In this document: one piece after another, positions 1 through 64,000 of the stretch | Layout of the letters: each line of letters begins with the position of its first letter | Position numbering within the stretch: the stretch's first letter is position 1 | Source of the DNA: Myxococcus stipitatus | Lineage (GTDB): Bacteria; Myxococcota; Myxococcia; Myxococcales; Myxococcaceae | DNA: 64,000 bases | Direction of reading: 5' to 3' | NCBI RefSeq assembly: GCF_037414475.1 | Contig: NZ_CP147913.1 | Span: 4,526,001 to 4,590,000, forward strand | Notes under the pieces: generated by a model | Seen by the model: only the letters and a program-made list of their open reading frames with translations | Told to the model about the DNA's origin: nothing | Database searches by the model: none | Program-made: the position numbers and the translations under genes

Positions 1-89
1 CTTAGCACGCGTCCCCCCGTCAGGTGGACAAGGAATGACCCCAGGAATGGGCGTGTGGCGACAGGGGTACTCCATGAGACAGTGGGCCC

Positions 90-881
90 ATGGCCCCGAT
101 TGTTGGTGTCACGCCGCGCTGCGCGGTCCATCCAGACACGGAAGCCGACGCCACGTGTCAGCGGTGTGGCTCTTTCGTGTGTGGCGTCTGCGCCACCTGG
201 GTGATGGCCGTGTTGTATTGCGCGGACTGCGCGGCCCGGCCGGAAGTGAACTATCTGGAGGTCTTCCGCCAGGGGCTCTGGGGCAAGCGCGACGCGAATG
301 CGTGGGTGGTGGGCGTCGTCTCGCTGGGGCTCGTCGCGGGTGGCGCGTGGGTGGCGTCGATGGGGGAGTGGCTCCTGGCCGCGCTGATGCTGGGCGCCTC
401 GGGAGTGGGGGTGTGCTTCTTCCTGGGGCAGCGCTGGGCGAGGACGGGGCTGGTCGCCACGCCTGTCGTCGCGGGGCTCGTGGGCATGTCATCGCAGGGG
501 CCGGGCGCGCTGGTGCTCGGGTTCCTGATGTTCGTCTCCGCGTTGCAGACGTTCCTCGACGCGCGCAACCGGCTCTTCTTCCGGGTGGAGGTGTCGGAGA
601 AGGACCTGCGCCGGCTGTGGGATTTGCGCGTGAACAATCCGTTGGCCCGGAACGCGCTGTCGCTGGGGCTCACGTCGTTCATCATCCCGGTGTTCGCGCC
701 CTTCGCCGTGCTCGTGGGCGCGCTGGCCTTGAGGAAGGTGGACCCTCACGCCCGGCCTCCCATCGGCCGCAAGGCGCATGCGATTGCCGCCATCGTGCTG
801 GGCCTGGGCGCGGTGGTGTTCTGGGTCCTGGTGATGATTCCCTACCTCCAACGTCTCACGAACGGGCGGCTGTTCCTCTAG
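90..881 (+). CDS. Zinc-finger plus DUF4190-like membrane protein
   Basis: The 263-residue product starts with a cysteine/histidine-rich segment (about residues 11-49: CAVH, CQRC, CGVC, CADC) that looks like a B-box-type zinc ribbon. Hydrophobic stretches follow near residues 75-100, 115-150 and 195-260. The last pair, with GxxALRK between the helices, resembles the DUF4190 two-helix hairpin. This is known as a common myxobacterial architecture of unknown role. The protein probably sits in the inner membrane with the zinc module in the cytoplasm. No strong ribosome-binding site precedes the ATG, so the start is uncertain. The next gene follows after 150 bases on the same strand. Confidence 0.75.
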   Translation: MAPIVGVTPRCAVHPDTEADATCQRCGSFVCGVCATWVMAVLYCADCAARPEVNYLEVFRQGLWGKRDANAWVVGVVSLGLVAGGAWVASMGEWLLAALMLGASGVGVCFFLGQRWARTGLVATPVVAGLVGMSSQGPGALVLGFLMFVSALQTFLDARNRLFFRVEVSEKDLRRLWDLRVNNPLARNALSLGLTSFIIPVFAPFAVLVGALALRKVDPHARPPIGRKAHAIAAIVLGLGAVVFWVLVMIPYLQRLTNGRLFL

Positions 882-1031
882 GCCGGGCGTGGAGGAGGAC
901 GAAGGGCGCTTGCTCCCTGCCTCGCAAACCCGGCGCGCGGCGGGGGCACGGTGTCTTCTGTTCGCGAGGGTGCCCACGCTGACCAGAGGGAGACAGCCAC
1001 TCCCTCCGGATGAGCGAGAAAGGGCCACGAC

Positions 1032-1514
1032 ATGGCGAATGAAACCGAGGGGCGGGAAGAAGCGGGCGGACGCCCGAGCACCACCGAGGAGCTCCGCGCC
1101 CAGCGGCACGAGTCGAGGACGGCGCGGACGTATGAGTTCTTCCTCAGGGACCTCGAGGCGAGGGTGGGAGGCGACCGTGCGCTCGCGCAGCGGGCCGCGG
1201 AGTCGGTGCTCTGCACGCTCGAGCAGCGCCTCATGGGCACGGAGGTGAAGCACCTGGAGGCGCAGCTGCCCGCCAAGGTGCGGGACTTGTTGCGGCGCTG
1301 CCCTCGCCATGAAGGTCTGCCTCCGAGCAAGTTCAAGCTGCTGGAGTTCCTCCAGCGCGTCGGTGACGACCTGGACACCACGCCCAACGAAGCGGAGCGT
1401 CTGAGCCGCGCGGTGTTCGCCACGGTGCGTGGACACATCTCCGAAGGCGAAGCCGACGATGTGATGGGCCAGCTTCCCGCGGACCTGCGCGCGCTGTGGA
1501 TTCCGGAGGTGTGA
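1032..1514 (+). CDS. DUF2267 family protein
   Basis: The 160-residue product has a charged N-terminal tail of about 30 residues. A DUF2267-like helical domain follows, recognised by the two-part layout: a FLRDLEARVGG segment, an AESVLCTLEQRL segment, then a C-terminal LSRAVFATVRGHISEGEADDVMGQLPADLRALW segment read here in pieces. DUF2267 proteins are small soluble helical proteins of unknown function. AAAGGG precedes the ATG at a usable distance. The gene converges on the HEAT-repeat gene with only 10 bases between them. Confidence 0.75.
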   Translation: MANETEGREEAGGRPSTTEELRAQRHESRTARTYEFFLRDLEARVGGDRALAQRAAESVLCTLEQRLMGTEVKHLEAQLPAKVRDLLRRCPRHEGLPPSKFKLLEFLQRVGDDLDTTPNEAERLSRAVFATVRGHISEGEADDVMGQLPADLRALWIPEV

Positions 1515-1524
1515 GCGGAGCGCG

Positions 1525-3471
1525 CTATCGAGCGAGGAAGGACGAGGCCAGGCGGCGCACGTCCTCGGAGTCATCGCGCGCGGCCACGTCGCGCAGCAGC
1601 TCCAGGACGAGCGGCTCCACGGCGGGCAGCGGGCCCAGCATCCGCACCACTTGAGCACGGACCTGGGCCACGGGCTCCCTGTGCAGCGCCTGCGTCGCCG
1701 CGCGCAGATGAGGCGTGGCCACGCGACGTGACATCACCTCCGCGGCCTTCTCGCGGACGGTTGCCTCCGTGTCTTCCAGCAGCACCGTGTCCAACAGCAG
1801 GTCCACGTCCGCGTCCGCGATGGCGCCCAGGGCCTCCGTGGCGGCGGCGCGGACCTGAGGCGAGCGATGGGAGAGCGCGTCGCGCGCGTACGCCAGTCCC
1901 CGGGGAGAGCCCATCCGCGTCATCGCGCGCAGGCACGGCTCCACGTCGAGAGGCTGGGCTTCGCAGTGCTTCATCAAGCCATCGAACGCGTCGAGCGCGG
2001 GGCCAGGCTCGAAGCGCTCCAGTCCTCGGGCCACCGAGCCCAGCGCCAGCATCGTCGCGTGTTTCAGCTCGGGTCTTCGCGCGGACTTCAGGGCCCGAGC
2101 CAGTGCCTGGGCCAGCTCCACGGTGGGGCGCCCCACCCTCCCCGCCGCCGAGAGGGCGCGCAGGCGCGTCGTCAGGTCGAGGTCCCTGTGTGACTCGAGG
2201 AACAGCCGGGACAGCTCTCGTTGAGCCTCGGGGGTCCCCGCGTCCCCCAGGGCATCGAGGACCTCGAGGGCCGCCGTGGCCGTCTCACCCGAGGGCCTTG
2301 AGCGGAACCATCGCGCCACGGGCTTCGCGCTGGAGGGGGTCAACCGCAGCAGGGCCGACACGCGCGCCCGGAGGACCTGGGACTTCTCGCTGTCCTTGGG
2401 GGTGTCCTTCAGCGCTTGGAGCAACTCCTCCAGCGTCGCGTCTCCCACGAGCGTGGGGGCGCGCTCCAGTGAGGAGGCGTCCTCGGCCGCGGCCAGGGAC
2501 TCGGCGCTCAGCCGGGCCCGGGTCTCACGGAAGGCGCTCATCAAGAGCGGCGGCGCATGGCGCATGTGCCATCGCGTCAGCGCCACACGTGTCTCTGTGC
2601 GCACCAGCGGCAATCCCGTCGTACTTCCCCCGGTCTCCACCACCTCCGAGCCGGTGACCTCACTGACGAGTCCGTCCTCGTCGAGCGTGAAGTCCAGGTG
2701 TCCTCGCAGCCGGGGCACGATGAGTCCCGGTCCCCGGGGCCCCGAGGGGGCCCACAGCGGCAGCGCCGTCCTCAGGTAACGCCGCTGGGTCTTCACGTAG
2801 GTGTTCGCGCTGCCACCGGCGCGGTACTCCGATTCGAAGTCCCCCGTGGTGTCCGTCTCTTCGGTGCTCCAGCTCCGCCCGTCCTCCGCGACGAACTGGG
2901 TGGTGGCCAGGAGCAGGCGCACCAGACGCCGCGCGTGGGGCTCCAGCTTCGCGTCGAAGTACACGGTGAGCACTCGACCTCTGAGGTCCTGTGCCAGATA
3001 GACGGGCTCTTCGAGCGTGGTGCCCAGCTCGCGCAGCGTGTCTTCCTCTGAGAGGCCGTCCACCTCCACGCGAGACAGGCTCAACCGCGCAGAGAAGAAG
3101 TGCCGCTCCCCCTCCAAACCCACATACGTGAGCTCCAGCGCCCCGCTCCAGCCGGAGCGCCGCCAGCTTCGCCCTGCTTCCGCGCCGGGGAGCTGCTCGG
3201 CCGTCCGCGTGTCCAGGTTGAAGTGGTAGCGGTGCTCCAGTCCCGGCGTCAGCACGCGGTTGCGGCCCTTCACCCCCTGGAGGACTCGCGCGGGGGGGAC
3301 GTCGGGAAGGGGCAGGGGGGGCGGTGGTGCGGGGAAGACCGGACGCTCGTGGGGGTGCTCAATGCTCCACAAGCCGGCCATCACCAGCACGGCGAAGAGA
3401 GACATCAGGCTCTTCAGACGAGGGGTCACGACCCCAGGGATACGGGCGCAAGGCCCCATCCTGGTCGTCAC
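1525..3471 (-). CDS. HEAT-repeat protein with N-terminal membrane anchor
   Basis: The 648-residue product has a hydrophobic segment at about residues 22-36, a proline-rich linker (about 45-58), a beta-rich central region (about 60-310) that reads like a lipoprotein/vitellogenin N-like module, and a C-terminal stretch of helical repeats from about residue 330. In those repeats the pattern LGxxxxxxxxxALxxAxxxxxxxVRxxAxxAL recurs (for example around 530-600), typical of HEAT repeats. It is probably exported and anchored, acting as a binding scaffold; the ligand is unknown. The start is a GTG with GGAGG almost touching it, and the in-frame ATG at 3459 is an alternative. It lies downstream of dnaA on the same strand, 62 bases away. 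Confidence 0.7.
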   Translation of the reverse strand: MTTRMGPCARIPGVVTPRLKSLMSLFAVLVMAGLWSIEHPHERPVFPAPPPPLPLPDVPPARVLQGVKGRNRVLTPGLEHRYHFNLDTRTAEQLPGAEAGRSWRRSGWSGALELTYVGLEGERHFFSARLSLSRVEVDGLSEEDTLRELGTTLEEPVYLAQDLRGRVLTVYFDAKLEPHARRLVRLLLATTQFVAEDGRSWSTEETDTTGDFESEYRAGGSANTYVKTQRRYLRTALPLWAPSGPRGPGLIVPRLRGHLDFTLDEDGLVSEVTGSEVVETGGSTTGLPLVRTETRVALTRWHMRHAPPLLMSAFRETRARLSAESLAAAEDASSLERAPTLVGDATLEELLQALKDTPKDSEKSQVLRARVSALLRLTPSSAKPVARWFRSRPSGETATAALEVLDALGDAGTPEAQRELSRLFLESHRDLDLTTRLRALSAAGRVGRPTVELAQALARALKSARRPELKHATMLALGSVARGLERFEPGPALDAFDGLMKHCEAQPLDVEPCLRAMTRMGSPRGLAYARDALSHRSPQVRAAATEALGAIADADVDLLLDTVLLEDTEATVREKAAEVMSRRVATPHLRAATQALHREPVAQVRAQVVRMLGPLPAVEPLVLELLRDVAARDDSEDVRRLASSFLAR

Positions 3472-3533
3472 ACCTCCGTGACGCGGTGGCTCAACACAGA
3501 GGAGGGTGTAACAAAAGACTCAGAGGCCGGACT

Positions 3534-4886
3534 TCAGTGGCCTCCGAGCCGCAGCTCCAACTCCGCCAGCTCTCGCTTCACGGTGGGGTCCGACTCGCGA
3601 AGTCCCTCCACCTTGCGGACGGCGGAGATGACGGTGGAGTGGTCCTTGCTGAACCGCGACGCGATTTCCGGGAAGGAGCTCTTGGTCAGCTTGCGGCTCA
3701 GGTACATGGCCACCTGGCGGGCATGGGCCAGGGCCTTGTGGCGGCGGTCTTCCTTCAGCGACTCCACCGTGACTTTGTAGAAGCGGGCCACCTCGCGCTG
3801 GATGGCCTCCACGTCCACAGCGTGCTGGGCGGGGAGGATGTCCTTCAGGACCTCCGCGGCGAACTCCTCCGTCACGGGCTGGCGCGTCAGGCTGTGCACC
3901 GCGGACAGCTTCACCAGCGCCCCCTCGAGCTCGCGCACGTTCTTCTGGATGTGCTTGGCGATGAAGTGCGCCACCGAGTCCGGCAGGTGTAGGTTCTCCG
4001 CGACGGCCTTCTTCTGGAGGATGGCCACCCGCGTCTCGTACGTGGGCTCGCGGATGTCCGTCATCAGGCCCATGGTGAAGCGGCTGCGCAGCCGCTCCTC
4101 CAGGCCCGGAATCTCCGCGGGCACCGTGTCGCTGGTGAGGATGATGGCCTTGCCCAGCTCGTAGAGCGTGTTGAAGGTGTAGAAGAACTCCTTCTGCGTC
4201 TCCTCGCGCTTGCCCAGGAACTGGATGTCGTCGATGAGCAGCACGTCGCACTCCTCGCGGAACTTCCGCCGGAAGTCCGTCATGCGGTGCTCGCGCACGC
4301 TCTCCACGTACTCGTTGGTGAACTGCTCGCTCGACAGGAACACCACCCGCTGCGAGGGGTCCTTCTCCCAGATGTGGTTGCCCACCGCCTGGAGCAGGTG
4401 CGTCTTGCCCAACCCCGTGCCGCCATAGATGTAGAGCGGGTTGTAGTGATGGCCCGGCTTGTCGGAGACGGCTTGAGCCGCCGCCGCCGGGAGCTGGTTG
4501 CTGTCCGCCACCACGAAGGTGCTGAAGGTGAAGCGGCTGTTGAGCCGCGAAGGGCGGCCCACGTTCACCTTCACGGTGGGTGTGGGCGGAAAGGTGCCTT
4601 CGGGGACCAGACCCTCCACGACCTCATAGGCCACGGAGACCAGCCCCTCACCCATCCGGGCGAGGTGTCCTTCGAGCAGACCCCGGTAGTGGTCGTCCAC
4701 CCAGTCGCGGAAGAAACGGTCCGGGACACCCAGGACGAGGGCGTTGTCGCGGACCTCCAATGCGCGCACCCGATCCAACCACTGGAGCGCATACTGACGA
4801 CCTTCCTGACGGATGGCCTCCAGCAACTTGTTCCAGAGAATTCCAGCACTTGGAATGGGGGATGCGGCCTGAGCGAGGGCGTTCAA
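3534..4886 (-). CDS. dnaA: Chromosomal replication initiator DnaA
   Basis: DnaA binds DnaA boxes at the origin, melts the duplex and recruits DnaB helicase. The 450-residue length is typical. All four domains can be read: domain I at about residues 15-90, a short linker, the AAA+ core with Walker A GGTGLGKT at 155-162 and Walker B LLIDDIQF near 215, and the DNA-binding domain IV with the signature KDHSTVISAVRKVEGL near the C-terminus. It diverges from rpmH across about 400 bases, the usual arrangement at bacterial origins. dnaN is not next to it within this window, which departs from the dnaA-dnaN order of many bacteria. Confidence 0.98.
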   Translation of the reverse strand: MNALAQAASPIPSAGILWNKLLEAIRQEGRQYALQWLDRVRALEVRDNALVLGVPDRFFRDWVDDHYRGLLEGHLARMGEGLVSVAYEVVEGLVPEGTFPPTPTVKVNVGRPSRLNSRFTFSTFVVADSNQLPAAAAQAVSDKPGHHYNPLYIYGGTGLGKTHLLQAVGNHIWEKDPSQRVVFLSSEQFTNEYVESVREHRMTDFRRKFREECDVLLIDDIQFLGKREETQKEFFYTFNTLYELGKAIILTSDTVPAEIPGLEERLRSRFTMGLMTDIREPTYETRVAILQKKAVAENLHLPDSVAHFIAKHIQKNVRELEGALVKLSAVHSLTRQPVTEEFAAEVLKDILPAQHAVDVEAIQREVARFYKVTVESLKEDRRHKALAHARQVAMYLSRKLTKSSFPEIASRFSKDHSTVISAVRKVEGLRESDPTVKRELAELELRLGGH

Positions 4887-5292
4887 GAGTGTCTCAACCG
4901 TGCAAAAGCGGGAGGGGCTGCGAGCGTCCGGCCGTGCTAACAGAGGGGTTGGGGTGGATCAAGCTATCGACCCAAAGCCGCGCCGCTGAAGGATCTTTTC
5001 GGGGGGGAGATGATCGGCAACGGGCATGCCGATCATCCACGGTTGTGGAGATCCGATCTCCTCCCCCCAACGGATGGGGTTTGCCTGGCCGGGGTTGACT
5101 GAGGGTGCGGAATGCAAAACCTTCGCGAGCCGAAAGCGGGCCTCAACGGACGCGGCGAGGGGGAAATGGGGCGGGCGGAGGTGATCCTCCGTTGACTTAC
5201 CCCGGAAATGGGGTTACGGACCCGGCCCTTTCCCTAGTTCAGGTCGCGCCGAAGCCGTAGGAGGCGCCGCCCCTCATCAAGGAGTTCGAGCC
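4887..5292. promoter_or_regulatory. dnaA-rpmH intergenic region, candidate oriC/promoter region
   Basis: This non-coding spacer separates divergent dnaA and rpmH. It holds an 11-bp perfect inverted repeat (GATGATCGGCA at 5009-5019 and its complement at 5027-5037). Directly after it, at 5031-5053, two DnaA-box-like elements (TCATCCACG and TGTGGAGAT, two mismatches each to TTATCCACA) face each other across a few bases, followed by a GGAGATccgATCTCC palindrome at 5047-5061. TTGACT at 5192-5197, with TTACGG 16 bases on, is a possible rpmH promoter. AAGGAG at 5279-5284 is the rpmH ribosome-binding site. No exact DnaA box is present, so calling this the origin rests on gene context. Confidence 0.5.
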
Positions 5293-5445
5293 GTGTCCAA
5301 GCGCACGTATCAGCCGTCGAAGCTGCGCCGCAACCGCACCCACGGGTTCCGCAAGCGCAACGGAACCAAGTCCGGCCGGGATGTCCTCAAGCGCCGCCGC
5401 GCGAAGGGCCGCAAGCGGCTGGTCGTGTCGGCTCCCAAGAAGTAA
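5293..5445 (+). CDS. rpmH: 50S ribosomal protein L34
   Basis: The product is 50 residues, starting at GTG after AAGGAG eight bases upstream. It shows the L34 pattern: [11 protein letters not shown] at the N-terminus, then THGFRKR, and a lysine/arginine-rich tail ending SAPKK. L34 is a small basic protein of the large ribosomal subunit. It heads the conserved rpmH-rnpA-yidD-yidC cluster and ends 12 bases before rnpA. Confidence 0.97.
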
Positions 5446-5457
5446 GCGAGTCTGCGT

Positions 5458-5880
5458 GTGAGGGCCGAGGGTGCGACGCCGGGCCAGACAGGCCCGGCAG
5501 ACCAGCGCTTCCCCAAGGCCCTTCGCCTGCTCAGCAGGCGTGAGTTCCTCGAGGTCCAGGACGGTGGGCAGAAGCTTCCTTCCGACTGTCTCCTCGCCCT
5601 CTACAAGCGCAATGGCCGGACGTACTCCCGTGTTGGCCTCACCGTGTCGAGCAAGGTGGGAAACGCGGTGGTACGAGCGCGCCTGAGGCGTGTGCTGCGG
5701 GAGTTGTTCCGCAAGCGCCGCATGCAATGGCCTTCGGGCCTGGACGTGGTGTTGGTGGCGCGCTCGTCCGCGAAGGAAGCCTCCTTCGTGGAGCTGTCCC
5801 GCGCCTTCGACGGTGTCACCCGTAAGCTGCAGCGGCTCCCGCCGGCCGCCGAGTCGAAGCCGAAGGAGCCTCCCCGATGA
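5458..5880 (+). CDS. rnpA: Ribonuclease P protein component
   Basis: This is the protein cofactor of RNase P, which trims the 5' leader of pre-tRNAs together with the M1-type RNA. In 140 residues it keeps the family hallmarks: LLSRREF near the N-terminus, the [25 protein letters not shown] helix with the RNR-type basic motif (about residues 62-87, read in pieces), and a final helix. The 5' extension and the lysine/proline-rich tail are normal variation. GTG start; the stop overlaps the yidD start (ATGA), indicating translational coupling. Confidence 0.95.
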
Positions 5881-6095
5881 GCCCGCTCGCCTTCGTCATC
5901 TCGCTGCCCATCCGCTTCTACCGGAAGTTCCTGGGGCCGCTTTTGCCGAAGGTGTGCCGCTTCTATCCCTCGTGCTCCACCTACGCCATGGAGGCGCTGG
6001 AAAAGCACGGAGGCCTCAAGGGTTCCTGGCTCACCCTGTGGCGCTTGATGCGCTGCCAGCCCTTCCACCCCGGCGGCATCGACCCGGTGCCGTGA
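5877..6095 (+). CDS. yidD: Membrane protein insertion efficiency factor YidD
   Basis: The 72-residue protein shows the YidD signature: [33 protein letters not shown], with the [11 protein letters not shown] core and C-terminal [13 protein letters not shown]. It is a small membrane-associated protein that helps YidC-dependent insertion. It overlaps rnpA by four bases and precedes yidC, the usual order. Confidence 0.96.
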
Positions 6096-6143
6096 CGGGG
6101 CTTTCACCCCTTGCCGCACCCTCCCCCGTGGGGAGGGAACTTT

Positions 6144-7964
6144 ATGAACGATCCGCTCTCGCCCCAGTCGAACGACTCCCAGAAGCGGCTGCTGGTCGCC
6201 CTGCTGCTCTCCTTCGCCATCACCGCCGGATGGATGTTCCTCTTCCCGCCCCCGCCCGCCAGCCCTGGCGCCGAGGACGCGGGAGTGGCGGCGGCTGGAG
6301 CGCAGGACGCGGGCACCCACGCCCAGGCCGCTCTTCCTCCGTCGGGTGAGGCCACGCCTCCCTCCACGGGCACTCCCACCGAGGCCACTCCTCCCCCGCC
6401 TGTCCGCAAGGTGGAGGCGTCCCGCAAGGAGTCCGTCTACCAGTTCTCCTCGCAGGGCGCGGGCCTGACGTCGGCGGTGCTCCAGGGCGTGAAGATGCGC
6501 GAGCAGGCCTCGCTGTCGGTCGCCCAGGGCTACCAGCTCCTGTTGGGCAAGGAGGTCCCGCCCGCGCCGCAGATGAACCTGGCGCAGCCGGTGCCCAACC
6601 AGCCGTTGCCCCTGTCCGTCACCATCGAGGGGGGAAGCCCCCTGCCGGCCAACGTGCCCTACGCGGTGGAGGAGAAGACGGGCACGGGCGGGCTGGACTC
6701 CGTCACCTTCACGGGCCGCCAGGGTCCGTGGGAGGTGGTGAAGGTGCTCCAGTGGCCCAACACGGGCTTCGAACTGCTCTACACCATCCAGGTGAAGAAC
6801 ATCTCCGGCCAGCCGCAGAACGGCGAGCTGCAGGTTCACTACTCGCGCGCCATCGACCCGAACTTCGAGCACGCCCCGTCCTTCTTCGGCGGCGTGGGCA
6901 ACCTGAGCCGCTCCTCGTGCCACGTGGACGACAAGCTCCACAACATGAACCCGGGCGACGACAAGCCCGAGGACACGAAGGGGCAGATCTCCTTCTTCGG
7001 CATCAACCAGCAGTACTTCCTGTCGGCGCTCTATCCGCTCGACGGGCCGCGCCCGGGCCACTGCATCCTCACCGCCACGCCCACCGCGCGGCAGGCGACG
7101 GCGGCCTTCCCGCTGAGCGTGGCCGCGGGTGAGACGGTGACGCTGCGGCTGGGCGGCTACCTGGGCCCCAAGGACCCGGACCTGATGGGCAGCGTGCCCG
7201 GCGCGGAGCTGGTCCAGGCCGCGAACCTCAACGCGCAGAACACGTTCCGCCCGACGCTCACGGACACCGTCGACTTCGGCATCTGGGCGGTCATCTGCAA
7301 GCTGCTCTTGGCCGTCATGAAGTTCTTCCACGGCCTCACCGGCAACTGGGGCGTGGCCATCATCCTGCTCACGGTGGTGGTGAAGATGGTGCTCCTGCCG
7401 CTCACCTACCGCTCCATGGTCAGCATGGAAGAGGTGAAGAAGCTCCAGCCGCGCATGGAGGCGATTCGCAAGAAGTTCGCCGACAACCGCGAGCAGCAGA
7501 ACCTTGAAATCATGAAGCTGTACCAGGAGGCGAAGGTGAACCCCCTGGGCGGCTGTCTCCCGCTGCTCATCCAGATGCCGGTGTGGATCGCGCTCTTCAC
7601 CGCCCTGCGCAACAGCTTCGACCTGTACGGCGAGCCCTTCTTCGGCCCCATCTGGAGGGACCTGACCTACAAGGACCCGACGTACCTGCTGCCCCTGGCG
7701 CTGGGTGTGTCGATGATCATCACCCAGAAGATGCAGCCGCAGATGATGGATGCGACCCAGGCGAAGATCATGACCTGGTTCGTGCCCGGCATCTTCACCC
7801 TGACGCTGCTCCAGTACCCCGCGGGCCTGTCGCTCTACATCTTCACCAACAACATCCTCTCCATCGCGCAGCAGTACGGGTTGAGGAAGTGGCTGGACCG
7901 CAACAAGCCCCAGACGGGCGGGGGGACGCCGGTCGTCGCGGCGGCGGAAGGAAAACGCAAGTGA
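6144..7964 (+). CDS. yidC: Membrane protein insertase YidC
   Basis: YidC inserts inner-membrane proteins, alone or with Sec. The 606-residue product has the Gram-negative layout: a TM helix at about 12-30, an alanine/proline-rich linker, a large periplasmic P1 domain (about 95-350), then the conserved five-helix insertase core starting near residue 390. The amphipathic loop with MEEVKKLQPRMEAIRKKF and the NPLGGCLPLLIQMPVWIALF helix are plain. The start at 6144 was chosen because GGGAGGG lies just upstream and MNDPLSPQSN is the usual start context; the frame is open a little further upstream. The stop overlaps the next gene (GTGA). Confidence 0.96.
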   Translation: MNDPLSPQSNDSQKRLLVALLLSFAITAGWMFLFPPPPASPGAEDAGVAAAGAQDAGTHAQAALPPSGEATPPSTGTPTEATPPPPVRKVEASRKESVYQFSSQGAGLTSAVLQGVKMREQASLSVAQGYQLLLGKEVPPAPQMNLAQPVPNQPLPLSVTIEGGSPLPANVPYAVEEKTGTGGLDSVTFTGRQGPWEVVKVLQWPNTGFELLYTIQVKNISGQPQNGELQVHYSRAIDPNFEHAPSFFGGVGNLSRSSCHVDDKLHNMNPGDDKPEDTKGQISFFGINQQYFLSALYPLDGPRPGHCILTATPTARQATAAFPLSVAAGETVTLRLGGYLGPKDPDLMGSVPGAELVQAANLNAQNTFRPTLTDTVDFGIWAVICKLLLAVMKFFHGLTGNWGVAIILLTVVVKMVLLPLTYRSMVSMEEVKKLQPRMEAIRKKFADNREQQNLEIMKLYQEAKVNPLGGCLPLLIQMPVWIALFTALRNSFDLYGEPFFGPIWRDLTYKDPTYLLPLALGVSMIITQKMQPQMMDATQAKIMTWFVPGIFTLTLLQYPAGLSLYIFTNNILSIAQQYGLRKWLDRNKPQTGGGTPVVAAAEGKRK

Positions 7965-8761
7965 GCGAGCAGCAGGTTCCCCAGCAGGCCCCCGTGGCCG
8001 GGACTCCGGCCCCGGCGGGCGCCGACCTCCGGCCCCGCGTGGAGAAGCTCCTCGGGGACATCCTCGGGCTGATGGGCTTCCCCGCTCGCCTGGAGATGCA
8101 GGACGCGGCGGACGGCAGCCTGTCCGTCGCGCTGCACTTCGAGGCGGGTCCTCCTCCGGGCGTGGAGCAGGGCCGCCGCAGCCAGGTGTTGGATTCGCTC
8201 CAGTTCCTGCTGAACAAGATGTTGCACCGTCCCGGCGTCGAGCGGCGCTGGGTGGTGCTGGGCGCGGGTGCGCACCCGGAGCCGCGTCAGCGTCGCGAGC
8301 CGCAGCAGCAGGCTCCCGCGCAGGCGGCGGCTCCCGTGGCCGCGGCCCCCGCGGCGGCGCCTCGAGCGGTCGCGCCTCCGCAGCAGGCCCCCGCCAGGCA
8401 GCAGGCCCAGCGGGGAGCGGCGGCCCCGCAGCAAGCGCCCGCGGCTCGGGCGGCGACTCCGGCCCGGGCGGCGGAGTCGGATGAGCGCTCGGTGGCGGTG
8501 GAAGAGGACGCCGCGCTTCGAGAGGCGGTCCGTCAGCTCGCCGAGAAGTCCGCCAGCCTGGGGCGCTTCTACGCGCTCGCCGCGATGAAACAGGAAGACC
8601 GCGCGCGGGTGCTGAAGGCGGTAGAAGGTGTCGCGGGGTTGAAGGTGTCGGCCGAGGGTGAGGGCCGCAACCGCCGCGTGGTGTTCACTCCGGAGAAGCC
8701 GGCGCCGCTGCCCAAGCGGAGCCTGTTGCCGGATGATGACGAGGACGATTTCGACGAGTGA
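7961..8761 (+). CDS. khpB: KhpB/Jag RNA-binding protein
   Basis: This is an RNA-binding protein of the Jag/KhpB family, which pairs with KhpA in other bacteria. In 266 residues it has a KH-like domain (about 22-95, including LLGDILGLMGFPARLEM and SLQFLLNKMLHR), a long alanine/glutamine/proline linker (about 105-180), and a C-terminal R3H-like domain (about 185-255). The usual R-x3-H pair is not clean here: RARVLKAVEG has leucine where histidine is expected, and the ending RRVVFTPE matches the family. GTG start overlapping the yidC stop. Its place after yidC fits the family. Confidence 0.85.
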   Translation: MSEQQVPQQAPVAGTPAPAGADLRPRVEKLLGDILGLMGFPARLEMQDAADGSLSVALHFEAGPPPGVEQGRRSQVLDSLQFLLNKMLHRPGVERRWVVLGAGAHPEPRQRREPQQQAPAQAAAPVAAAPAAAPRAVAPPQQAPARQQAQRGAAAPQQAPAARAATPARAAESDERSVAVEEDAALREAVRQLAEKSASLGRFYALAAMKQEDRARVLKAVEGVAGLKVSAEGEGRNRRVVFTPEKPAPLPKRSLLPDDDEDDFDE

Positions 8762-8772
8762 GAGGGCAGTGC

Positions 8773-9000
8773 ATGGGCAAGGCGAAGGGTCTCAAGGACA
8801 AGCTGTACGGCGCGGCGGTGCTGAAGATGAGCTTCCGTCTGCGCGGGGATGAGGAGTCTCCCGCCTTCCGCTTCGTCTACCCGGGTGTGCTGCGGGACTT
8901 GGAAATCGAGGACGGCGCGGTCGAGAAGTACATCGAGGAGAACCGGGAGGCCGTGGAGAAGGCCGCCCGAGGCTCCACGCCTCCCATGGGTCCTCGGTAG
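8773..9000 (+). CDS. Small conserved hypothetical protein between khpB and mnmE
   Basis: The 75-residue acidic/basic protein (MGKAKGLKDKLYGAAVLKMSF...) lacks membrane segments and any motif I recognise. AGAGGG six bases before the ATG supports this start; an in-frame GTG at 8758 overlaps the khpB stop and is the alternative. It is probably co-transcribed with khpB and mnmE. Confidence 0.6.
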   Translation: MGKAKGLKDKLYGAAVLKMSFRLRGDEESPAFRFVYPGVLRDLEIEDGAVEKYIEENREAVEKAARGSTPPMGPR

Positions 9001-9052
9001 GGATTCGCCTCGAGGACCGCGCGGCGCTCCTGCGGCCGCTGCTTGAGTCGAC

Positions 9053-10390
9053 ATGACGTCCGCTTCTCCCACGATTGTCGCCCTGGCCACCGCACCCGCC
9101 GCGGGGGCCGTGGGCATCATCCGGTTGTCGGGGCCGGCCGCGCTGGAAGTGGGCCGCAGGCTGGCCCCAGGCGTGCCGCCCTCCCCCACTCCGCGCCATG
9201 CGTACCTGGCCAGCTTCGTGGATGCGCGGGGCGGCGTACTGGATGAGGGGCTCTTCCTCTACTTCCGCGCGCCCGCGTCGTTCACGGGCGAGGACGTGGT
9301 GGAGCTGCAGGCGCACGGAGGCCCGCGCCTGTTGCGGCTGCTCCTGGAGCGGACGCTGGAGGACGGGCTCGCGCGCCTGGCGACGCCGGGTGAATTCACA
9401 CGCCGGGCCTTCTTGAATGGCCGCATCGACCTCACGCGCGCGGAGGCGGTCGCGGACCTGGTGGCGGCGGACTCGGAGTCCGCGGTGCGCGCGGCAGCGG
9501 CGGGGTTGTCCGGGGCGCTCACCGTGCGTGTGCGCGCGCTGGAGGAGCCGCTGCGCGACCTGCACGCGGACCTGGAGGGGGTGCTCAACTTCCCCGACGA
9601 GGCCGAGGGCGCCGACGAGGATTCGGGGTCGCGAGTCCAGGCGCTTCGCGCGCAGGCGGAGGCGCTGCTCGCCGAGGCGGGACAGGGGCGGCTGGTGCGC
9701 AGGGGTGCACGCGTGGCGATGTTCGGCCCCGTCAACGCGGGCAAGTCCACGCTGTTCAACCGGCTGGTGGGCGAGGCGCGCGCGCTGGTGGACGACGAGC
9801 CCGGCACGACGCGCGATGCGCTGGAGGCGCGAGTCGAGTGGAACGGGCTGGGCGTCACGCTGTTCGACACCGCGGGCCTGCGCGAGACGCCGGGGCGCGT
9901 GGAAGCGTTGGGCATCGCCCGGACGCGGGAGCTGCTCTCGGGGGTGGACCTGGCCGTGCTCGTGCTTCCTCCCGGGACTTCGGTGGAGGACGCGGGGCGC
10001 TGGCGCGATGAGGCGGGTTCCACGACCGTGCTGATGGTCGACGGAAAGTGCGATGTGGCCGCTGTACCAGCGTCCCCTCCCCCACCGCGTCCACGGGTCA
10101 GCGGGCTCACGGGCGAGGGCGTGGACGCACTGCGCGACGAGCTCCTCTCACGTTTGTGGGGGGGCGGCACGCCCTCCGCGGTTGCGCTCGTGTCCGAGCG
10201 TCACGCCGATGCCTTGCGTCGCGCCTCCGAGGCGCTGTCCCGCGCGGCGTCCGCTTCACGCCTCTCGACCTTGGAGGTCGTGTCCGGAGAAGTCGCCATC
10301 GCCCTGGAAGCCCTCGGCGAGGTGTCCGGAACGTCCGCTTCCGAGGCGCTCATCGACGCAATCTTCCAGCGATTCTGCATCGGAAAGTGA
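9053..10390 (+). CDS. mnmE: tRNA modification GTPase MnmE
   Basis: With MnmG, MnmE adds the aminomethyl-type group to U34 of certain tRNAs. In 445 residues it has the N-terminal folate-binding domain (about 1-118, starting TIVALATAPAAGAVGIIRLSG), a helical domain, an inserted G domain (G1 GPVNAGKS at 225-232, G3 DTAG at 272-275), and the C-terminal FCIGK motif with the required cysteine at 442. The G4 motif that should read NKxD is DGKCDV at 330-335, so its asparagine is replaced. The partner gene mnmG lies 12 kb downstream in this window. Confidence 0.95.
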   Translation: MTSASPTIVALATAPAAGAVGIIRLSGPAALEVGRRLAPGVPPSPTPRHAYLASFVDARGGVLDEGLFLYFRAPASFTGEDVVELQAHGGPRLLRLLLERTLEDGLARLATPGEFTRRAFLNGRIDLTRAEAVADLVAADSESAVRAAAAGLSGALTVRVRALEEPLRDLHADLEGVLNFPDEAEGADEDSGSRVQALRAQAEALLAEAGQGRLVRRGARVAMFGPVNAGKSTLFNRLVGEARALVDDEPGTTRDALEARVEWNGLGVTLFDTAGLRETPGRVEALGIARTRELLSGVDLAVLVLPPGTSVEDAGRWRDEAGSTTVLMVDGKCDVAAVPASPPPPRPRVSGLTGEGVDALRDELLSRLWGGGTPSAVALVSERHADALRRASEALSRAASASRLSTLEVVSGEVAIALEALGEVSGTSASEALIDAIFQRFCIGK

Positions 10391-10467
10391 CGTGTCCCGC
10401 CGAGCGCGGGACATGTCAGACCCCTTCCTAGAATGCCCGCCTCAACCGCAGCACTTTCGGAGGCGCT

Positions 10468-11079
10468 GTGACGGAAGGCATCATCCACCTGGCGAACCAC
10501 TCCATGCTTTCGGCCCTGCCTGCGGGATGGGTGGGCGAGATTCTCGACGAAGAGCTCGTGGCCTCTCCCAGGCTGACTCCCGCGCAGACGCGCGCCGCCT
10601 TCATGCTGGGGGTGGAACTGGGGGAACAGCTCGACAAGCGCCGGGGCGGCAGCGGCCGCTGGTGCTTCCTGCGAGCCCCCGAGCTGCGTCTGGGCCACGA
10701 CGTGCTCGTCCCCGATGTGGCCGGTTGGCGCCGCGAGCGCGTGGCGTCCCCCATCGACCCGGATGTCCCCTTCCTCACGCTCGCCCCGGACTGGGTCTGC
10801 GAGGTGCTCGGGCCCACCACCGCGGCGCTCGACCGCACCCGCAAGCTCCCCCTCTACGCTCGCCAGGGTGTCTCCCATGTCTGGCTGGTAGACCCTTGCG
10901 CGCGCACGTTGGAGACGTACCAGCGCGTCAAGCGCGGCTGGCTCCTCACGGGCTGCTACGAGTCCGACGCCTTGGTGCGCGCCGAGCCCTTCTCCTCCGC
11001 CCCCGTGGAGCTCGAGTCCCTGTGGCTCCCCGAGTCCTCTGTCGTCGGGGACCACGCGCTGTTCGCCACGGCGCCTTGA
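10468..11079 (+). CDS. Uma2-family (DUF820) restriction-endonuclease-fold protein
   Basis: The 203-residue product has the Uma2/DUF820 core: LRLGHDVLVPDVAGWRRER (D and P near the beta-hairpin), then PDWVCEVLGPTTAALDRTRKLPLYARQGVSHVWLVDP, that is, an E-V-L strand followed by a K and a WLVDP strand. These are PD-(D/E)XK-fold proteins of unclear role, abundant in cyanobacteria and myxobacteria. CGGAGG precedes the GTG start with a five-base gap. It is a single gene that converges on the next one. Confidence 0.85.
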   Translation: MTEGIIHLANHSMLSALPAGWVGEILDEELVASPRLTPAQTRAAFMLGVELGEQLDKRRGGSGRWCFLRAPELRLGHDVLVPDVAGWRRERVASPIDPDVPFLTLAPDWVCEVLGPTTAALDRTRKLPLYARQGVSHVWLVDPCARTLETYQRVKRGWLLTGCYESDALVRAEPFSSAPVELESLWLPESSVVGDHALFATAP

Positions 11080-11094
11080 GAAAGTCCGCGCCGC

Positions 11095-12138
11095 TCAGCT
11101 GGCGCGCCTGAGAAACGTGGCGTGGGTGGGCGCTGGCGCCAGCCGGCTCACCGCGCGCAACATCAGGTCGGGGTCCACCGGGGCCGCCAGGAAGCCTCGG
11201 GCTCCCACGGCCTGGGCTCGAGGCAGGTCCACCTCGGGCGTCTTCCCTGCCACCACCACCTGGGCAAGGACCTTCCGGCCCAGGGCCTCCATCGACGGCA
11301 GCGGTGTCACCACCACCTGCGCCTCATGGGACGCCAGGAGCTCCTCGGTGCTCGCCACCCGCGAGCTGAACCCTTTCCCCGTCAGCACCTTCACCAACCC
11401 CGCCGAGGCCTCCGCGCCCCAGCCGTAGACGAGCACCTGCGCCATGGGCTCCGGACGGGCCGCTGTCAGCGCGGGCAGCTTCGCGTGCGAAGGCGTACGG
11501 GGAGCGGGAACGACGGGGCGCACCGTCGCCGTCGCCTCCTCCAACGAGGACAACAGGGGCAGCTCCCCCACCTCCTCCACGGGGGCCTCCATGTTCGTCA
11601 GCTCGGCCATGCTGCCGCTCAGCACCAGCGGCATCTGTTCATCCGTCTCAGGCAGGGAGAAGCCCTCCATGCCAGGGCGGCGCTGAACCGTGCTCGTCTC
11701 GCCCCGGTACATGCGGCCGATGGCGCGGCGGATGGACGCATCCGTGGCCAGCCTCGCCACCACGCGCACCCTGCTCGTGACACTCTTCACCGCGTCCAGC
11801 GACGCGAGGCTCGCGGGAGCGGCCATGGCCACCACCAGCGTGTCGCGAGGCGCCTGGCCCTCCAACCGCAGCGGCACCACGCGGTGCGCCTCCGCCACGC
11901 GCTCGGGAATCAGCTTCGCCAGCATGGGCTCGGGAGGATTCGCGTCCAGGTCCACCGTCTGCATCCCCACCTGCTCCGCCAACGCCTCCAGGACCTGCTC
12001 CGCCGTGCAGAAGCGTTGATCCACCACCACCTGCCCCAGCGGCACGCCCCACTTGCGCTGATACGCCAGCGCGGAGTGGAGCTGCAGCGCATCCACCACA
12101 CCACGCGCCAACAGGATGTCCCCCAGTCGCTTCTTCAT
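11095..12138 (-). CDS. MshEN (T2SSE N-terminal) domain protein with receiver-like tail
   Basis: The 347-residue product begins MKKRLGDILLARGVVDALQLHSAL and continues with the MshEN/GspE_N fold to about residue 150 (the fold that binds c-di-GMP in some relatives). A low-complexity linker follows (about 160-235), then a C-terminal segment (about 238-345) with the strand-helix pattern of a response-regulator receiver but without a clear phospho-acceptor aspartate. No ATPase domain is present, so it is not a secretion ATPase. It may be a c-di-GMP-sensing adaptor for motility or secretion. A GAGGAG-type site precedes the ATG at 12138. Confidence 0.7.
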   Translation of the reverse strand: MKKRLGDILLARGVVDALQLHSALAYQRKWGVPLGQVVVDQRFCTAEQVLEALAEQVGMQTVDLDANPPEPMLAKLIPERVAEAHRVVPLRLEGQAPRDTLVVAMAAPASLASLDAVKSVTSRVRVVARLATDASIRRAIGRMYRGETSTVQRRPGMEGFSLPETDEQMPLVLSGSMAELTNMEAPVEEVGELPLLSSLEEATATVRPVVPAPRTPSHAKLPALTAARPEPMAQVLVYGWGAEASAGLVKVLTGKGFSSRVASTEELLASHEAQVVVTPLPSMEALGRKVLAQVVVAGKTPEVDLPRAQAVGARGFLAAPVDPDLMLRAVSRLAPAPTHATFLRRAS

Positions 12139-12422
12139 CCTCGGCTCCTCAGGCCCCCCACGGCGGCCACCTACCCCTGGGAACGCATTCGTCCAGGAAA
12201 ATTGAACCAGCTCTACGCCTGCATCCTCTTCGCGGCTACCTCGCCGACGACAGATGCTTCTGTCGCCACGCCACCTGCAAGGCAGGGGCCCGAGGGTGCT
12301 CCGCCCTCCGTGACGCATCGCCACGTCTCCTCTCGAGGACGGGGGCGTCCCGGGGAGAGCGGCGCACGCACGAGGTGGCCTGGATGCGTTCGTGAGTGGG
12401 GGATGCGGGCGTCTGGACATCA

Positions 12423-12453
12423 CGCCCGTGCGTCCGGATGGCACGCACGGGCG
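12423..12453 (-). terminator. Hairpin downstream of sppA
   Basis: CGCCCGTGCGT (12423-12433) pairs perfectly with ACGCACGGGCG (12443-12453) around a nine-base loop, 19 bases after the sppA stop. There is no clear U-tract, so termination may need Rho. The rest of the 333-base gap 12139-12471 shows no gene and must carry the promoter of the MshEN gene. Confidence 0.5.
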
Positions 12454-12471
12454 CGGAAACCGGACAAGGGG

Positions 12472-14259
12472 TTACCAGCGGGCCTCGGGCATGGGCGCGT
12501 AGAGCGTGCCCCTCCGCGGCGTGAAGATGCCCATCTTCACACCCGCCTCATGCACCACGCGGGTGGCCTCGACGAGCGGGGCCCACGGCGTGACGACCGC
12601 GGAGGCGGAGGTGTCGTCGCTGTTGTCGCCCTTCTCACCCAGGAACGAAGACAGCACCTCCGCGGGGCTCTTCCTGCGCGGGTACTCCTCGACCCGGACG
12701 CGCGCGTCGGCGGGAATCTTCGCGGCCTCCTTGGCCAGCTCCAGCGCCTTGGGATAGCCGCCCAGCGCGTCCACCAGTCCGTTCGCCAGCGCGTCCTCAC
12801 CCGTCCACACGCGGCCCTTGGCGATGGATTGGAGCTTCTCCAGGGGCATCTTCCGGCTGGTCGCGGCGCGCGTGGTGAAGTCGGCGTAGATGCGGTCCAG
12901 CTCCGCGTCCACGCGGGCCTGCTCCTCCGGCGTGTAGGAGGCGTTCGTGCTGGTCAGGTTGGCGTTGCGCCCGAAGGACACCGTGTCGAAGTTGACGCCC
13001 AGCTTCTCCCAGAAGCCCCGGGTGATGAACTTGCCGTTGTACACGCCGATGCTGCCCGTCAGCGTGCCGGGGTGCGCGACAATCTTGTCCGCGTCCATGG
13101 CGACGAAGTAGCCGCCGCTCGCGGCGAACGTGCCCATGGTGACGATGACGGGCTTGCCCGCCTCGCGAGCACGCTGCACCTCGCGGCGCACGGTGTCGCT
13201 GGCCACGTAGCTGCCGCCCGGGCTGTCCACGCGGAAGAGGATGGCCTTCACCCGCGAGTCCTTCACCGCCTTGCGCAGCGCCGCCGCCACGCTGTCGCTG
13301 CCCAGGGACTGCTCACCGAACGGGCTCGCGTCGCTCTTGCCGCGCATCACCGTGCCCACCGCGTACACCAGCGCGATGGTGTCTCCCGAGGTGTTCGGAC
13401 GGCCCGCGCGCTCCAGGTACTTCTTCACGTACAGGAGCTCGGCGTCGGAGCCAGCGGCCTCCTTCTGCTCGGTGTAGACCTCGTCGCGGTAGCGCAGGCC
13501 ATCCAGCAGCTTGGCCTCCACCGCCTCCGCCGCGAGCAGCGGTGCCCGGTCGATGAGCGCCTTCACCGCGTCCTCCGTCAGCTTTCGCTCCTCGGCGATG
13601 CCGCGCACCATCTGTCCGAAGAGGCTGCCCGTGAACTGCTTGGTGGCCTCCAGGTGCGGCTCCGTGTAGCCCTGCTCGGTGTAGGAATTGACGGCGTTCT
13701 TGAACTCGTAGCGCTTGTCGAACTGCGGCTTGACGCCCAGCTTCGCCAGCGCATCCCGGGCGAAGGGCGTCTCGAAGGCGATGCCGAGGATGTTCAGGCT
13801 GCCGGACGGCTGCATGTAGACTTCATCGAAGGCCGACGCGAAGTAGTACGTGCTGGTGCCGTTGCCCTCCTCGCCAAAGGAGTCGGTGAACGCCACGGCC
13901 TTCTTGCCCTTCGCGCGGAACGCCTTCACCGCGTCGCGCAGCTCCTGGGTCGTCGCCGGGCTGCCGGGGCTGGTGCCCACGCGCACGAGCAGCGACTTCA
14001 CCCGAGGGTCCTCCCCGGCCTTCTCCAGCGCGTCCACCACGTCGCGCACGGTGAGCGGCTCCTCGCCAAAGGCGCTCGACAGCGAGGCCTCCGCGACGTG
14101 CTCGGGCAAAGGGCGCTCCAGGTCCAGCTCCAGCACGAGCTGGGAGGGCACGCTGGGGCGGCTCATGGAGGCCAAGACGATGAGGGCAATCAAGCCCATC
14201 ACGAAGAGAACGGACATCGCGCCGATGAAGGCGAGCGCGCCGACGAGAAATCGTTTCAT
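12472..14259 (-). CDS. sppA: Signal peptide peptidase SppA (S49 family)
   Basis: This serine protease of the inner membrane degrades cleaved signal peptides. The 595-residue length fits the long, two-domain SppA type. An N-terminal TM helix at about 5-30 anchors it. The N-terminal S49 domain carries the FTDSFGEEGNGTSTYYFASAFDEVY region that houses the general-base lysine in E. coli SppA (the lysine cannot be fixed without an alignment). The C-terminal domain has GTFAASGGYFVAM with the nucleophile serine. AGGAG lies eight bases before the chosen ATG. Confidence 0.9.
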   Translation of the reverse strand: MKRFLVGALAFIGAMSVLFVMGLIALIVLASMSRPSVPSQLVLELDLERPLPEHVAEASLSSAFGEEPLTVRDVVDALEKAGEDPRVKSLLVRVGTSPGSPATTQELRDAVKAFRAKGKKAVAFTDSFGEEGNGTSTYYFASAFDEVYMQPSGSLNILGIAFETPFARDALAKLGVKPQFDKRYEFKNAVNSYTEQGYTEPHLEATKQFTGSLFGQMVRGIAEERKLTEDAVKALIDRAPLLAAEAVEAKLLDGLRYRDEVYTEQKEAAGSDAELLYVKKYLERAGRPNTSGDTIALVYAVGTVMRGKSDASPFGEQSLGSDSVAAALRKAVKDSRVKAILFRVDSPGGSYVASDTVRREVQRAREAGKPVIVTMGTFAASGGYFVAMDADKIVAHPGTLTGSIGVYNGKFITRGFWEKLGVNFDTVSFGRNANLTSTNASYTPEEQARVDAELDRIYADFTTRAATSRKMPLEKLQSIAKGRVWTGEDALANGLVDALGGYPKALELAKEAAKIPADARVRVEEYPRRKSPAEVLSSFLGEKGDNSDDTSASAVVTPWAPLVEATRVVHEAGVKMGIFTPRRGTLYAPMPEARW

Positions 14260-14438
14260 CCGATGAAGCTCCTGAGTCCTCTGGGGGACCGGACACACAT
14301 CCGCCCCGCGGTCCTTACTACTTAACGGGCCGAGGTGCCGATGCTTGCGTGAGCCCTCGCGCCTCCCCGCCTTCCGAGCAACAGTCGCGGGCTGGCGGGG
14401 TTCACGTCCCCCTCACCGGGTGCTGGGGCCCGTCCTCG

Positions 14439-15107
14439 TCACGGAGTGGATGCCCTGTCCACCTGGGCCCCAGGCTCCAGCTCCACCGTCACGGGAGGCC
14501 GGAGCCTCAGCGGGAGCAGGTGGCAGTTGGCCACGTTGAGGAACCGGGTGGGCACGTCCGGAACCGAGTGCTCACCAAAGGACTCGTGGATGTGGCCGAA
14601 GACATGGAGGCGGGGAGGGACCTGCTTCACCCGGGAGAGCAGGTCCGCGCAGCCCACGTGCGCGCCCAGGAACGTGCGGTCTCCCACGCCCTTGGGAGGG
14701 CCGTGGGTGACGAGGATGTCGAGTCCCTCGGGGATGAGGTTCCACCGGGCGAGGATGGACGCGCCCCGGTCGTAGTTGAACGCCATGCCTCCGAAGCGAG
14801 GCGTCACGGGCGAGCCCCAGATGCGCAGCCCGGCGACCACCAACTCCTCGTCGTCGAGATAGTGCACTCCGGCCTGGCTCGCGAGGTCTCGTGTCAGCTC
14901 CGGTTCCCGCTCGCAGATGAAGTCATGGTTGCCCGCCACGAACACCTTCTCGCGGGCGGGCTGCGCCGAGAACCAGGTGAGGAAGGACTCCAGCTCCGGC
15001 TGCTTTCCGCGCCGGGAGAAGTCACCCGCGTGGATGAGCACGTCACACGCGGGAATCTCCAGCTCGTCGTGTCGTCGGTGGGTATCGGAGATGAGCGCCA
15101 ACCGCAT
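14439..15107 (-). CDS. Calcineurin-like metallophosphoesterase
   Basis: The 222-residue protein carries all blocks of the metallophosphoesterase fold in order: SDTHRRH near residue 7, HAGDFS near 27, GNHDF near 60, VTHGPPKG near 140 and FGHIHES near 178. These ligate a two-metal centre. The spacing resembles MPPED1/MPPED2-like phosphodiesterases, so a nucleotide or other phosphodiester substrate is likely but unknown. Soluble, with no signal peptide. Confidence 0.85.
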   Translation of the reverse strand: MRLALISDTHRRHDELEIPACDVLIHAGDFSRRGKQPELESFLTWFSAQPAREKVFVAGNHDFICEREPELTRDLASQAGVHYLDDEELVVAGLRIWGSPVTPRFGGMAFNYDRGASILARWNLIPEGLDILVTHGPPKGVGDRTFLGAHVGCADLLSRVKQVPPRLHVFGHIHESFGEHSVPDVPTRFLNVANCHLLPLRLRPPVTVELEPGAQVDRASTP

Positions 15108-15196
15108 GGGTGTCCCTTCATGAAGGAGGCTACACCGACGATGGCCGGAGCGCCGCGTCTGACGTCCGCGCGGCGCTCCCGAGGGGAATCACACGC

Positions 15197-16132
15197 TCAG
15201 TTCTTGAGGAGCTTTCTCAAGATGCGTGCGTGGTCATCCAGCCGGGTCGTGGTGGTGCCCCAGTCGACGGTGAGCCGGGCGACCTTGCTGTTGACGTGGA
15301 ACAACCCCTTGCGGAGCATCGATGAATCAACCCCCATCTGCCTGGAGACCCGGGCGAGGGTGTTGACGGACTCCTCGAAGCCTCCACGCAGCACCTGCGT
15401 CTCGCGAGAGAACACATCCAGCTTCTCCTCGAGGACCTGGAACCGGTGCTCCGACGCCTGGAACTTCAGGTCGGTGGTTTGCGCGTGCTCCTCCAACCTG
15501 TGGAGGCGGTTGTCCATGGTCTCCACCCGCTCCTCGAAGGATTGCACCTTCACCTCGAGCAGCTCGGTCCTCCGCATGACGTGGTCGACGTCATGCCTGA
15601 TGACATCCACCCTCTTGCCGAGCACCTCGACCGTCTCCTCGACGACGTGCACCTGCTTCTTGAGCGAGTCGACATCCGCCCTGAGCGTCTCGACCGTCTC
15701 CTCGACGACGTGCACCTGCTTCTTGAGTGTGCCGACCTCATGCTGGAGTGAGTCGAACTCCTGCTTGAACAGGCCGACGTTCTTCTTCAGCGAAACGTAG
15801 CCCTGCTTGAGCGCTCCGACGTCCTGCCGCACCTCGGCGACTTCTTGCTTGAACGCGCTGGAGTCCTGCTTCAGCGCCCCCAGCTCGACCGCGTATTCGC
15901 GGTACGCACCCCGAAGCTCCCGGTACTCCTCCCTCGCATCCATGAGGGCATGTTTGACCTCCCCCTGACTCCGCTCGAGCGCATCCAGGTGCCCCCGCGT
16001 CCGCTCGAACTGCTGTGTGAGCGTGTCGAGCGTTGCCCGCGTCTCCTCGTGGGACTGGTTCAGCCTCCGCTCCAGCGCCTCCATCTCCCTTTGATACCGC
16101 GCGTCAGAATCCCCACCGTCATGCCTCGCCAT
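15197..16132 (-). CDS. Long coiled-coil protein with internal 21-residue repeat
   Basis: The 311-residue protein is almost entirely heptad-patterned and lacks cysteine-rich, signal or membrane features. Two copies of LKKQVHVVEETVExL sit 21 residues apart (three heptads), and the DNA repeat is nearly exact with a 63-base period (15627 and 15690), which points to recent duplication. The C-terminal 40 residues (VSRQMGVDSSMLRKGLFHVNSKVARL...) may form a small capping domain. Its role is unknown; a filament or scaffold is plausible. GAAGGAGG precedes the ATG at 16132; an in-frame ATG at 16156 is weaker. Confidence 0.75.
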   Translation of the reverse strand: MARHDGGDSDARYQREMEALERRLNQSHEETRATLDTLTQQFERTRGHLDALERSQGEVKHALMDAREEYRELRGAYREYAVELGALKQDSSAFKQEVAEVRQDVGALKQGYVSLKKNVGLFKQEFDSLQHEVGTLKKQVHVVEETVETLRADVDSLKKQVHVVEETVEVLGKRVDVIRHDVDHVMRRTELLEVKVQSFEERVETMDNRLHRLEEHAQTTDLKFQASEHRFQVLEEKLDVFSRETQVLRGGFEESVNTLARVSRQMGVDSSMLRKGLFHVNSKVARLTVDWGTTTTRLDDHARILRKLLKN

Positions 16133-16400
16133 CCAGCCTCCTTCGGGCGGCCCCATGCCGCGCCCCAGGTGGAGACACCCTACCAATCCAACCTGACATG
16201 GAGGCAATATGACAAACAACCTTGAAGGTAGCCGAGAAAGCCCAGACGACCCTGACGGTCCAACCCCTGGGAGCCGCCCTACCCCCCTGCCCTGTCGCGT
16301 CACGGATGCTTGCTTGAAGGAATTGCGGGGTTCCGGGATGGCGGACGTCACGTGACGGGTTAGAAGCGCCGTTCACTTCCTGTACCCCCGCGAGGACCGC

Positions 16401-19229
16401 ATGAAGCGCCGTACCCGGCTTTCCCTGTTGGCCCCCCTGATGTTGGTGGCGGCCCCACCGGTATGGGCTCAGGCCCCTGCCCCCTCCCCGTCCACCGCCC
16501 AGCCCGCCGCGCCCTCGAAGGGCAAGGCGCGCGGCTCGGCGCTCACCCCGCTGGCGAGCGTGGAGGGCATCACCGAGTACCGCCTGGCCAACGGCCTGCG
16601 CGTGCTCCTCTTCCCCGACCCGACCAAGCCCAACGTCACGGTGAACGTGACGTACTTCGTGGGCAGCAAGCACGAGGGCTACGGCGAGACGGGCATGGCC
16701 CACCTGCTGGAGCACCTGCTCTTCAAGGGCACGCCCACCACGAAGAACGTGCCCCAGGCGCTCACCGAGCGCGGTGCCCGCCCCAACGGCACCACCTGGC
16801 TGGACCGCACCAACTACTTCGAGACGCTGCCCGCCACGGACGAGAACCTGCGCTGGGCCCTCTCCTTCGAAGCCGACCGCATGGTCAACAGCTTCATCGC
16901 GAAGAAGGACCTCGACAGCGAGATGACGGTGGTCCGCAACGAGTTCGAGTCCGGTGAGAACGACCCGAGCGGCATCCTCCAGGAGCGCGTGCTCAGCGCC
17001 GCGTACATCTGGCACAGCTACGGCAAGTCGACCATCGGCGCCCGCTCCGACCTGGAGAACGTCCCCATCGACCGGCTCCAGGCGTTCTACCGGAAGTACT
17101 ACCGCCCGGATAACGCGATGCTGGTGGTGGCTGGCCGCTTCGACGAGGCCAAGGCCCTGGGGCTCATCCAGAGCACCTTCGGCAAGCTGAAGAAGCCCGC
17201 CGAGCCCGTGCCCGCCACGTACACGCTGGAGCCCACCCAGGATGGTGAGCGCGAGGTGACGCTGCGCCGCGTGGGTGACAACCCGGTGCTCTCGAGCGTC
17301 TACCACGTGCCCGAGGGCGGCCACCCGGACTTCGCCGCCATCGACGTGCTGACGCAGGTGCTGGGCGACAACCCCTCCGGCCGGCTCTACAAGTCGCTGG
17401 TGGAGACGAAGAAGGCGGCCAGGGCGTCCGCCTACAACTACCAGTTCCGCGACCCGGGCATCATCGGCTTCAGCGCGGACCTGCGCGAGGGCCAGCCGGT
17501 GGAGGCCGCTCGCGAGGCGATGGTGAAGACGGTGGAGGAGGCGGCTCGCACGCCCTTCACGGAGGAGGAAGTCACTCGCGCGAAGACGACCCTCCTGAAG
17601 ATGATGGAGCTGACGCTGAACAACTCGGAGCGCGCCGCCATCGGCCTGTCCGAGTGGGCCGCCACGGGTGACTGGCGCCTGATGTTCCTGCACCGCGACC
17701 GCATCGAGGCGGTGAAGCCCGCCGACGTCACGCGCGTGGCCGCGACGTACCTCAAGCCCTCCAACCGCACGCTGGGCACGTTCATCCCCACGGCGAAGCC
17801 GGAGCGCTCGGAGATGCCGCCGCCGGTGGACATGGCGAAGATGATGGACGGCTACAAGGGCCGCGCCGCGGTGGCGCAGGGCGAGGCGTTCGACCCGTCC
17901 CCCGCCAACGTCGAGGCGCGAGTGCAGCGCGGCGAGCTGCCGGGCGGCATGAAGTACGCGCTGCTGTCCAAGAAGACGCGCGGCGAGATGGTGAGCGCGT
18001 CGCTCTCCTTCCACTGGGGAACGGAGGCCACGCTGAACGGGAAGTCGGACGCGGCGGCGTACGCGGGCCGCATGCTGATGCGGGGCTCGAAGAAGCACTC
18101 GCGGCAGCAGCTCCAGGATGAGTTCGACAAGCTCAAGGCGCGGGTGATGGTGGACGGCGGGCTCACGGGGGGCTCGGTGTATGTCGAGTGCCCGCGCGCC
18201 AGCCTGCCCAAGGTGCTGGAGCTGGTGGCCGAGGTGCTGCGCGAGCCGGCCTTCGACGAGAAGGAGTTCGCGCTGCTCAAGCAGGAGCGGCTGGCGGACC
18301 TGGAGTCGCAGCGCAGCGAGCCGCAGACGCAGGGCAGCATCGCGCTGTGGCGCACGTTGACGCCGCAGTACGCGAAGGGGCACCCGTACTACGTGCCCAC
18401 GCTCGACGAGCGCATCGCCGGGCTGAAGGACACCACGCTGGAGCAGGCCCGCGCGTTCCACAAGGCCTTCTACGGAGGCTCCCACGCGGAGCTGGCCGTG
18501 GTGGGTGACTTCGAGCCGAAGGACGTCGTCGCGCTGTCCGGCAAGCTGTTCAGCGACTGGAAGAGCCCCGCGGCCTACCAGCGCGTGCCGGAGGTCTTCT
18601 CCAATGTGGGCGCCAAGGCCGTCGCGGTGGAGACGCCGGACAAGGCCAACGCGTTCTACTTCGCGGGACAGTCGCTCCAGCTTCGCGAGGACGACGCGGA
18701 CTGGCCCGCGCTGCTCCTGGGCAACTTCGTGCTGGGGGGCGGCTTCCTCAACTCGCGGCTGGCCACGCGCATCCGTCAGAAGGACGGCCTGTCCTACGGC
18801 GTCTCCAGCAACATCGACCCGGGTGACCTGGACGCGGTGGGCACGTTCACCACGTTCGCCATCTACGCGCCGGAGAACGCGGGCCGGCTGGAACTGGCGA
18901 TGCGTGAGGAAGTGACGAGCGCGCTCGAGAAGGGCTACTCGGCGGAGGAGCTGGAGAAGGCGCGCGCGGGTCTGTTGGAGTACCGCCAGGCGGCGCGCTC
19001 TCAGGACGGCGGTCTGGCGCGCAGGCTGGCCAACTACCTGTACCTGGGACGCACCCTCACCTTCGACGCGGCGCTGGAGCAGAAGCTCTCCAAGCTCAAG
19101 CCGGAGGACGTGCGTCAGGCCATGTCGCGGCACGTGGACTGGGCGAAGGTCACCCAGGTGAAGGCGGGCGACTTCGCCGGCGCCGAGAAGAAGGCCAAGG
19201 CCCCGATGAAGGCTCCGGCCGCGCCGTGA
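16401..19229 (+). CDS. M16-family zinc peptidase (pitrilysin-like), secreted
   Basis: The 942-residue product starts with a signal peptide (about 1-25, ending VWAQA). The N-terminal half carries the inverted zinc motif HLLEH at 101-105 and a downstream NEFE acidic region near 180. The C-terminal half keeps the M16 fold (MLMRGSKKHSRQQLQDEFDKL) but lacks HxxEH, which is normal for the non-catalytic half of single-chain M16 proteases. It is likely a periplasmic or envelope peptidase that degrades short peptides. A strong terminator hairpin follows the stop. Confidence 0.92.
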   Translation: MKRRTRLSLLAPLMLVAAPPVWAQAPAPSPSTAQPAAPSKGKARGSALTPLASVEGITEYRLANGLRVLLFPDPTKPNVTVNVTYFVGSKHEGYGETGMAHLLEHLLFKGTPTTKNVPQALTERGARPNGTTWLDRTNYFETLPATDENLRWALSFEADRMVNSFIAKKDLDSEMTVVRNEFESGENDPSGILQERVLSAAYIWHSYGKSTIGARSDLENVPIDRLQAFYRKYYRPDNAMLVVAGRFDEAKALGLIQSTFGKLKKPAEPVPATYTLEPTQDGEREVTLRRVGDNPVLSSVYHVPEGGHPDFAAIDVLTQVLGDNPSGRLYKSLVETKKAARASAYNYQFRDPGIIGFSADLREGQPVEAAREAMVKTVEEAARTPFTEEEVTRAKTTLLKMMELTLNNSERAAIGLSEWAATGDWRLMFLHRDRIEAVKPADVTRVAATYLKPSNRTLGTFIPTAKPERSEMPPPVDMAKMMDGYKGRAAVAQGEAFDPSPANVEARVQRGELPGGMKYALLSKKTRGEMVSASLSFHWGTEATLNGKSDAAAYAGRMLMRGSKKHSRQQLQDEFDKLKARVMVDGGLTGGSVYVECPRASLPKVLELVAEVLREPAFDEKEFALLKQERLADLESQRSEPQTQGSIALWRTLTPQYAKGHPYYVPTLDERIAGLKDTTLEQARAFHKAFYGGSHAELAVVGDFEPKDVVALSGKLFSDWKSPAAYQRVPEVFSNVGAKAVAVETPDKANAFYFAGQSLQLREDDADWPALLLGNFVLGGGFLNSRLATRIRQKDGLSYGVSSNIDPGDLDAVGTFTTFAIYAPENAGRLELAMREEVTSALEKGYSAEELEKARAGLLEYRQAARSQDGGLARRLANYLYLGRTLTFDAALEQKLSKLKPEDVRQAMSRHVDWAKVTQVKAGDFAGAEKKAKAPMKAPAAP

Positions 19230-19266
19230 GGTGCTGAGCATCCACCTCTGTGCGAGGTGGCTTTCG

Positions 19267-19302
19267 AACCCCGAGGTGCCCGCGTGGCGCCTCGGGGTTT
19301 TT
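19267..19302 (+). terminator. Rho-independent terminator after the M16 protease
   Basis: AACCCCGAGG (19267-19276) pairs with CCTCGGGGTT (19290-19299), with extra GCC/GGC pairing inside, followed directly by TTTTT. This is the clearest intrinsic terminator in the window. Confidence 0.85.
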
Positions 19303-19351
19303 CATGTCCGAGAGGGTGGGGTGGACACAGGGACGCTGTCGAGGAAAGCGT

Positions 19352-19882
19352 CTAGGCCCTTTCGCGGATGATGTCACTGCACAGCTCGACGCATTCGCCG
19401 CAGATGTAGGCGCGCTCGCCCGCGATGAGGTGTCTCACTTCCTCCTGGAACTTCTCGCAGAACGAGCACTGAAGGGTGACGGTGGGACTCCTGTCCCACA
19501 GGTCCTTGGTGATGTGTTGAATCCACGAATCCCCCCAGTGCAGAAGACTTCGCTCCGCCTCACCCGGAGGGACTCGGTCTTTGCGCCATTCGTGGACGGT
19601 GGTTCGTTCCGCACGACCCCAGCTCCCATCCGGCGCCTTCCCTTTGCCCATGGAGGCCAAGGGGTTTGGCCATGTATGGACAGAAGACTGTTCCACGCGG
19701 GCCCAGCTTCCATCCGGCGCCACATCCAGGACCCAAGTACCGGGCTTGCGTTGACCGTTTTCGTAGATGCCCAGATGAATCACCCGGTCGTCTGGGCCGA
19801 GCACCGCGTAGAGCCCTTCCTTCCGCTCAAACGAGACACCCTTCGGCAAGCGCGAGCGGTCGAGTCTTCCCTTCTGCTTCAT
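19352..19882 (-). CDS. Protein with C-terminal ClpX-type C4 zinc finger
   Basis: The 176-residue product has an N-terminal region rich in tryptophan and glycine (about 1-120; [23 protein letters not shown] reads like a beta-sheet domain, and [16 protein letters not shown] recurs loosely as [10 protein letters not shown]). At the C-terminus sits a ClpX-like zinc-binding domain: CSFCEKF, then [14 protein letters not shown], with four cysteines spaced as in ClpX. No ATPase is attached. In ClpX this module dimerises and binds adaptors or substrates, so this may be a ClpX-related adaptor or an immunity/sensor protein; that is inference. Confidence 0.7.
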
Positions 19883-20008
19883 GGGGTGGCACCTCTTCCC
19901 GCGTGGCAGGTGGAGGAGAGGACCCACGCGGTGGTCCGGGCGGAAGGATAATCCTTTCGTGAGAGGAACTGCTCTCGCCCCCCGAGCCCACCGGCCTTGC
20001 CCGGTGCG

Positions 20009-21238
20009 TCAGGTCCCTGTCCGCGCGGGCGCCGTGCTCGCGTCTCGAGCACGCGCCCGGTGCCCCAGGAACCCTGAGAGCCACGCCAGCACGGCCGCCG
20101 CCGCCACCACGATTCCCATGGGCTTCGCGCTGCCATCATTGAGCGCGCTCACCGCCCAGGACGCGGAGGCCGCGGCGGCGAACTGCAGTGCGCCCAACAC
20201 CGCCGAAGCAAGCCCCGCATGCGCGGCGTGCCGCTCCAAGGCGATGGCCGCGGCATTGGGTCCCACGAGCCCCAGCGTCGGCACGAAGAGGAACAGCGCG
20301 GCGGCCAGTCCCCACAGTCCACCCACGCCGCTCCAGGCCACCGCGAGCACTCCCACCGCTCCAATCATATACAGCGTCAATGCCAGACGCAGCATCCGAT
20401 GCAGCGGAATGAAGCCCAATAGCTTGCGATTGACCTGCGCCATCACCACCAGCCCCACCGCGTTGGCGCCGAAGAACCAGCCAAAGCCTTGCTCCGTCAC
20501 TCCATGCAGCGTGATGAAGACAAACGGCGAACCGGCGATGTACGCGAACATCCCTGCATACGCGAAGCCACACGCCAGCGCGGGCCCCACGAAGTCCGCG
20601 TCGCGCAGCATCTCACCCAGGCGCTCCCACAGGCTCTTCGCGCCCGAGTGCGCCGGAGCCGTCTCGGGCAGCACCCGGTGCGTGAAGACCAGCGCCACCG
20701 CCCCGATTCCCGCCAGCAACACGAAGATGGCGCGCCAGCTGGCGTGCTGGAGCACGAAGCCACCCAGCAGCGGGGCCAGCACGGGCGCCACGCCCACCAC
20801 CAACATCAACCGCGACATCGTCTTCGCCGCGTCGGCCCCGGACCACAAATCCCTCACCACCGCGCGGGGAGTCACCAACGCCACCGCGCCGCCCAGCGCC
20901 TGGAGGAAGCGCATGGCCACCAGCGCCGTCGCCGTGGGCGCCAGGGCACAGCCCAGCGAACCCAACACATACACAAACAACCCCGCATACAGCGGACGCG
21001 TGCGGCCATACCGGTCAATCAGCGGACCGGTGCAGAGCTGACCCAACGCCAACCCCGCGAAGCACGACGCGAGCGTCAACTGCACCACGGACTGCGTCGA
21101 CTGGAGGTCCTCCGCGATGCGCGGCAGCGCGGGCAGGTACATGTCGATGGACAGCGGCGCGAACGCGGTGAGTGTCCCCAGCAGCAACTCCAGCGGCAGC
21201 GTGCTCGAGGGGAGCGGTTTCTTCGTGAGGGTGTTCAT
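20009..21238 (-). CDS. Bcr/CflA-family drug efflux MFS transporter
   Basis: The 409-residue length and about 12 hydrophobic helices fit the DHA1 group. The start LGTLTAFAPLSIDMYLPALPRIAEDL, read in parts, is the Bcr/CflA signature, with the loop 2-3 motif GPLIDRYGRTRPL. It is a proton-driven exporter of chloramphenicol/bicyclomycin-type drugs in relatives; the real substrate is unknown. The longer upstream open frame is rejected because the family start lies at 21238. Confidence 0.9.
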   Translation of the reverse strand: MNTLTKKPLPSSTLPLELLLGTLTAFAPLSIDMYLPALPRIAEDLQSTQSVVQLTLASCFAGLALGQLCTGPLIDRYGRTRPLYAGLFVYVLGSLGCALAPTATALVAMRFLQALGGAVALVTPRAVVRDLWSGADAAKTMSRLMLVVGVAPVLAPLLGGFVLQHASWRAIFVLLAGIGAVALVFTHRVLPETAPAHSGAKSLWERLGEMLRDADFVGPALACGFAYAGMFAYIAGSPFVFITLHGVTEQGFGWFFGANAVGLVVMAQVNRKLLGFIPLHRMLRLALTLYMIGAVGVLAVAWSGVGGLWGLAAALFLFVPTLGLVGPNAAAIALERHAAHAGLASAVLGALQFAAAASASWAVSALNDGSAKPMGIVVAAAAVLAWLSGFLGHRARARDASTAPARTGT

Positions 21239-22043
21239 TCGGTCCTGAGCCTGGGGCACATGCGTCCGTGCGCGAGTCTTCGGGGGGCTCCGGTCATCGA
21301 ACGAGCCACCCCGGGAGCGCTCACCCGCGAACAGCGGCGGCGCGACCTCCTGGGCGGTGTCCTTGGGAGCCACATCATCGTGAGGTCGTGGGATAGCGGT
21401 GTGGGGCACCGCCCGCCAGTGCTCACCCGTGCACCGGACCGTTCCACACGGGGAACAATCCTCCTTGGCTTCCAAACGAGTGCCCGGGACAGCCCTCGGT
21501 GGGGGAGGGGAGGCCGGCCTGGCGAAAGCCGGCATGTCAGACCCTCCGGTTATTCATATCCCCGTCGCGCACACGGGGGAGCGGGGCCGCTCACGGAGAC
21601 TCGAGCTCTCCGCCACCGTCGCGCCCTCACCGCACGGTCCCGGTCCGCCCTCCGTGTGTGCGACGCCATGAAGGGGGAGCATGAAGGGGAGCGGGGGGCC
21701 GCTTCCCGAGCAGGGGGACGGGGCAGACATGTGCCCCGGGCAGGACCGGCGGAGCCTTGGAGCCCGCCCGACAATTTTCGACTGCCATCCAGGCCGGAGG
21801 GGGAAGCCCGTCGCACGGGACTGAACCTTCCGGAGGGTGGCCGGTGCGCGCGAGGCAGGCAGCTCCTCAACCCCTCCCACTGCCCGCCTCGCGCGCTCCC
21901 GTAAACCTTCCCTTTGCTTGCCAAGGGCGCCCACCGGAGACATACGGACGACAGGTCGCGGCGCGCGGAGCCAGGGTGCTCGGTGCCATGACGGAGCGGG
22001 TGCCGCGTCAGGCCTCGAAACCCTCCGGCGACCCGTGTGAGCG
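21239..22043. other. Gene-free divergent spacer between the MFS gene and mnmG
   Basis: About 800 bases with no coding sequence I can support; open frames here have no recognisable product or ribosome-binding site. It must hold the promoters for the exporter (leftward) and mnmG (rightward). Confidence 0.6.
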
Positions 22044-23891
22044 ATGGGACTCCGGTACGACGTCATCGTGGTGGGCCTGGGTCATGCGGGCTGTGAGGCG
22101 GCGCTCGCGTGCGCGCGCCTGGGCCTGGCCACGCTGGGAATCACCCTCAAGCGCGAGCGCTCCGCCGTCATGAGCTGCAACCCCGCCGTGGGGGGCACCG
22201 CCAAGGGCCACCTGGTGCGGGAGCTCGACTCGCTGGGTGGACTGATGGGGCGGGCCGCGGACCTCGCCGGCACGCACTTCAAGACGCTCAATGCCTCCAA
22301 GGGCCCCGCCGTGCAGGCGACTCGCATCCTGTGCGACCGCGAGCAGTACGCGGTGCGGATGCAGTCCTTCCTCTTCAACCAGCCGAACCTGACCGTGCGC
22401 GAGGGCGAGGTGTCCACGCTCGTGGTCGAGGGCGGGCGGGTGACGGGGGTGGTGCTCGGCGACGGGACGCAGGTGTCCGCGTCGGCGGTGCTGCTCACCA
22501 CGGGCACCTTCCTCCAGGCGCTGATGCACGTGGGCGAGAAGAAGGAAGTGGGCGGACGCCTGGGCGACGACGCGGCGCGAGGCCTGTCCGATTCGCTGCG
22601 CGCGCTGGGCTTCACGCTGGGCCGGTTCAAGACGGGGACTCCGGCGCGGCTGGCGCGAGCGAGCATCGACTGGGACGCGGTGGAGCCGCAGCCCGGGGAC
22701 CTTCCTCCGCGCCCCTTCTCCTGGCGCACGCGCGAGGAGTGGGCGGCCGGCGCGCCGTTTCCTCGCCAGCCCGCGGTGATGTGCGGCATGACGCAGACCA
22801 CGCTGCGGACGCACCGGGTGCTGCGCGAGAACCTGCACCGCTCGCCGCTGTACCAGGGGGAGATTGTGGGCCGGGGGCCTCGGTACTGCCCGTCGCTCGA
22901 GGACAAGGTGGTGCGCTTCGCGGACCGCGAGCGGCACCAGGTCTTCCTGGAGCCCGAGGGACCGGACTCGCCGCTGGTGTATCCGGCGGGCCTGTCGACG
23001 AGCCTCCCCGCGGACGTGCAGCTCGAGTTCCTGCGGACGATTCCGGGGTTGGAGAAGGTGGAGGTGGTACGGTTCGGTTACGCGGTGGAGTACGACTACG
23101 CGCCGCCCACGCAGCTCAAGCCCACGCTGGAGACCAAGGCGGTCGCGGGGTTGTTCTTCGCGGGGCAGCTCAACGGCACCTCGGGCTACGAGGAGGCGGC
23201 CTTCCAGGGACTGTGGGCGGGGCTCAACGCGGCCCTCCAGGTGAAGGGCGAGCCGCCGCTCCTCTTGGGGCGCGACGAGGCGCACGGCGCGGTGCTGGTG
23301 GATGACCTGGTGACCAAGGGCGTGGACGAGCCGTTCCGCATGTTCACCAGCCGCTCCGAGCATCGCCTGCGCCTGCGTGAAGGCAACGCGGACCTGCGGC
23401 TGGCGAGGCATGGCCATCGGGTGGGGCTGTTGCCGCGCGAGGCGCTCGAGCGGGCGGAGGCGCGTCAGCGGGCGGTGACGGAGGAGGTGACGCGGCTCAA
23501 GCGCACGGGGTTGGCGGCGCGGCTGAAGCGGCCCGAGGTGACGTATGGGCAGTTGGGGGAGGGGAGGGCGGACTGGCCGGTGTTGCCGGAGGACGTGGCC
23601 GAGGAGGTGGAGGTGGAGGTGAAGTACGAGGGCTACATCGCGCAGGCGGCGCGAGCGGCGGCGCGTGAATCCGAGGCGGCGGACCGGTGGAGGATTCCGG
23701 AGGGCTTCGTCTTCCGGGACGTGCGGGGGTTGAGCACGGAGGCGGCGGAGAAGCTGGCGGCGCACAAGCCCTCGACGGTGGGGCAGGCGCGGCGGATTCC
23801 CGGGCTGACGCCGGCCGCGGTGTCCTTGTTGCTGGTGGCCCTCAAGCGCTCCTCGGGGCCTTCCACGGGGGGCGAATCTCCCCAGGGTTGA
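22044..23891 (+). CDS. mnmG: tRNA uridine-5-carboxymethylaminomethyl modification enzyme MnmG (GidA)
   Basis: This FAD-dependent partner of MnmE modifies tRNA U34. The 615-residue length is typical. The FAD-binding [10 protein letters not shown] motif is at about 11-20, followed by [42 protein letters not shown] and [12 protein letters not shown] are all family signatures. The start is ATG, 153 bases into the wider open region. It is followed by rsmG after about 100 bases containing DnaA boxes. Confidence 0.97.
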
Positions 23892-23915
23892 TCAGAACGG
23901 GGGGTGTGGGAAACG

Positions 23916-23997
23916 TGTGGATAACTTTGGGGATGGAAATCCCCTGAATGATTCCGGAGGGTTAGGGCCCAGCCGGCGGTGGAGGTGCTGTGGATAA
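23916..23997 (+). promoter_or_regulatory. Two exact DnaA boxes between mnmG and rsmG
   Basis: TGTGGATAA, the exact complement of TTATCCACA, occurs at 23916-23924 and again at 23989-23997, in the same orientation and 73 bp apart. A related TGTGGGAAA lies just upstream. Between them is the inverted repeat GGGGAT/ATCCCC at 23929-23944. The second box overlaps the GTG start of rsmG (23990). These are the only exact DnaA boxes I found in the window. They may be part of an origin, a DnaA-binding control site or a promoter element. Confidence 0.65.
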
Positions 23998-24643
23998 CAC
24001 GCGATTCGTAGATCTGCTGGCAACGGGGAGTCGGGCGTTGGGGGTGTCGTTCGGGGCGGAGGTGGGGCCCCAGTTGCAGCGGCTGATGGCGGAGCTGCTG
24101 AAGTGGAACGCGAAGGTGAACCTCACGGCGATTACGGCGCCGGAGGAGGTGTTGGAGAAGCACTTCCTGGATTCGTTGGCGGTGTTGCCGGAGGTGACAG
24201 GGGCGGCGTCGCTGTTGGATTTGGGGGCGGGTGCGGGCTTCCCGGGGGTGCCGTTGAAGATTGCGTTGCCGGCGTTGGGCGTGACGTTGGTGGACACGGT
24301 GGGGAAGAAGGTCGCGTTCATCAAGGCGGCGTCGGCGAGCCTCGGGTTGCAGGGCGTGCGCGGGCTGCATGCGCGAGCGGAGGGGAAGCCGGAGGTGGAA
24401 GGGATTCCGCGCGCGGAGCTGTTGATTGCGCGAGCCTTCATGGACCTGCCGGATTGGTTGGCATTGGCGCCGACGTATGTGGAGCCGGGCGGGCGCGTGG
24501 TGGCGATGTTGGGCAAGGCGCAGACGGACGCGGAGCTGGAAGCGCGAGCGGCGGAGCATCAGTTGCGAGTGGTCTCCGCGAGGGCGTACCGGTTGCCGTT
24601 CTCCGGTGCCGAGCGTCAGGTCGCGGTGTTCGCGAAGCAGTAG
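23990..24643 (+). CDS. rsmG: 16S rRNA (guanine-527-N7) methyltransferase RsmG
   Basis: The SAM-dependent enzyme methylates G527 of 16S rRNA. In 217 residues it carries LLKWNAKVNLTAI at about 38-50, the HFLDSLAVLP block, the SAM motif LLDLGAGAGFPGVPLKIA (about 76-93) and VDTVGKKVAFI. GTG start inside a DnaA box. In most bacteria parA-parB follow immediately, whereas here parA is almost 13 kb further on. Confidence 0.95.
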   Translation: MDNTRFVDLLATGSRALGVSFGAEVGPQLQRLMAELLKWNAKVNLTAITAPEEVLEKHFLDSLAVLPEVTGAASLLDLGAGAGFPGVPLKIALPALGVTLVDTVGKKVAFIKAASASLGLQGVRGLHARAEGKPEVEGIPRAELLIARAFMDLPDWLALAPTYVEPGGRVVAMLGKAQTDAELEARAAEHQLRVVSARAYRLPFSGAERQVAVFAKQ

Positions 24644-24748
24644 GGGAGGGGACCCAGGCGTCGCGCCCGATGTTCGGGCGCTTGATGCCGGGTCTCTGGG
24701 TTCGCGAAGCGGCAGGGGAGGGGCTCTGCGCCGCACCCGGTGTTCGAG
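24628..24748 (+). repeat. 72-bp tandem repeat, two copies
   Basis: A unit starting GTTCGCGAAGC and containing AGGGGAGGGG, a CGGTGTTCG-type block and GCTTGATGCCGGGTCTCTGG begins at 24628 and again at 24700 (period 72). The first copy overlaps the last 16 bases of rsmG. Related copies lie at 26471-26620. Confidence 0.65.
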
Positions 24749-24890
24749 AGGATGAACTGGAGCCCGCGGGCGCGGTCACCCACGGCAACGGCGCCACACA
24801 GGTGAGCAGCGGGCTGCGATGCATGGGTTCTCCTCGGAGTTCGTCAGGCTTCAAGGGCCTGGAGACCTCGAGTGTTACACTCGCCATCAT

Positions 24891-25781
24891 ATGGCAACTC
24901 CAGCCGCAATCGCTGTGTACACGTCGGGCTCGGGGGTCCCCGAGCACGTCTCCGAGCGCCCCTGGCGTGGTGTCTATCATCACCGGGGTGGCAATCTGTC
25001 CAACCTCGGGCAACACCTCATTGACCGCGTTCGGCGCGCGCACGGCGATATGCAGTCCGTGGTGCGCCAGCTCATCGATGAGGCCCCCTGGGGCTGGGCC
25101 CAGTGCATGCCAGGACCCGGCGCACCGGAGGGCGAGCGCAATTCGCGGGATGAGGATGAGGAGGTGAACGACTTCTCGCGAGTCGCCCCGGACAAGACCG
25201 ATATGCTGGGCTACGTCTACGTCTTCGACCTGGACGCACGTCGGCTCGACGCGTTCTCGGCAGGTGTCGCGGAGGACGGCAAACGGCTCTGCTCCGTCGT
25301 CTTTTCGCAGACGGGCACGCCCGACCCGCGGGCGCTCGACCTCTTGCCTGAAGAGACTGTCGATGAACCCCTCCTGCCCGGCAAGGAGCTCTCGGCCACC
25401 GAACTGCAGGGCTGGCTCGAGGGCCTGCCAACGCTCGGGACAGACTCCACGTCCCTCCACTGGGTGGATACACAACAGGGCCCAGACGACGCGCTCGCCA
25501 TCACGTTCCGGGTCATCATCTATGACGACGAAGACGGCAGCATCCGCGACGTGCTGGAACAAGAGTGGGTTGTCGTGCCCCACTCCGCGCGACTGGAGCC
25601 GGAGCGTGTTCGGAACTTCCTCGAGGCGCTCGTCGACGTGGTGAGCGAGGAGCCAAAGCGGCTCGATTCGTTCTGGATTGCCGAGCAGGACACCCTGCGT
25701 CGTTCCGGGGCAAGGCAGCGTGAGAGCTTCGCGAAAATCTTGAGGGCTCACTGGGCCCGCGACCACGACTTCGAGGCGTAG
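24891..25781 (+). CDS. Hypothetical protein flanked by repeats
   Basis: The 296-residue acidic soluble protein has no signal peptide or membrane span. The N-terminus (about 10-50: SERPWRGVYHHRGGNLSNLGQHL) resembles small domains of phage-linked hypothetical proteins, but I cannot assign a family. A central acidic linker (about 85-100) is followed by an alpha/beta region. ATG at 24891 was preferred over an upstream one at 24819 because the latter reads into repeat DNA. It sits between two pairs of 72-bp repeats and just before a dead transposase, so acquisition by transfer is possible. Confidence 0.6.
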   Translation: MATPAAIAVYTSGSGVPEHVSERPWRGVYHHRGGNLSNLGQHLIDRVRRAHGDMQSVVRQLIDEAPWGWAQCMPGPGAPEGERNSRDEDEEVNDFSRVAPDKTDMLGYVYVFDLDARRLDAFSAGVAEDGKRLCSVVFSQTGTPDPRALDLLPEETVDEPLLPGKELSATELQGWLEGLPTLGTDSTSLHWVDTQQGPDDALAITFRVIIYDDEDGSIRDVLEQEWVVVPHSARLEPERVRNFLEALVDVVSEEPKRLDSFWIAEQDTLRRSGARQRESFAKILRAHWARDHDFEA

Positions 25782-25789
25782 TCGCCCTT

Positions 25790-26300
25790 TCGAACGGACA
25801 CGTCGCGCCCCATCTGTCTTCCGCTGCTCGGAGGTTGGGCGAGGCGCTGGCCGCCCACTCTCCCGCGGCCCATGCGGTGGTGAGTCTGGTGGACTTCTGG
25901 CATCTGCTGGAGAGTCTCGGGGCCGCCGCCCGCGTGGTGGCGAGTGAAACCCATACCTCTGCCTTGGATGAGAAGGGGTAGCTGTCCCTGCTCAACGCGT
26001 CTGGAGTGGTGTGGACCCTCGTCAGTGCGCTGCACGCCAGCGGCAAGCGAAAGGTCGTACTCGGCGAGCGGATGCATGACGCAGACGCGCGCGGGTCGCT
26101 CATGGGAGCGGCGACGTGGAGGCCACCTGCGAGTCTCTGGTCGCCCTCCGCATGAAACGCCCCGGGGCTCGCTGGAAGGAGGCGTCTGGCCAGCACATCC
26201 TGGGCCTTCGCGCTCTGGTGCTCTCGGCCCGATGGGACGCCGCCATGCGTCTCACCCTCGCACCGCTGCGCACGGAGGTGCGGCGCGTTGCGTGTTCAGG
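25790..26300 (+). pseudogene. Decayed ISKra4-like transposase fragment
   Basis: Reading through 25810-26110 gives VVSLVDFWHLLESLGAAARVVA and later SGKRKVVLGE, the DFWH-type core typical of ISKra4-family transposases. The frame is broken by a TAG at 25979-25981. From 26116 the +1-shifted frame continues with VEATCESLVALRMKRPGARWKE, GQHILGLRALVLSARWDAAM and APLRTEVR, the conserved C-terminal part. The N-terminal part is missing, and one stop and at least one frameshift are present. The match to ISKra4 is from memory of the family. Confidence 0.75.
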
Positions 26301-26405
26301 ACGAGAACCACACCCGCCCATGCGGAGTGTCGGTCGCGCAGGCTGGAAGCGAGGGCTCGCAAGCAGGGGGACGGCCTCGAGGCTCCGTCGCGACCCATCG
26401 TGATG
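26290..26405 (+). pseudogene. Fragment duplicated from the hypothetical gene at 26786-27304
   Basis: The stretch translates to PAHAECRSRRLEARARKQG, closely matching RAHAECLARRLESRAHKQW near the C-terminus of the gene 900 bases downstream. The DNA also aligns over about 100 bases with small indels (CATGCGGAGTG versus CACGCGGAGTG). No start or upstream part is present, so it is a relic of a tandem paralogue. Confidence 0.65.
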
Positions 26406-26470
26406 ACCATGACCGCGGGCTGTGATTCAGAGACTCCATTGAGTTGAGGATCCGCGTTGTGCGCAGGGTC

Positions 26471-26620
26471 TCTGATTTCACGAACCGGAAGGGGAGGGGG
26501 CTTGGCAGCGCACGCAATGAGCGGGTGCTTGATGCGGGGGCTCTGACCTCGTGAGGCGGAAGGGGAGGGGACCCTGATGCCGCGTCCCGGAGTCCGACGG
26601 AGCTGTGAGCCCATCGAGTC
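26471..26620 (+). repeat. 72-bp-type repeat, two further copies
   Basis: CTCTGA-TTCACGAACCGGAAGGGGAGGGG around 26472-26500 and CTCTGACCTCGTGAGGCGGAAGGGGAGGGG around 26541-26570 are diverged copies, 71 bp apart, of the unit at 24628-24748, including the shared GCTTGATGC block. A weaker fifth copy may lie at 26640-26680. Confidence 0.55.
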
Positions 26621-26785
26621 GGCGCACAAACCTCAAGTCGCGGAGTTCACGACTCAGAGGAGGAGGGACTGAACTCCGGGCGCGACATGCTGAATGTTTG
26701 GAGAAGGAATCACTCGGGCGAGTGAACGAGGGCTCCTTATGCGCCGGATGGGTGAGGACGTTAGGTTTTGGGTGAGGGTGGGAAC

Positions 26786-27304
26786 ATGCAACCACTTCCG
26801 CTGAGCAGTCCTGTCATCTGGAGTGAGCAGGAGCCGCGGGCCTCGCACGTGGCTGTCGCCCGAGTACCTCGTGCTGACTTCGAGCGACGTTGGGGCCCTC
26901 CGCATTGGCGGAGCGAGCAGGATGATGGAGCCGGGTCGACTGAGTCGTGGGGATGGCGCGCGGAATGTGGCTTGTTGCTGGTCGTCTCTTTCATGGAGAG
27001 GACGGGCGCCTTTCACGTCACGGTTCGAGAGGACGAGTTGGACCACGCGCTCGCGCACCTCGATTGGTGGCGAGGAGAAGTGGTGTGGCGTCTTGGTGAG
27101 GGCACTCCTCGTCCGAGCGATGGATGGGCGGTGTACCGACAGGACGACACGGGCAATCTCCACGATGTTTGTGTGATGAGGAACCGAGCCCACGCGGAGT
27201 GCCTGGCTCGCAGGTTGGAGTCGAGGGCTCACAAGCAGTGGTACAGCGTTGAGGCTCGAGGTTCCGCCGTGGCCTGTCGTGATGCGCCCGTGAACGAGCC
27301 GTGA
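26786..27304 (+). CDS. Hypothetical protein in the rsmG-parA insertion
   Basis: The 172-residue soluble protein has no recognised family. It is tryptophan-rich in the middle (WGWRAECGLLLVVSFMERTGAFHVTV, an alpha/beta-like stretch) and has a C-terminal helix rich in alanine and arginine. Codon use is less GC3-biased than in the housekeeping genes. A damaged copy of its 3' end lies upstream at 26290-26405. GAGG precedes the ATG; an in-frame GTG at 26768 is an alternative. Confidence 0.55.
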   Translation: MQPLPLSSPVIWSEQEPRASHVAVARVPRADFERRWGPPHWRSEQDDGAGSTESWGWRAECGLLLVVSFMERTGAFHVTVREDELDHALAHLDWWRGEVVWRLGEGTPRPSDGWAVYRQDDTGNLHDVCVMRNRAHAECLARRLESRAHKQWYSVEARGSAVACRDAPVNEP

Positions 27305-27710
27305 CTCGGTGACCGCGCGAGGGCGGTGAAGCCGTGAAGTCTCGCTGCAAGTGAGCGGTGGGTGTCTCTCGATGGGCATCCCCTTTCGCGCACACTCGCG
27401 TCTGTGAGGAATGCGCGAGCGAGACGTCCTCGTGGTGGCGAGAGGAGTTGGACTCCTGAGGTCGTGTTCAGTGCGTGCGGCACTGTGCTGAACCTGGGCG
27501 CACGCGATGCCGGTGCGGGGGAACGGCGTGAAGCGTGTCAGACGAGCACTCCATCCGGTGAGAGAGTTGCTTGGCGAGCAGGCGGCGCGTTGTTGATGAA
27601 TGGAGCTTTCGTCATCACGTTGCCGCGGACGAAGGTGAATGCGTCGGTCTGCGCGATGTTGGGGCGAAGTGGAGCACAGACCGTGCTCGACTCAGGAAGA
27701 GGGACTTGAG
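27305..27710. other. Gene-free spacer
   Basis: About 400 bases with no supported gene. Open frames give low-complexity products. The composition is similar to the gene-free DNA at 28-31 kb. Confidence 0.5.
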
Positions 27711-28103
27711 ATGGACGTGTACAAGATGAGGGTGGCGCGGCCGACGCGGAACCTCGAGCGGGTGGTGAGGTTCTATCGAGAGGGATTGGGCCTCGAACTT
27801 CTGGGACGTTTCGACGACCACGCGGGCTTCGATGGAGTGATGCTGGGTGAGAGGGGAGCGCCGTATCACCTGGAGTTCACGGTGGAACGAGGGCACGAGG
27901 CTCCGTTGTCTCCATCGGAAGACAACCTGTTGGTCTTCTATCTGCCCCAGCGCGCCGAGTGGGAACAGCGAGTGAGCCGGATGGAGCAAGCTGGCTTCCA
28001 TCCCGTGCGCTCACGCAATCCCTATTGGGACGAACATGGGAAGACCTTCGAGGACCCCGATGGATATCGAGTGGTTCTCTACCAAGGTGAGTGGACCCGG
28101 TAG
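27711..28103 (+). CDS. VOC-family (glyoxalase-like) protein
   Basis: The 130-residue protein has the vicinal-oxygen-chelate fold pattern: RVARPTRNLERVVRFYREGLGLELLGRF at the N-terminus and KTFEDPDGYRVVLYQGEW at the C-terminus. These are the two half-repeats that carry metal ligands in the superfamily. The substrate is unknown; many relatives are annotated as glyoxalase or bleomycin-resistance proteins. AGAGGG lies upstream of the ATG. It is the last recognisable gene before the centromere region. Confidence 0.85.
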   Translation: MDVYKMRVARPTRNLERVVRFYREGLGLELLGRFDDHAGFDGVMLGERGAPYHLEFTVERGHEAPLSPSEDNLLVFYLPQRAEWEQRVSRMEQAGFHPVRSRNPYWDEHGKTFEDPDGYRVVLYQGEWTR

Positions 28104-30901
28104 CGAGCACGAGGAATGCGCATCGTCCAGCCGCGAAGCCGCATTCACTTCGTACCGGCAACATCCGACGAACGAAGCAGGGCCGTCACAGCGGGTCGAG
28201 TTCACAAGCAACGGCCGCACGAGATGGCGCTTCGTAGGAAGAAGAAGCGTTGTCCCGACGGCACATCGTCCATCACAGGTGCAACACGATGGCTGTGAGC
28301 CTCACTTCGGTTCGATGAACGGAACGACGCGGGGACCCAGTGATGAAAGGGGAGTCGGGCGGGGACTGCCAAATTCGCCGCCTGTGCCGAGCATGCGGTG
28401 AACAGGCGTCAGCCAACGTCGACGGCACGAATGCGCCAGGCAACATCAGCGATGATTCGTGCGCGCGAAGTAGGCGGGGAGGTGCCATCACAGCCGTCAC
28501 TCGAACCGGCTTCGGCGTATGGCAAGGAGCCGAGCAAGCGCTGGTGCGCGGCATCGAGAGTCGAACAGGGTTCGCGAGTTCGGTCAGTACGCAGGCGAGA
28601 GGCCGAGCGAGCGCTGGTGCGACGACGAGTTCCCTGCGCTCTGTTGGGCCAGTGACAAAGTCAGCGAAGGAGGTGACGAGCGAGGAGCCAAGCGGCCGCT
28701 GGCATGAGGTCGGCGAGCAGTGCATGTCCGGTGTTCCGCATCGGGTGACTGGCGACGGGCCGAACAGCGAGCGACGAGCATCCGCAATCACGATGCGGAA
28801 CCACGCGCCGAACTGGCGAATCAACAGCACGAGCGAAGGCTCGGCAGCTGAAGGACCGGACTGACTCGCGCCGCTGCCGCCATTCGATGAGCGAGAAGCG
28901 CGAGTCCTCGTGGGCCTGATCGAGAGCTATCGCGATTCGCTGATGCGTCGAGCATGCGAGGCGGCGAATCGAGCCCAAGGATAGAAGGTCCCGGCGGGAG
29001 AGCAGTCTTCGTCACCTGCATGCGGATGGCGCGGCGAAGAGGCTGGCCGGTTGTTGTCCGATGGGTGCGGCGGGAACCAGCTGAGTGACTGCCCATGTCG
29101 ATGGGTTGCAGGGCGCAGATTCGTAAGGGCGGAAGTTGATGCGCATGGCCGGATGCCTCGAGCCCACGCTGATGCGCATCACGGAGTGGGTGAGTGGCCA
29201 CGATGAAGAAGGGCTCGAAGTCAGCACACGCTCGATGCAGGTTGCGATGGTCGTCGCTTCGTCATCGCAGGTTCATGTGATGAGCGCTCATGTCCGTGGA
29301 CTCAAACGCGGGCACAGGAGTTCGACGTTCGAGAAGTGAGCACGGCGCAGCGAGACCTCTCGTCCAATGCCCACGAACAGGGGACCAGGACTGTCGACCC
29401 AACCATGTGGAGTCGAAGCCGGCCGAGTTGGAAGGACTTCCAGCTGCCTCGTTCCGATGCGAGCGGTGGCGACAGCCCGCGCCGCTTGAGCGGAGCTCCA
29501 GCTCCCGTGAAGACCGAGCACCCTTCACGACGGAGGGGCAACACTCAGTCCGGGTCGCTGTGTCGGACGAAGTCTCGATATCGAGGTCGACCGAAGGTCG
29601 CTTCTCGCGGGGAACGAGGCACGCGCTTCAACTCAGCCCCTGTTCCGTGTGAAGCGCTGAGTCGGGCGAGGAGCAAGTTCAAGCAGTGGCCCCCATGACC
29701 AGGCAGTCACCGGTGTGCATGAACGGATGGGGGGAGGGCAAACAACGGGCCGAGCACATGGGCGAGCGGTATGCCTCCCTCTCCGCTGGATGCTGAACAG
29801 CATGTTCAATCCGCGCGAGCTCCTCTGGGGCGTGGGAGGGAGCAAGTGCCCGCATGACGTGCCGGTGTTTCGGCGCCGTCATCGTGATGACCGACGTGTC
29901 CTCCGCCCTCAGGGGAGTGACATGTGCTGATGCGTCGGCAGGTTCCTCGTGGAACGAGCAAGCATCCCATCCGCTTGGGTGAAGGTCCGGCGAGGGGTGA
30001 AGGAAATTGCAGGAGGCATGCAGGAGGCGCCGCGCCTGGCTCCCGCCGAGAGGGCAGGCGAGAACCATGGGGAGTCGTGACGGCGGAGGGTCTGGAGGAG
30101 CGAGGCCTGTGCACAAGTGACGTGAGGCCGAGTGCGGTTCGCATCGTGTTCCAAGAGAATCAGTCAGACCCGGTCGACACGTCGCTGCGGGGTTGGGGGC
30201 AGGCATGTCGCGGCCAAGCGTGGTCCCAGTGGTCCACCATCACGTGTGCCGCGTTGGGTGATGGCGGGCGAGCAGCCTTGAGGGTCCGGTGAAAACGCTC
30301 AGCAGGTTTGGTGAGTGAGGGACTGGGCGCCACATGAATCCCGAGCCTTCGACCACGGGAGACACGGCAACAAGGGTGTCCTCTTTCCCCGTGGCGGGTC
30401 GACGCGGATGCGCTCAGCGGAAGCCCGATGTGGAGGACCAGCTTCAGCAATTCGCATGCGGACACGCGCATCCATCGAAGTGGATGTTGGCGTGTGGTCC
30501 GCGAGGTGCCCTGCGGTGCCGATGAACCTTCGTCCATGAGAAGTGCACCGGAGCTCTGGTCGCGAGGAGACCAAGGAGACGCGGGTGGAGGCGGTGAGCT
30601 CTCCTGCCTGGTCACCTCGGTACGGCAAGCTCAGCGCGAACATGGCGGCGACGAGAAGGTCATCAAGTCACCGCCTGCCTGATGTGGACGAGCAAGGTGC
30701 GGACTTCCGCATCGACGGCCTTCGACTCCGCGGAAGTCATCGCCGTTCCCCATGCCATCAAGGGCGGGCGGAGGTTCAGCGGAGATGGAGGGCCATGAGT
30801 CTCCCGCCGTGGCATCGACTGCCGGGTTGCTGCGGCGCTACCTCCAGATGAAGTGAGGAGAGGACGAACGGCTCCCTCGAGGTGAGCTGGCCTGGAGCGG
30901 C
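28104..30901. other. 2.8 kb of gene-free, degenerate DNA left of the parS array
   Basis: Many short open frames exist on both strands, but none shows a family motif, a convincing ribosome-binding site or the strong G/C third-position bias of the flanking genes. A loose repeat occurs near 28533 and 28602 (GAGC-AGCGCTGGTGCG). One parS copy with a single mismatch (GTTCCTCGTGGAAC) is at 29942-29955. The stretch looks like decayed sequence belonging to the centromere block. Confidence 0.6.
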
Positions 30902-33900
30902 GTTCCACGTGGAACGAGTGGGTGGGCCTCCGGCCGCGCATGAGTGGCACTCGAGGAAATGCCGCACGTGATGCGTGCTCCGTGAGGAAGGACTGGGCGG
31001 ACTTCAGGGCACCGAGACAAGAGCCTCATCGAACGCGAGGCCGAGCAACCAACCGCTGACGGCTGTGCGTTCCACCTGGAACCCGAACGGCCCAGCCCAG
31101 GTGTTGGCCGATGGTGCCTCGAGCCCCACGGTTCCACGTGGAACAAGTGATGACGTCCACGAGATGAGGTGCGGGCAGTTCCGCATCAGCCCAGGAACGA
31201 TGATGAAGGGGCCGACTGAGGTCGCATGGGGTGTCGCACGTGGAACGGGGCGAAAGGTCTTCAAGGCACCCGAAGGAGCGGCACAAGCCACCGAGTGCCA
31301 ACCGTTGCGTGTCCTCCCAGGAACCTGTGCATGGCCGCGGAGGGGGCCTCAGGGTGACTCGCGATGCTGCGAACTTCTGGTCGCCGCGTTCCACGTGGAA
31401 CAAGCGAAGAGGTTCTTGAGCTGCCTCATGTGGTGATGGCGATGAGCCGTGGACGACGGCACCCGCCGCGTTCCACGTGGAACCGAGAAGAGGTCTTCAA
31501 GGCATCGCGGGACCTGGAATTGAGCACGAGGTGATGACCGCTGCGTGTTCCACGTGGAACCTGAGGAAGGCCGCGAAGAAGTCTTCGGAGCGCCCCGCGC
31601 GGCATCAAACCTCTGGGGGGCGCGTTCCACGTGGAACAAGTGAAGGGGTCTTCGGCTCTCCACATGGAGAGACCGCGAGGAGCCTCGAACGCGGTCCTTG
31701 TCGTGTTCCACGTGGAACCTGCGCAGGGCCGCGAAGGCGTCTTCAACGCGCCTCGTGCGGCATCGAGCTTCTGGCGATGGAGCTCCTCATGGCGCATGCG
31801 ACGCGAGCTTCGAAGCACGACAGGAGGATGTGGCACGGAACCTCGGACATGGGCCGTGTCGTGTTCCACGTGGAACCGAGAAGAGGTCTTCAAGTTGGCG
31901 CGATGGAACAGCCGGACCATGAAGTGACGGCAGCTTCGTGTTCCACGTGGAACCTGAGCAAGACCGTGGAGAGGTCCACTTGGTCTCGAACCTCCGGCGC
32001 GGAGTTCCACATGGAACACGTGAAGGAGGCACTCGAATCGCCAGATGTGGAGATGGCGCGGAGCCTCGAGCGCGGTCCTTGTCGTGTTCCACGTGGAACG
32101 GGTGAGGAGGTCTTCAAGGCATCGCGGAGCCTGGGTCCATCCATGAAGTGACGGCCGCTTCGTGTTCCACGTGGAACCAGAGGAAGGGCGCGAAGCGGTC
32201 CTCATGGTGGGCCAGGTGGCCGCGAACTTCTGGCTCTGAGTTCCACGTGGAACACGTGAAGGAGGCACTCGAATCGCCAGATGTGGAGATGGCACGGAGC
32301 CTCGAGTGCGGTCCTTGTCGTGTTCCACGTGGAACGGTGAAGAGGTCCTCAAGGCATCGCGGAGCCTGGGTCCATCCATGAAGTGATGGCCGCTGCGTGT
32401 TCCACGTGGAACCGGAGGAAGGGCGCGAAGCGGTCCTCATGGTGGACCAGCTGGCCGCGAACTTCTGGTTCTGAGTTCCACGTGGAACACGTGAAGGAAG
32501 CACTCGAATCGCCAGATGTGGAGATGGCGCGGCGCCTCGAGCGCGGTCCTTGTCGTGTTCCACGCGGAACGGTGAGGAGGCCTTCAAGGCATCGCGGAGC
32601 CTGGGTCCATCCATGAAGTGACGGCTGCCGCGTGTTCCACGTGGAACCAAAGCAAGGCCGCGACGAGGTCCACTTGGCCTCGGACTTCTGGTCGCCGCGT
32701 TCCACGTGGAACAAGCGAAGCGGCTCTTGAGCGGCCTCATGTGGTGTTGGACCACGGCACCTGTCGCGTTCCACATGGAACGGTGAGGAGGTCTTCAAGG
32801 CATCGCGGAGCCTGGGTCCATCCATGAAGTGATGGCTGCTTCGCGTTCCACGTGGAACACGCGACGGAGGCACTCGAATCGCCACATGTGGATGTGTCGC
32901 CGAGCCTCGAGTGCGGTCCTTGTCGTGTTCCACGTGGAACGGGTGAGGACTCCCTCAAGCCATCGGGGTGGATGGTTCCTGCCATGAAGTGATGGCTGTT
33001 CCGTGTTCCACGTGGAACCAGCACAAGGCCGCGAAGAGGTCCGCGTGGTGTTCAACTGGGTGGCGGACTTCCGGTGCGGCGTTCCACGTGGAACACGTGA
33101 AGGAGCGTTCGAGACATGTCGCGCGGTGGTGGTGCTGCGCGCCCAACGCGGGCCATTCCACGTTCCACGTGGAACAGGTGAGAAGGCCTTCAAGCCATCG
33201 AGAGATGGCCACGTGTTCCACGTGGAACGTGCAGCGAAGTTGTCGAACGGCGGCATGAGGTGGCGATGCTGATGCCCGAACCTGGGCCATGTCGTGTTCC
33301 ACGTGGAACGTGGACATGCGCACGAAGAGCCCTTTGGGCCCGCGCAGTTGATGGCGATGCGGAGCGCTGAGCACGGGCCATGTCACGTTCCGCATGGAAC
33401 AGGGCGACACCTTGATGAGGCCGTCATCGACCTGCGGCTTGCCGCGAACTTCCGGGCGCGCGTTCCACGTGGAACAGGCGAGGACGTCAGGGAGCCGATG
33501 GCATCGGGCACGAAGTGATGACCGCCATGGGTTCCACCTGGCGCTTGGGAGAGCACCACGAAGAGGTCTGCATCGCGAACGCGCTGACCTTGAACTGCTG
33601 GATGGGGCGTTCCACGTGGAACGAGTGATGAAGGCTTCAAGCCGCCGCGCGTGCCGTGGTGGTTCCGAACCGCTGACAGGGACCGGCGCTTGTTCCACGT
33701 GGAACGCGAACTGCTCAGTCGATGCGGTGGTTGATGGTGCCGCGAGCCCGAGTGGTTCCACGTGGAACACGCGCATGGCAGCGAAGAGACCTCCATCCAA
33801 GATTCGGTGGACCGGGGTCATGGGGATGCTGGGTTCCACGTGGAACCCGCATCGTGGACTTCGAGATGCCGCAGGAGGTGCTGGTGGCTGAGGCCAGGAC

Positions 33901-34819
33901 GCGGCCCGCGACGCGCTCCACATGGAACGAGAGTCGTGCGTGTTGTGGTGGCAGTTGGCTTCGGTTCATCTGCTGCCTGCGTTCCACGCGGAACCCGTCC
34001 GGGACCTTGAGGAGGTCTTCATGGCGAACGTCCTGACGTCGAGTTCCTTGGGGGGAGGTCCACGCCGGACGCGAAGCGCACGGTCCATGTGTTGCGTGAA
34101 CGGGATGGGCGGCCACCCGGTTCCATGTGGAGCGCGTGATGTCGTCCACGCAGGGGCGGAACGCGGGACCTGGCCTGCTGCCTGCTTCGTGTGGAACGTG
34201 AATCGCTCGGCCCACGTGTTGGCTGAGGACGACGAGTGCTCACTCGGTTCCACGTGGAACGCGCGATGACGTCCGCACGTGATGGGGCGGTGTGGCGCAG
34301 GGGAGCACGGAACTGGGCTGCGTCCGGCTCCTCATCAAGCGTGAATCGCTCGGCTGATGTGTTGCCTGAGGGCGACGAGTGCTTCCGCGGTTCCACATGG
34401 ACGGAGCGATGGCATCCGCAAGTGATGGGGTGGTGTAGCGCGGGGGGCACGGAACTGGGCTGCGTCCTGCTCCACCTCGAACGTGAGTTGCTCGGCCGAT
34501 GTGTTGGCTGAGGGTGCCGACTGCTCATCCGGTTCGGCGTGGAACAAGTGATGACGTCCACATGAGGGAAGCGAAGCGCGGGACCTGAGATGCTGCCGTG
34601 CTCCATGCGGAACGTGAATCGCTCGGCTCATGTGTTGGCTGAGGGCGACGAGTGCTCACTCGGTTCCACATGGACCGGGTGATGACATCTGCACGTGACG
34701 GGGTGTGTGGCGCGGGGTTCAAGGAACCGGGCTGAGTCCTGCTCCACATCGAACGCGAACCATTCAGCCCATGGGGTTGGCCTGAGAGCGACGAGTGCTC
34801 ACCCGGTTCCACGTGGAAC
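30902..34819. repeat. parS: parS centromere array: 31 exact ParB-binding palindromes
   Basis: The 14-bp palindrome GTTCCACGTGGAAC is present exactly at (start positions) 30902, 31131, 31388, 31470, 31547, 31624, 31705, 31863, 31940, 32086, 32164, 32240, 32322, 32399, 32475, 32634, 32699, 32845, 32927, 33005, 33081, 33162, 33215, 33296, 33462, 33609, 33692, 33755, 33833, 34247 and 34806. Single-mismatch copies inside or near the block start at 31069, 32004, 32557, 32768, 33981 and 34949. Spacing in the dense part is mostly 76-83 bp. The same palindrome is the ParB nucleation site in other bacteria, and ParB is encoded 4 kb to the right. ParB loading here should mark the origin region for segregation. 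Confidence 0.95.
31388..33240. repeat. Higher-order ~235-bp repeat, three parS sites per unit
   Basis: Spacers between parS sites fall into three types in fixed order: one containing GAGGCACTCGAATCGCC, one containing AGGTCTTCAAGGCATCGCGG, and one containing AAGGCCGCGAAGAGGTC or close variants. Together they form a unit of about 235 bp. The unit recurs at 32004, 32240, 32475 and 32845 (steps 236, 235, 370) and again at 33081; 31388 to 31624 is also 236. Shortened units occur at 32475 (224 bp) and 32699 (146 bp). This is a satellite built by unequal exchange. Confidence 0.8.
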
Positions 34820-35960
34820 GCGTGATGCTGTCCACACGTGATGGGGTGTGCGGCGCGGGGTTCAAGGAACCGGGCTGAGTCCTGCTCCACATCGAACGCG
34901 AACCATTCGGCCCATGGGGTTGGCCTGAGGGCGACGAGTGCTCACCCGGTTCCGCGTGGAACGCGTGATGCCGTCCGCACGTGATGGAGTGGCGGGGCGG
35001 GACGCAGGAACTAGGGGGCTGCCTGCTCCTGGTGGAACGCGAGCCGCTCAATCCCATGGGTTGGTTGAGTGGATGCGCGACGATGCGCTTCCGCGTGGAA
35101 CGCGTGATGCCGTCCGCACGCGATGGAGTGGCGCGGCGGGACGCAGGAACTGGGGTGCTGCCTGCTCCAGATGGAACGCGAGCCGCTCAACTTGTGGACT
35201 GGTTGAGTGGATGCGCGGCAATGCGGTTCGGTGTGGACGCGAGATGAGGTCCGCACGCGATGGCGTGGTGCGGCGGGACGCAGGAACTAGGGGGCTGCCT
35301 GCTCCTGGTGGAACGGGAACCGCTCAACTTGTGGACTGGTTGAGTGGATGCGCGGCAATGCGGTTCGGTGTGGACGCGAGATGAGGTCCGCACGTGATGG
35401 AGTGGTCTGTGGAGAGCAGGAGCTGTGGAGCTGCCTGCTCCTGGTGGAACGCGAGCCGCTCAGCTCATGTGTTGGCTGAGGCATGAGCGTCGACATGGGT
35501 CTGCTCGGGACACGAGATGAGGTCCGCACGTGATGGAGTGGTCTGTGGAGCGCAGGAGCTGTGGAGCTGCCTGCTCCTGGTGGAATGCGAGCCGCTCAGC
35601 CCTTGGGTTGGTTGAATGGAGTGGTGTGGGGAGCGCAGGAGCTGGAGAGCTGCCTGCTCCAGGTGGAACACGAATCGCTCAGTCCATGGGTTGGTTGAGG
35701 GGACGAGTGGCCGCTCGGTTCCATGTGGAACGCGTGCTGAGGTCCGCACGTGATGGAGAGTGTGCTGGGGATGCAGGAACTGGGGTGCTGCCGGCTCCAG
35801 GCGGAACGCGAACCGCTCAGCCCATGAGTTGGTTGAGTGGATGAGCGGCCACGCGGTTTCTTGTGGAACGCGTGATGATGTCCGCACGCGATGAGGTGGC
35901 GCGGCGGCACGCAGGAACTGGAGTGTTGCCTGCTCCACATGGAACCTGGGCAAGGTCGCG
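34180..35960. repeat. 136-139 bp satellite with eroded parS sites
   Basis: A block reading TGCCTGCTCC-tGGTGGAACGCG-AGCCGCTCA starts at 35020, 35159, 35296, 35432, 35568, 35651, 35789 and 35927 (steps 139, 137, 136, 136, 83, 138, 138). Related units extend left to about 34180. Each unit has two parS-derived positions about 62 bp apart: one now GCTCCTGGTGGAAC-like and one around the CGGTTCC-type block. Only 34247 and 34806 remain exact; 34949 and 35718 have one mismatch. Intact ancestors of this pair occur at 33692/33755 and 31069/31131. Confidence 0.75.
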
Positions 35961-37152
35961 ATGAACTCAACGTGGCGAACGCCTGTGAAGTGGTCGGGGC
36001 ATTCCACTTAGAGCTTGTGATGAGTGGCTTCTTGCGGACGCGTGGAGGACTGGCGCCGAACGCAGAACGTGGACCGCGGTTTGCCACTCATGAACTGAAA
36101 GCATGGTGACGAGACGACCCTCATCGAGAAGGGGGAACCTCAGGATGGCTAGGGCGTTCCACTTGGAAATGGTGGTGAGGCGGCGGACGCGTGATGGACT
36201 GGCTCCGAACACAGAGCGTGGACGGTGGTCTGCCCTGCATGGAACGTAGGCCTGGTGACGAGACGATCTTCATCGCGGAGGAGGAGCTTGTCCGTATGGC
36301 CTGGGGCGTGGGTTCGCGCGGCCGCGTGAAGTGGCGACGTCGAGCGCAGCGCGTGGACCCATCTGAGATTCCCCTGGCCGCGAGCGGGAGCAGGTGAAGG
36401 GTGTATGGGTTCGGCGTTCCAGATGGACCGCGTGATGCGGCCTTCAAGTCACGACGGTGAGAGGTGACAAGCGCGAAGCGAAGGGCACGTCACGCGTCGA
36501 GGCGGATCTGGAGCAGGGCTCCGAGAGGGCTTCAGGGTGAAGCCCTCGGCGTTCCACACGGAGCGATGGAGCTGGGCTGCGCGTTGCCATATGCGGTGGC
36601 AGTGCTGACCCGGTCGAAGGCGGATGCGTCCTCCTCGCGGTTCCGCTGATGCAGTGGTTCCGAACCCAGGACATGGCTGATGCCTTGTCGAATCCGAACG
36701 AAACCACCGTGAAGACCCTGTTCGCGTAAGCAGATTGAGTCCCGCGGAGTGTGGAACCTGGGCGAGTCCTCGCCGCGCGCTTCACCACTCACGGCATGGC
36801 CTTGGTCGTGTGCCCAGTCCGAATCGTGTGAAAGAAGAAGCGCGCACCCCTCGTGGATGCGGTGATGCCGAGCCCAGAACATGGCCGCATCACTTGACCT
36901 CGTTCGCAGCGACAGGTCCGTGGACTCGGCGTCGTTGTTGCTCAAGCGGTTGGACCCGAACCCGGAACACAATCCATCGAGCGCTCCACTGTGCCTGAGG
37001 GGGGCCTCGCCACGGTGCCGCAGCCGTGCCCGGGCCAGCGACGTGCGCACTGTCACAGTGCCGAGCCCGAAAAGGCGAACTCGCCAGGTCCGCATGCGAG
37101 GGCTCGAAGAAATCACCAGCGCGAATGCCCCGACCGCGCGCGCAGGCACACC
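35961..37152. other. Decayed right flank of the centromere
   Basis: No gene is supported. Very worn parS-like sequences are visible, for example GTTCCACTTGGAAA at 36155 and further GTTCCA-half sites near 36414 and 36550. Open frames on both strands carry no motif. The stretch appears to be older satellite DNA that has lost ParB sites. Confidence 0.5.
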
Positions 37153-37332
37153 GTTCCACATGGAACCGCGGCCCACTGCTCCGAACCACCGCATACCGGT
37201 TACACGCACCCGTGGCCTCACCCCAGGCCACGAAAACGCCACACCCAGTGACCACGGACCCACCGCCATGGAGGCACCGCACACCCGGTTCCACGGGGAA
37301 CACTCACGCCACCGCGCCTCCTTATAAGGAGG
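37153..37332 (+). promoter_or_regulatory. parA upstream region with two parS-like operators
   Basis: GTTCCACATGGAAC (37153-37166) and GTTCCACGGGGAAC (37288-37301) each differ from parS by one base. The second ends 20 bases before TTATAA (37322-37327), which lies inside a 16-bp perfect palindrome (CCTCCTTATAAGGAGG, 37317-37332) and could be a -10 element. If so, ParB bound at 37288 would cover the -35 position and repress parAB. A leader of about 260 bases would then precede parA. Confidence 0.5.
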
Positions 37333-37591
37333 GCCTCCGACCGACCTTCGTGGCACCGTGCAAACCCTGGATGACAGGGGCCTCCGGGCCGCGTTCCACA
37401 CCCGGGACTCCGGACCTTCAAGTCCTTGGAATCAGGCCTCGCGGCCTGCTCGGAAACCCTCGAAAAGAGGAACCGTGCCACGCGTGCCGCGAATTTGATC
37501 CAACACCGAACCGCATGTTAGCAGCGGGATCCGCGCGCAGTCGTGCGTTACACCTCGCACGGCGCCTGGCGCTCGCCGGGCAAGAGAGAGG

Positions 37592-38392
37592 ATGGGCCTC
37601 GTGGGTCGAATCATCTGCATCTCCAATCAGAAGGGCGGCGTGGGCAAGACGACCACCGCCATCAACCTCGCCGCGAGCCTGGCCTCCGCTGAACGCCGCA
37701 CGCTCCTGGTGGACATGGACCCCCAAGGCAACGCCGGCAGCGGCCTGGGTCTCAAGCAGGACAAGCTCCACGGCACCATCTACGACGCGCTCCTCAATGG
37801 CCGCCCCATGAAGGAGCTCTTCCACCCCACCGAGCTGCGCTACCTCCAGGTCGTCCCCGCCACCCCCGACCTCACTGGCGCCGAAGTCGAACTCGTCGGC
37901 CAGGAGAACCGCGAGTTCCGCCTCCGCGACGCCCTGCGCCCCCTCGCCTCCGAGTTTGATTACATCATCATCGACTGTCCGCCCTCGCTCGGCCTGCTCA
38001 CCCTCAACGCCCTGTCCGCCGCGGACTCCGTCCTCATCCCCCTCCAGTGCGAGTACTACGCGCTCGAGGGCCTCTCCCAGCTCACCCACACCATCGACCT
38101 GGTGAAGCAGGGCCTCAACCCGGACCTGAAGATGGAGGGCATCCTCCTCACCATGTTCGACGCGCGCGCCAACATCGCCCACCAGGTCGTCGAGGAAGTG
38201 CGCGGCTACTTCAAGGACCAGGTCTTCCAGGTCGTCGTCCCGCGCAACGTGCGCCTGTCCGAGTGCCCGTCGTTCGGCAAGCCCATCATCCTCTATGACA
38301 TCAAGTCGAAGGGCTGCGAGAGCTACCTCGCGCTCGGCCGGGAACTGATGAAGCGCGACGCCCCCAAGTCCCCCCGCAGGCGGGTGGCTTGA
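37592..38392 (+). CDS. parA: Chromosome-partitioning ATPase ParA
   Basis: The ParA/MinD-type ATPase binds DNA non-specifically when ATP-bound and moves ParB-parS complexes. In 266 residues it has the deviant Walker A KGGVGKTT at 14-21, DMDPQGNAGSG near 47, and the Walker B-like IIIDCPPSLGLLTLNAL near 130. The length matches the short chromosomal ParA type with no N-terminal DNA-binding domain. GAGAGAGG precedes the ATG. parB follows after 88 bases. Confidence 0.97.
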   Translation: MGLVGRIICISNQKGGVGKTTTAINLAASLASAERRTLLVDMDPQGNAGSGLGLKQDKLHGTIYDALLNGRPMKELFHPTELRYLQVVPATPDLTGAEVELVGQENREFRLRDALRPLASEFDYIIIDCPPSLGLLTLNALSAADSVLIPLQCEYYALEGLSQLTHTIDLVKQGLNPDLKMEGILLTMFDARANIAHQVVEEVRGYFKDQVFQVVVPRNVRLSECPSFGKPIILYDIKSKGCESYLALGRELMKRDAPKSPRRRVA

Positions 38393-38480
38393 GCGTGTCC
38401 GCGAATCCCCTGTCGATTCGCGCGCTCACCTCCGCCGCCCATGCCCGCCGTGAGCCCCTTCACGGCGCTGGAGTCATGTC

Positions 38481-39365
38481 TTGGTGAAAGCAGACCAGAA
38501 ACGAGCCCTCGGCCGCGGGCTCTCCGCACTCATCCCCCAGGCCGCCCCTGGCAAGGGCAACGACGCGGCCGCCAACAAGGCCGGCGTCATCAAGCTCCCC
38601 ATCGAGTCCATCCACCGGGACAAGGAGCAGCCCCGCCGCCACTTCGACGAGGAGAAGCTCAAGGAGCTCACCGAGTCCATCAAGGCCCAGGGCATCCTCA
38701 TGCCCATCCTCGTCCGCAAGGACCAGGACGGCTACCGCATCATCGCCGGTGAGCGCCGCTGGCGCGCCTCCCAGGCCGCCGGCCTCAAGGAAGTCCCCGT
38801 CATCATCAAGGAGGTCACCGAGGTCCAGGCCTTTGAACTGGCCCTCGTCGAGAACCTCCAGCGCGCCGACCTCAACCCCATTGAAGAGGCGGAGGGCTAC
38901 AAGCGCCTGGCCGAGGAGTTCAAGCTCTCCCAGGAGCAGATCAGCCAGCGCGTGGGCAAGGAGCGCTCCACCGTCGCCAACGCCCTGCGCCTGTTGGCCC
39001 TGCCCGCGGACGTGAAGGGCATGGTCGCGGATGGCTCATTGAGCATGGGCCACGCGCGCGCGCTGTTGGGCGTCCCCCGGTTGCCGGAGTTGCAGAACCT
39101 GGCCAAGCAGGTGGCGGAGAAGAAGCTCTCCGTGCGTGACACGGAGCGCCTGGTCCAGCAGAGTCGCTCCCACGGCAAGAAGGATGCGGGCAAGACGCCG
39201 CCGAAGCAGAGCCCGCAGGTGAAGTCCTTGGTGGAGGAGCTCCAACGCCGCTTGGGGACCAAGGTCCGGTTGACCGAAAGAAGCCCCGGAAAGGGCACCA
39301 TCGAGGTGGACTTCTTCTCCTACGATGACCTGGACCGGCTGTTGAAGCTGCTCAGGAAGGAGTAG
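38481..39365 (+). CDS. parB: Chromosome-partitioning CTPase ParB
   Basis: ParB recognises parS, binds CTP and slides along DNA as a clamp. In 294 residues it has the ParA-stimulating N-terminus (RALGRGLSALIP, about 8-19), the CTP-binding GERRWR at 90-95, ENLQRADLNPIEEAEGYKRL near 125, the HTH region SQEQISQRVGKERSTVANALRLL near 153-175, and a C-terminal dimerisation domain (about 245-294). The start is TTG at 38481 or GTG at 38484; GGAG at 38470-38473 suits either. Confidence 0.97.
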   Translation: MVKADQKRALGRGLSALIPQAAPGKGNDAAANKAGVIKLPIESIHRDKEQPRRHFDEEKLKELTESIKAQGILMPILVRKDQDGYRIIAGERRWRASQAAGLKEVPVIIKEVTEVQAFELALVENLQRADLNPIEEAEGYKRLAEEFKLSQEQISQRVGKERSTVANALRLLALPADVKGMVADGSLSMGHARALLGVPRLPELQNLAKQVAEKKLSVRDTERLVQQSRSHGKKDAGKTPPKQSPQVKSLVEELQRRLGTKVRLTERSPGKGTIEVDFFSYDDLDRLLKLLRKE

Positions 39366-39368
39366 CGC

Positions 39369-39815
39369 GTGGCGCTCCTTGGCGGGAAGAAAGACGAAGC
39401 ACCCAGCAGGCCTCTGTTCAAGCGGGAGGAGGAATCCGTGTCGCAGCGCTCTGGTGAGGTTCATACGCTTCTGGGCAAGGGAAGCGAGTTCGAGGGGAAG
39501 CTCACCTTCGAGGGGCAGGTCCGTATCGACGGAAAGTTCCAGGGGCAGATCATCACCAAGGACGTGCTCGTCATTGGAGATGGCGCCAAGGTCCAGGCTG
39601 AAATCCAGGCCGGCACCGTCATCATCAACGGTCAGGTGGAAGGCAACGTGAAGGCCACCCAGATCATCGAGCTCAAGACGCCGGGCCGGGTGAAGGGCAA
39701 CCTGGAGACGCCGTCGCTGTCCATGGACCGCGGGGTCATCTTCGAGGGTTCGCTGAAGATGGAGAACCTGGGCAACGCGTCCCGTCCTCCTCCCCCCGGC
39801 GGCGAGAAGAAGTAG
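39369..39815 (+). CDS. bacM: Bactofilin, BacM-like
   Basis: Bactofilins polymerise into beta-helical filaments without nucleotide. The 148-residue protein has an N-terminal tail (about 1-38), a core of short beta-helix repeats (LGKGSEFEGKLTFEGQVRIDGKFQGQI, then VIGDGAKVQAEIQAGTVIINGQVEGNV and so on, about 40-128), and a proline/glycine-rich tail ending in lysines. In Myxococcus the bactofilin next to parAB is BacM, needed for cell shape; the symbol rests on that synteny. GTG start three bases after parB, so it is likely co-transcribed. Confidence 0.88.
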   Translation: MALLGGKKDEAPSRPLFKREEESVSQRSGEVHTLLGKGSEFEGKLTFEGQVRIDGKFQGQIITKDVLVIGDGAKVQAEIQAGTVIINGQVEGNVKATQIIELKTPGRVKGNLETPSLSMDRGVIFEGSLKMENLGNASRPPPPGGEKK

Positions 39816-39818
39816 GCC

Positions 39819-40364
39819 GTGAAGGCCCCGGCCCACATCGCGCCAGCGGCCTTGCTGGCGCTGTGTCTGCTGTCCGGTTGCAAGGGCTGCAAGGAGGAGA
39901 GCGCCAGTCCGGGCGCCTCCCCACCGGATGGCACCGCGCAGACGCACCGCTCCGGCGTGAAGGTTCCCTTGCCGGAGGGTTGGTCCGCGCAGGTCGCACC
40001 CGACGACAGCTTCCAGGCGGGCCCCCCGGGCCGGCCGGTGCTCCGGGTGGACCTGCGGCGAGGCCAGGGCGAGCAGCTCCCCTCGGTGGAGAAGCTGGTC
40101 GAGCGGGTGCGCGAGGAGTCCAAGAACTTCGAAATCTCCCTGGACCAGGAAGAGCAGAAGGAGACCTATTCGCTCCTGCGCGTGACGCTGGCGCCCAAGC
40201 TCCCGGATGGGGGCGTGGGGCTGCCGTCACCCGCGCTCTTCGGGGCCCGGCGCGTGGGCTCGGACTTGTTCCTCTGCGCGACCCTACCGGGTGCGTCGCC
40301 CGAGGACGTCCGGCTGGCCACCGAGGCGTGCCGCGATATCGAAGTGCAGGCGCAGCCGCGCTAG
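39819..40364 (+). CDS. Predicted lipoprotein after the bactofilin
   Basis: The 181-residue product starts with a lipoprotein signal: hydrophobic residues about 6-18, then LLSGC with the lipidated cysteine at about residue 20, followed by more cysteines (KGCKE). The mature part (about 40-180) is a mixed alpha/beta domain (VPLPEGWSAQVAPDD near the start) of a kind common in myxobacterial lipoproteins; function unknown. Two bases separate its GTG from the bactofilin stop, so it belongs to the parAB-bacM transcript. Confidence 0.75.
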   Translation: MKAPAHIAPAALLALCLLSGCKGCKEESASPGASPPDGTAQTHRSGVKVPLPEGWSAQVAPDDSFQAGPPGRPVLRVDLRRGQGEQLPSVEKLVERVREESKNFEISLDQEEQKETYSLLRVTLAPKLPDGGVGLPSPALFGARRVGSDLFLCATLPGASPEDVRLATEACRDIEVQAQPR

Positions 40365-40575
40365 CCGCGGCGGGTGCCCGAGAGCAGGCAGGCAGGGCTC
40401 AGTGTTGAACATTCGGCGAGCGCCGCGCGTCCATTCGATTATGGAAGGATGGATGCAAGGGGCCTTCCCGAATCCTTCGTGAGTCCCTAACCTGCAGATC
40501 CCCGGCCCGCGGTGGGAAGCTCGAAGTCCCATCCCATCCAGGACCTCCACGCAGCCCCCCGCAAGGAGTCCCCGC

Positions 40576-40761
40576 ATGTCGTTCACCGGAATGCTCCCCC
40601 TTCCCCTCGCCGCCATGGACCTGAGCTCCGTCGGGGAGCGGCTGTTCGCCGCCGGAGGGATTGCCGTCACCGTGCTGGCCGCGCTGTGGTTCGCCTGGAG
40701 CCGGCCCGTGGCGGCGCCGGTACCCGTGCGAGTGTCTTCCCGCCGCAACCCGCGCCGCTGA
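40576..40761 (+). CDS. Small single-span membrane protein
   Basis: The 61-residue product has one hydrophobic helix (about 24-43: LFAAGGIAVTVLAALWFAW) and an arginine-rich tail, giving an N-out/C-in topology by the positive-inside rule. AAGGAG lies seven bases before the ATG, which supports real translation. No family is recognised. It converges with egtD, 15 bases away. Confidence 0.5.
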   Translation: MSFTGMLPLPLAAMDLSSVGERLFAAGGIAVTVLAALWFAWSRPVAAPVPVRVSSRRNPRR

Positions 40762-40776
40762 CGGCCCCCTGGCGCC

Positions 40777-41805
40777 TCAGCCGCGCTTGAGCGCGAGGGA
40801 CAGGGCGAAGTCTCCGGCTCCGTCCGTCCACCACGCCGCCAGTCCCAGGCCCGCCGCGTCCAGCTCGGCCTCGACGCGGGTCTGCTCGAACTTGCAGCTG
40901 ACCTCGGTGCGCAGCACTTCGCCCTCGGCGAAGTCCACCCGGCGCTTGAGCGCGGACAACTTCACCGTCTGCGCCCGCCGGGACACCAGCCGCATCTCCA
41001 CCCAGCCGTTGTGCTCGTCGAAGGGCGCGAAGTGCTCGAAGCCCTCCGGGTTGAAGTCGCCGCCCAGCTCGCGGTTGAGCACGGTGAGCACGTTGCGGTT
41101 GAACTGTGCCGTGACGCCCGCGCTGTCGTTGTAGGCCGCGAACAGCCGCTGCCGGTCCTTGATGAGGTCGGTGCCCAAGAGCAGCCCGTCCCCTGGCAAG
41201 AGTCCCTCCGACAGCTCGCGCAGGAAGCGAGAGCGCTCCACCGGCTTCAGGTTGCCGATGGTGCCTCCCAGGAAGGCGACCAGCCTGCGTCCCCCTTGAG
41301 GCAGCCGGCCCAGGTGGTGCTCGAAGTCACCCACCACCGCGTGCACGGTGATGCCCGGGTACTCGCGGGCGAGTGACGCCGCCGCGCGGCGCAGGAAGGC
41401 CTCGCTCACGTCGAAGGGGACGAAGCGCGAGAGCTGTCCTGCTTCCTCCATGGCGTCGAGCAGCAGGCGCGTCTTCTCGCTGGTGCCGCTGCCCAGCTCG
41501 ATGAGGGTGGTGGCGCCGCTGAGCCGGGCCACGTCGCCGGCGTGGGCCAGCAGGATTTCGCGCTCACGCCGCGTCGGGTAGTACTCCGGCAGGCGGGTGA
41601 TGTCGTCGAAGAGCTGGCTGCCCCGCTCGTCGTAGAGCCACCGGGGGGAGAGCTCCTTGGGTGTGTTGCACAGACCCTGGAGGACCTCCTGCCGCAGCGC
41701 GCGCCGCGCGTCGCCGGGCTTCACGAAGACCTCCACCTTCACCCCGGGGATGTTCCGCGTCCCCTCACCAGGCGTCGTCACCACCGGCTGTACCAACGAA
41801 TCCAT
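40777..41805 (-). CDS. egtD: L-histidine N(alpha)-methyltransferase EgtD
   Basis: EgtD trimethylates histidine with SAM to hercynine, the first step of ergothioneine synthesis. The 342-residue length fits. Family blocks are clear: LPEYYPTRRE near residue 75, IELGSGTSEKTRLLLDA (SAM site), VAFLGGTIGNL, LLLGTDLIKD and LAAYNDSAGVTAQFNRNVL-like FAAYNDSAG. It lies eight bases after egtB on the same strand, so the two are an operon. Confidence 0.95.
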   Translation of the reverse strand: MDSLVQPVVTTPGEGTRNIPGVKVEVFVKPGDARRALRQEVLQGLCNTPKELSPRWLYDERGSQLFDDITRLPEYYPTRREREILLAHAGDVARLSGATTLIELGSGTSEKTRLLLDAMEEAGQLSRFVPFDVSEAFLRRAAASLAREYPGITVHAVVGDFEHHLGRLPQGGRRLVAFLGGTIGNLKPVERSRFLRELSEGLLPGDGLLLGTDLIKDRQRLFAAYNDSAGVTAQFNRNVLTVLNRELGGDFNPEGFEHFAPFDEHNGWVEMRLVSRRAQTVKLSALKRRVDFAEGEVLRTEVSCKFEQTRVEAELDAAGLGLAAWWTDGAGDFALSLALKRG

Positions 41806-41813
41806 GCCTCACC

Positions 41814-43160
41814 TCACACCGCGGACGCACAACGGACGCCGGCGAAAATCTGCCGGCGGATGGGGTAGTCCCAGTTGCGAAAGCCATTGCGCACCGCCAC
41901 CGGCGCGCTGGCCCATGCTCCTCCTCGAAGAACCTTGTATTCGTCGCCGAAGAACACCTCCGAGTACTCGCGATACGGATAGGCGCGGAACCCCGCGTAG
42001 GGCTGGAAGTCGCTCGAGGTCCATTCCCAGACATCGCCCAACAGGCCCCACACGCCGTCGTGGCTGACGCCCTCCGGATGGCTGCCCACGGGCGCGGGAC
42101 CCCACGCATCACCCCCCAGATTCGCGCGCGCGGGCGTGGGTGCTTCGGGTCCCCAAGGGTGTTCGCGAAGCACTCCATCCGAGCCTCGCGCGGCCTTCTC
42201 CCACTCGGCCTCGGTGGGCAATCGCTTGCCGGCCCAGCGCGCGTAGGCCTCCGCTTCGTACCAGCACACGTGTTGAACGGGCTCGTCCGCGGGAAGGGGC
42301 TCGACCTGGCTGAAGCGCCTGCGCAGCCAGCGGCCTCCGTCTTGCGGCAACCAGAACTGGGGATGCGCGAGCCGCTCCGCGCGCACGAAGTCCCAGCCCT
42401 TGGGATGCCACCAGCGCGAGTCCTCGTAGCCTCCGGACTCGACGAAGGCCTGGTACTCGCCGTTGGTGACCGGGTGCGCGTCCATCAGGAAGGGCGCCAC
42501 CTCGCGGACATGTGAAGGTTGCTCGTTGTCGAAGGCCCAGGGCGCGTCGGTGCCCAGGCGCACCGGGCCGCCGGGGATGAACACCGGCGCGCGGGAGACG
42601 GGGCGGGCGCGCGGGAGCAGGCGCGTGGAGGCCATCCGGTACTCCACCTCCGTCATGAGCTGGAGCGTGGCGGCGAGGGTCTCCGCGTGCTGCTGCTCGT
42701 GCTGCGCCACCATGCCGAAGACGTAGCCGTCCGCCAGCAGCGGCTCGAAGCTGGTCTCGGGCACGTGGTCCATCAGGTGTTCGCGCACGGCCTGACGCAC
42801 GCGGGTGGCGTAGGCGAACGCGGCCTCGGGTGGCAGCAGGGGGAGCGTGGCGCGGGTGCTCCGAGGGTGGCGGAAGGCGTCGTAGATGGCGTCGAAGGCC
42901 GGGTCCGTCAGCGCCGGGGCGCCCAGTGCCCGCAGCAGCCACTGCTCCTCGTAGTTGGCGATGTGCGCGACGTCCCAGATGAGCGGCGACATCAGGGGCG
43001 AGTGCTGGTTCATCAACACCCGCTCCGGCAAGCCCGCGAGCATGCCCAGCACCCGCGCCCGCGCGGCCTCGAGCTCCGCCCAGGCCCGGGCCTTCCATGC
43101 CCCCGGGGCTTCCACGGCGCCTGCGGTTCGAGTCGTCGAGCGGTCCATCGTCCAGGACAT
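41814..43160 (-). CDS. egtB: Hercynine oxygenase EgtB (sulfoxide synthase)
   Basis: EgtB is a non-haem iron enzyme that joins a thiol substrate to hercynine. In 448 residues it has an N-terminal DinB-like four-helix domain with the iron ligands (HIANYEEQW near residue 66, then HEQQHAET near 150), and a C-terminal formylglycine-generating-enzyme-like domain (PVTNGEYQAFV, KRLPTEAEWEKAARG, GDVWEWTSSDFQPYAGFRAYPYREYS in pieces, VLRGGAWA). It is the first gene of the egtB-egtD pair. No egtC or egtE is in view, so the thiol donor and the lyase step are unresolved. Confidence 0.93.
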   Translation of the reverse strand: MSWTMDRSTTRTAGAVEAPGAWKARAWAELEAARARVLGMLAGLPERVLMNQHSPLMSPLIWDVAHIANYEEQWLLRALGAPALTDPAFDAIYDAFRHPRSTRATLPLLPPEAAFAYATRVRQAVREHLMDHVPETSFEPLLADGYVFGMVAQHEQQHAETLAATLQLMTEVEYRMASTRLLPRARPVSRAPVFIPGGPVRLGTDAPWAFDNEQPSHVREVAPFLMDAHPVTNGEYQAFVESGGYEDSRWWHPKGWDFVRAERLAHPQFWLPQDGGRWLRRRFSQVEPLPADEPVQHVCWYEAEAYARWAGKRLPTEAEWEKAARGSDGVLREHPWGPEAPTPARANLGGDAWGPAPVGSHPEGVSHDGVWGLLGDVWEWTSSDFQPYAGFRAYPYREYSEVFFGDEYKVLRGGAWASAPVAVRNGFRNWDYPIRRQIFAGVRCASAV

Positions 43161-43364
43161 GGCGACTCAAACTAGGGAGTGGATGGGGGTGGGGGTAAGT
43201 CCGGGGCCCCTGGGGCAGGATGCTCCCGTGAGGCAATGTACGTTCCCGTGGTGGGCGGCCGGGCATCCCCAGGCCGACCTTTCGGGTGGGTATCTGTCCA
43301 CTTTCGCCGCGTTGCGGCGGGCGCCGAGTCGCCCTGAGGGGGAGGGGGACTCTATGCTGTCGCC

Positions 43365-43742
43365 ATGGCCAGCGCTGGGAAGCACGGCTCCGTGCTCGTG
43401 GTGGAGGATGAGGACGATATCCGGGCCGCCATCGCGGAAATCCTCGAGAGTGAGGGCTACGACGTCACCGTCGCCTCCAACGGGCGAGAGGCGATGGAGG
43501 AGCTCTCCGACGTGCGGTATGTCCCTCGGCTCATCCTCCTGGACTTGATGATGCCGGAGATGAACGGGCATGAGCTGCTGGTGCGCCGGCAAGCCATCCC
43601 CCGGCTGCGCAACGTCCCGGTGATGGTGCTCACCGCCGTCACCACCGACATCCCGCCCGGGGCCAATGGCCTGCTCCGCAAGCCGTTCTCGGTCGAGGAA
43701 CTGTTGGAAGCCGTGCGGAGCATGATGCCCATCGCCGCGTGA
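43365..43742 (+). CDS. Single-domain response regulator
   Basis: The 125-residue receiver has acidic residues at 14-17 (VVEDEDD), the phospho-acceptor D60 in LLDLMMP, T90 and K106 (LLRKPFS). No output domain is attached, like CheY-type proteins that are common in myxobacteria. No kinase lies next to it, so its partner is unknown. Confidence 0.92.
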   Translation: MASAGKHGSVLVVEDEDDIRAAIAEILESEGYDVTVASNGREAMEELSDVRYVPRLILLDLMMPEMNGHELLVRRQAIPRLRNVPVMVLTAVTTDIPPGANGLLRKPFSVEELLEAVRSMMPIAA

Positions 43743-43752
43743 GGCGCGGGCG

Positions 43753-44034
43753 CTACGTCGCGTGGGTTTGCTGACGCGCCAGCGACAGCAATGTCAGCGT
43801 GCGCGAGGCTTCATCCCACGCGTAGCCCAGCACCAGCCGGTGGAGTGGCAGGACGTGGATGCCCGGCGGCTCATCCGGAGGCCAGGTCCCCGTGGCCATG
43901 CCGGCACCCAACCGCTCCAGGGTGTCCTGGAGCGCGCCGAAGTCCTCCGCGCTCATGCGCCCCACCTCTCGCCACGCCTGGGGCGAGTAGTGGATGCGAT
44001 GAGGTCCCTGGGGACGCTGGCGTGCTCGCGTCAT
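43753..44034 (-). CDS. RelE/ParE-like protein without visible antitoxin
   Basis: The 93-residue product (IHYSPQAWREVGRMSAEDFGALQDTLERLG, then IHVLPLHRLVLGYAWDEASRTLTLLSLARQ) has the short alpha-then-beta layout of RelE/ParE toxins and related YoeB-like proteins. The start is uncertain: ATG at 44034 or 44067. No antitoxin-like gene is adjacent on the same strand, so it may be an orphan toxin-like protein or a diverged relative. Confidence 0.5.
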   Translation of the reverse strand: MTRARQRPQGPHRIHYSPQAWREVGRMSAEDFGALQDTLERLGAGMATGTWPPDEPPGIHVLPLHRLVLGYAWDEASRTLTLLSLARQQTHAT

Positions 44035-44303
44035 GTGTCGGAAGTCGACAGTCCTTTCCGACTCCATTCCTTGCCAATGCCGTGCCCATGCGAGCGCCGC
44101 AGTGAGGGGCAGGCATGGAAGCGAGGGCTTGTGGCTGAAGGAGTTACAAAGGCGTTCACTCGGGCCGGAAGAAACAACAGGTGACGAGGGGCTTCATCGG
44201 CCGGTGGGAGTGCCTGCGGGCGCTGTGTCCTGGCTGCCCGCTCGTGGTGGGCGTGCCCACGTTGACGCGAGGGACGCGGCGCGGCCCCGGACAAGGAGAA
44301 GCC

Positions 44304-44831
44304 ATGGCGGCACGGCGCAGGTACACCCCTTGGTCTGCCACGAACGGGGTGTTGTTCGGCATGGTCGCGGGTGTGGTGCTGGGACTGGCGGAGATGGTGC
44401 TGGTGCTGGCATCCGGCGACAGTCCGTGGAGGCCGGTGCGCATGTCCGCGGGCGTGTTGCTGGGGCCTCGGGTGTTCACCGAGGACTTCCCGTTGGGGCG
44501 GGTGGTGCTGACGGGCGTGGGCGTGCACCTGGCCGTCTCCGCGGTGATGGGCGTGTTCTATTCCTTCCTGGATGCGCTGCTGCCACCGGATGGACGTGGA
44601 CGCTGGGAGTTCCAGGCCGCGGTGGGGATGCTCTTCGGCATCGCGGTGTGGCTGGTGGCCTTCCAGTTCATCGCGCGGGGGTACTACCCCTGGTTCCTCG
44701 ACGTGCCGCAGTTTCCGCAAATCGTGTTGCACGCCGTCTTCCTCGGGTTGCCGCTGGCGATGCTGTTCACCATGGCCGAGCGGCGGCGCGCGCTGATGGA
44801 CGCGGCGGAGAGCGCGTCGACGCCGGTGTGA
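44304..44831 (+). CDS. Four-helix membrane protein of unknown function
   Basis: The 175-residue product has hydrophobic helices at about 14-35, 62-85, 98-118 and 132-152, with short loops. AAGGAG (44293-44298) precedes the ATG. No family recognised. It is followed by the XRE regulator gene after 170 bases on the same strand. Confidence 0.65.
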   Translation: MAARRRYTPWSATNGVLFGMVAGVVLGLAEMVLVLASGDSPWRPVRMSAGVLLGPRVFTEDFPLGRVVLTGVGVHLAVSAVMGVFYSFLDALLPPDGRGRWEFQAAVGMLFGIAVWLVAFQFIARGYYPWFLDVPQFPQIVLHAVFLGLPLAMLFTMAERRRALMDAAESASTPV

Positions 44832-45004
44832 CGCGGGGTCGAAGAGGGGGCCACGAGAGGGGCGCGAGGACCCGACGCGAGGCGTCGGGCTCGTTTGAAA
44901 AAACGCTGAAGGTATGGTGAAAGTACCCGACCTTCAGGGTTATCTAGGGACCTCCGAGGCACCGGGTGCGGGGCCCCTTCCTTTCGTGGACGACTGACAC
45001 ACGC

Positions 45005-45385
45005 ATGGACACAGAACTGGCGAGCATGCTGGGAGCGGCGGCGCGGGCTGCCCGGGTGCGGATGGGGCTGACGCAAGCCGATGTGGCGGAGCGGATTGGC
45101 ATGGCGTCGGAGGTGTATGGCCGCCTGGAGCGGGGCCACATGCTGCCCAGCGTGCAGAACCTGAGGCGGCTGTGCGTGGTGCTCAACGTGCCGCCGCACC
45201 AACTGCTGGGGTTGGGAGATGAGCTGGCGGCGCCTCCGCCGGGGAAGGACAAGTCGAGCGGGAAGTCCCGTGAGGACGACACGCCGGAGATGCGGCGGCT
45301 GTTGCGCAACCTGCGCAAGCTGTCCCCCGTGCAGCTCAAGCTGATGAACCTGGTGGCGTCGGCGATGCAGCAGAAGAAGAAGTGA
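45005..45385 (+). CDS. XRE-family transcriptional regulator
   Basis: The 126-residue product has an N-terminal lambda-type helix-turn-helix (about 10-65: VRMGLTQADVAERIGMASEVYGRLERGHMLPSVQNLRRLCVVLNV). The C-terminal half is a charged linker and a lysine-rich tail with no ligand domain. ATG at 45005. It may control the membrane protein upstream or genes elsewhere. Confidence 0.88.
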   Translation: MDTELASMLGAAARAARVRMGLTQADVAERIGMASEVYGRLERGHMLPSVQNLRRLCVVLNVPPHQLLGLGDELAAPPPGKDKSSGKSREDDTPEMRRLLRNLRKLSPVQLKLMNLVASAMQQKKK

Positions 45386-45391
45386 GGCGCG

Positions 45392-45413
45392 GGCCCGGCG
45401 CTTCGCGCGGGCC
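45392..45413. terminator. GC-rich hairpin between convergent genes
   Basis: GGCCCGGCGC (45392-45401) and GCGCGGGCC (45405-45413) can form a stem with one bulge around a short loop, between the XRE regulator and the kinase gene. There is only a weak T-rich tail. Confidence 0.45.
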
Positions 45414-45469
45414 TTGTCGTCTCCAGGCCCAGGGAGATGGGCCTGTCGCTTCCGAGGAGCCCGCACGCG

Positions 45470-46702
45470 TCAGCAGCGCGGCACCAGGAACAGCCCTCCG
45501 AGCAGCAGCAGCAGCGACACCACCACCCAGGCGCTCGCCCACGTGAGTCTTCGCGCGAGTGTCCTCTGCTGGCGCGCCACGGGCGTTTCGACGGAGGAGG
45601 CGTCGCGCGAAGTGATGCGCGGGCCGGATGCGTGGGCCGTGGGCCTTGGATGCGCGGGTGCGCTGCCCGGCGGCGGCCTCCTCACGGACCTGCGGGGCAG
45701 GGGCGCGGGCCAGGGCCCGAGGACGGAGGGCTCGCTGGAGGGATTCCGGCGCTCCGAGGAGGGGCTCTCCGTGGGAGGGCGCGAGAAGAGCGGCCTGTCC
45801 CAGTCATGTGTCGCGGCGCCGAGCGCCACTTCGAGCGCGGCGTGCAGCGCGCCTCCATCCTGGTAGCGCTCCTCGGGGCGCTTGCGGAGGAGCTGTTGGG
45901 AGATGAGCTCCAGCGCGAGCGGGACGTGCTCGTTCAGCGTGGAGGCAGGTGCGGGCATGCGTGTCTCGATGTACTCGGCCAGGACCTCTCGCGGCAGCGT
46001 GGGCGAGAAGGCCGGTGTCCCCGTGAGCACCTCGTGCAGCGTCACGCCCAGGGCATAGAGGTCATCGGTGGCGCGGAAGGCATAACGCGCGTCGCGCCGG
46101 GAGTGGTTCTCCCGGTGGAAGCGGAGGGCCTCGGGGCTGCGGTAGCGGGGGGTGCCCGGTGGGAGGGGCCCCTCGGTGAGGGGTTGGGATTCGGCGTGGT
46201 TGGCGCTGCCGAAGTCCACCAGGATGGGCGAGTCATCGGCGGCGCGCACGAGGATGTTGGAGGGCTTGAGGTCTCGGTGGAAGACATTGCGCGAGTGCAG
46301 CTCTCCCAGGGTCCACGCCAGCTGTGAGAACAGCCGCGCCACGCGGCGCGCGGAGGGGGCCTCGCGCTTCACCCAGGCGGAGAGCGTGGCGCCCTCCACG
46401 TAGTCGAGGACGACGTAGTGATAGCCGGTGCGGGCATCGGGCCAACGCCCGTGGGCCCAGACCCGGACGACGTGGGGATGGACCGCGTGGAGCAGACACG
46501 CGAGCTCCCGGACGGCTCGCGCGTCCGTCCGGTCCAGGTCGTCACTGCCCGGTCCTCGCAACGCGAACTTGAGCGCGTGCAGCCGGCCGCCGCTCTCCAC
46601 CTGGAACACCGCGCCGAAGGCCCCTTGGCCCAGCCGCGCCATGACACGCCACGGGCCGACCTTCATCCCCGGACGCAAGGCGAGTGGATGACCCGCCATC
46701 AT
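45470..46702 (-). CDS. Eukaryotic-like Ser/Thr protein kinase
   Basis: The 410-residue product has the Hanks fold: glycine loop RLGQGAFGAVF (about 22-32), LKFAL with the ATP lysine, catalytic HRDLKPSN near 145, and DFGSANH near 165 followed by GTPRYRSPEAL. The C-terminal 130 residues are proline/serine-rich and end with a membrane helix (ASAWVVVSLLLLLGGLFLV) at the extreme C-terminus. It would sit in the inner membrane with the kinase in the cytoplasm. GGAGG precedes the chosen ATG at 46702. Confidence 0.92.
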   Translation of the reverse strand: MMAGHPLALRPGMKVGPWRVMARLGQGAFGAVFQVESGGRLHALKFALRGPGSDDLDRTDARAVRELACLLHAVHPHVVRVWAHGRWPDARTGYHYVVLDYVEGATLSAWVKREAPSARRVARLFSQLAWTLGELHSRNVFHRDLKPSNILVRAADDSPILVDFGSANHAESQPLTEGPLPPGTPRYRSPEALRFHRENHSRRDARYAFRATDDLYALGVTLHEVLTGTPAFSPTLPREVLAEYIETRMPAPASTLNEHVPLALELISQQLLRKRPEERYQDGGALHAALEVALGAATHDWDRPLFSRPPTESPSSERRNPSSEPSVLGPWPAPLPRRSVRRPPPGSAPAHPRPTAHASGPRITSRDASSVETPVARQQRTLARRLTWASAWVVVSLLLLLGGLFLVPRC

Positions 46703-47102
46703 GGCGTCTGCCTCCAGACAGCGAGGCGCGGGGGCCTCGAGGGGACTCGTGACACGGTGCTCCCACCCGGGACTTCGCACCGGGCGCCGGCTCCGAGGCG
46801 CCGCGCGCCGGGCTGCCTCCGTGTCTCCGGTTCGGGGGGGATGGCGGACCTGCGAGGGAAGGGGGCAATCATCGGCATGACCCTGGGGTGGGGTTGGAGC
46901 AATGGGTGACGACCTCCTGGGTCACAACCTAACAAGGTGTCTTCGCGTTGGGTGATGGAACAGGTAGGGTGGGTGACTGGTTTGTGCTTGCAAGGACAAG
47001 CGAACCCCTGGATTCCGCGCACCCAGCCCCGCAACCCGCGCGAGAGCCGTGGGGCGCTCGTGAGCGCAGGGCTTTTCCGTCACACGCAGGGCGGCGGGTG
47101 AC
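46703..47102. other. Gene-free 400-base spacer
   Basis: No supported gene or clear RNA structure. It carries the promoter of the leftward kinase gene. Confidence 0.5.
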
Positions 47103-47414
47103 TCAGCGGCTGGGGGGCGGTTTCTGGGTGGGAGGCGGTGGCTTCTGGGGCGGGGGCGAAGGGGGCTCCTCGCCGGAGGGGAGCTGGGGCAGGGGCCACC
47201 CCTCGAACAGGGGCCAGGCGCGGTACATGGAGCGGCGCTCCTCGGGCGTGAGCGGTGGGGGCTGCGGCTCCTCGCGCCGGAGATGACGCGCGGGGGCCGG
47301 CACGGAGGGCGGAGGGGAGCGCAGCAGGATGATGGCCAGCACGGTGCACACCACGGCCATCACCGCGATGCTCCAGGCCCGGGCGGGGCCTCTCAATCCC
47401 CTGTGTGCCTCCAC
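47103..47414 (-). CDS. Small proline-rich membrane protein next to the CLC channel
   Basis: The 103-residue product has one membrane helix (about 15-32: SIAVMAVVCTVLAIILL) and then a long proline-rich tail (PPPLTPEERRSMY..., PPPQKPPPPTQKPPP). GTG start with AGAGGA upstream. It starts 11 bases after the CLC gene on the same strand, so the two are probably one transcript. No family recognised. Confidence 0.55.
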   Translation of the reverse strand: MEAHRGLRGPARAWSIAVMAVVCTVLAIILLRSPPPSVPAPARHLRREEPQPPPLTPEERRSMYRAWPLFEGWPLPQLPSGEEPPSPPPQKPPPPTQKPPPSR

Positions 47415-47425
47415 GTGTCAGTCCT

Positions 47426-49234
47426 CTAGAACGTGCCCTCTCTCAACACGTCCATCTTGGAGATGGTTCCGAGCAGCCGCCGGCCGCTGTCCACCACGGG
47501 CAGCCGTTCGAGCGCCGTCTGGGTGAAGCGGGAGGCCACCTCGCTCAGCGACATCTCCGGGGTGATGGGCTTCACCTCCGTGTCCATGATGTCCTCCGCG
47601 ATGGTGGCATGGAGCAGCGAGTGGTCCGGCAGGTGTCCCTTGAGGTCATCCAGCACCAGCGCGCCCCGGTAGAGGCCCTGGTCGTCGGTGACGTAGAGGT
47701 CCTCGCCCGCGGGGAGCTCCAGGAGCATCGCGACGACCTCCGGGAAGGGCGTGGAAGGAGAGACACGTCGCTGCACGGGCTTGAGCAGCGCGCGCGCGCC
47801 TTCCTGCCGGAGCCATTGAGGGATGGTGGCCGGCATGCGCACGTTGCGGCGGTTGAGCACGGAGGTGTAGAGCGACTCCGGCTCGAGCCTGCGGCTGATG
47901 GCCGTGGACACCACCGCGCTGAGCATCAACGGCAGCACCAAGGGATAGTCCCCGGTGAGCTCGAAGATGAGCAGCACCGCGGACACCGACGCGTGAGTGG
48001 TGCCCGCCAGCACCGCGCCCATGCCCAGCAGGGCATACGCGCCGCTGGGGGCGCTGCCTGGAAACAGCCGCTCGGACAGGGCTCCGAACGCGCCTCCCAG
48101 CATGGCGCCGTAGAACAGCGACGGCGTGAAGAGCCCTCCCGGCACCCCCGCGCCCGCGCACAGGGAGGTGAGCGCCAGCTTCGCCAGGGGCAGCACCAAC
48201 AGCAGCAGCAGGGGCATCCGTCCCAGCAGCGCGGAGTTCACGGCGTCGTAGCCATTGCCCAGCAGCTGCGGCAGCCACACCGCGGTGACTCCCACGACGC
48301 TCATCGCCACCACCGGAAGGAACGGGGCGAGCCAGAACGAGGCCCGGTCCAACAGGTCCGACATCACGTTGATGCCGCGCACGTAGAGCGCGGAGGCCCC
48401 GCCCAACAGCACCCCCAGCACCAGCGCCAGCACGAGCTCGCGAGGGTGGAGCAGCGTGTAGCCGGGGATGACGTAGCTGGGATGGTTGGCGATGAGCATC
48501 CGCGAGACGAGCGTCGCCACCACGCAGGAGACGACGATGGGGCCGAACAGCTCCAGCGCGAAGCTGCCCAGCAACACCTCCAGCCCGAAGAGGGCCGCGC
48601 CGATGGGCACGTTGTACGCGGACGCCATGCCCGCCGAGGCGCCACACGCCACCAAGAGGCGCGTCTGGCCCGCGTTCAGCCGGAGCCACTGCGCGAGCGC
48701 GGAGCCGCTCGCCGCCCCCGTGGACAAGAGCGCGCCCTCGCGTCCCAGCGGCGCGCCCAGGGCCACCGCCATGATGGAGACCAGTCCGCGCAGCAGCGCG
48801 CGGGGGAGGGGCAGGCGGCCGGAGCGGACCCAGATGGACTCGATGATGCCCGCGGTGCCGTGGCCCCGCAGGGGCCGCCCCACGACGAGGGACAGCAGCG
48901 TCACCAGCGCGCCGCCCAGGATGGGGATGAGCACGCGCCGCCAGGTGGGCGCCGCCGCCACGCCGGAGAGGAAGTCCTCCGACTGGCTCCGCCAGAAGAG
49001 CTCCTGGGTGAAGCGCAGCACCTTGAGCAGCCCCGCCGCGCCCAGGCCCGCGATGAGCCCCACCGCCACCACCAGCAGCCAGAAGCGCTTCTCCATCCCC
49101 GTGAGGCTTCGCAGGAAGTCCCGCACGGAGTGGTGGAAGCGCCGCGCCACATTGACGCCCGGCGGGCCTGCCCCGGTGCCGGGCTGGGTGATGGATGGAG
49201 AGGCCACGCCGGTCCAAGCTAGGCACCCGGTCAT
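47426..49234 (-). CDS. CLC-family chloride channel/transporter with CBS domains
   Basis: The 602-residue product has a CLC membrane core and two C-terminal CBS domains (about 455-600). Selectivity motifs are recognisable: RGHGTAGIIESIW in place of the first GSGIP motif, GAPLGREGALLSTGAASG (GREGx), and GVPGGLFTPSLFYGAMLGG (GxFxP). The replaced GSGIP suggests a subclass with different ion handling. CBS domains often bind nucleotides and gate CLC proteins. Confidence 0.9.
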   Translation of the reverse strand: MTGCLAWTGVASPSITQPGTGAGPPGVNVARRFHHSVRDFLRSLTGMEKRFWLLVVAVGLIAGLGAAGLLKVLRFTQELFWRSQSEDFLSGVAAAPTWRRVLIPILGGALVTLLSLVVGRPLRGHGTAGIIESIWVRSGRLPLPRALLRGLVSIMAVALGAPLGREGALLSTGAASGSALAQWLRLNAGQTRLLVACGASAGMASAYNVPIGAALFGLEVLLGSFALELFGPIVVSCVVATLVSRMLIANHPSYVIPGYTLLHPRELVLALVLGVLLGGASALYVRGINVMSDLLDRASFWLAPFLPVVAMSVVGVTAVWLPQLLGNGYDAVNSALLGRMPLLLLLVLPLAKLALTSLCAGAGVPGGLFTPSLFYGAMLGGAFGALSERLFPGSAPSGAYALLGMGAVLAGTTHASVSAVLLIFELTGDYPLVLPLMLSAVVSTAISRRLEPESLYTSVLNRRNVRMPATIPQWLRQEGARALLKPVQRRVSPSTPFPEVVAMLLELPAGEDLYVTDDQGLYRGALVLDDLKGHLPDHSLLHATIAEDIMDTEVKPITPEMSLSEVASRFTQTALERLPVVDSGRRLLGTISKMDVLREGTF

Positions 49235-49519
49235 CCGTGCGCCGCGTCCCTGTTCCTGACCGCCCTTGAACAGCGGAGGTTGTCCGGTTTCTTGCTGCGA
49301 TTTGCTGGGCGCGCGCCGTTCTCAATGTGTCAGAGGCTGACATTTCCTCTCGAAGAGGCCCGCGAGGTTTGCCGGGTGTCACCTCGGGGGCACGCGCTGT
49401 CCTGGTGACGAGGTGTGCCGAAGCGTGGGAAGGATGCCCCCCTGACTCACGGCCGAGCCGTTGTCCTTCACGCGGCTGTCCAACCCCGTCGGCCGGTGCC
49501 TCACTCAAGGAAACGCTTC

Positions 49520-50704
49520 ATGTCCAAAGCCTTGCTCGAAGCCATTGCCAAGAAGGATGTCTCCGCCGTGAAGCAGGAGGTCGCGAAGGCGGACTGGAGC
49601 GTCCGCGACGAGTTCGGGCGGACGGCGCTGAGCGTGGCGGCCTCGCAAGCGGGCGAGCAGTCGACGGAGGTGCTGCGGGTGCTGCTCGACGCGGGCGCCG
49701 ACGTGAATGCGTCGCAGGACGAGGACAGCGAGGAGGAGGAGGGGTGGACCGCGCTGCACCAGGCCTGCCTCAAGGGCACGTTCCCCTCGGCCATCGACGC
49801 GGTGACGCTGCTGCTGGAGCGCGGCGCCAAGGCGGATGGGAGCAGCAAGGCGGCGGGAGTGACGCCACTGGAGCTGGCGCTCACCACGCACCACCTGGGC
49901 ATCGCGGAGGCGCTGCTCAAGGCGGGGGCTCAACCCGACGCGGTGGGCACGCAGGGCATGTCCCCGCTGCATCGGGTGGTCGCCCTGTTCCGGGAGCGCT
50001 CGGAGAAGGGGAAGTATCCGGCGGGCGCGGTGGCGAAGATGGCCGTCGACGCCGTCAAGCTGCTGCTCGCCCATGGGGCGAAGCCCCAGACGCGGGACTC
50101 GAAGGGCGAGACGGCGCTGGCCAAGGCCCTGCTCTACAAGCTGCCGGAGGACTTCATCCTGGTGCTGGTGAACGCGGGTGCGCCGCTGGACGAGTGGGTG
50201 GACCTGGGCCAGCCGCCCAAGAAGGTGCTCGTCACGCCCGCGTCCATGGCGGTGGGCCTGGGCCAGCCGGTCTCCGTGATTGTCGCCATGCTGAAGACGG
50301 GGCTGGACACGACGAAGCCCGTCGCGCCGGATGCGCAGAACCTGATGCACTACGCGGCGATGAAGCGCTTCGACGCGCTCCAGATGATTCTGGAGCACCG
50401 GCCGGAGCAGGACGTCAACGTGCGCGATGAGTCGGGCGCCACGCCGCTGTTCCTGTCGTCGTGGGTGGGCATCTCCAGCGCGGTGAAGGCGCTGCTCGCG
50501 CGGGGCGCCAATCCGAACATCCCGGACAGCGACGGCAACATGCCGCTGCACACCGCCGCGAAGAACGACCACGACTCCGTCGTGAAGCTGCTGCTGGAGG
50601 CGGGCGCGGACAAGAGCGCGCGCAACGCGAACGGACAGACGGCGGAGGACCGGGCGCGCGCCGAGGGCCACACGACGGTGGCGAAGCTCTTGAGCGGAAC
50701 CTGA
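49520..50704 (+). CDS. Ankyrin-repeat protein
   Basis: The 394-residue soluble protein is built of ankyrin repeats: DEFGRTALSVAAS, EEGWTALHQACLKG, GVTPLELALTTHHLGIAEALLKAGA, GMSPLHRVVALF, and at the end ESGATPLFLSSW and DGNMPLHTAAKNDHDSVVKLLLEAGADKSARNANGQTAEDRA (read in pieces). The acidic insert DEDSEEEE around residue 75 interrupts one repeat. No signal peptide, so it is likely a cytoplasmic binding protein. The start at 49520 is where the protein begins with MSKALLEAIAKKD. Confidence 0.88.
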   Translation: MSKALLEAIAKKDVSAVKQEVAKADWSVRDEFGRTALSVAASQAGEQSTEVLRVLLDAGADVNASQDEDSEEEEGWTALHQACLKGTFPSAIDAVTLLLERGAKADGSSKAAGVTPLELALTTHHLGIAEALLKAGAQPDAVGTQGMSPLHRVVALFRERSEKGKYPAGAVAKMAVDAVKLLLAHGAKPQTRDSKGETALAKALLYKLPEDFILVLVNAGAPLDEWVDLGQPPKKVLVTPASMAVGLGQPVSVIVAMLKTGLDTTKPVAPDAQNLMHYAAMKRFDALQMILEHRPEQDVNVRDESGATPLFLSSWVGISSAVKALLARGANPNIPDSDGNMPLHTAAKNDHDSVVKLLLEAGADKSARNANGQTAEDRARAEGHTTVAKLLSGT

Positions 50705-50719
50705 AGCACCCGCGCGGCC

Positions 50720-50749
50720 CGGGGTGGCCCCGCTCAAGCGGCCACCCCG
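50720..50749. terminator. Bidirectional hairpin between convergent genes
   Basis: CGGGGTGGCC (50720-50729) pairs perfectly with GGCCACCCCG (50740-50749) around a ten-base loop, between the ankyrin gene and the leftward gene ending at 50763. No T-run follows on either strand. Confidence 0.6.
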
Positions 50750-50762
50750 AGCCCACGGTTCA

Positions 50763-53615
50763 TCAGTTGTCGACGAAGAAGTTGAAGCGCTGGACCGTGG
50801 AGTTGCCCACGCCGTCGCTCATCCACACGTCGATGGTGTGCGAGCCATCCAGCAGCTCGCGCGTGTCGAGCGTCGCGGTCCACGTGCCGTCACCCTGGAG
50901 CGTGCCGGCGCGGATGCCGGACATGTCCCGGCTGAAGCCGACGTTGGACACGGTGGTGAGGTTGTCGGTGACGCGGGCGCGCAGGGTGATGGTGCCGGCG
51001 GCGGTGCTGCCCTCGGTGGGGGACAGCAGCGTGGCGGTGGGGGCCTGCACGTCGTAGCGCACCGTGCGCGTGAGGGTGGAGGTGACGCCCGTCTCGCTGG
51101 TGGTGATGATGCTGATGTTGTTGATGCCGGGGGTGAGCGTGAGCGTCGTCTGCACCGCGCCGCCGCCGCGAGCCACCGGCATGGGCGCGCCGCCGTTGAT
51201 GCGCACCGTCGTCGAGGACAGGGACTGGACGTTGACGGTGTAGTTGAGCGCGTGGTTGGCGAGCGGCCCGTAGAGCTGGCCGTCACCCGGGTTGGTGGAG
51301 ACCGTCGGCTGGCCGGGGTCCACCCAGACGGTGACCAACTTCTCCGTCACGTTGAAGGCGCTGTCCGTGGCGCGCACGAGGATGACCTGGTTGCCCGTGT
51401 TCATGGGGACGGTGTGCTCCACCGTGCCGTTGCCGAACTCGAGCAGCGACGTGGCCACCCACTGCGTCTCCACGCGCACCGGCGTCTGGTCCTGCACCGA
51501 CGACGTCACCACCACGTTGGTGCTGCTCAGCGCGGCGCCGTTCGAGGGCGAGAGGATGGTGAGGACGGGCGCCACGCGGTCCACCGTCAGGTTGACCTGC
51601 TTGGTGGTGACACCGCCGAAGCTGTCGCGCGCGGTGAGCTGGATGATGTTGGGGCCTTCCTGCAGGGTGATGGTCGTGTAGATGAGGCCGCCGTTGCCCG
51701 GGGTGAGCGGGATGGTGGTGGAGCCGTTGATGATGAAGGCCGCGTAGGTGACGACGGCGCCCGGGGCGCGCGGCGTGGCGTAGCCCCAGATGTCCAGCGT
51801 CGTCTCGCGGGTGAAGGCCGGCGGGTTGCCGATGGTGACCATGGGCGTCAGGTGCGGGAACGGGGCGATGACGACGGTGCGCGAGTCGGTGCTGCCCAAG
51901 AGGTTGGCCAGGGGCGGCGTGCGCTCCACGCCCGAGTACACCGCGCGGAAGTCCTGCGGACCGGTGACGTTCCACGTGTCGGTGGGCGGCACCCAGTTGA
52001 AGGTGAACAGGCCATCGCCGTCCACGTCCGCGTCTCCGCCCACGGGCACGCCCGCGACGTAGAAGGTGACGACGCCCCGGTTGGGACCGGTGACGGGCAT
52101 GTTGGCGGAGTCGCGCACGCGGGCGGACAACACGTTGCCGTTGCCGATGGTGATGGTCGCGTTGACGGCCGGCGTCTGGATGGTGGTGGTGGTGGGCAGA
52201 CCGGTGACGGGCGGCAGGGGCGGGGTGTACGCGGTGGCGCGGGCGGAGCCGGACACGCCGGGCGCGCCGCCCGAGTTGGCGACGAGCGTGAACTCCGACG
52301 TCAGCGCGGGAATCAGGTTCGAGGGCGCGGTGACGGTGACGGTGACATTGGCGTCGTCACCCGCGGGCAGGAAGAGGCTGATGGGGGTGGGGAAGGACGC
52401 CCAGCCGGGCAGGCCGCCCGTGGTGTTGAGCGTATAGGTGTCCGCCTGGTAGCCGTGGTTCTTCACGTTGAAGGTGAAGGTGACCTGCTGCGCCTGCTGC
52501 GAGCCGATGGCCAGCTCCTTGCGCGCCTCGCCCACGACGGAGACGTGCACGCTGAAGTCGCCGTAGCAGGACAGGCCCAGGGACGCGAACGTGGTGGGGA
52601 TGTCGAAGGTGGCGGAGCCGGTGCGCCAGCTGCCGTCGGCGGCCTGGCGCGTCTTGAGCCACTCGATGCTGCTGCGCACGCGCGGGTCGGTGGCGGGCTC
52701 GCGGCCCGCGAGGCACAGCGCGTAGATGGCGCTGCCGGTGGCCACGTCGTTGGCGGCGCCGTTGGGCAGGTCACCCCAGCCCGGGTTGCCGGGCGAGGTG
52801 CGCGTGAGCAGGCGGTTGGCCAGGGTGTCGATGGCGGCGGTGTTGGCGTTGCTCGGGCCGGGGCCCGCGGCCTTCAGGCCCACCACGGCCCAGGCCACCT
52901 GGAAGGTGTAGGGCATGCCGTTGCCGGGGGCGCTGGTGTCTCCGTTGTCCAGGTTGGCCCGGAGGTAGGCCGCCGCGCGGTCCAGCGCGGTCTGGTACTG
53001 CGCGGCGCGCGCGGGGTCCACGCGCTGCTTGGCCTGGGCGATGCCCGTCATGATGCGCGCGGTGGTGGGCACGCTGCCATGGTCCACCGGGAAGCTGGCG
53101 TGGTCGGACGCCCACCGGCCGCTGGCCTCCTGCGTGCTCAGCGCCCAGTTGGCCGCGGCGACGAGCGACGCGCTGTACTGCGTGGAGACGTTCTGGTCAT
53201 ACCCGGCGAGGCCGAAGGTCGCGTAGGACGTCTTCTCGTTGCGGAAGTCGCTGGTGCCGTGAATCCACGAGCCGTTGGCCAGCTGCTCGTTCTTGATGCG
53301 CAGGCCCAGCGCCTCCAGGTTGGCCTGGTTCGTCTGGCCGTTGGCCGCGACGACGGTCATGTCGTAGCCGTTGGCCCGGGCGGCGGCCAGGCCGTAGGTG
53401 CTGGCACCCACGCGGTGGCAGGCCGCGCAGTTGTTGGCGTTGACCCAGGTGACGACGTCCGCGCTCAGGAAGTTGATGGCGCGCTGGGTGGACTGCGAGT
53501 TGGTTTGGGTCTGCGCCGAGGACGGCGTGGACAGGACGGCGACACACAACGCCAACAGGCCGGCGAAGGCCTGTGGACGCACGCGCCGCCACGACGTGAG
53601 GACACGGGTGGACAT
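50763..53615 (-). CDS. Large secreted protein: CxxCH motif, prenyltransferase-like repeats, Ig-like domains
   Basis: The 950-residue product has a signal peptide (about 12-34, LLALCVAVLSTPSSAQ). A CAACH haem-c-type motif near residue 63 (NNCAACHRVG) comes first, followed by an alpha/alpha-toroid region (about 70-360) with the repeated ANWALSTQEASGRW, AAYLRANLDN and EWLKTRQAADGSW pattern seen in prenyltransferase/squalene-cyclase-like folds. Several Ig-like beta domains follow (about 370-950; LTVDRVAPVLTILSPSNGAALSSTNV is typical). It is likely a periplasmic or surface protein. Whether haem is really bound is not shown. GGGAG precedes the ATG at 53615; the longer upstream frame lacks a signal peptide. 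Confidence 0.75.
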   Translation of the reverse strand: MSTRVLTSWRRVRPQAFAGLLALCVAVLSTPSSAQTQTNSQSTQRAINFLSADVVTWVNANNCAACHRVGASTYGLAAARANGYDMTVVAANGQTNQANLEALGLRIKNEQLANGSWIHGTSDFRNEKTSYATFGLAGYDQNVSTQYSASLVAAANWALSTQEASGRWASDHASFPVDHGSVPTTARIMTGIAQAKQRVDPARAAQYQTALDRAAAYLRANLDNGDTSAPGNGMPYTFQVAWAVVGLKAAGPGPSNANTAAIDTLANRLLTRTSPGNPGWGDLPNGAANDVATGSAIYALCLAGREPATDPRVRSSIEWLKTRQAADGSWRTGSATFDIPTTFASLGLSCYGDFSVHVSVVGEARKELAIGSQQAQQVTFTFNVKNHGYQADTYTLNTTGGLPGWASFPTPISLFLPAGDDANVTVTVTAPSNLIPALTSEFTLVANSGGAPGVSGSARATAYTPPLPPVTGLPTTTTIQTPAVNATITIGNGNVLSARVRDSANMPVTGPNRGVVTFYVAGVPVGGDADVDGDGLFTFNWVPPTDTWNVTGPQDFRAVYSGVERTPPLANLLGSTDSRTVVIAPFPHLTPMVTIGNPPAFTRETTLDIWGYATPRAPGAVVTYAAFIINGSTTIPLTPGNGGLIYTTITLQEGPNIIQLTARDSFGGVTTKQVNLTVDRVAPVLTILSPSNGAALSSTNVVVTSSVQDQTPVRVETQWVATSLLEFGNGTVEHTVPMNTGNQVILVRATDSAFNVTEKLVTVWVDPGQPTVSTNPGDGQLYGPLANHALNYTVNVQSLSSTTVRINGGAPMPVARGGGAVQTTLTLTPGINNISIITTSETGVTSTLTRTVRYDVQAPTATLLSPTEGSTAAGTITLRARVTDNLTTVSNVGFSRDMSGIRAGTLQGDGTWTATLDTRELLDGSHTIDVWMSDGVGNSTVQRFNFFVDN

Positions 53616-53778
53616 GGTGCTCCCAGAGGTGAGGTGTGGACGCCAGTCATTGGCGCCCAGACGCGATACCTCCGAGGCCTTAGGTCGTGTGGGGCCGCTG
53701 CTCCCCGCGGGGACGGGGATTCCGGTACGTGCTGCGAGCTCTCCGCAGGTATCGCGTATCCACGAAATACTTAAACTC

Positions 53779-53820
53779 TGCTGAAAATGTCCAGTCACCG
53801 AAAACAGGACAGTTTCAGCA
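53779..53820. promoter_or_regulatory. AT-rich inverted repeat upstream of the CxxCH/Ig protein
   Basis: TGCTGAAAATGTCC (53779-53792) and GGACAGTTTCAGCA (53807-53820) form 14-bp arms with one mismatch around a 14-base spacer, in an AT-rich patch of otherwise GC-rich DNA. This fits an operator for a dimeric regulator of the leftward gene, or a terminator for the gene ending at 53930. The rest of 53616-53929 shows no gene. Confidence 0.5.
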
Positions 53821-53929
53821 ATAACGGGGTTTTAGGTGACCCCATCCTTCCGTGGGAGCGCGGAGTGGATTCCTCGTCCGCGATGACCCGGAGGAGGGAC
53901 ATCGCGGACCTGGGGCCGTGACGTGGGCG

Positions 53930-54610
53930 TCACCACTTCCCGAAGCCGATGGCCAGGGTGGCGCCGACGGTGAAGGGAGAGTCGAATCCCTTGCGTGTGT
54001 CATCCCAGCCGCCGCGCACGACGAGCATGTAGTTGAGGCAGGGGCAGTTGCCCTGGATGCCGATGCTGGCGCGCACGGGGACCTCGAGCTGCCCCGTCTG
54101 CGGCACCATGAGCGCGGCGCCCTGCAACCCGGCGAAGACCTCCAACCAGGTCCTGTGGCCCATGGGCACGAGCCAGTGGTTGATGGTCAATCCCAGGGTG
54201 GGGCCGAGCGCGGCGTCCTCGCTGGTGCGTGAGGCGGTCCGCACGTGGAGGCCCACTTGGGTGGCCAGGTTGTGGATGGCGCCTCGGGTCTCCTGCCAGT
54301 CGTCGACGGCGCTCAACCGGTAGGCGGCTTCGACGCTGACCGCGCCATTCTTGTAGCGCTGGCGTGCCTCGAGCGCGAGGCCATCCTGCTCGTTGGTGCA
54401 GCCGAAAGGGAGGAAGGCGCCGGTCCCCATCTCCTCCGTGCCGATGAGCACGTCGACTTGAATCCAGCGGTCCTGGAAGGTGGGCAGCGACATCAGGGGC
54501 ACCTCCGCGGACGAGGTGCCGGGGCTCAAGAGGCCGCAGAGCAGGCCCAGGGACAGCACACCGCGCAGGATGAGGTTTCTGAAGACACACGACTTCCGCT
54601 GATGCTCCAC
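53930..54610 (-). CDS. Predicted exported envelope protein
   Basis: The 226-residue product has a signal peptide (about 12-36, GVLSLGLLCGLLSPGTSSAE). Its mature part alternates hydrophobic and polar residues (WIQVDVLIGTEEMG, ATQVGLHVRTAS, LGPTLGLTINHWLVPMG, FTVGATLAIGFGKW) and ends in an aromatic-terminal strand, the pattern of a small outer-membrane beta-barrel. I cannot assign a family. GTG start. Confidence 0.6.
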   Translation of the reverse strand: MEHQRKSCVFRNLILRGVLSLGLLCGLLSPGTSSAEVPLMSLPTFQDRWIQVDVLIGTEEMGTGAFLPFGCTNEQDGLALEARQRYKNGAVSVEAAYRLSAVDDWQETRGAIHNLATQVGLHVRTASRTSEDAALGPTLGLTINHWLVPMGHRTWLEVFAGLQGAALMVPQTGQLEVPVRASIGIQGNCPCLNYMLVVRGGWDDTRKGFDSPFTVGATLAIGFGKW

Positions 54611-54773
54611 GGTCCGGCTCCCTTCGGGTTGGATGGCCCTGAAGGTAGCGATGGACTGTTGTGACCATCATCACAGCAGTCTCACGGTTGCATCATGTGC
54701 GGCGTGCGCGCCGTGTTCGGAGGAGCCCTCGGCGCGGGGAGTGGCGCCGAGGGCTCGACTTCCGTTGTGCCGC

Positions 54774-55733
54774 TCAGCCGCCGACGATGTCGAGCGACTG
54801 GCCGACGCCCTTGGCGCGGGCGACGTCGTAGAGGGCGCGGGCGAGCGCGACGTCCTGGAGGGCGAGGCCGGTGGAGTCGAAGACGGTGACCTCGTCACCG
54901 GCGCGTCCGGGCTTCTTGCCAGCGACGACTTCGCCCAGGGTCCCGGCGATGTGCTCGGGCTTGAGCAGGCCGTCGTGGAGGGGGACGTTGACCTCGCCGG
55001 AGTGGAGGGCCTGCTCGGTGTCGTCGATGAAGACGCGGCCCTCGGTGAGGATGCGCGCATCCAGCTCCTGCTTGCCGGGGGCATCCGCGCCCATCGCGTT
55101 GATGTGAGCGCCGGCCTTGAGCCACTCGCGCTTCACGACGGGGGTGCGCGAGGGGGTGGAGGTGCAGACGATGTCCGCGCCGGAGGCTTCCTGGAGGCTG
55201 ACGACCCGGCCGCCCTTCTCGGCCTGGAGGGCCTTGGCGGCGGACTCGGAGGTGTCGGCGAGGAGCAGCTCCATTTCGCCGAAGAGGGCGCGGTGGGCGT
55301 CGATGAGGACGCGGGCCTGGACGCCGCAGCCGACGAGCCCGAGGGTGCGGGGCTTGGGCTTCGCCAGGTACTTGGAGGCGATGCCGCCCGCGCAGCCGGT
55401 GCGCCAGGCCGTGAGGAGGGTGCCGTCGAGGATGGCCAGGGGCGACGCGGTGTCGGGGTCGCTGAGGATGTAGAGGGCGCGCACGGTGGGCAGGCCGTGC
55501 TTCTTGGGGTTCCGCGGATGGGCGTTGACCCACTTCACTCCGGCGGCGCCGTCGAGGAACGCGGGCATGGCGCGGAAGTCGCCGTCGTACTGCGGCAGCG
55601 AGAGGTACACCTTGGGAGGCATGAGGGACTCGCCGCGGCCGTGGGCTCGGAAGGCCCGCTCGACGGCGTCGAGGCCAAGCTGGACGGTGTAGAGGCCGCG
55701 CAGCTCCTTGGCGCTGAGGATGAGGGTGGACAT
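54774..55733 (-). CDS. Ornithine cyclodeaminase / mu-crystallin family protein
   Basis: The 319-residue product matches the OCD/mu-crystallin family: GLDAVERAFRAHGRGE and MPPKVYLSLP at the start, FRAMPAFL, GVKWVN, the Rossmann motif LGLVGCGVQARVLIDAH, DIVCTSTPSRTPVV and GAHINAMGADAPGKQELD. Members include ornithine cyclodeaminase, NAD-linked alanine dehydrogenases and other amino-acid or imine reductases, so the substrate is not certain. ATG at 55733. It is unrelated to its neighbours. Confidence 0.88.
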   Translation of the reverse strand: MSTLILSAKELRGLYTVQLGLDAVERAFRAHGRGESLMPPKVYLSLPQYDGDFRAMPAFLDGAAGVKWVNAHPRNPKKHGLPTVRALYILSDPDTASPLAILDGTLLTAWRTGCAGGIASKYLAKPKPRTLGLVGCGVQARVLIDAHRALFGEMELLLADTSESAAKALQAEKGGRVVSLQEASGADIVCTSTPSRTPVVKREWLKAGAHINAMGADAPGKQELDARILTEGRVFIDDTEQALHSGEVNVPLHDGLLKPEHIAGTLGEVVAGKKPGRAGDEVTVFDSTGLALQDVALARALYDVARAKGVGQSLDIVGG

Positions 55734-55822
55734 GGCGGCGCTATATAACAGGCGCAGATGCACCTCATCAGCGAGGCGTTCCGCGCCTCGCGCTCCATCC
55801 GGCCCTGGGTGGACATCCCGGT

Positions 55823-55846
55823 GTGACACGGAGGGAGCCGTGTCAC
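55823..55846 (-). terminator. Hairpin downstream of the lectin gene
   Basis: GTGACACGG (55823-55831) pairs perfectly with CCGTGTCAC (55838-55846) around six bases, 12 bases beyond the lectin stop on the minus strand. No U-tract. Confidence 0.55.
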
Positions 55847-55857
55847 CCAGGGGGACA

Positions 55858-56250
55858 TCACAGCGAGGGGTAGAGCGTGAAGTACACCACGCCGTCGTTG
55901 TAGTCGTTGTCCGTGGCGTCCTCGGAGCACACCACGCCGACGACGAGCTGCCCGCCCGCGGGCGTGGTGAAGGTGCTGCTGTTGCCCTCCACGTTGCTGG
56001 GCTGGAGCCCGTTGCCCTTGTTGTACGAGACGGCGACCTTGTAGGTGCTGAGCTGGCTGCCCGAGCCGGGCACCGTGAAGGACGCCTGTCCCCCGTTGCT
56101 GCCCGGGGTGATGAAGCCCTGCGTGGTGAGCGGCATCGTCACGTTCCCCTCGCCGGAGCCTTGGAACACCGCCGCGCTCCCCGAAGGAGGGCTGATGGTG
56201 ATCTGCTGCGTGTAGCCCGCGTTCGCCAGCGCCTGGACGTAGGATGGTGT
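55858..56250 (-). pseudogene. LecB/PA-IIL-like fucose-binding lectin domain, 5' end apparently missing
   Basis: The C-terminal part ends VCSEDATDNDYNDGVVYFTLYPSL; SEDxTDNDYNDxVV is the Ca2+-binding loop of PA-IIL (LecB) lectins, where two calcium ions hold fucose or mannose. A 103-residue frame starts with GTG at 56169, but recognisable domain sequence (YTQQITISPPSGSAAVF) continues upstream in frame for 25 codons with no start codon, until a TGA at 56251-56253. The gene has therefore probably lost its N-terminal part, unless a rare start is used. It may be a remnant of a multi-domain lectin. Confidence 0.6.
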
Positions 56251-56403
56251 TCAAGTGACGGCGCGGACTTGGGCCCGCATGTCTCGCGACGCGAAGTCGT
56301 GGCGACGTGTCGCCCGACGTGTCAGGCCATCTGCTCGCGGGCTTCGACGGCGTGAAGAGGCTTCGATACGCTCCGCGCCGCGGGTCCGAGTCCGAGGACG
56401 AAG

Positions 56404-59400
56404 ATGAGCGACCACGATGAGGTCGAGCTGCGCCATGCACTCGCGGAGGGCCTCCTCTCGCGTGAAGAGTGTGAAGCCCTGCGCGAGGAGGCGGCGCGTC
56501 TGGGGCGCCGTCCCCTGGAGCTGCTGAAGGAGCGGGGCCGGCTCTCCGAGGACACCCATGCCTCCATCCTCCGGCTGATGCTGCGCGAGGAGGACACGCG
56601 AGGCCCCATGGCCCCGGCAGCTCCTCGTCCCGACGCCCCAGGCCCGGTGATGGTGGACACGGGCCGTCAGCGCGAGGACGCCACGCCCCCCAACGTGGAT
56701 GCGACGCTGACGCTGGAGAAGGACCCGGCCCGCGCTTCTCCCGCATCCGCCGTGGAGACCCCTGCCTTCCCCATCCCGGGTTGGGAGCACTACACCCCCG
56801 TCCGCTTCCTGGGGCAGGGCGGCATGGGCCGCGTGTTCCTCGCCTGGGACACCCGGCTGCATCGTCAGGTCGCGCTCAAGTTCGTGCGCGGTGATGAGCC
56901 GGAGCTCGTGCGCCGGTTCGTCTCGGAGGCTCGCGCCCAGGCGCGAGTGACACACCTTCGCGTCTGCGAGGTGTACGAAGTGGGCGAGGTCCAAGGGCGC
57001 TTCTACATCGCCATGCGGTACGTGGAGGGACAGCCGCTCCAGGCGCTGGTGGAGACGCTCAGCGTCGAGCAGAAGGCCCGCGTGCTGCGCGAGGCCGCGG
57101 AGGGTGTGCACGCCGCCCATCGCGTGGGGCTCATCCATCGAGACATCAAGCCCTCCAACATCCTGGTGGAGCGGTCCGCTGACGGTGAGCTGTCTCCCTT
57201 CGTCATGGACTTCGGGCTCGCTCGCGACTGGAAGGAGGGGGTCACCGCGACGGGCACCGTGCTCGGCACGCCGCACTACATGTCTCCCGAGCAGGCTCGC
57301 GGAGAGGTGGCCCGATTGGACAGGCGCGCGGATGTCTACAGCCTGGGGGCCACGCTCTATGCGCTGTTGACCGGGGCGCCGCCCATCCCCGGCGAGAATG
57401 GCCTGGAGGTGCTGGGCAACATCGCCACGGTGGAGCCGCGTCCACCTCGCGCGTTGGACCGCGATATCCCCGTGGACCTGGAGGCCATCACCCTCAAGTG
57501 CCTGGAGAAGGACCGCTCCGCGCGCTACGGCTCGGCGCGCGAGCTGGCGGAGGACCTGGGCCGCTTCCTCGACGGTGCGCCGGTGCTCGCTCGCACGGGT
57601 CCTGGCTATCGCGCGCGCAAGTGGCTGCGCAAACACCGCCGCGCCGTCGCCGTGGGGACCGGTGCGCTGACCGTGGTGTCGCTCGCGTTGGGACAAGCGG
57701 TGCTCGCGCGCAGGGAGGTCTCCCAACGCGAGGCCCTGGCCCGCCGTTTCACCGAACAGGTGGAGCGAATCGAGGCCCAGGCCCGCTACTCCGGCACCTC
57801 TCCCATGCATGACACGCGTCAGGACCGCGAGGACCTCGGCGCCCGGATGCGCGAGCTGGAGACCGCGATGCGTGACGCCGGCCCCATGGCGGAGGGCTCG
57901 GGCCATTATGCGCTGGGGCGCGGTTATCTCGCGCTCGATGATGACGCGAGGGCGAGGACACACCTGGAGGCCGCGTGGAAGGCGGGAGCCACGGAGCCTC
58001 GCGTGGCGTACTCGCTGGCCCTGGCCCTGGTGCACCTCTACCAACAAGCCCGATTGGAGGCGGAGCGGCAACAGGACGGGGTGACGCGTGAGGCCCGGCT
58101 GCGTGAAGCATCCCTGCGCTATGGCGAGCCAGCCCGGGACTTCCTTCGCAAGAGCGAGGGCGCGGAGGTCCCCGCTCCCGAGTACGTCGCCGCGCTGCTC
58201 GCCTTCCTCGAGAATCGTCCCGACGAGGCGCTGGCGAAGCTGGACATGCTGGGCTCACGCCTGCCCTGGTTTCACGAGGCCCCGCTGCTTCGCGGCGACA
58301 TCCTGCTGACGCGCGGCACGGGCCGGTGGAACACGGGCAACCGCGAGGGTGCGCTCGCGGACTTCGATGAGGGCCGGCGAGCGTATACACGCGCGGCGGA
58401 CATCGGGCGCAGTGTCCCCGCGGTGTATCGCGCCCTGGCTCAGTTGGAGGGCTGGTCGCTCCTGGTCGCGCTCTACGGACAAGGGGATGTCCCGCTCCAT
58501 CACGCCAAGGGCGTGGAGGCCGCGTCGAAGGCACTGGCGTTGGCCCCCGACGACGCGGAAGCACACGAGCTGTTGGCGCACTTCCACCGCCGCCTCGCGG
58601 AGCACCGCGCGCGCCAGGGGGGCGAGGTGGAGCCCCTGCTGGAGCAGGCCCTGCTGTCGGCCCGTCGCGCGGTGGAGTCGCGGCCGGAGCGGTCTCGCGC
58701 GCTTCACGAGCTGGCCATGGTCCATTGGCAGCGCGCGCGCTTTCGACAGGAGAAGGGGTTGGACCCCCGCGACGCCCTGCGCGAGGCCGCCGCCACCTTC
58801 GAGCGTGTTCCCGCCGAGGCCCGTGACTATGACTTCCACGCCGACCTGGGCCAGGTCTTCCGCGTCTGGGCGGACCATGAGGAGGGCGGAGGTGGGGACC
58901 CGCTGCCCTTCCGGGAGAAGGCCATCGCCGAGCACGAACGCGCCACCCTCATCGACGCGAAGAGGCCCGAGGCGTGGATGAACCTGGGCACGGAGTACCT
59001 CTCCCGCGCTTCACATCCCCGCGCCGAGCATCCCTCGGAGGATTTGGACAAGGCCGCGGCGTCGTTGGCTCGGGCCCAGTCCATCAACCCCGGCCACGTG
59101 GTGCCGTGGTTCTACGCGGGAGAGGTCCACCTGGCCCGCGCCTCGCGGCACCGCGACGCGGGCATGGACCCGCGCCCCGCGCTGAAGCTCGCCGAGGAGG
59201 CCTACCAGAAGGGCGTGTCCATCAACCCGAAACTGCCGCCGCTGCACAACGGCCTGGGCACAATCTGGTTCGAGCGCGCCAAGGACGCCTGGGAGCGAGG
59301 AGAGGACGTGGAGCCCGCGCTGCGCGAAGCCTTGAAGGCCTTTGACGCGGCCATCGCCCTGGCTCCCGCGCAGGGGTATGGGCAGAACAACGTGGGGGAG

Positions 59401-60099
59401 GTCCACGCCTGGCGTGCGACCATGCTCGTGCTGGAAGGCCAGTCCCCGGACGAGGAGGTCCGCGCCGCGCGCGTGGCCCTGAAGGACGCGTTGGCCCGTG
59501 TGCCGGACCTGCCGCAGCCGTGGATGAACCTGGGCACCGCGCTCCAGGCGGAGGCCGTGTGGGCCATGAAGCAAGGCCGCTCTCCGGGCCCCGCGCTGGA
59601 GGAGTCCTTGAAGTCCCTGCGCCGCGCGCTGGAGCTCCATCCCAAACAGGCGCAGGCGTGGCGGGTGCTGGGGGAGACGCTGGCCGTCGAGGCCCTCGTG
59701 AAGGCACGGCCTGGGGACAAGGGCTTCATGGACGCGGAGCAGGCGCTTCAGCGCGCTGTCGAGCTGGAGCCCACGCAACCCGAGCACCTCGTGGCGCTCG
59801 GGAACGTGTGTCTGGCGTGGGGGCGGTGGCTTGGGTCCCCAGGTGGGACGCCAGTGCTGGAGCGAGGGCTGTCGCTCGTGGACAAGGCCCTGGCCCTTCG
59901 AGGTGGATGGCCTCGCGCCCAGGCGCTTCGAGCCGGGCTGCTGCTGGCGTCCACTCCAGAGGCGGGACTCGGAGAGCCCGAGCCACGTCGTCACGCGCGG
60001 GAGCTGTTGTCCCGCGCGCTCGATGACAACCCGCGCCTCAAGCGCGAGTGGAGTCGCTGGCTCTCCGCCTCGAGCGGGGGCTCCGCTGTCTCGCGGTAG
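56404..60099 (+). CDS. Ser/Thr protein kinase with long TPR-type tail
   Basis: In 1231 residues it has a short helical N-terminal segment (about 1-60; EECEALREEAARLG), a kinase domain with glycine loop FLGQGGMGRVFLAW near 140, HRDIKPSN at 245-252, DFGLARDW at 269 and GTPHYMSPEQARGE, then a membrane helix (about 414-432) and a roughly 780-residue C-terminal part with TPR-type helices (for example AWMNLGTEYLSRAS, INPKLPPLHNGLGTIWFERAK, QPWMNLGTALQAEAVW). The TPR part lies after the helix, so it is predicted outside the cytoplasm, where it could bind partner proteins. ATG with GAGGACG upstream. Confidence 0.92.
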   Translation: MSDHDEVELRHALAEGLLSREECEALREEAARLGRRPLELLKERGRLSEDTHASILRLMLREEDTRGPMAPAAPRPDAPGPVMVDTGRQREDATPPNVDATLTLEKDPARASPASAVETPAFPIPGWEHYTPVRFLGQGGMGRVFLAWDTRLHRQVALKFVRGDEPELVRRFVSEARAQARVTHLRVCEVYEVGEVQGRFYIAMRYVEGQPLQALVETLSVEQKARVLREAAEGVHAAHRVGLIHRDIKPSNILVERSADGELSPFVMDFGLARDWKEGVTATGTVLGTPHYMSPEQARGEVARLDRRADVYSLGATLYALLTGAPPIPGENGLEVLGNIATVEPRPPRALDRDIPVDLEAITLKCLEKDRSARYGSARELAEDLGRFLDGAPVLARTGPGYRARKWLRKHRRAVAVGTGALTVVSLALGQAVLARREVSQREALARRFTEQVERIEAQARYSGTSPMHDTRQDREDLGARMRELETAMRDAGPMAEGSGHYALGRGYLALDDDARARTHLEAAWKAGATEPRVAYSLALALVHLYQQARLEAERQQDGVTREARLREASLRYGEPARDFLRKSEGAEVPAPEYVAALLAFLENRPDEALAKLDMLGSRLPWFHEAPLLRGDILLTRGTGRWNTGNREGALADFDEGRRAYTRAADIGRSVPAVYRALAQLEGWSLLVALYGQGDVPLHHAKGVEAASKALALAPDDAEAHELLAHFHRRLAEHRARQGGEVEPLLEQALLSARRAVESRPERSRALHELAMVHWQRARFRQEKGLDPRDALREAAATFERVPAEARDYDFHADLGQVFRVWADHEEGGGGDPLPFREKAIAEHERATLIDAKRPEAWMNLGTEYLSRASHPRAEHPSEDLDKAAASLARAQSINPGHVVPWFYAGEVHLARASRHRDAGMDPRPALKLAEEAYQKGVSINPKLPPLHNGLGTIWFERAKDAWERGEDVEPALREALKAFDAAIALAPAQGYGQNNVGEVHAWRATMLVLEGQSPDEEVRAARVALKDALARVPDLPQPWMNLGTALQAEAVWAMKQGRSPGPALEESLKSLRRALELHPKQAQAWRVLGETLAVEALVKARPGDKGFMDAEQALQRAVELEPTQPEHLVALGNVCLAWGRWLGSPGGTPVLERGLSLVDKALALRGGWPRAQALRAGLLLASTPEAGLGEPEPRRHARELLSRALDDNPRLKREWSRWLSASSGGSAVSR

Positions 60100-60111
60100 G
60101 AGCGCCGGGGC

Positions 60112-60672
60112 TCAGTGCTTGTCGTCGGGGTCGGTGGGGCCCTTGGTGCCGACGTCCAGGTTGCCTCGGATGGTCTGGTCGTCGGACGTACAGTCCGACT
60201 GCTGGCAGCCCTGGGTACAGTGGTTGTTGTCGTCGTTGCAGATGCTCAGGCAGTACGCGCCGGAGCTCAGCGAGGGGAGTGCCCAACTGCTCCCGCCCGT
60301 CAGGGGCTGAAGGGCCACCACGCCTCCATCCGCGGAAGACTGGAGGTCTCGCAGCTCGACGCAGAGCCCTTGATTCAGCTGGGATGCGACGACCAGCTCC
60401 TGGCCCGGACACATGCGCCATCCCTTGTTGCCAGAGGGCGGATTGAAGCTCTTCTTGCCCGAGGAGTTGAGCTGCACGGCGAGGTCCAGGCAATTCGTGC
60501 CGCTTCCGCCCGGGCAGGGGTCGTCCGCGCACTGCGAAGTGTCCGCGAGAACGTCTTGCTTCCCGGCCGCCCCGCCCGGTCTCGCCGAGTCCTCCGTCCC
60601 TCGTGTCCGTGCCGCGCACGCCACCCAGCCCGAGACCGCCAACACGACCAAGACCCCAATGACCTTCCTCAT
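60112..60672 (-). CDS. Cysteine-rich exported protein, possible lipoprotein
   Basis: The 186-residue product starts with a signal peptide (about 3-19) ending GWVAC. The tryptophan at position -3 is unusual for a lipobox. The mature part is cysteine-rich (QCADDPCPGGSGTNC, CVELRD, YCLSICNDDNNHCTQGCQQSDC), suggesting disulphide bonds. Function unknown. It converges with the kinase gene, 12 bases away. Confidence 0.6.
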   Translation of the reverse strand: MRKVIGVLVVLAVSGWVACAARTRGTEDSARPGGAAGKQDVLADTSQCADDPCPGGSGTNCLDLAVQLNSSGKKSFNPPSGNKGWRMCPGQELVVASQLNQGLCVELRDLQSSADGGVVALQPLTGGSSWALPSLSSGAYCLSICNDDNNHCTQGCQQSDCTSDDQTIRGNLDVGTKGPTDPDDKH

Positions 60673-60778
60673 GTTTCACCTTCCCAGTGACACGGATTGA
60701 CCCGTGTCCGCATGAGCATGTGTCATGCCATGAGGCCGTGAGTGGAGCACCTGCGCACTCACGTTCGCGGGAGGCGAA

Positions 60779-62422
60779 TCACTCCGCGCGAGGCGTGAGG
60801 CCCAGCTCCTTCAATCGCCGGCCCAGGGCCCGGCGAGACACCTCGAGCCCGCGCGCCATCGCATCCAAATCCCCCGCGTGTGCTTCGAAGGCGCCGGCAA
60901 TCTCCTCCGAGCTCAAGTCCCCCGCGGTGCGCAGGTTGGGGCTCTTGTCGATGAGGTCGTAGAGCGAGGGCCGGGGGATGCCCAGCGCCTCGGCGGTGGC
61001 CTTCAAGTCCCAGGCATGCTCCCGCAGCGCCGCGAGCAGCTCCTGCTCCGTCACCTGGGAGGCCTTGCGCCGCGGCGACACGCGCGCCTCCAGGGGCGCT
61101 TCGGTGTGGGCCGCGACGAGGAGGGGCTCGGTCGTCACCGCGGCACCAGGCCGGGCGGCGGCGGCGAGCTCCAGCTCATGCTCCAACCGCGGCTCGGCCT
61201 GGAGACTCGACTGTCCCCGGCTGCCGATGACGAGCTGCCGCGCAAGGTTGCGAAGCTGCCGGATGTTGCCGGGCCACTGGAAGCGGACCAGCCGCGTCGC
61301 GAGCGGCGAGGGCAGCCAGGGCTCCGCGTAGGCATCCTCGTTGTCCAACCGGTGCGCCTCGCCCAGCGTCTCCAGCTCCTCGCGGGCGAAGTGGAAGAAG
61401 AGGCGCCCCACGTCCTCGCGCCGCTCGCGCAGCGGGGGGACATGGAGGTCATAGCCCGCGAGCCGGTGCAGGAGCGGCGCCTTGAAGCGCCCGTCGCGGA
61501 TGCGCTCGTCCAGGTCCGCGTCCGTCGCCGCGAGCAGCCGCACGTCCACGGCGATGGGCGTGGAGCCTCCGACGGGGTACAGCTCCCCGGTCTCCAGCAC
61601 CCGAAGGAGCATCACCTGCACCTCGGGCGGGGCCTCGCCCACTTCATCCAGGAAGAGGGTGCCTCCGTGCGCGGCGCGGAAGAAGCCCTCGCGCCCCTGC
61701 GTCGCGCCCGTGTACGCGCCCTTCTGGGCGCCGAACAGCTCGGCGGCGGCGAGCTCCTTGGGGATGGCGCCCAGGTTGACGGAGAGGAAGCGGCCCGAGC
61801 GCCGGCGGCTGCGCTGATGGATGGCCTGGGCCACGTGCTCCTTGCCCGTGCCCGTCTCTCCTCGGATGAGCACGGGCACGTCCAGGTCCGCCACGCGCTC
61901 GATGTGTCTGCGCAGGCGCCGCACGCCGGTGCTCTCCCCCACCATGCCCAGCGTGTCGACGGTGGGGGCCTCGTCGCCGCCCTCCACCACGTGGAGCAAC
62001 AGCACCACGCGCTGGCCCAGCTCCAGCGGGACTCCCGCGGCCAGCTCGCTCTCGGACAGCTCCCACGTGCCCTCCATCGCGGAGCCGGCGATGGCCACCC
62101 GTGTGCCTCCGTCCTGGCACGTCAGCCTCACGCTTCCAGCGCGCGAGCCCGGGGCGAACACCAGGGGCTTGCGGCTGATGAACGGGTCGTTCAGCGCTTG
62201 TCCCCGCGAGGCGCCGGCGCCGGGCGGGTGGAAGTCCGGCCCGTTGCGGGACAAGGCCACCTCACGTCCCTCCGCGAGCGCATCGAGCCGCAGCCGCTCA
62301 CCGACGCGGCTGGGGATGGGGTGGGAGATGACGGTGAGGGCGGGGACCGGGTGTGGTCCCTTCGGGCCGCCGCCCCGCTCCAGCACGGCGGCGGTGGACA
62401 CATCGGCGAGCGTGGGGGACAT
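60779..62422 (-). CDS. FHA-domain sigma-54 enhancer-binding protein with two Fis-like HTHs
   Basis: The 547-residue product has an FHA-like N-terminus (about 25-140; VALSRNGPDF, DPFISRKPLVF), a sigma-54 AAA+ domain with Walker A GETGTGKE near 195, GAYTGA near 240 (the loop that contacts sigma-54), Walker B LFLDEVGEA and WPGNIRQLRNL near 400, then two Fis-like helix-turn-helix units in tandem (LLAALREHAWDLKATAEALGIPRPSLYDLI and IAGAFEAHAGDLDAMARGLEVSRRALGRRL, read in parts). FHA-type activators of this kind sense Ser/Thr phosphorylation, which fits the kinase-rich surroundings. ATG at 62422. Confidence 0.9.
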   Translation of the reverse strand: MSPTLADVSTAAVLERGGGPKGPHPVPALTVISHPIPSRVGERLRLDALAEGREVALSRNGPDFHPPGAGASRGQALNDPFISRKPLVFAPGSRAGSVRLTCQDGGTRVAIAGSAMEGTWELSESELAAGVPLELGQRVVLLLHVVEGGDEAPTVDTLGMVGESTGVRRLRRHIERVADLDVPVLIRGETGTGKEHVAQAIHQRSRRRSGRFLSVNLGAIPKELAAAELFGAQKGAYTGATQGREGFFRAAHGGTLFLDEVGEAPPEVQVMLLRVLETGELYPVGGSTPIAVDVRLLAATDADLDERIRDGRFKAPLLHRLAGYDLHVPPLRERREDVGRLFFHFAREELETLGEAHRLDNEDAYAEPWLPSPLATRLVRFQWPGNIRQLRNLARQLVIGSRGQSSLQAEPRLEHELELAAAARPGAAVTTEPLLVAAHTEAPLEARVSPRRKASQVTEQELLAALREHAWDLKATAEALGIPRPSLYDLIDKSPNLRTAGDLSSEEIAGAFEAHAGDLDAMARGLEVSRRALGRRLKELGLTPRAE

Positions 62423-62495
62423 GGTGGGCCTGGGCTTCGCGATTCTAGCCTGGCTGTGAGGGACGAAGGGGAACCCGGCGCTCACCGGCATGGCC

Positions 62496-62888
62496 TCACC
62501 CCCCGATGAACCAGGACGCGGAGAGGTTCCATCCGCTCAGCGAGCCGCTCTCCTGCGCGGTGAGCCCCTCCGTCGTCTGCCACCGGATGCTGTTGGCGCC
62601 CATGGAGGGGATGTCCCAGCTCAGGGTGAAGGTCGCGTTGTTCACCGCCGCCGACTGGTAGACGACGTAGCCCGAGGCGGGGGTGCTGAAGTTTCCAGGG
62701 CTGGAGAACTGCCCGGACTGGCCCGGGGAGAGGGTGCTCGGGGGTGGGCGGGTCCACTGCATCCCGCTGCTCGACTTCACGAGCACCAGGTCGCCCGGGG
62801 TCTGGTTGACGAGCGTGGCGGACAGGCTCTCCGTCGTCTGCGGAGAGGCTTGCGGATGGGCGGGCTTGTCGATGGTCACTTCAGGCAT
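62496..62888 (-). CDS. Aegerolysin-like beta-sandwich protein
   Basis: The 130-residue product lacks a signal peptide. Its pattern (LSATLVNQTPGDLVLVKSSSG, PPPSTLSPGQSGQFSS, YVVYQSAAVNNATFTLSWDIPSMGANSIRW in parts, SWFIGG) resembles the aegerolysin / crystal-protein ET79-like fold of small lipid-binding proteins; this is from memory of the family and not certain. AGGAG six bases before the ATG. It lies 73 bases upstream of the sigma-54 activator, on the same strand. Confidence 0.5.
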   Translation of the reverse strand: MPEVTIDKPAHPQASPQTTESLSATLVNQTPGDLVLVKSSSGMQWTRPPPSTLSPGQSGQFSSPGNFSTPASGYVVYQSAAVNNATFTLSWDIPSMGANSIRWQTTEGLTAQESGSLSGWNLSASWFIGG

Positions 62889-63099
62889 GGCGCACTCCTG
62901 CGGAAGCGGGACGGTCACCGCTGCGTCAGGGGCTTCATTGCCCCTGGGGTGACAGTCCTCGCAGTGCAGTGGGTGTGCCGGAGTCCTCGAGTCCCCGAGG
63001 TGCCCTGGGAGCGCCTCACGAGGGGCGCCGCCGGCAGGGCCTCCGACGTGTCGGGCGGAACGCTCCGACACGCCGGATGCTCCCTGGACCGCCAGGGGA

Positions 63100-63381
63100 C
63101 TACTTCTTGCGCTTCTTGCCACCCGCGGCGGGGACCACGGCGGGCGCGGCGGCGGCCTGCTCGGCGGCGACCTTCAGCTCGTCGCGCTCCTTGGACACGT
63201 TGGCCAGCTCCCCCTCCAGCTCGGACACCTTGGTCTTCAGCGCCTCGTTCTCCGCGCGCAGCGACTCGGTGTCCTTGCGCAGCACGTTCGCCTCGGCGCG
63301 AGCGCGGTTGAGCTCGCGCGAGCCACCGCATCCGACCAGGGGAACCACCGCCAGCATCGCCACGGCCATCCATGCCTTCAT
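63100..63381 (-). CDS. Small coiled-coil lipoprotein
   Basis: The 93-residue product has a lipoprotein signal (VPLVGC, lipidated cysteine at about 18), then a heptad-patterned coiled coil (about 24-70: RAEANVLRKDTESLRAENEALKTKVSELEGEL), and an alanine/valine/lysine tail ending GGKKRKK. It is likely an outer-membrane-anchored coiled coil in the style of Lpp-type small lipoproteins; function unknown. Confidence 0.65.
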   Translation of the reverse strand: MKAWMAVAMLAVVPLVGCGGSRELNRARAEANVLRKDTESLRAENEALKTKVSELEGELANVSKERDELKVAAEQAAAAPAVVPAAGGKKRKK

Positions 63382-63576
63382 GTGAGCCTGCTCCTGTGTG
63401 TCCCAAGGCCCATGGGCCCGGGGACCTGAGTCATCCGGAAGAGAGGAGGGCGCGCCCCGGGGGGAGCCGGGCCCGTCCAACCGGCATCGAGCCGGCGAGC
63501 CTAGGCATGGAGCCGCCACGAGAGGAAGCCACGGGAGAGTCGGGTCCACCCGCGCCCGGACTGGAGTGCTTGCATC

Positions 63577-64000
63577 TCAAAGAGCATCCCCGGGGGCACT
63601 CCGCTCGTGAATCCAGACGTGCTCCGGGCCCCAGGTGAAGAGGAGCCAGTGCCGGGAGAGGAGGGTGAAGCCGGGGCCCTCCACGGGGCGGGTGACGGTG
63701 AGGACCCGGGTGCCGGGGCGGCAGGTGCGCAGCCGCTCGACGAGGCGCTCCCGCGTCTCGGGGGCCAGCGCGGTCCAGTTGATGAAGACGTGGGTGGCGT
63801 CGCTCAGGTCGGCCTGGGTGGCATCCCCCAGGAGCAGCTCCGCGCCCGCGCGGCTCACCAGTCCCGAGGCGAGCGACACGTGTTGCTCCAGGAGCTCGAC
63901 GCCCCGGGCCCTGGCGCCCAGCCAGCGCGCGGCGAGGAGCACGCGTCCTCGGCCCGCGCCCAGGTCGACCAGGAGGGAGGTGGCGTCGAGGCCCGCCTGC
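63577..64000 (-). CDS. SAM-dependent methyltransferase, cut by the window edge
   Basis: The gene runs off the right end. The visible 140 or so residues include the SAM-binding LLVDLGAGRGRVLLAA glycine-rich motif just before a GVELLEQHV acidic turn, then DATQADLSDATHVFINWTAL and a C-terminal region. The fold is class I Rossmann methyltransferase; the target is unknown. FINWTAL resembles the NPP(Y/F)-like or DOT1-like catalytic-site segment of methyltransferases. The N-terminus is missing from the window. Confidence 0.7.
   Translation of the reverse strand, partial: QAGLDATSLLVDLGAGRGRVLLAARWLGARARGVELLEQHVSLASGLVSRAGAELLLGDATQADLSDATHVFINWTALAPETRERLVERLRTCRPGTRVLTVTRPVEGPGFTLLSRHWLLFTWGPEHVWIHERSAPGDAL

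Follow-up and report, generated by a model that had tools for sequence, protein, structure and literature searches.

Satellite-like organisation of the origin-proximal parS array of Myxococcus stipitatus, a high-copy example of a known bacterial centromere

Bacterial chromosomes other than those of the myxobacterium considered here mostly carry 1-4 parS sites, with 5-8 in several and at least 20 in a few, according to an earlier survey as relayed by PMC3899335. The closest described system is that of Myxococcus xanthus, in which 22-24 parS sites lie within 3 kb (PMC3899335, PMC3778016). In vitro, the ParB protein of this species binds the parS consensus, and ChIP-seq of ParB-3xFLAG shows a broad peak that covers the parS region (PMC3899335, PMC3778016, PMC7156744). 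Loading of M. xanthus ParB, CTP-dependent closure of the clamp, its sliding along DNA, and ParA-driven movement have all been established (PMC12462528, PMC7156744).

A first-pass annotation of the window, the 64,000-nucleotide stretch of M. stipitatus DNA analysed here, had reported 31 exact GTTCCACGTGGAAC palindromes between rsmG and parA, mostly 76-83 bp apart, and had called them exceptionally large and dense for a chromosomal centromere; it had also predicted that such density would permit unusual ParB loading and clamp traffic. The count holds in the window and in the complete 10.31-Mb genome, where all 31 exact copies fall inside the block at 30902-34819 and the reversed-pattern control gives a single match; equally many copies elsewhere on the chromosome were looked for, and zero exact copies lie outside the block. 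When one mismatch is allowed the genome holds 42 sites, 41 of them in the gap between rsmG and parA, so that the sites are concentrated in the origin region and almost missing from other parts of the chromosome, and their measured spacing (median 78 bp, interquartile range 76-82) agrees with the annotation. The window has 70 matches with up to three mismatches, whereas shuffled sequence gives 2.8 on average (sd 1.6, largest 7). The perfect sites are concentrated at 30.9-33.9 kb (29 of 31), degenerate copies continue past 34819 as far as about 36.6 kb, and a pair of one-mismatch copies follows further on (Table 1), which makes the array longer than annotated. As the sites on the parA side are mostly imperfect, integrity drops from the core of the array towards parA. 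The isolated site on the rsmG side, GTTCCTCGTGGAAC, occurs with identical sequence and in similar isolation in three other genomes (G008, G017 and G019).

Table 1. Features of the parABS region of M. stipitatus, in window coordinates
Feature	Position	Strand	Remarks
dnaA	3534..4886	-	origin marker, ~26 kb from array; genome 4529609-4529812 match and ORF
mnmG (GidA)	22044..23891	+	PF01134
rsmG (GidB)	23990..24643	+	PF02527, 4.9e-40
rsmG-parA gap	24644..37591	.	~12.9 kb; no Pfam-supported gene
Isolated site GTTCCTCGTGGAAC, rsmG side	29942..29955	.	one mismatch; ~1 kb before array
Core parS array	30902..34819	.	31 exact GTTCCACGTGGAAC; one- to three-mismatch copies interspersed
Higher-order repeat	31987..32858	.	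235-bp unit with three parS sites, 3.8 copies; Tandem Repeats Finder
parA-side flank	34194..35937	.	decayed two-site repeats, 137-143 bp period; sites mostly with 1-3 mismatches
Imperfect parS copy GTTCCACATGGAAC	37153..37166	.	one mismatch; 439 bp before parA
Imperfect parS copy GTTCCACGGGGAAC	37288..37301	.	one mismatch, position 9 altered; 304 bp before parA
Perfect palindrome CTCCTTATAAGGAG	37318..37331	.	sole exact copy in genome; 16 bp after 37288 copy
parA	37592..38392	+	AAA_31, 3.4e-65
parB	38481..39365	+	ParB_N, HTH_ParB, ParB_C
Bactofilin gene	39369..39815	+	PF04519; directly 3' of parB

The gene context is that of a ParABS centromere: the many parS copies adjoin parA and a three-domain parB, dnaA is close by, and mnmG and rsmG are the neighbours on the other side. 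The only HTH_ParB match in the whole genome is parB itself, and residues 33-244 of its product match the solved ParB chain 7BNK, which we take to be M. xanthus ParB, at 400 bits. Since the locus has parA, a sole HTH_ParB gene and a ParB very near a crystallised one, we regard it as a standard ParABS centromere; the identity given in the annotation is thus supported by motif, parA-parB context, origin proximity and genome exclusivity. Within the rsmG-parA gap we found no gene of normal codon composition, no Pfam match and no Rfam RNA family. A 320-codon open reading frame at 24819-25781, directly after rsmG, lacks a Pfam match and the usual third-position GC bias and is possibly an orphan gene that was recently acquired.

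By analogy with M. xanthus, ParB dimers would load at the 31 perfect palindromes of M. stipitatus, close around the DNA with CTP, and then slide off the sites, condensing the gene-poor DNA around the array into a partition complex for ParA to pull to the opposite half of the cell. The DNA between sites would have no sequence-specific function. Sites would be gained by tandem duplication of units holding one to several of them and lost by mutation, with selection retaining a sufficient number of perfect copies. We hold with high confidence that the locus is an origin-proximal ParABS centromere of this kind, at which ParB would load, units turn over by tandem duplication, and selection acts on the number of perfect parS sites.

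The array is a property of the genus. It is present in all 27 Myxococcus species examined, with 15-35 exact copies each, and the counts from fragmented assemblies are lower bounds because some of the genomes are drafts, which may collapse copies. The gap between rsmG and parA measures 7.8-13.0 kb in all 23 species with both ends present, ParA is 91-100% identical across the genus, and the median spacing of the sites lies between 77 and 170 bp. The copy number is 1-20 in related genera and mostly 1-7 elsewhere in the order and phylum. Outside the genus, the largest arrays among the at least 80 loci listed by a GTDB scan for three closely spaced parS sites, which shows dense arrays elsewhere and is no census, hold 17, 15 (36-bp spacing) and 13 (43-bp spacing) sites. 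Four loci from uncultured Bacilli, Ruminococcus and Clostridiales contigs (L101, L105, L131 and L143) carry very regular arrays with spacings of 36, 43, 57 and 42 bp, tighter than those of M. stipitatus. The first-pass annotation was right that the array outnumbers that of M. xanthus, with 31 exact sites against the 22-24 published (PMC3899335, PMC3778016). Its description as exceptionally large does not stand beside the genus range, in which three close relatives also have 31 exact sites and G004 has 35, nor does unusual density beside the tandem arrays that uncultured Bacilli and Ruminococcus genomes carry at spacings of 36-57 bp. The M. stipitatus array is a known type of centromere with a copy number near the top of the genus range, and is not exceptional. 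The window species and its three nearest relatives (L043, L044 and L045) all have exactly 31 perfect sites despite extensive reorganisation of the spacer DNA between them; the equal number may reflect chance or selection on copy number.

The DNA between the sites has the structure of a tandem repeat. Spacers of the higher-order repeat are 85-97% identical at a distance of three sites and about 50-60% identical between neighbours in pairwise comparison, which defines the three-site unit of 235 bp. Matches between spacers of one and the same genome are all direct (1378 direct, 0 inverted), and for 24 of the 33 spacers of the window genome (G000) the best match is another spacer of the same genome. 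Thus the array has the head-to-tail higher-order units and the lineage-specific turnover of repeat units that characterise satellite DNA. In alpha satellite arrays, a conserved CENP-B box lies inside a fast-changing repeat. In the literature searched, no relevant account of parS evolving by repeats or like a satellite turned up.

Between distant species only about 1-10% of the spacer can be aligned. Among 12 close pairs, aligned spacer diverges by 0.065-0.190 and parS by 0.010-0.064, a difference of 2-15 times, taken from well-aligning windows only and from site columns that are exact in at least one member of the pair, a choice that favours low parS divergence. In these pairs divergence is 2.6-13% at the fourfold-degenerate sites of parA and rsmG and 6.5-19% in the spacer, so the spacer evolves near the unconstrained rate or faster. 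The simplest reading of these sequences is that multi-site units are born and lost by tandem duplication while selection acts on the 14-bp sites. An array that is instead a selfish or neutral repeat expansion, in which few parS sites suffice and the others are passengers of slippage whose number brings no benefit, would fit the free variation of unit period and copy number (15-35 copies at 77-170 bp), the plentiful decayed copies on the parA side, and the outgroup genera that manage with 1-6 sites. Passengers should decay like the spacer, however, and parS does not; moreover, every member of the genus retains at least 15 perfect copies. We therefore consider neutral expansion unlikely. The spacing of about 80 bp could itself be functional, through phased loading of ParB or a regular nucleoprotein fibre, and the narrow spacing range in M. 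stipitatus and its close relatives is what such a function would give. It is nevertheless very improbable: helical phasing of the sites is absent both in M. stipitatus (R 0.09 versus about 0.15 for random positions) and over the genus (R 0.05), medians reach 90-170 bp in other genus members, and the pitch results from recent duplications. With genus medians that span such a range and share no helical phase, the 80-bp pitch looks incidental, no feature of the sequence speaks for a special role of it, and duplication of units with selection on the sites remains our preferred account.

Relics of such duplications could also explain the imperfect sites near parA, and here the choice is closer. The genus has no exact site in the last 1.7 kb before parA, a limit that was picked after inspection of the data from species that are not independent; one-mismatch sites there number 33, compared with 575 exact and 135 one-mismatch sites farther off. 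Most species retain one-mismatch copies in this stretch, chiefly 250-700 bp from parA, an interval that over 26 species contains no exact site, 22 with one mismatch and 7 with two. If they were the decaying remains of an array formerly extending to parA, and not functional operators, these sites would be expected to be absent from some species, and four Myxococcus species lack any site in the 700 bp before parA; this history would also fit the other genera, in which the corresponding site is often perfect or GTTCCACGTGAAAC. Yet the surrounding DNA cannot be aligned between most species, and in 21 of the 26 a copy with two mismatches or fewer nonetheless persists at -250 to -700, against a total of 0.025 from shuffled sequence. 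The mismatches are also unlike those of decaying array copies in being concentrated at position 6 or its mirror, position 9: in the 700 bp next to parA, one or other of these positions is altered in 21 of 23 one-mismatch sites, as against 30 of the 142 in the array (Fisher p ~1e-10, computed without correction for relatedness). Decay is a real possibility, if in our judgement a somewhat doubtful one. With moderate confidence, these patterns suggest instead that a weakened candidate ParB site is maintained at the parA promoter, and with less confidence that the imperfect copies are weaker ParB sites through which ParB may monitor or control parAB without loading fully at the promoter. Several other genera have perfect sites 100-400 bp from parA, so a perfect site in this position is not generally harmful.

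Two positions distinguish parS from NBS, the site of Noc, and position 6 is among them (PMC7383237). A second, Noc/NBS-type reader of the variant sites was ruled out by the single HTH_ParB match in the genome. A genome-wide GTTCC-N4-GGAAC regulon was likewise rejected, as nearly all of the 58 copies lie in the gap and the scattered few are near the control level. Like GTTCCACGGGGAAC, GTTCCACGAGGAAC and GTTCCGCGTGGAAC differ from perfect parS. Beside the imperfect copies, CTCCTTATAAGGAG may belong to the promoter of parA or serve as its operator, and TTATA-centred boxes that resemble it occupy the corresponding place in most genus members.

Taken together, Myxococcus centromeres may evolve as satellite DNA in which two roles of parS have been split, with perfect loading sites kept 1.9 kb or more away from parA and a weak site, altered at position 6 or 9, conserved at the parA promoter. 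We put this combined proposal forward tentatively, as plausible but short of probable. The M. stipitatus cluster is a well-defined high-copy example of the known ParABS system, and the comparison of 27 species is worth more than the single cluster. It provides a natural series of arrays with 15-35 sites, pitches of 77-170 bp and a highly conserved parA, in which the effect of parS number and spacing on ParB loading can therefore be asked. The array also offers a bacterial instance in which a centromere evolves in a satellite-like manner while its protein-binding box stays conserved, and the imperfect sites near parA make feedback of ParB on this gene a testable possibility. The satellite-like construction and these imperfect sites are the parts that merit following, beyond the first reading of the locus.

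At the sequence level the array resembles eukaryotic centromeric satellites in its higher-order repeats, the quick turnover of its spacers, its conserved protein-binding box and its one decayed edge. It differs from them in being non-homologous, of kilobase and not megabase size, and without a centromeric histone, so that the likeness is one of resemblance only. Like other multi-parS chromosomes, that of M. stipitatus has palindromic parS sites near the origin and a ParB with CTPase, helix-turn-helix and C-terminal domains, but in those chromosomes the sites are usually few and scattered, whereas here they form a compact array of direct repeats in a gene-free gap. The nearest likeness is to parABS of M. 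xanthus, for which ParB binding has been demonstrated and which shares the motif, the gene neighbourhood and the origin proximity. The M. xanthus sites span about 3 kb and lie 4 kb upstream of parA, whereas the perfect copies of M. stipitatus extend over 3.9 kb, 2.8 kb from parA, with unrelated spacer sequence and a clear three-site higher-order repeat.
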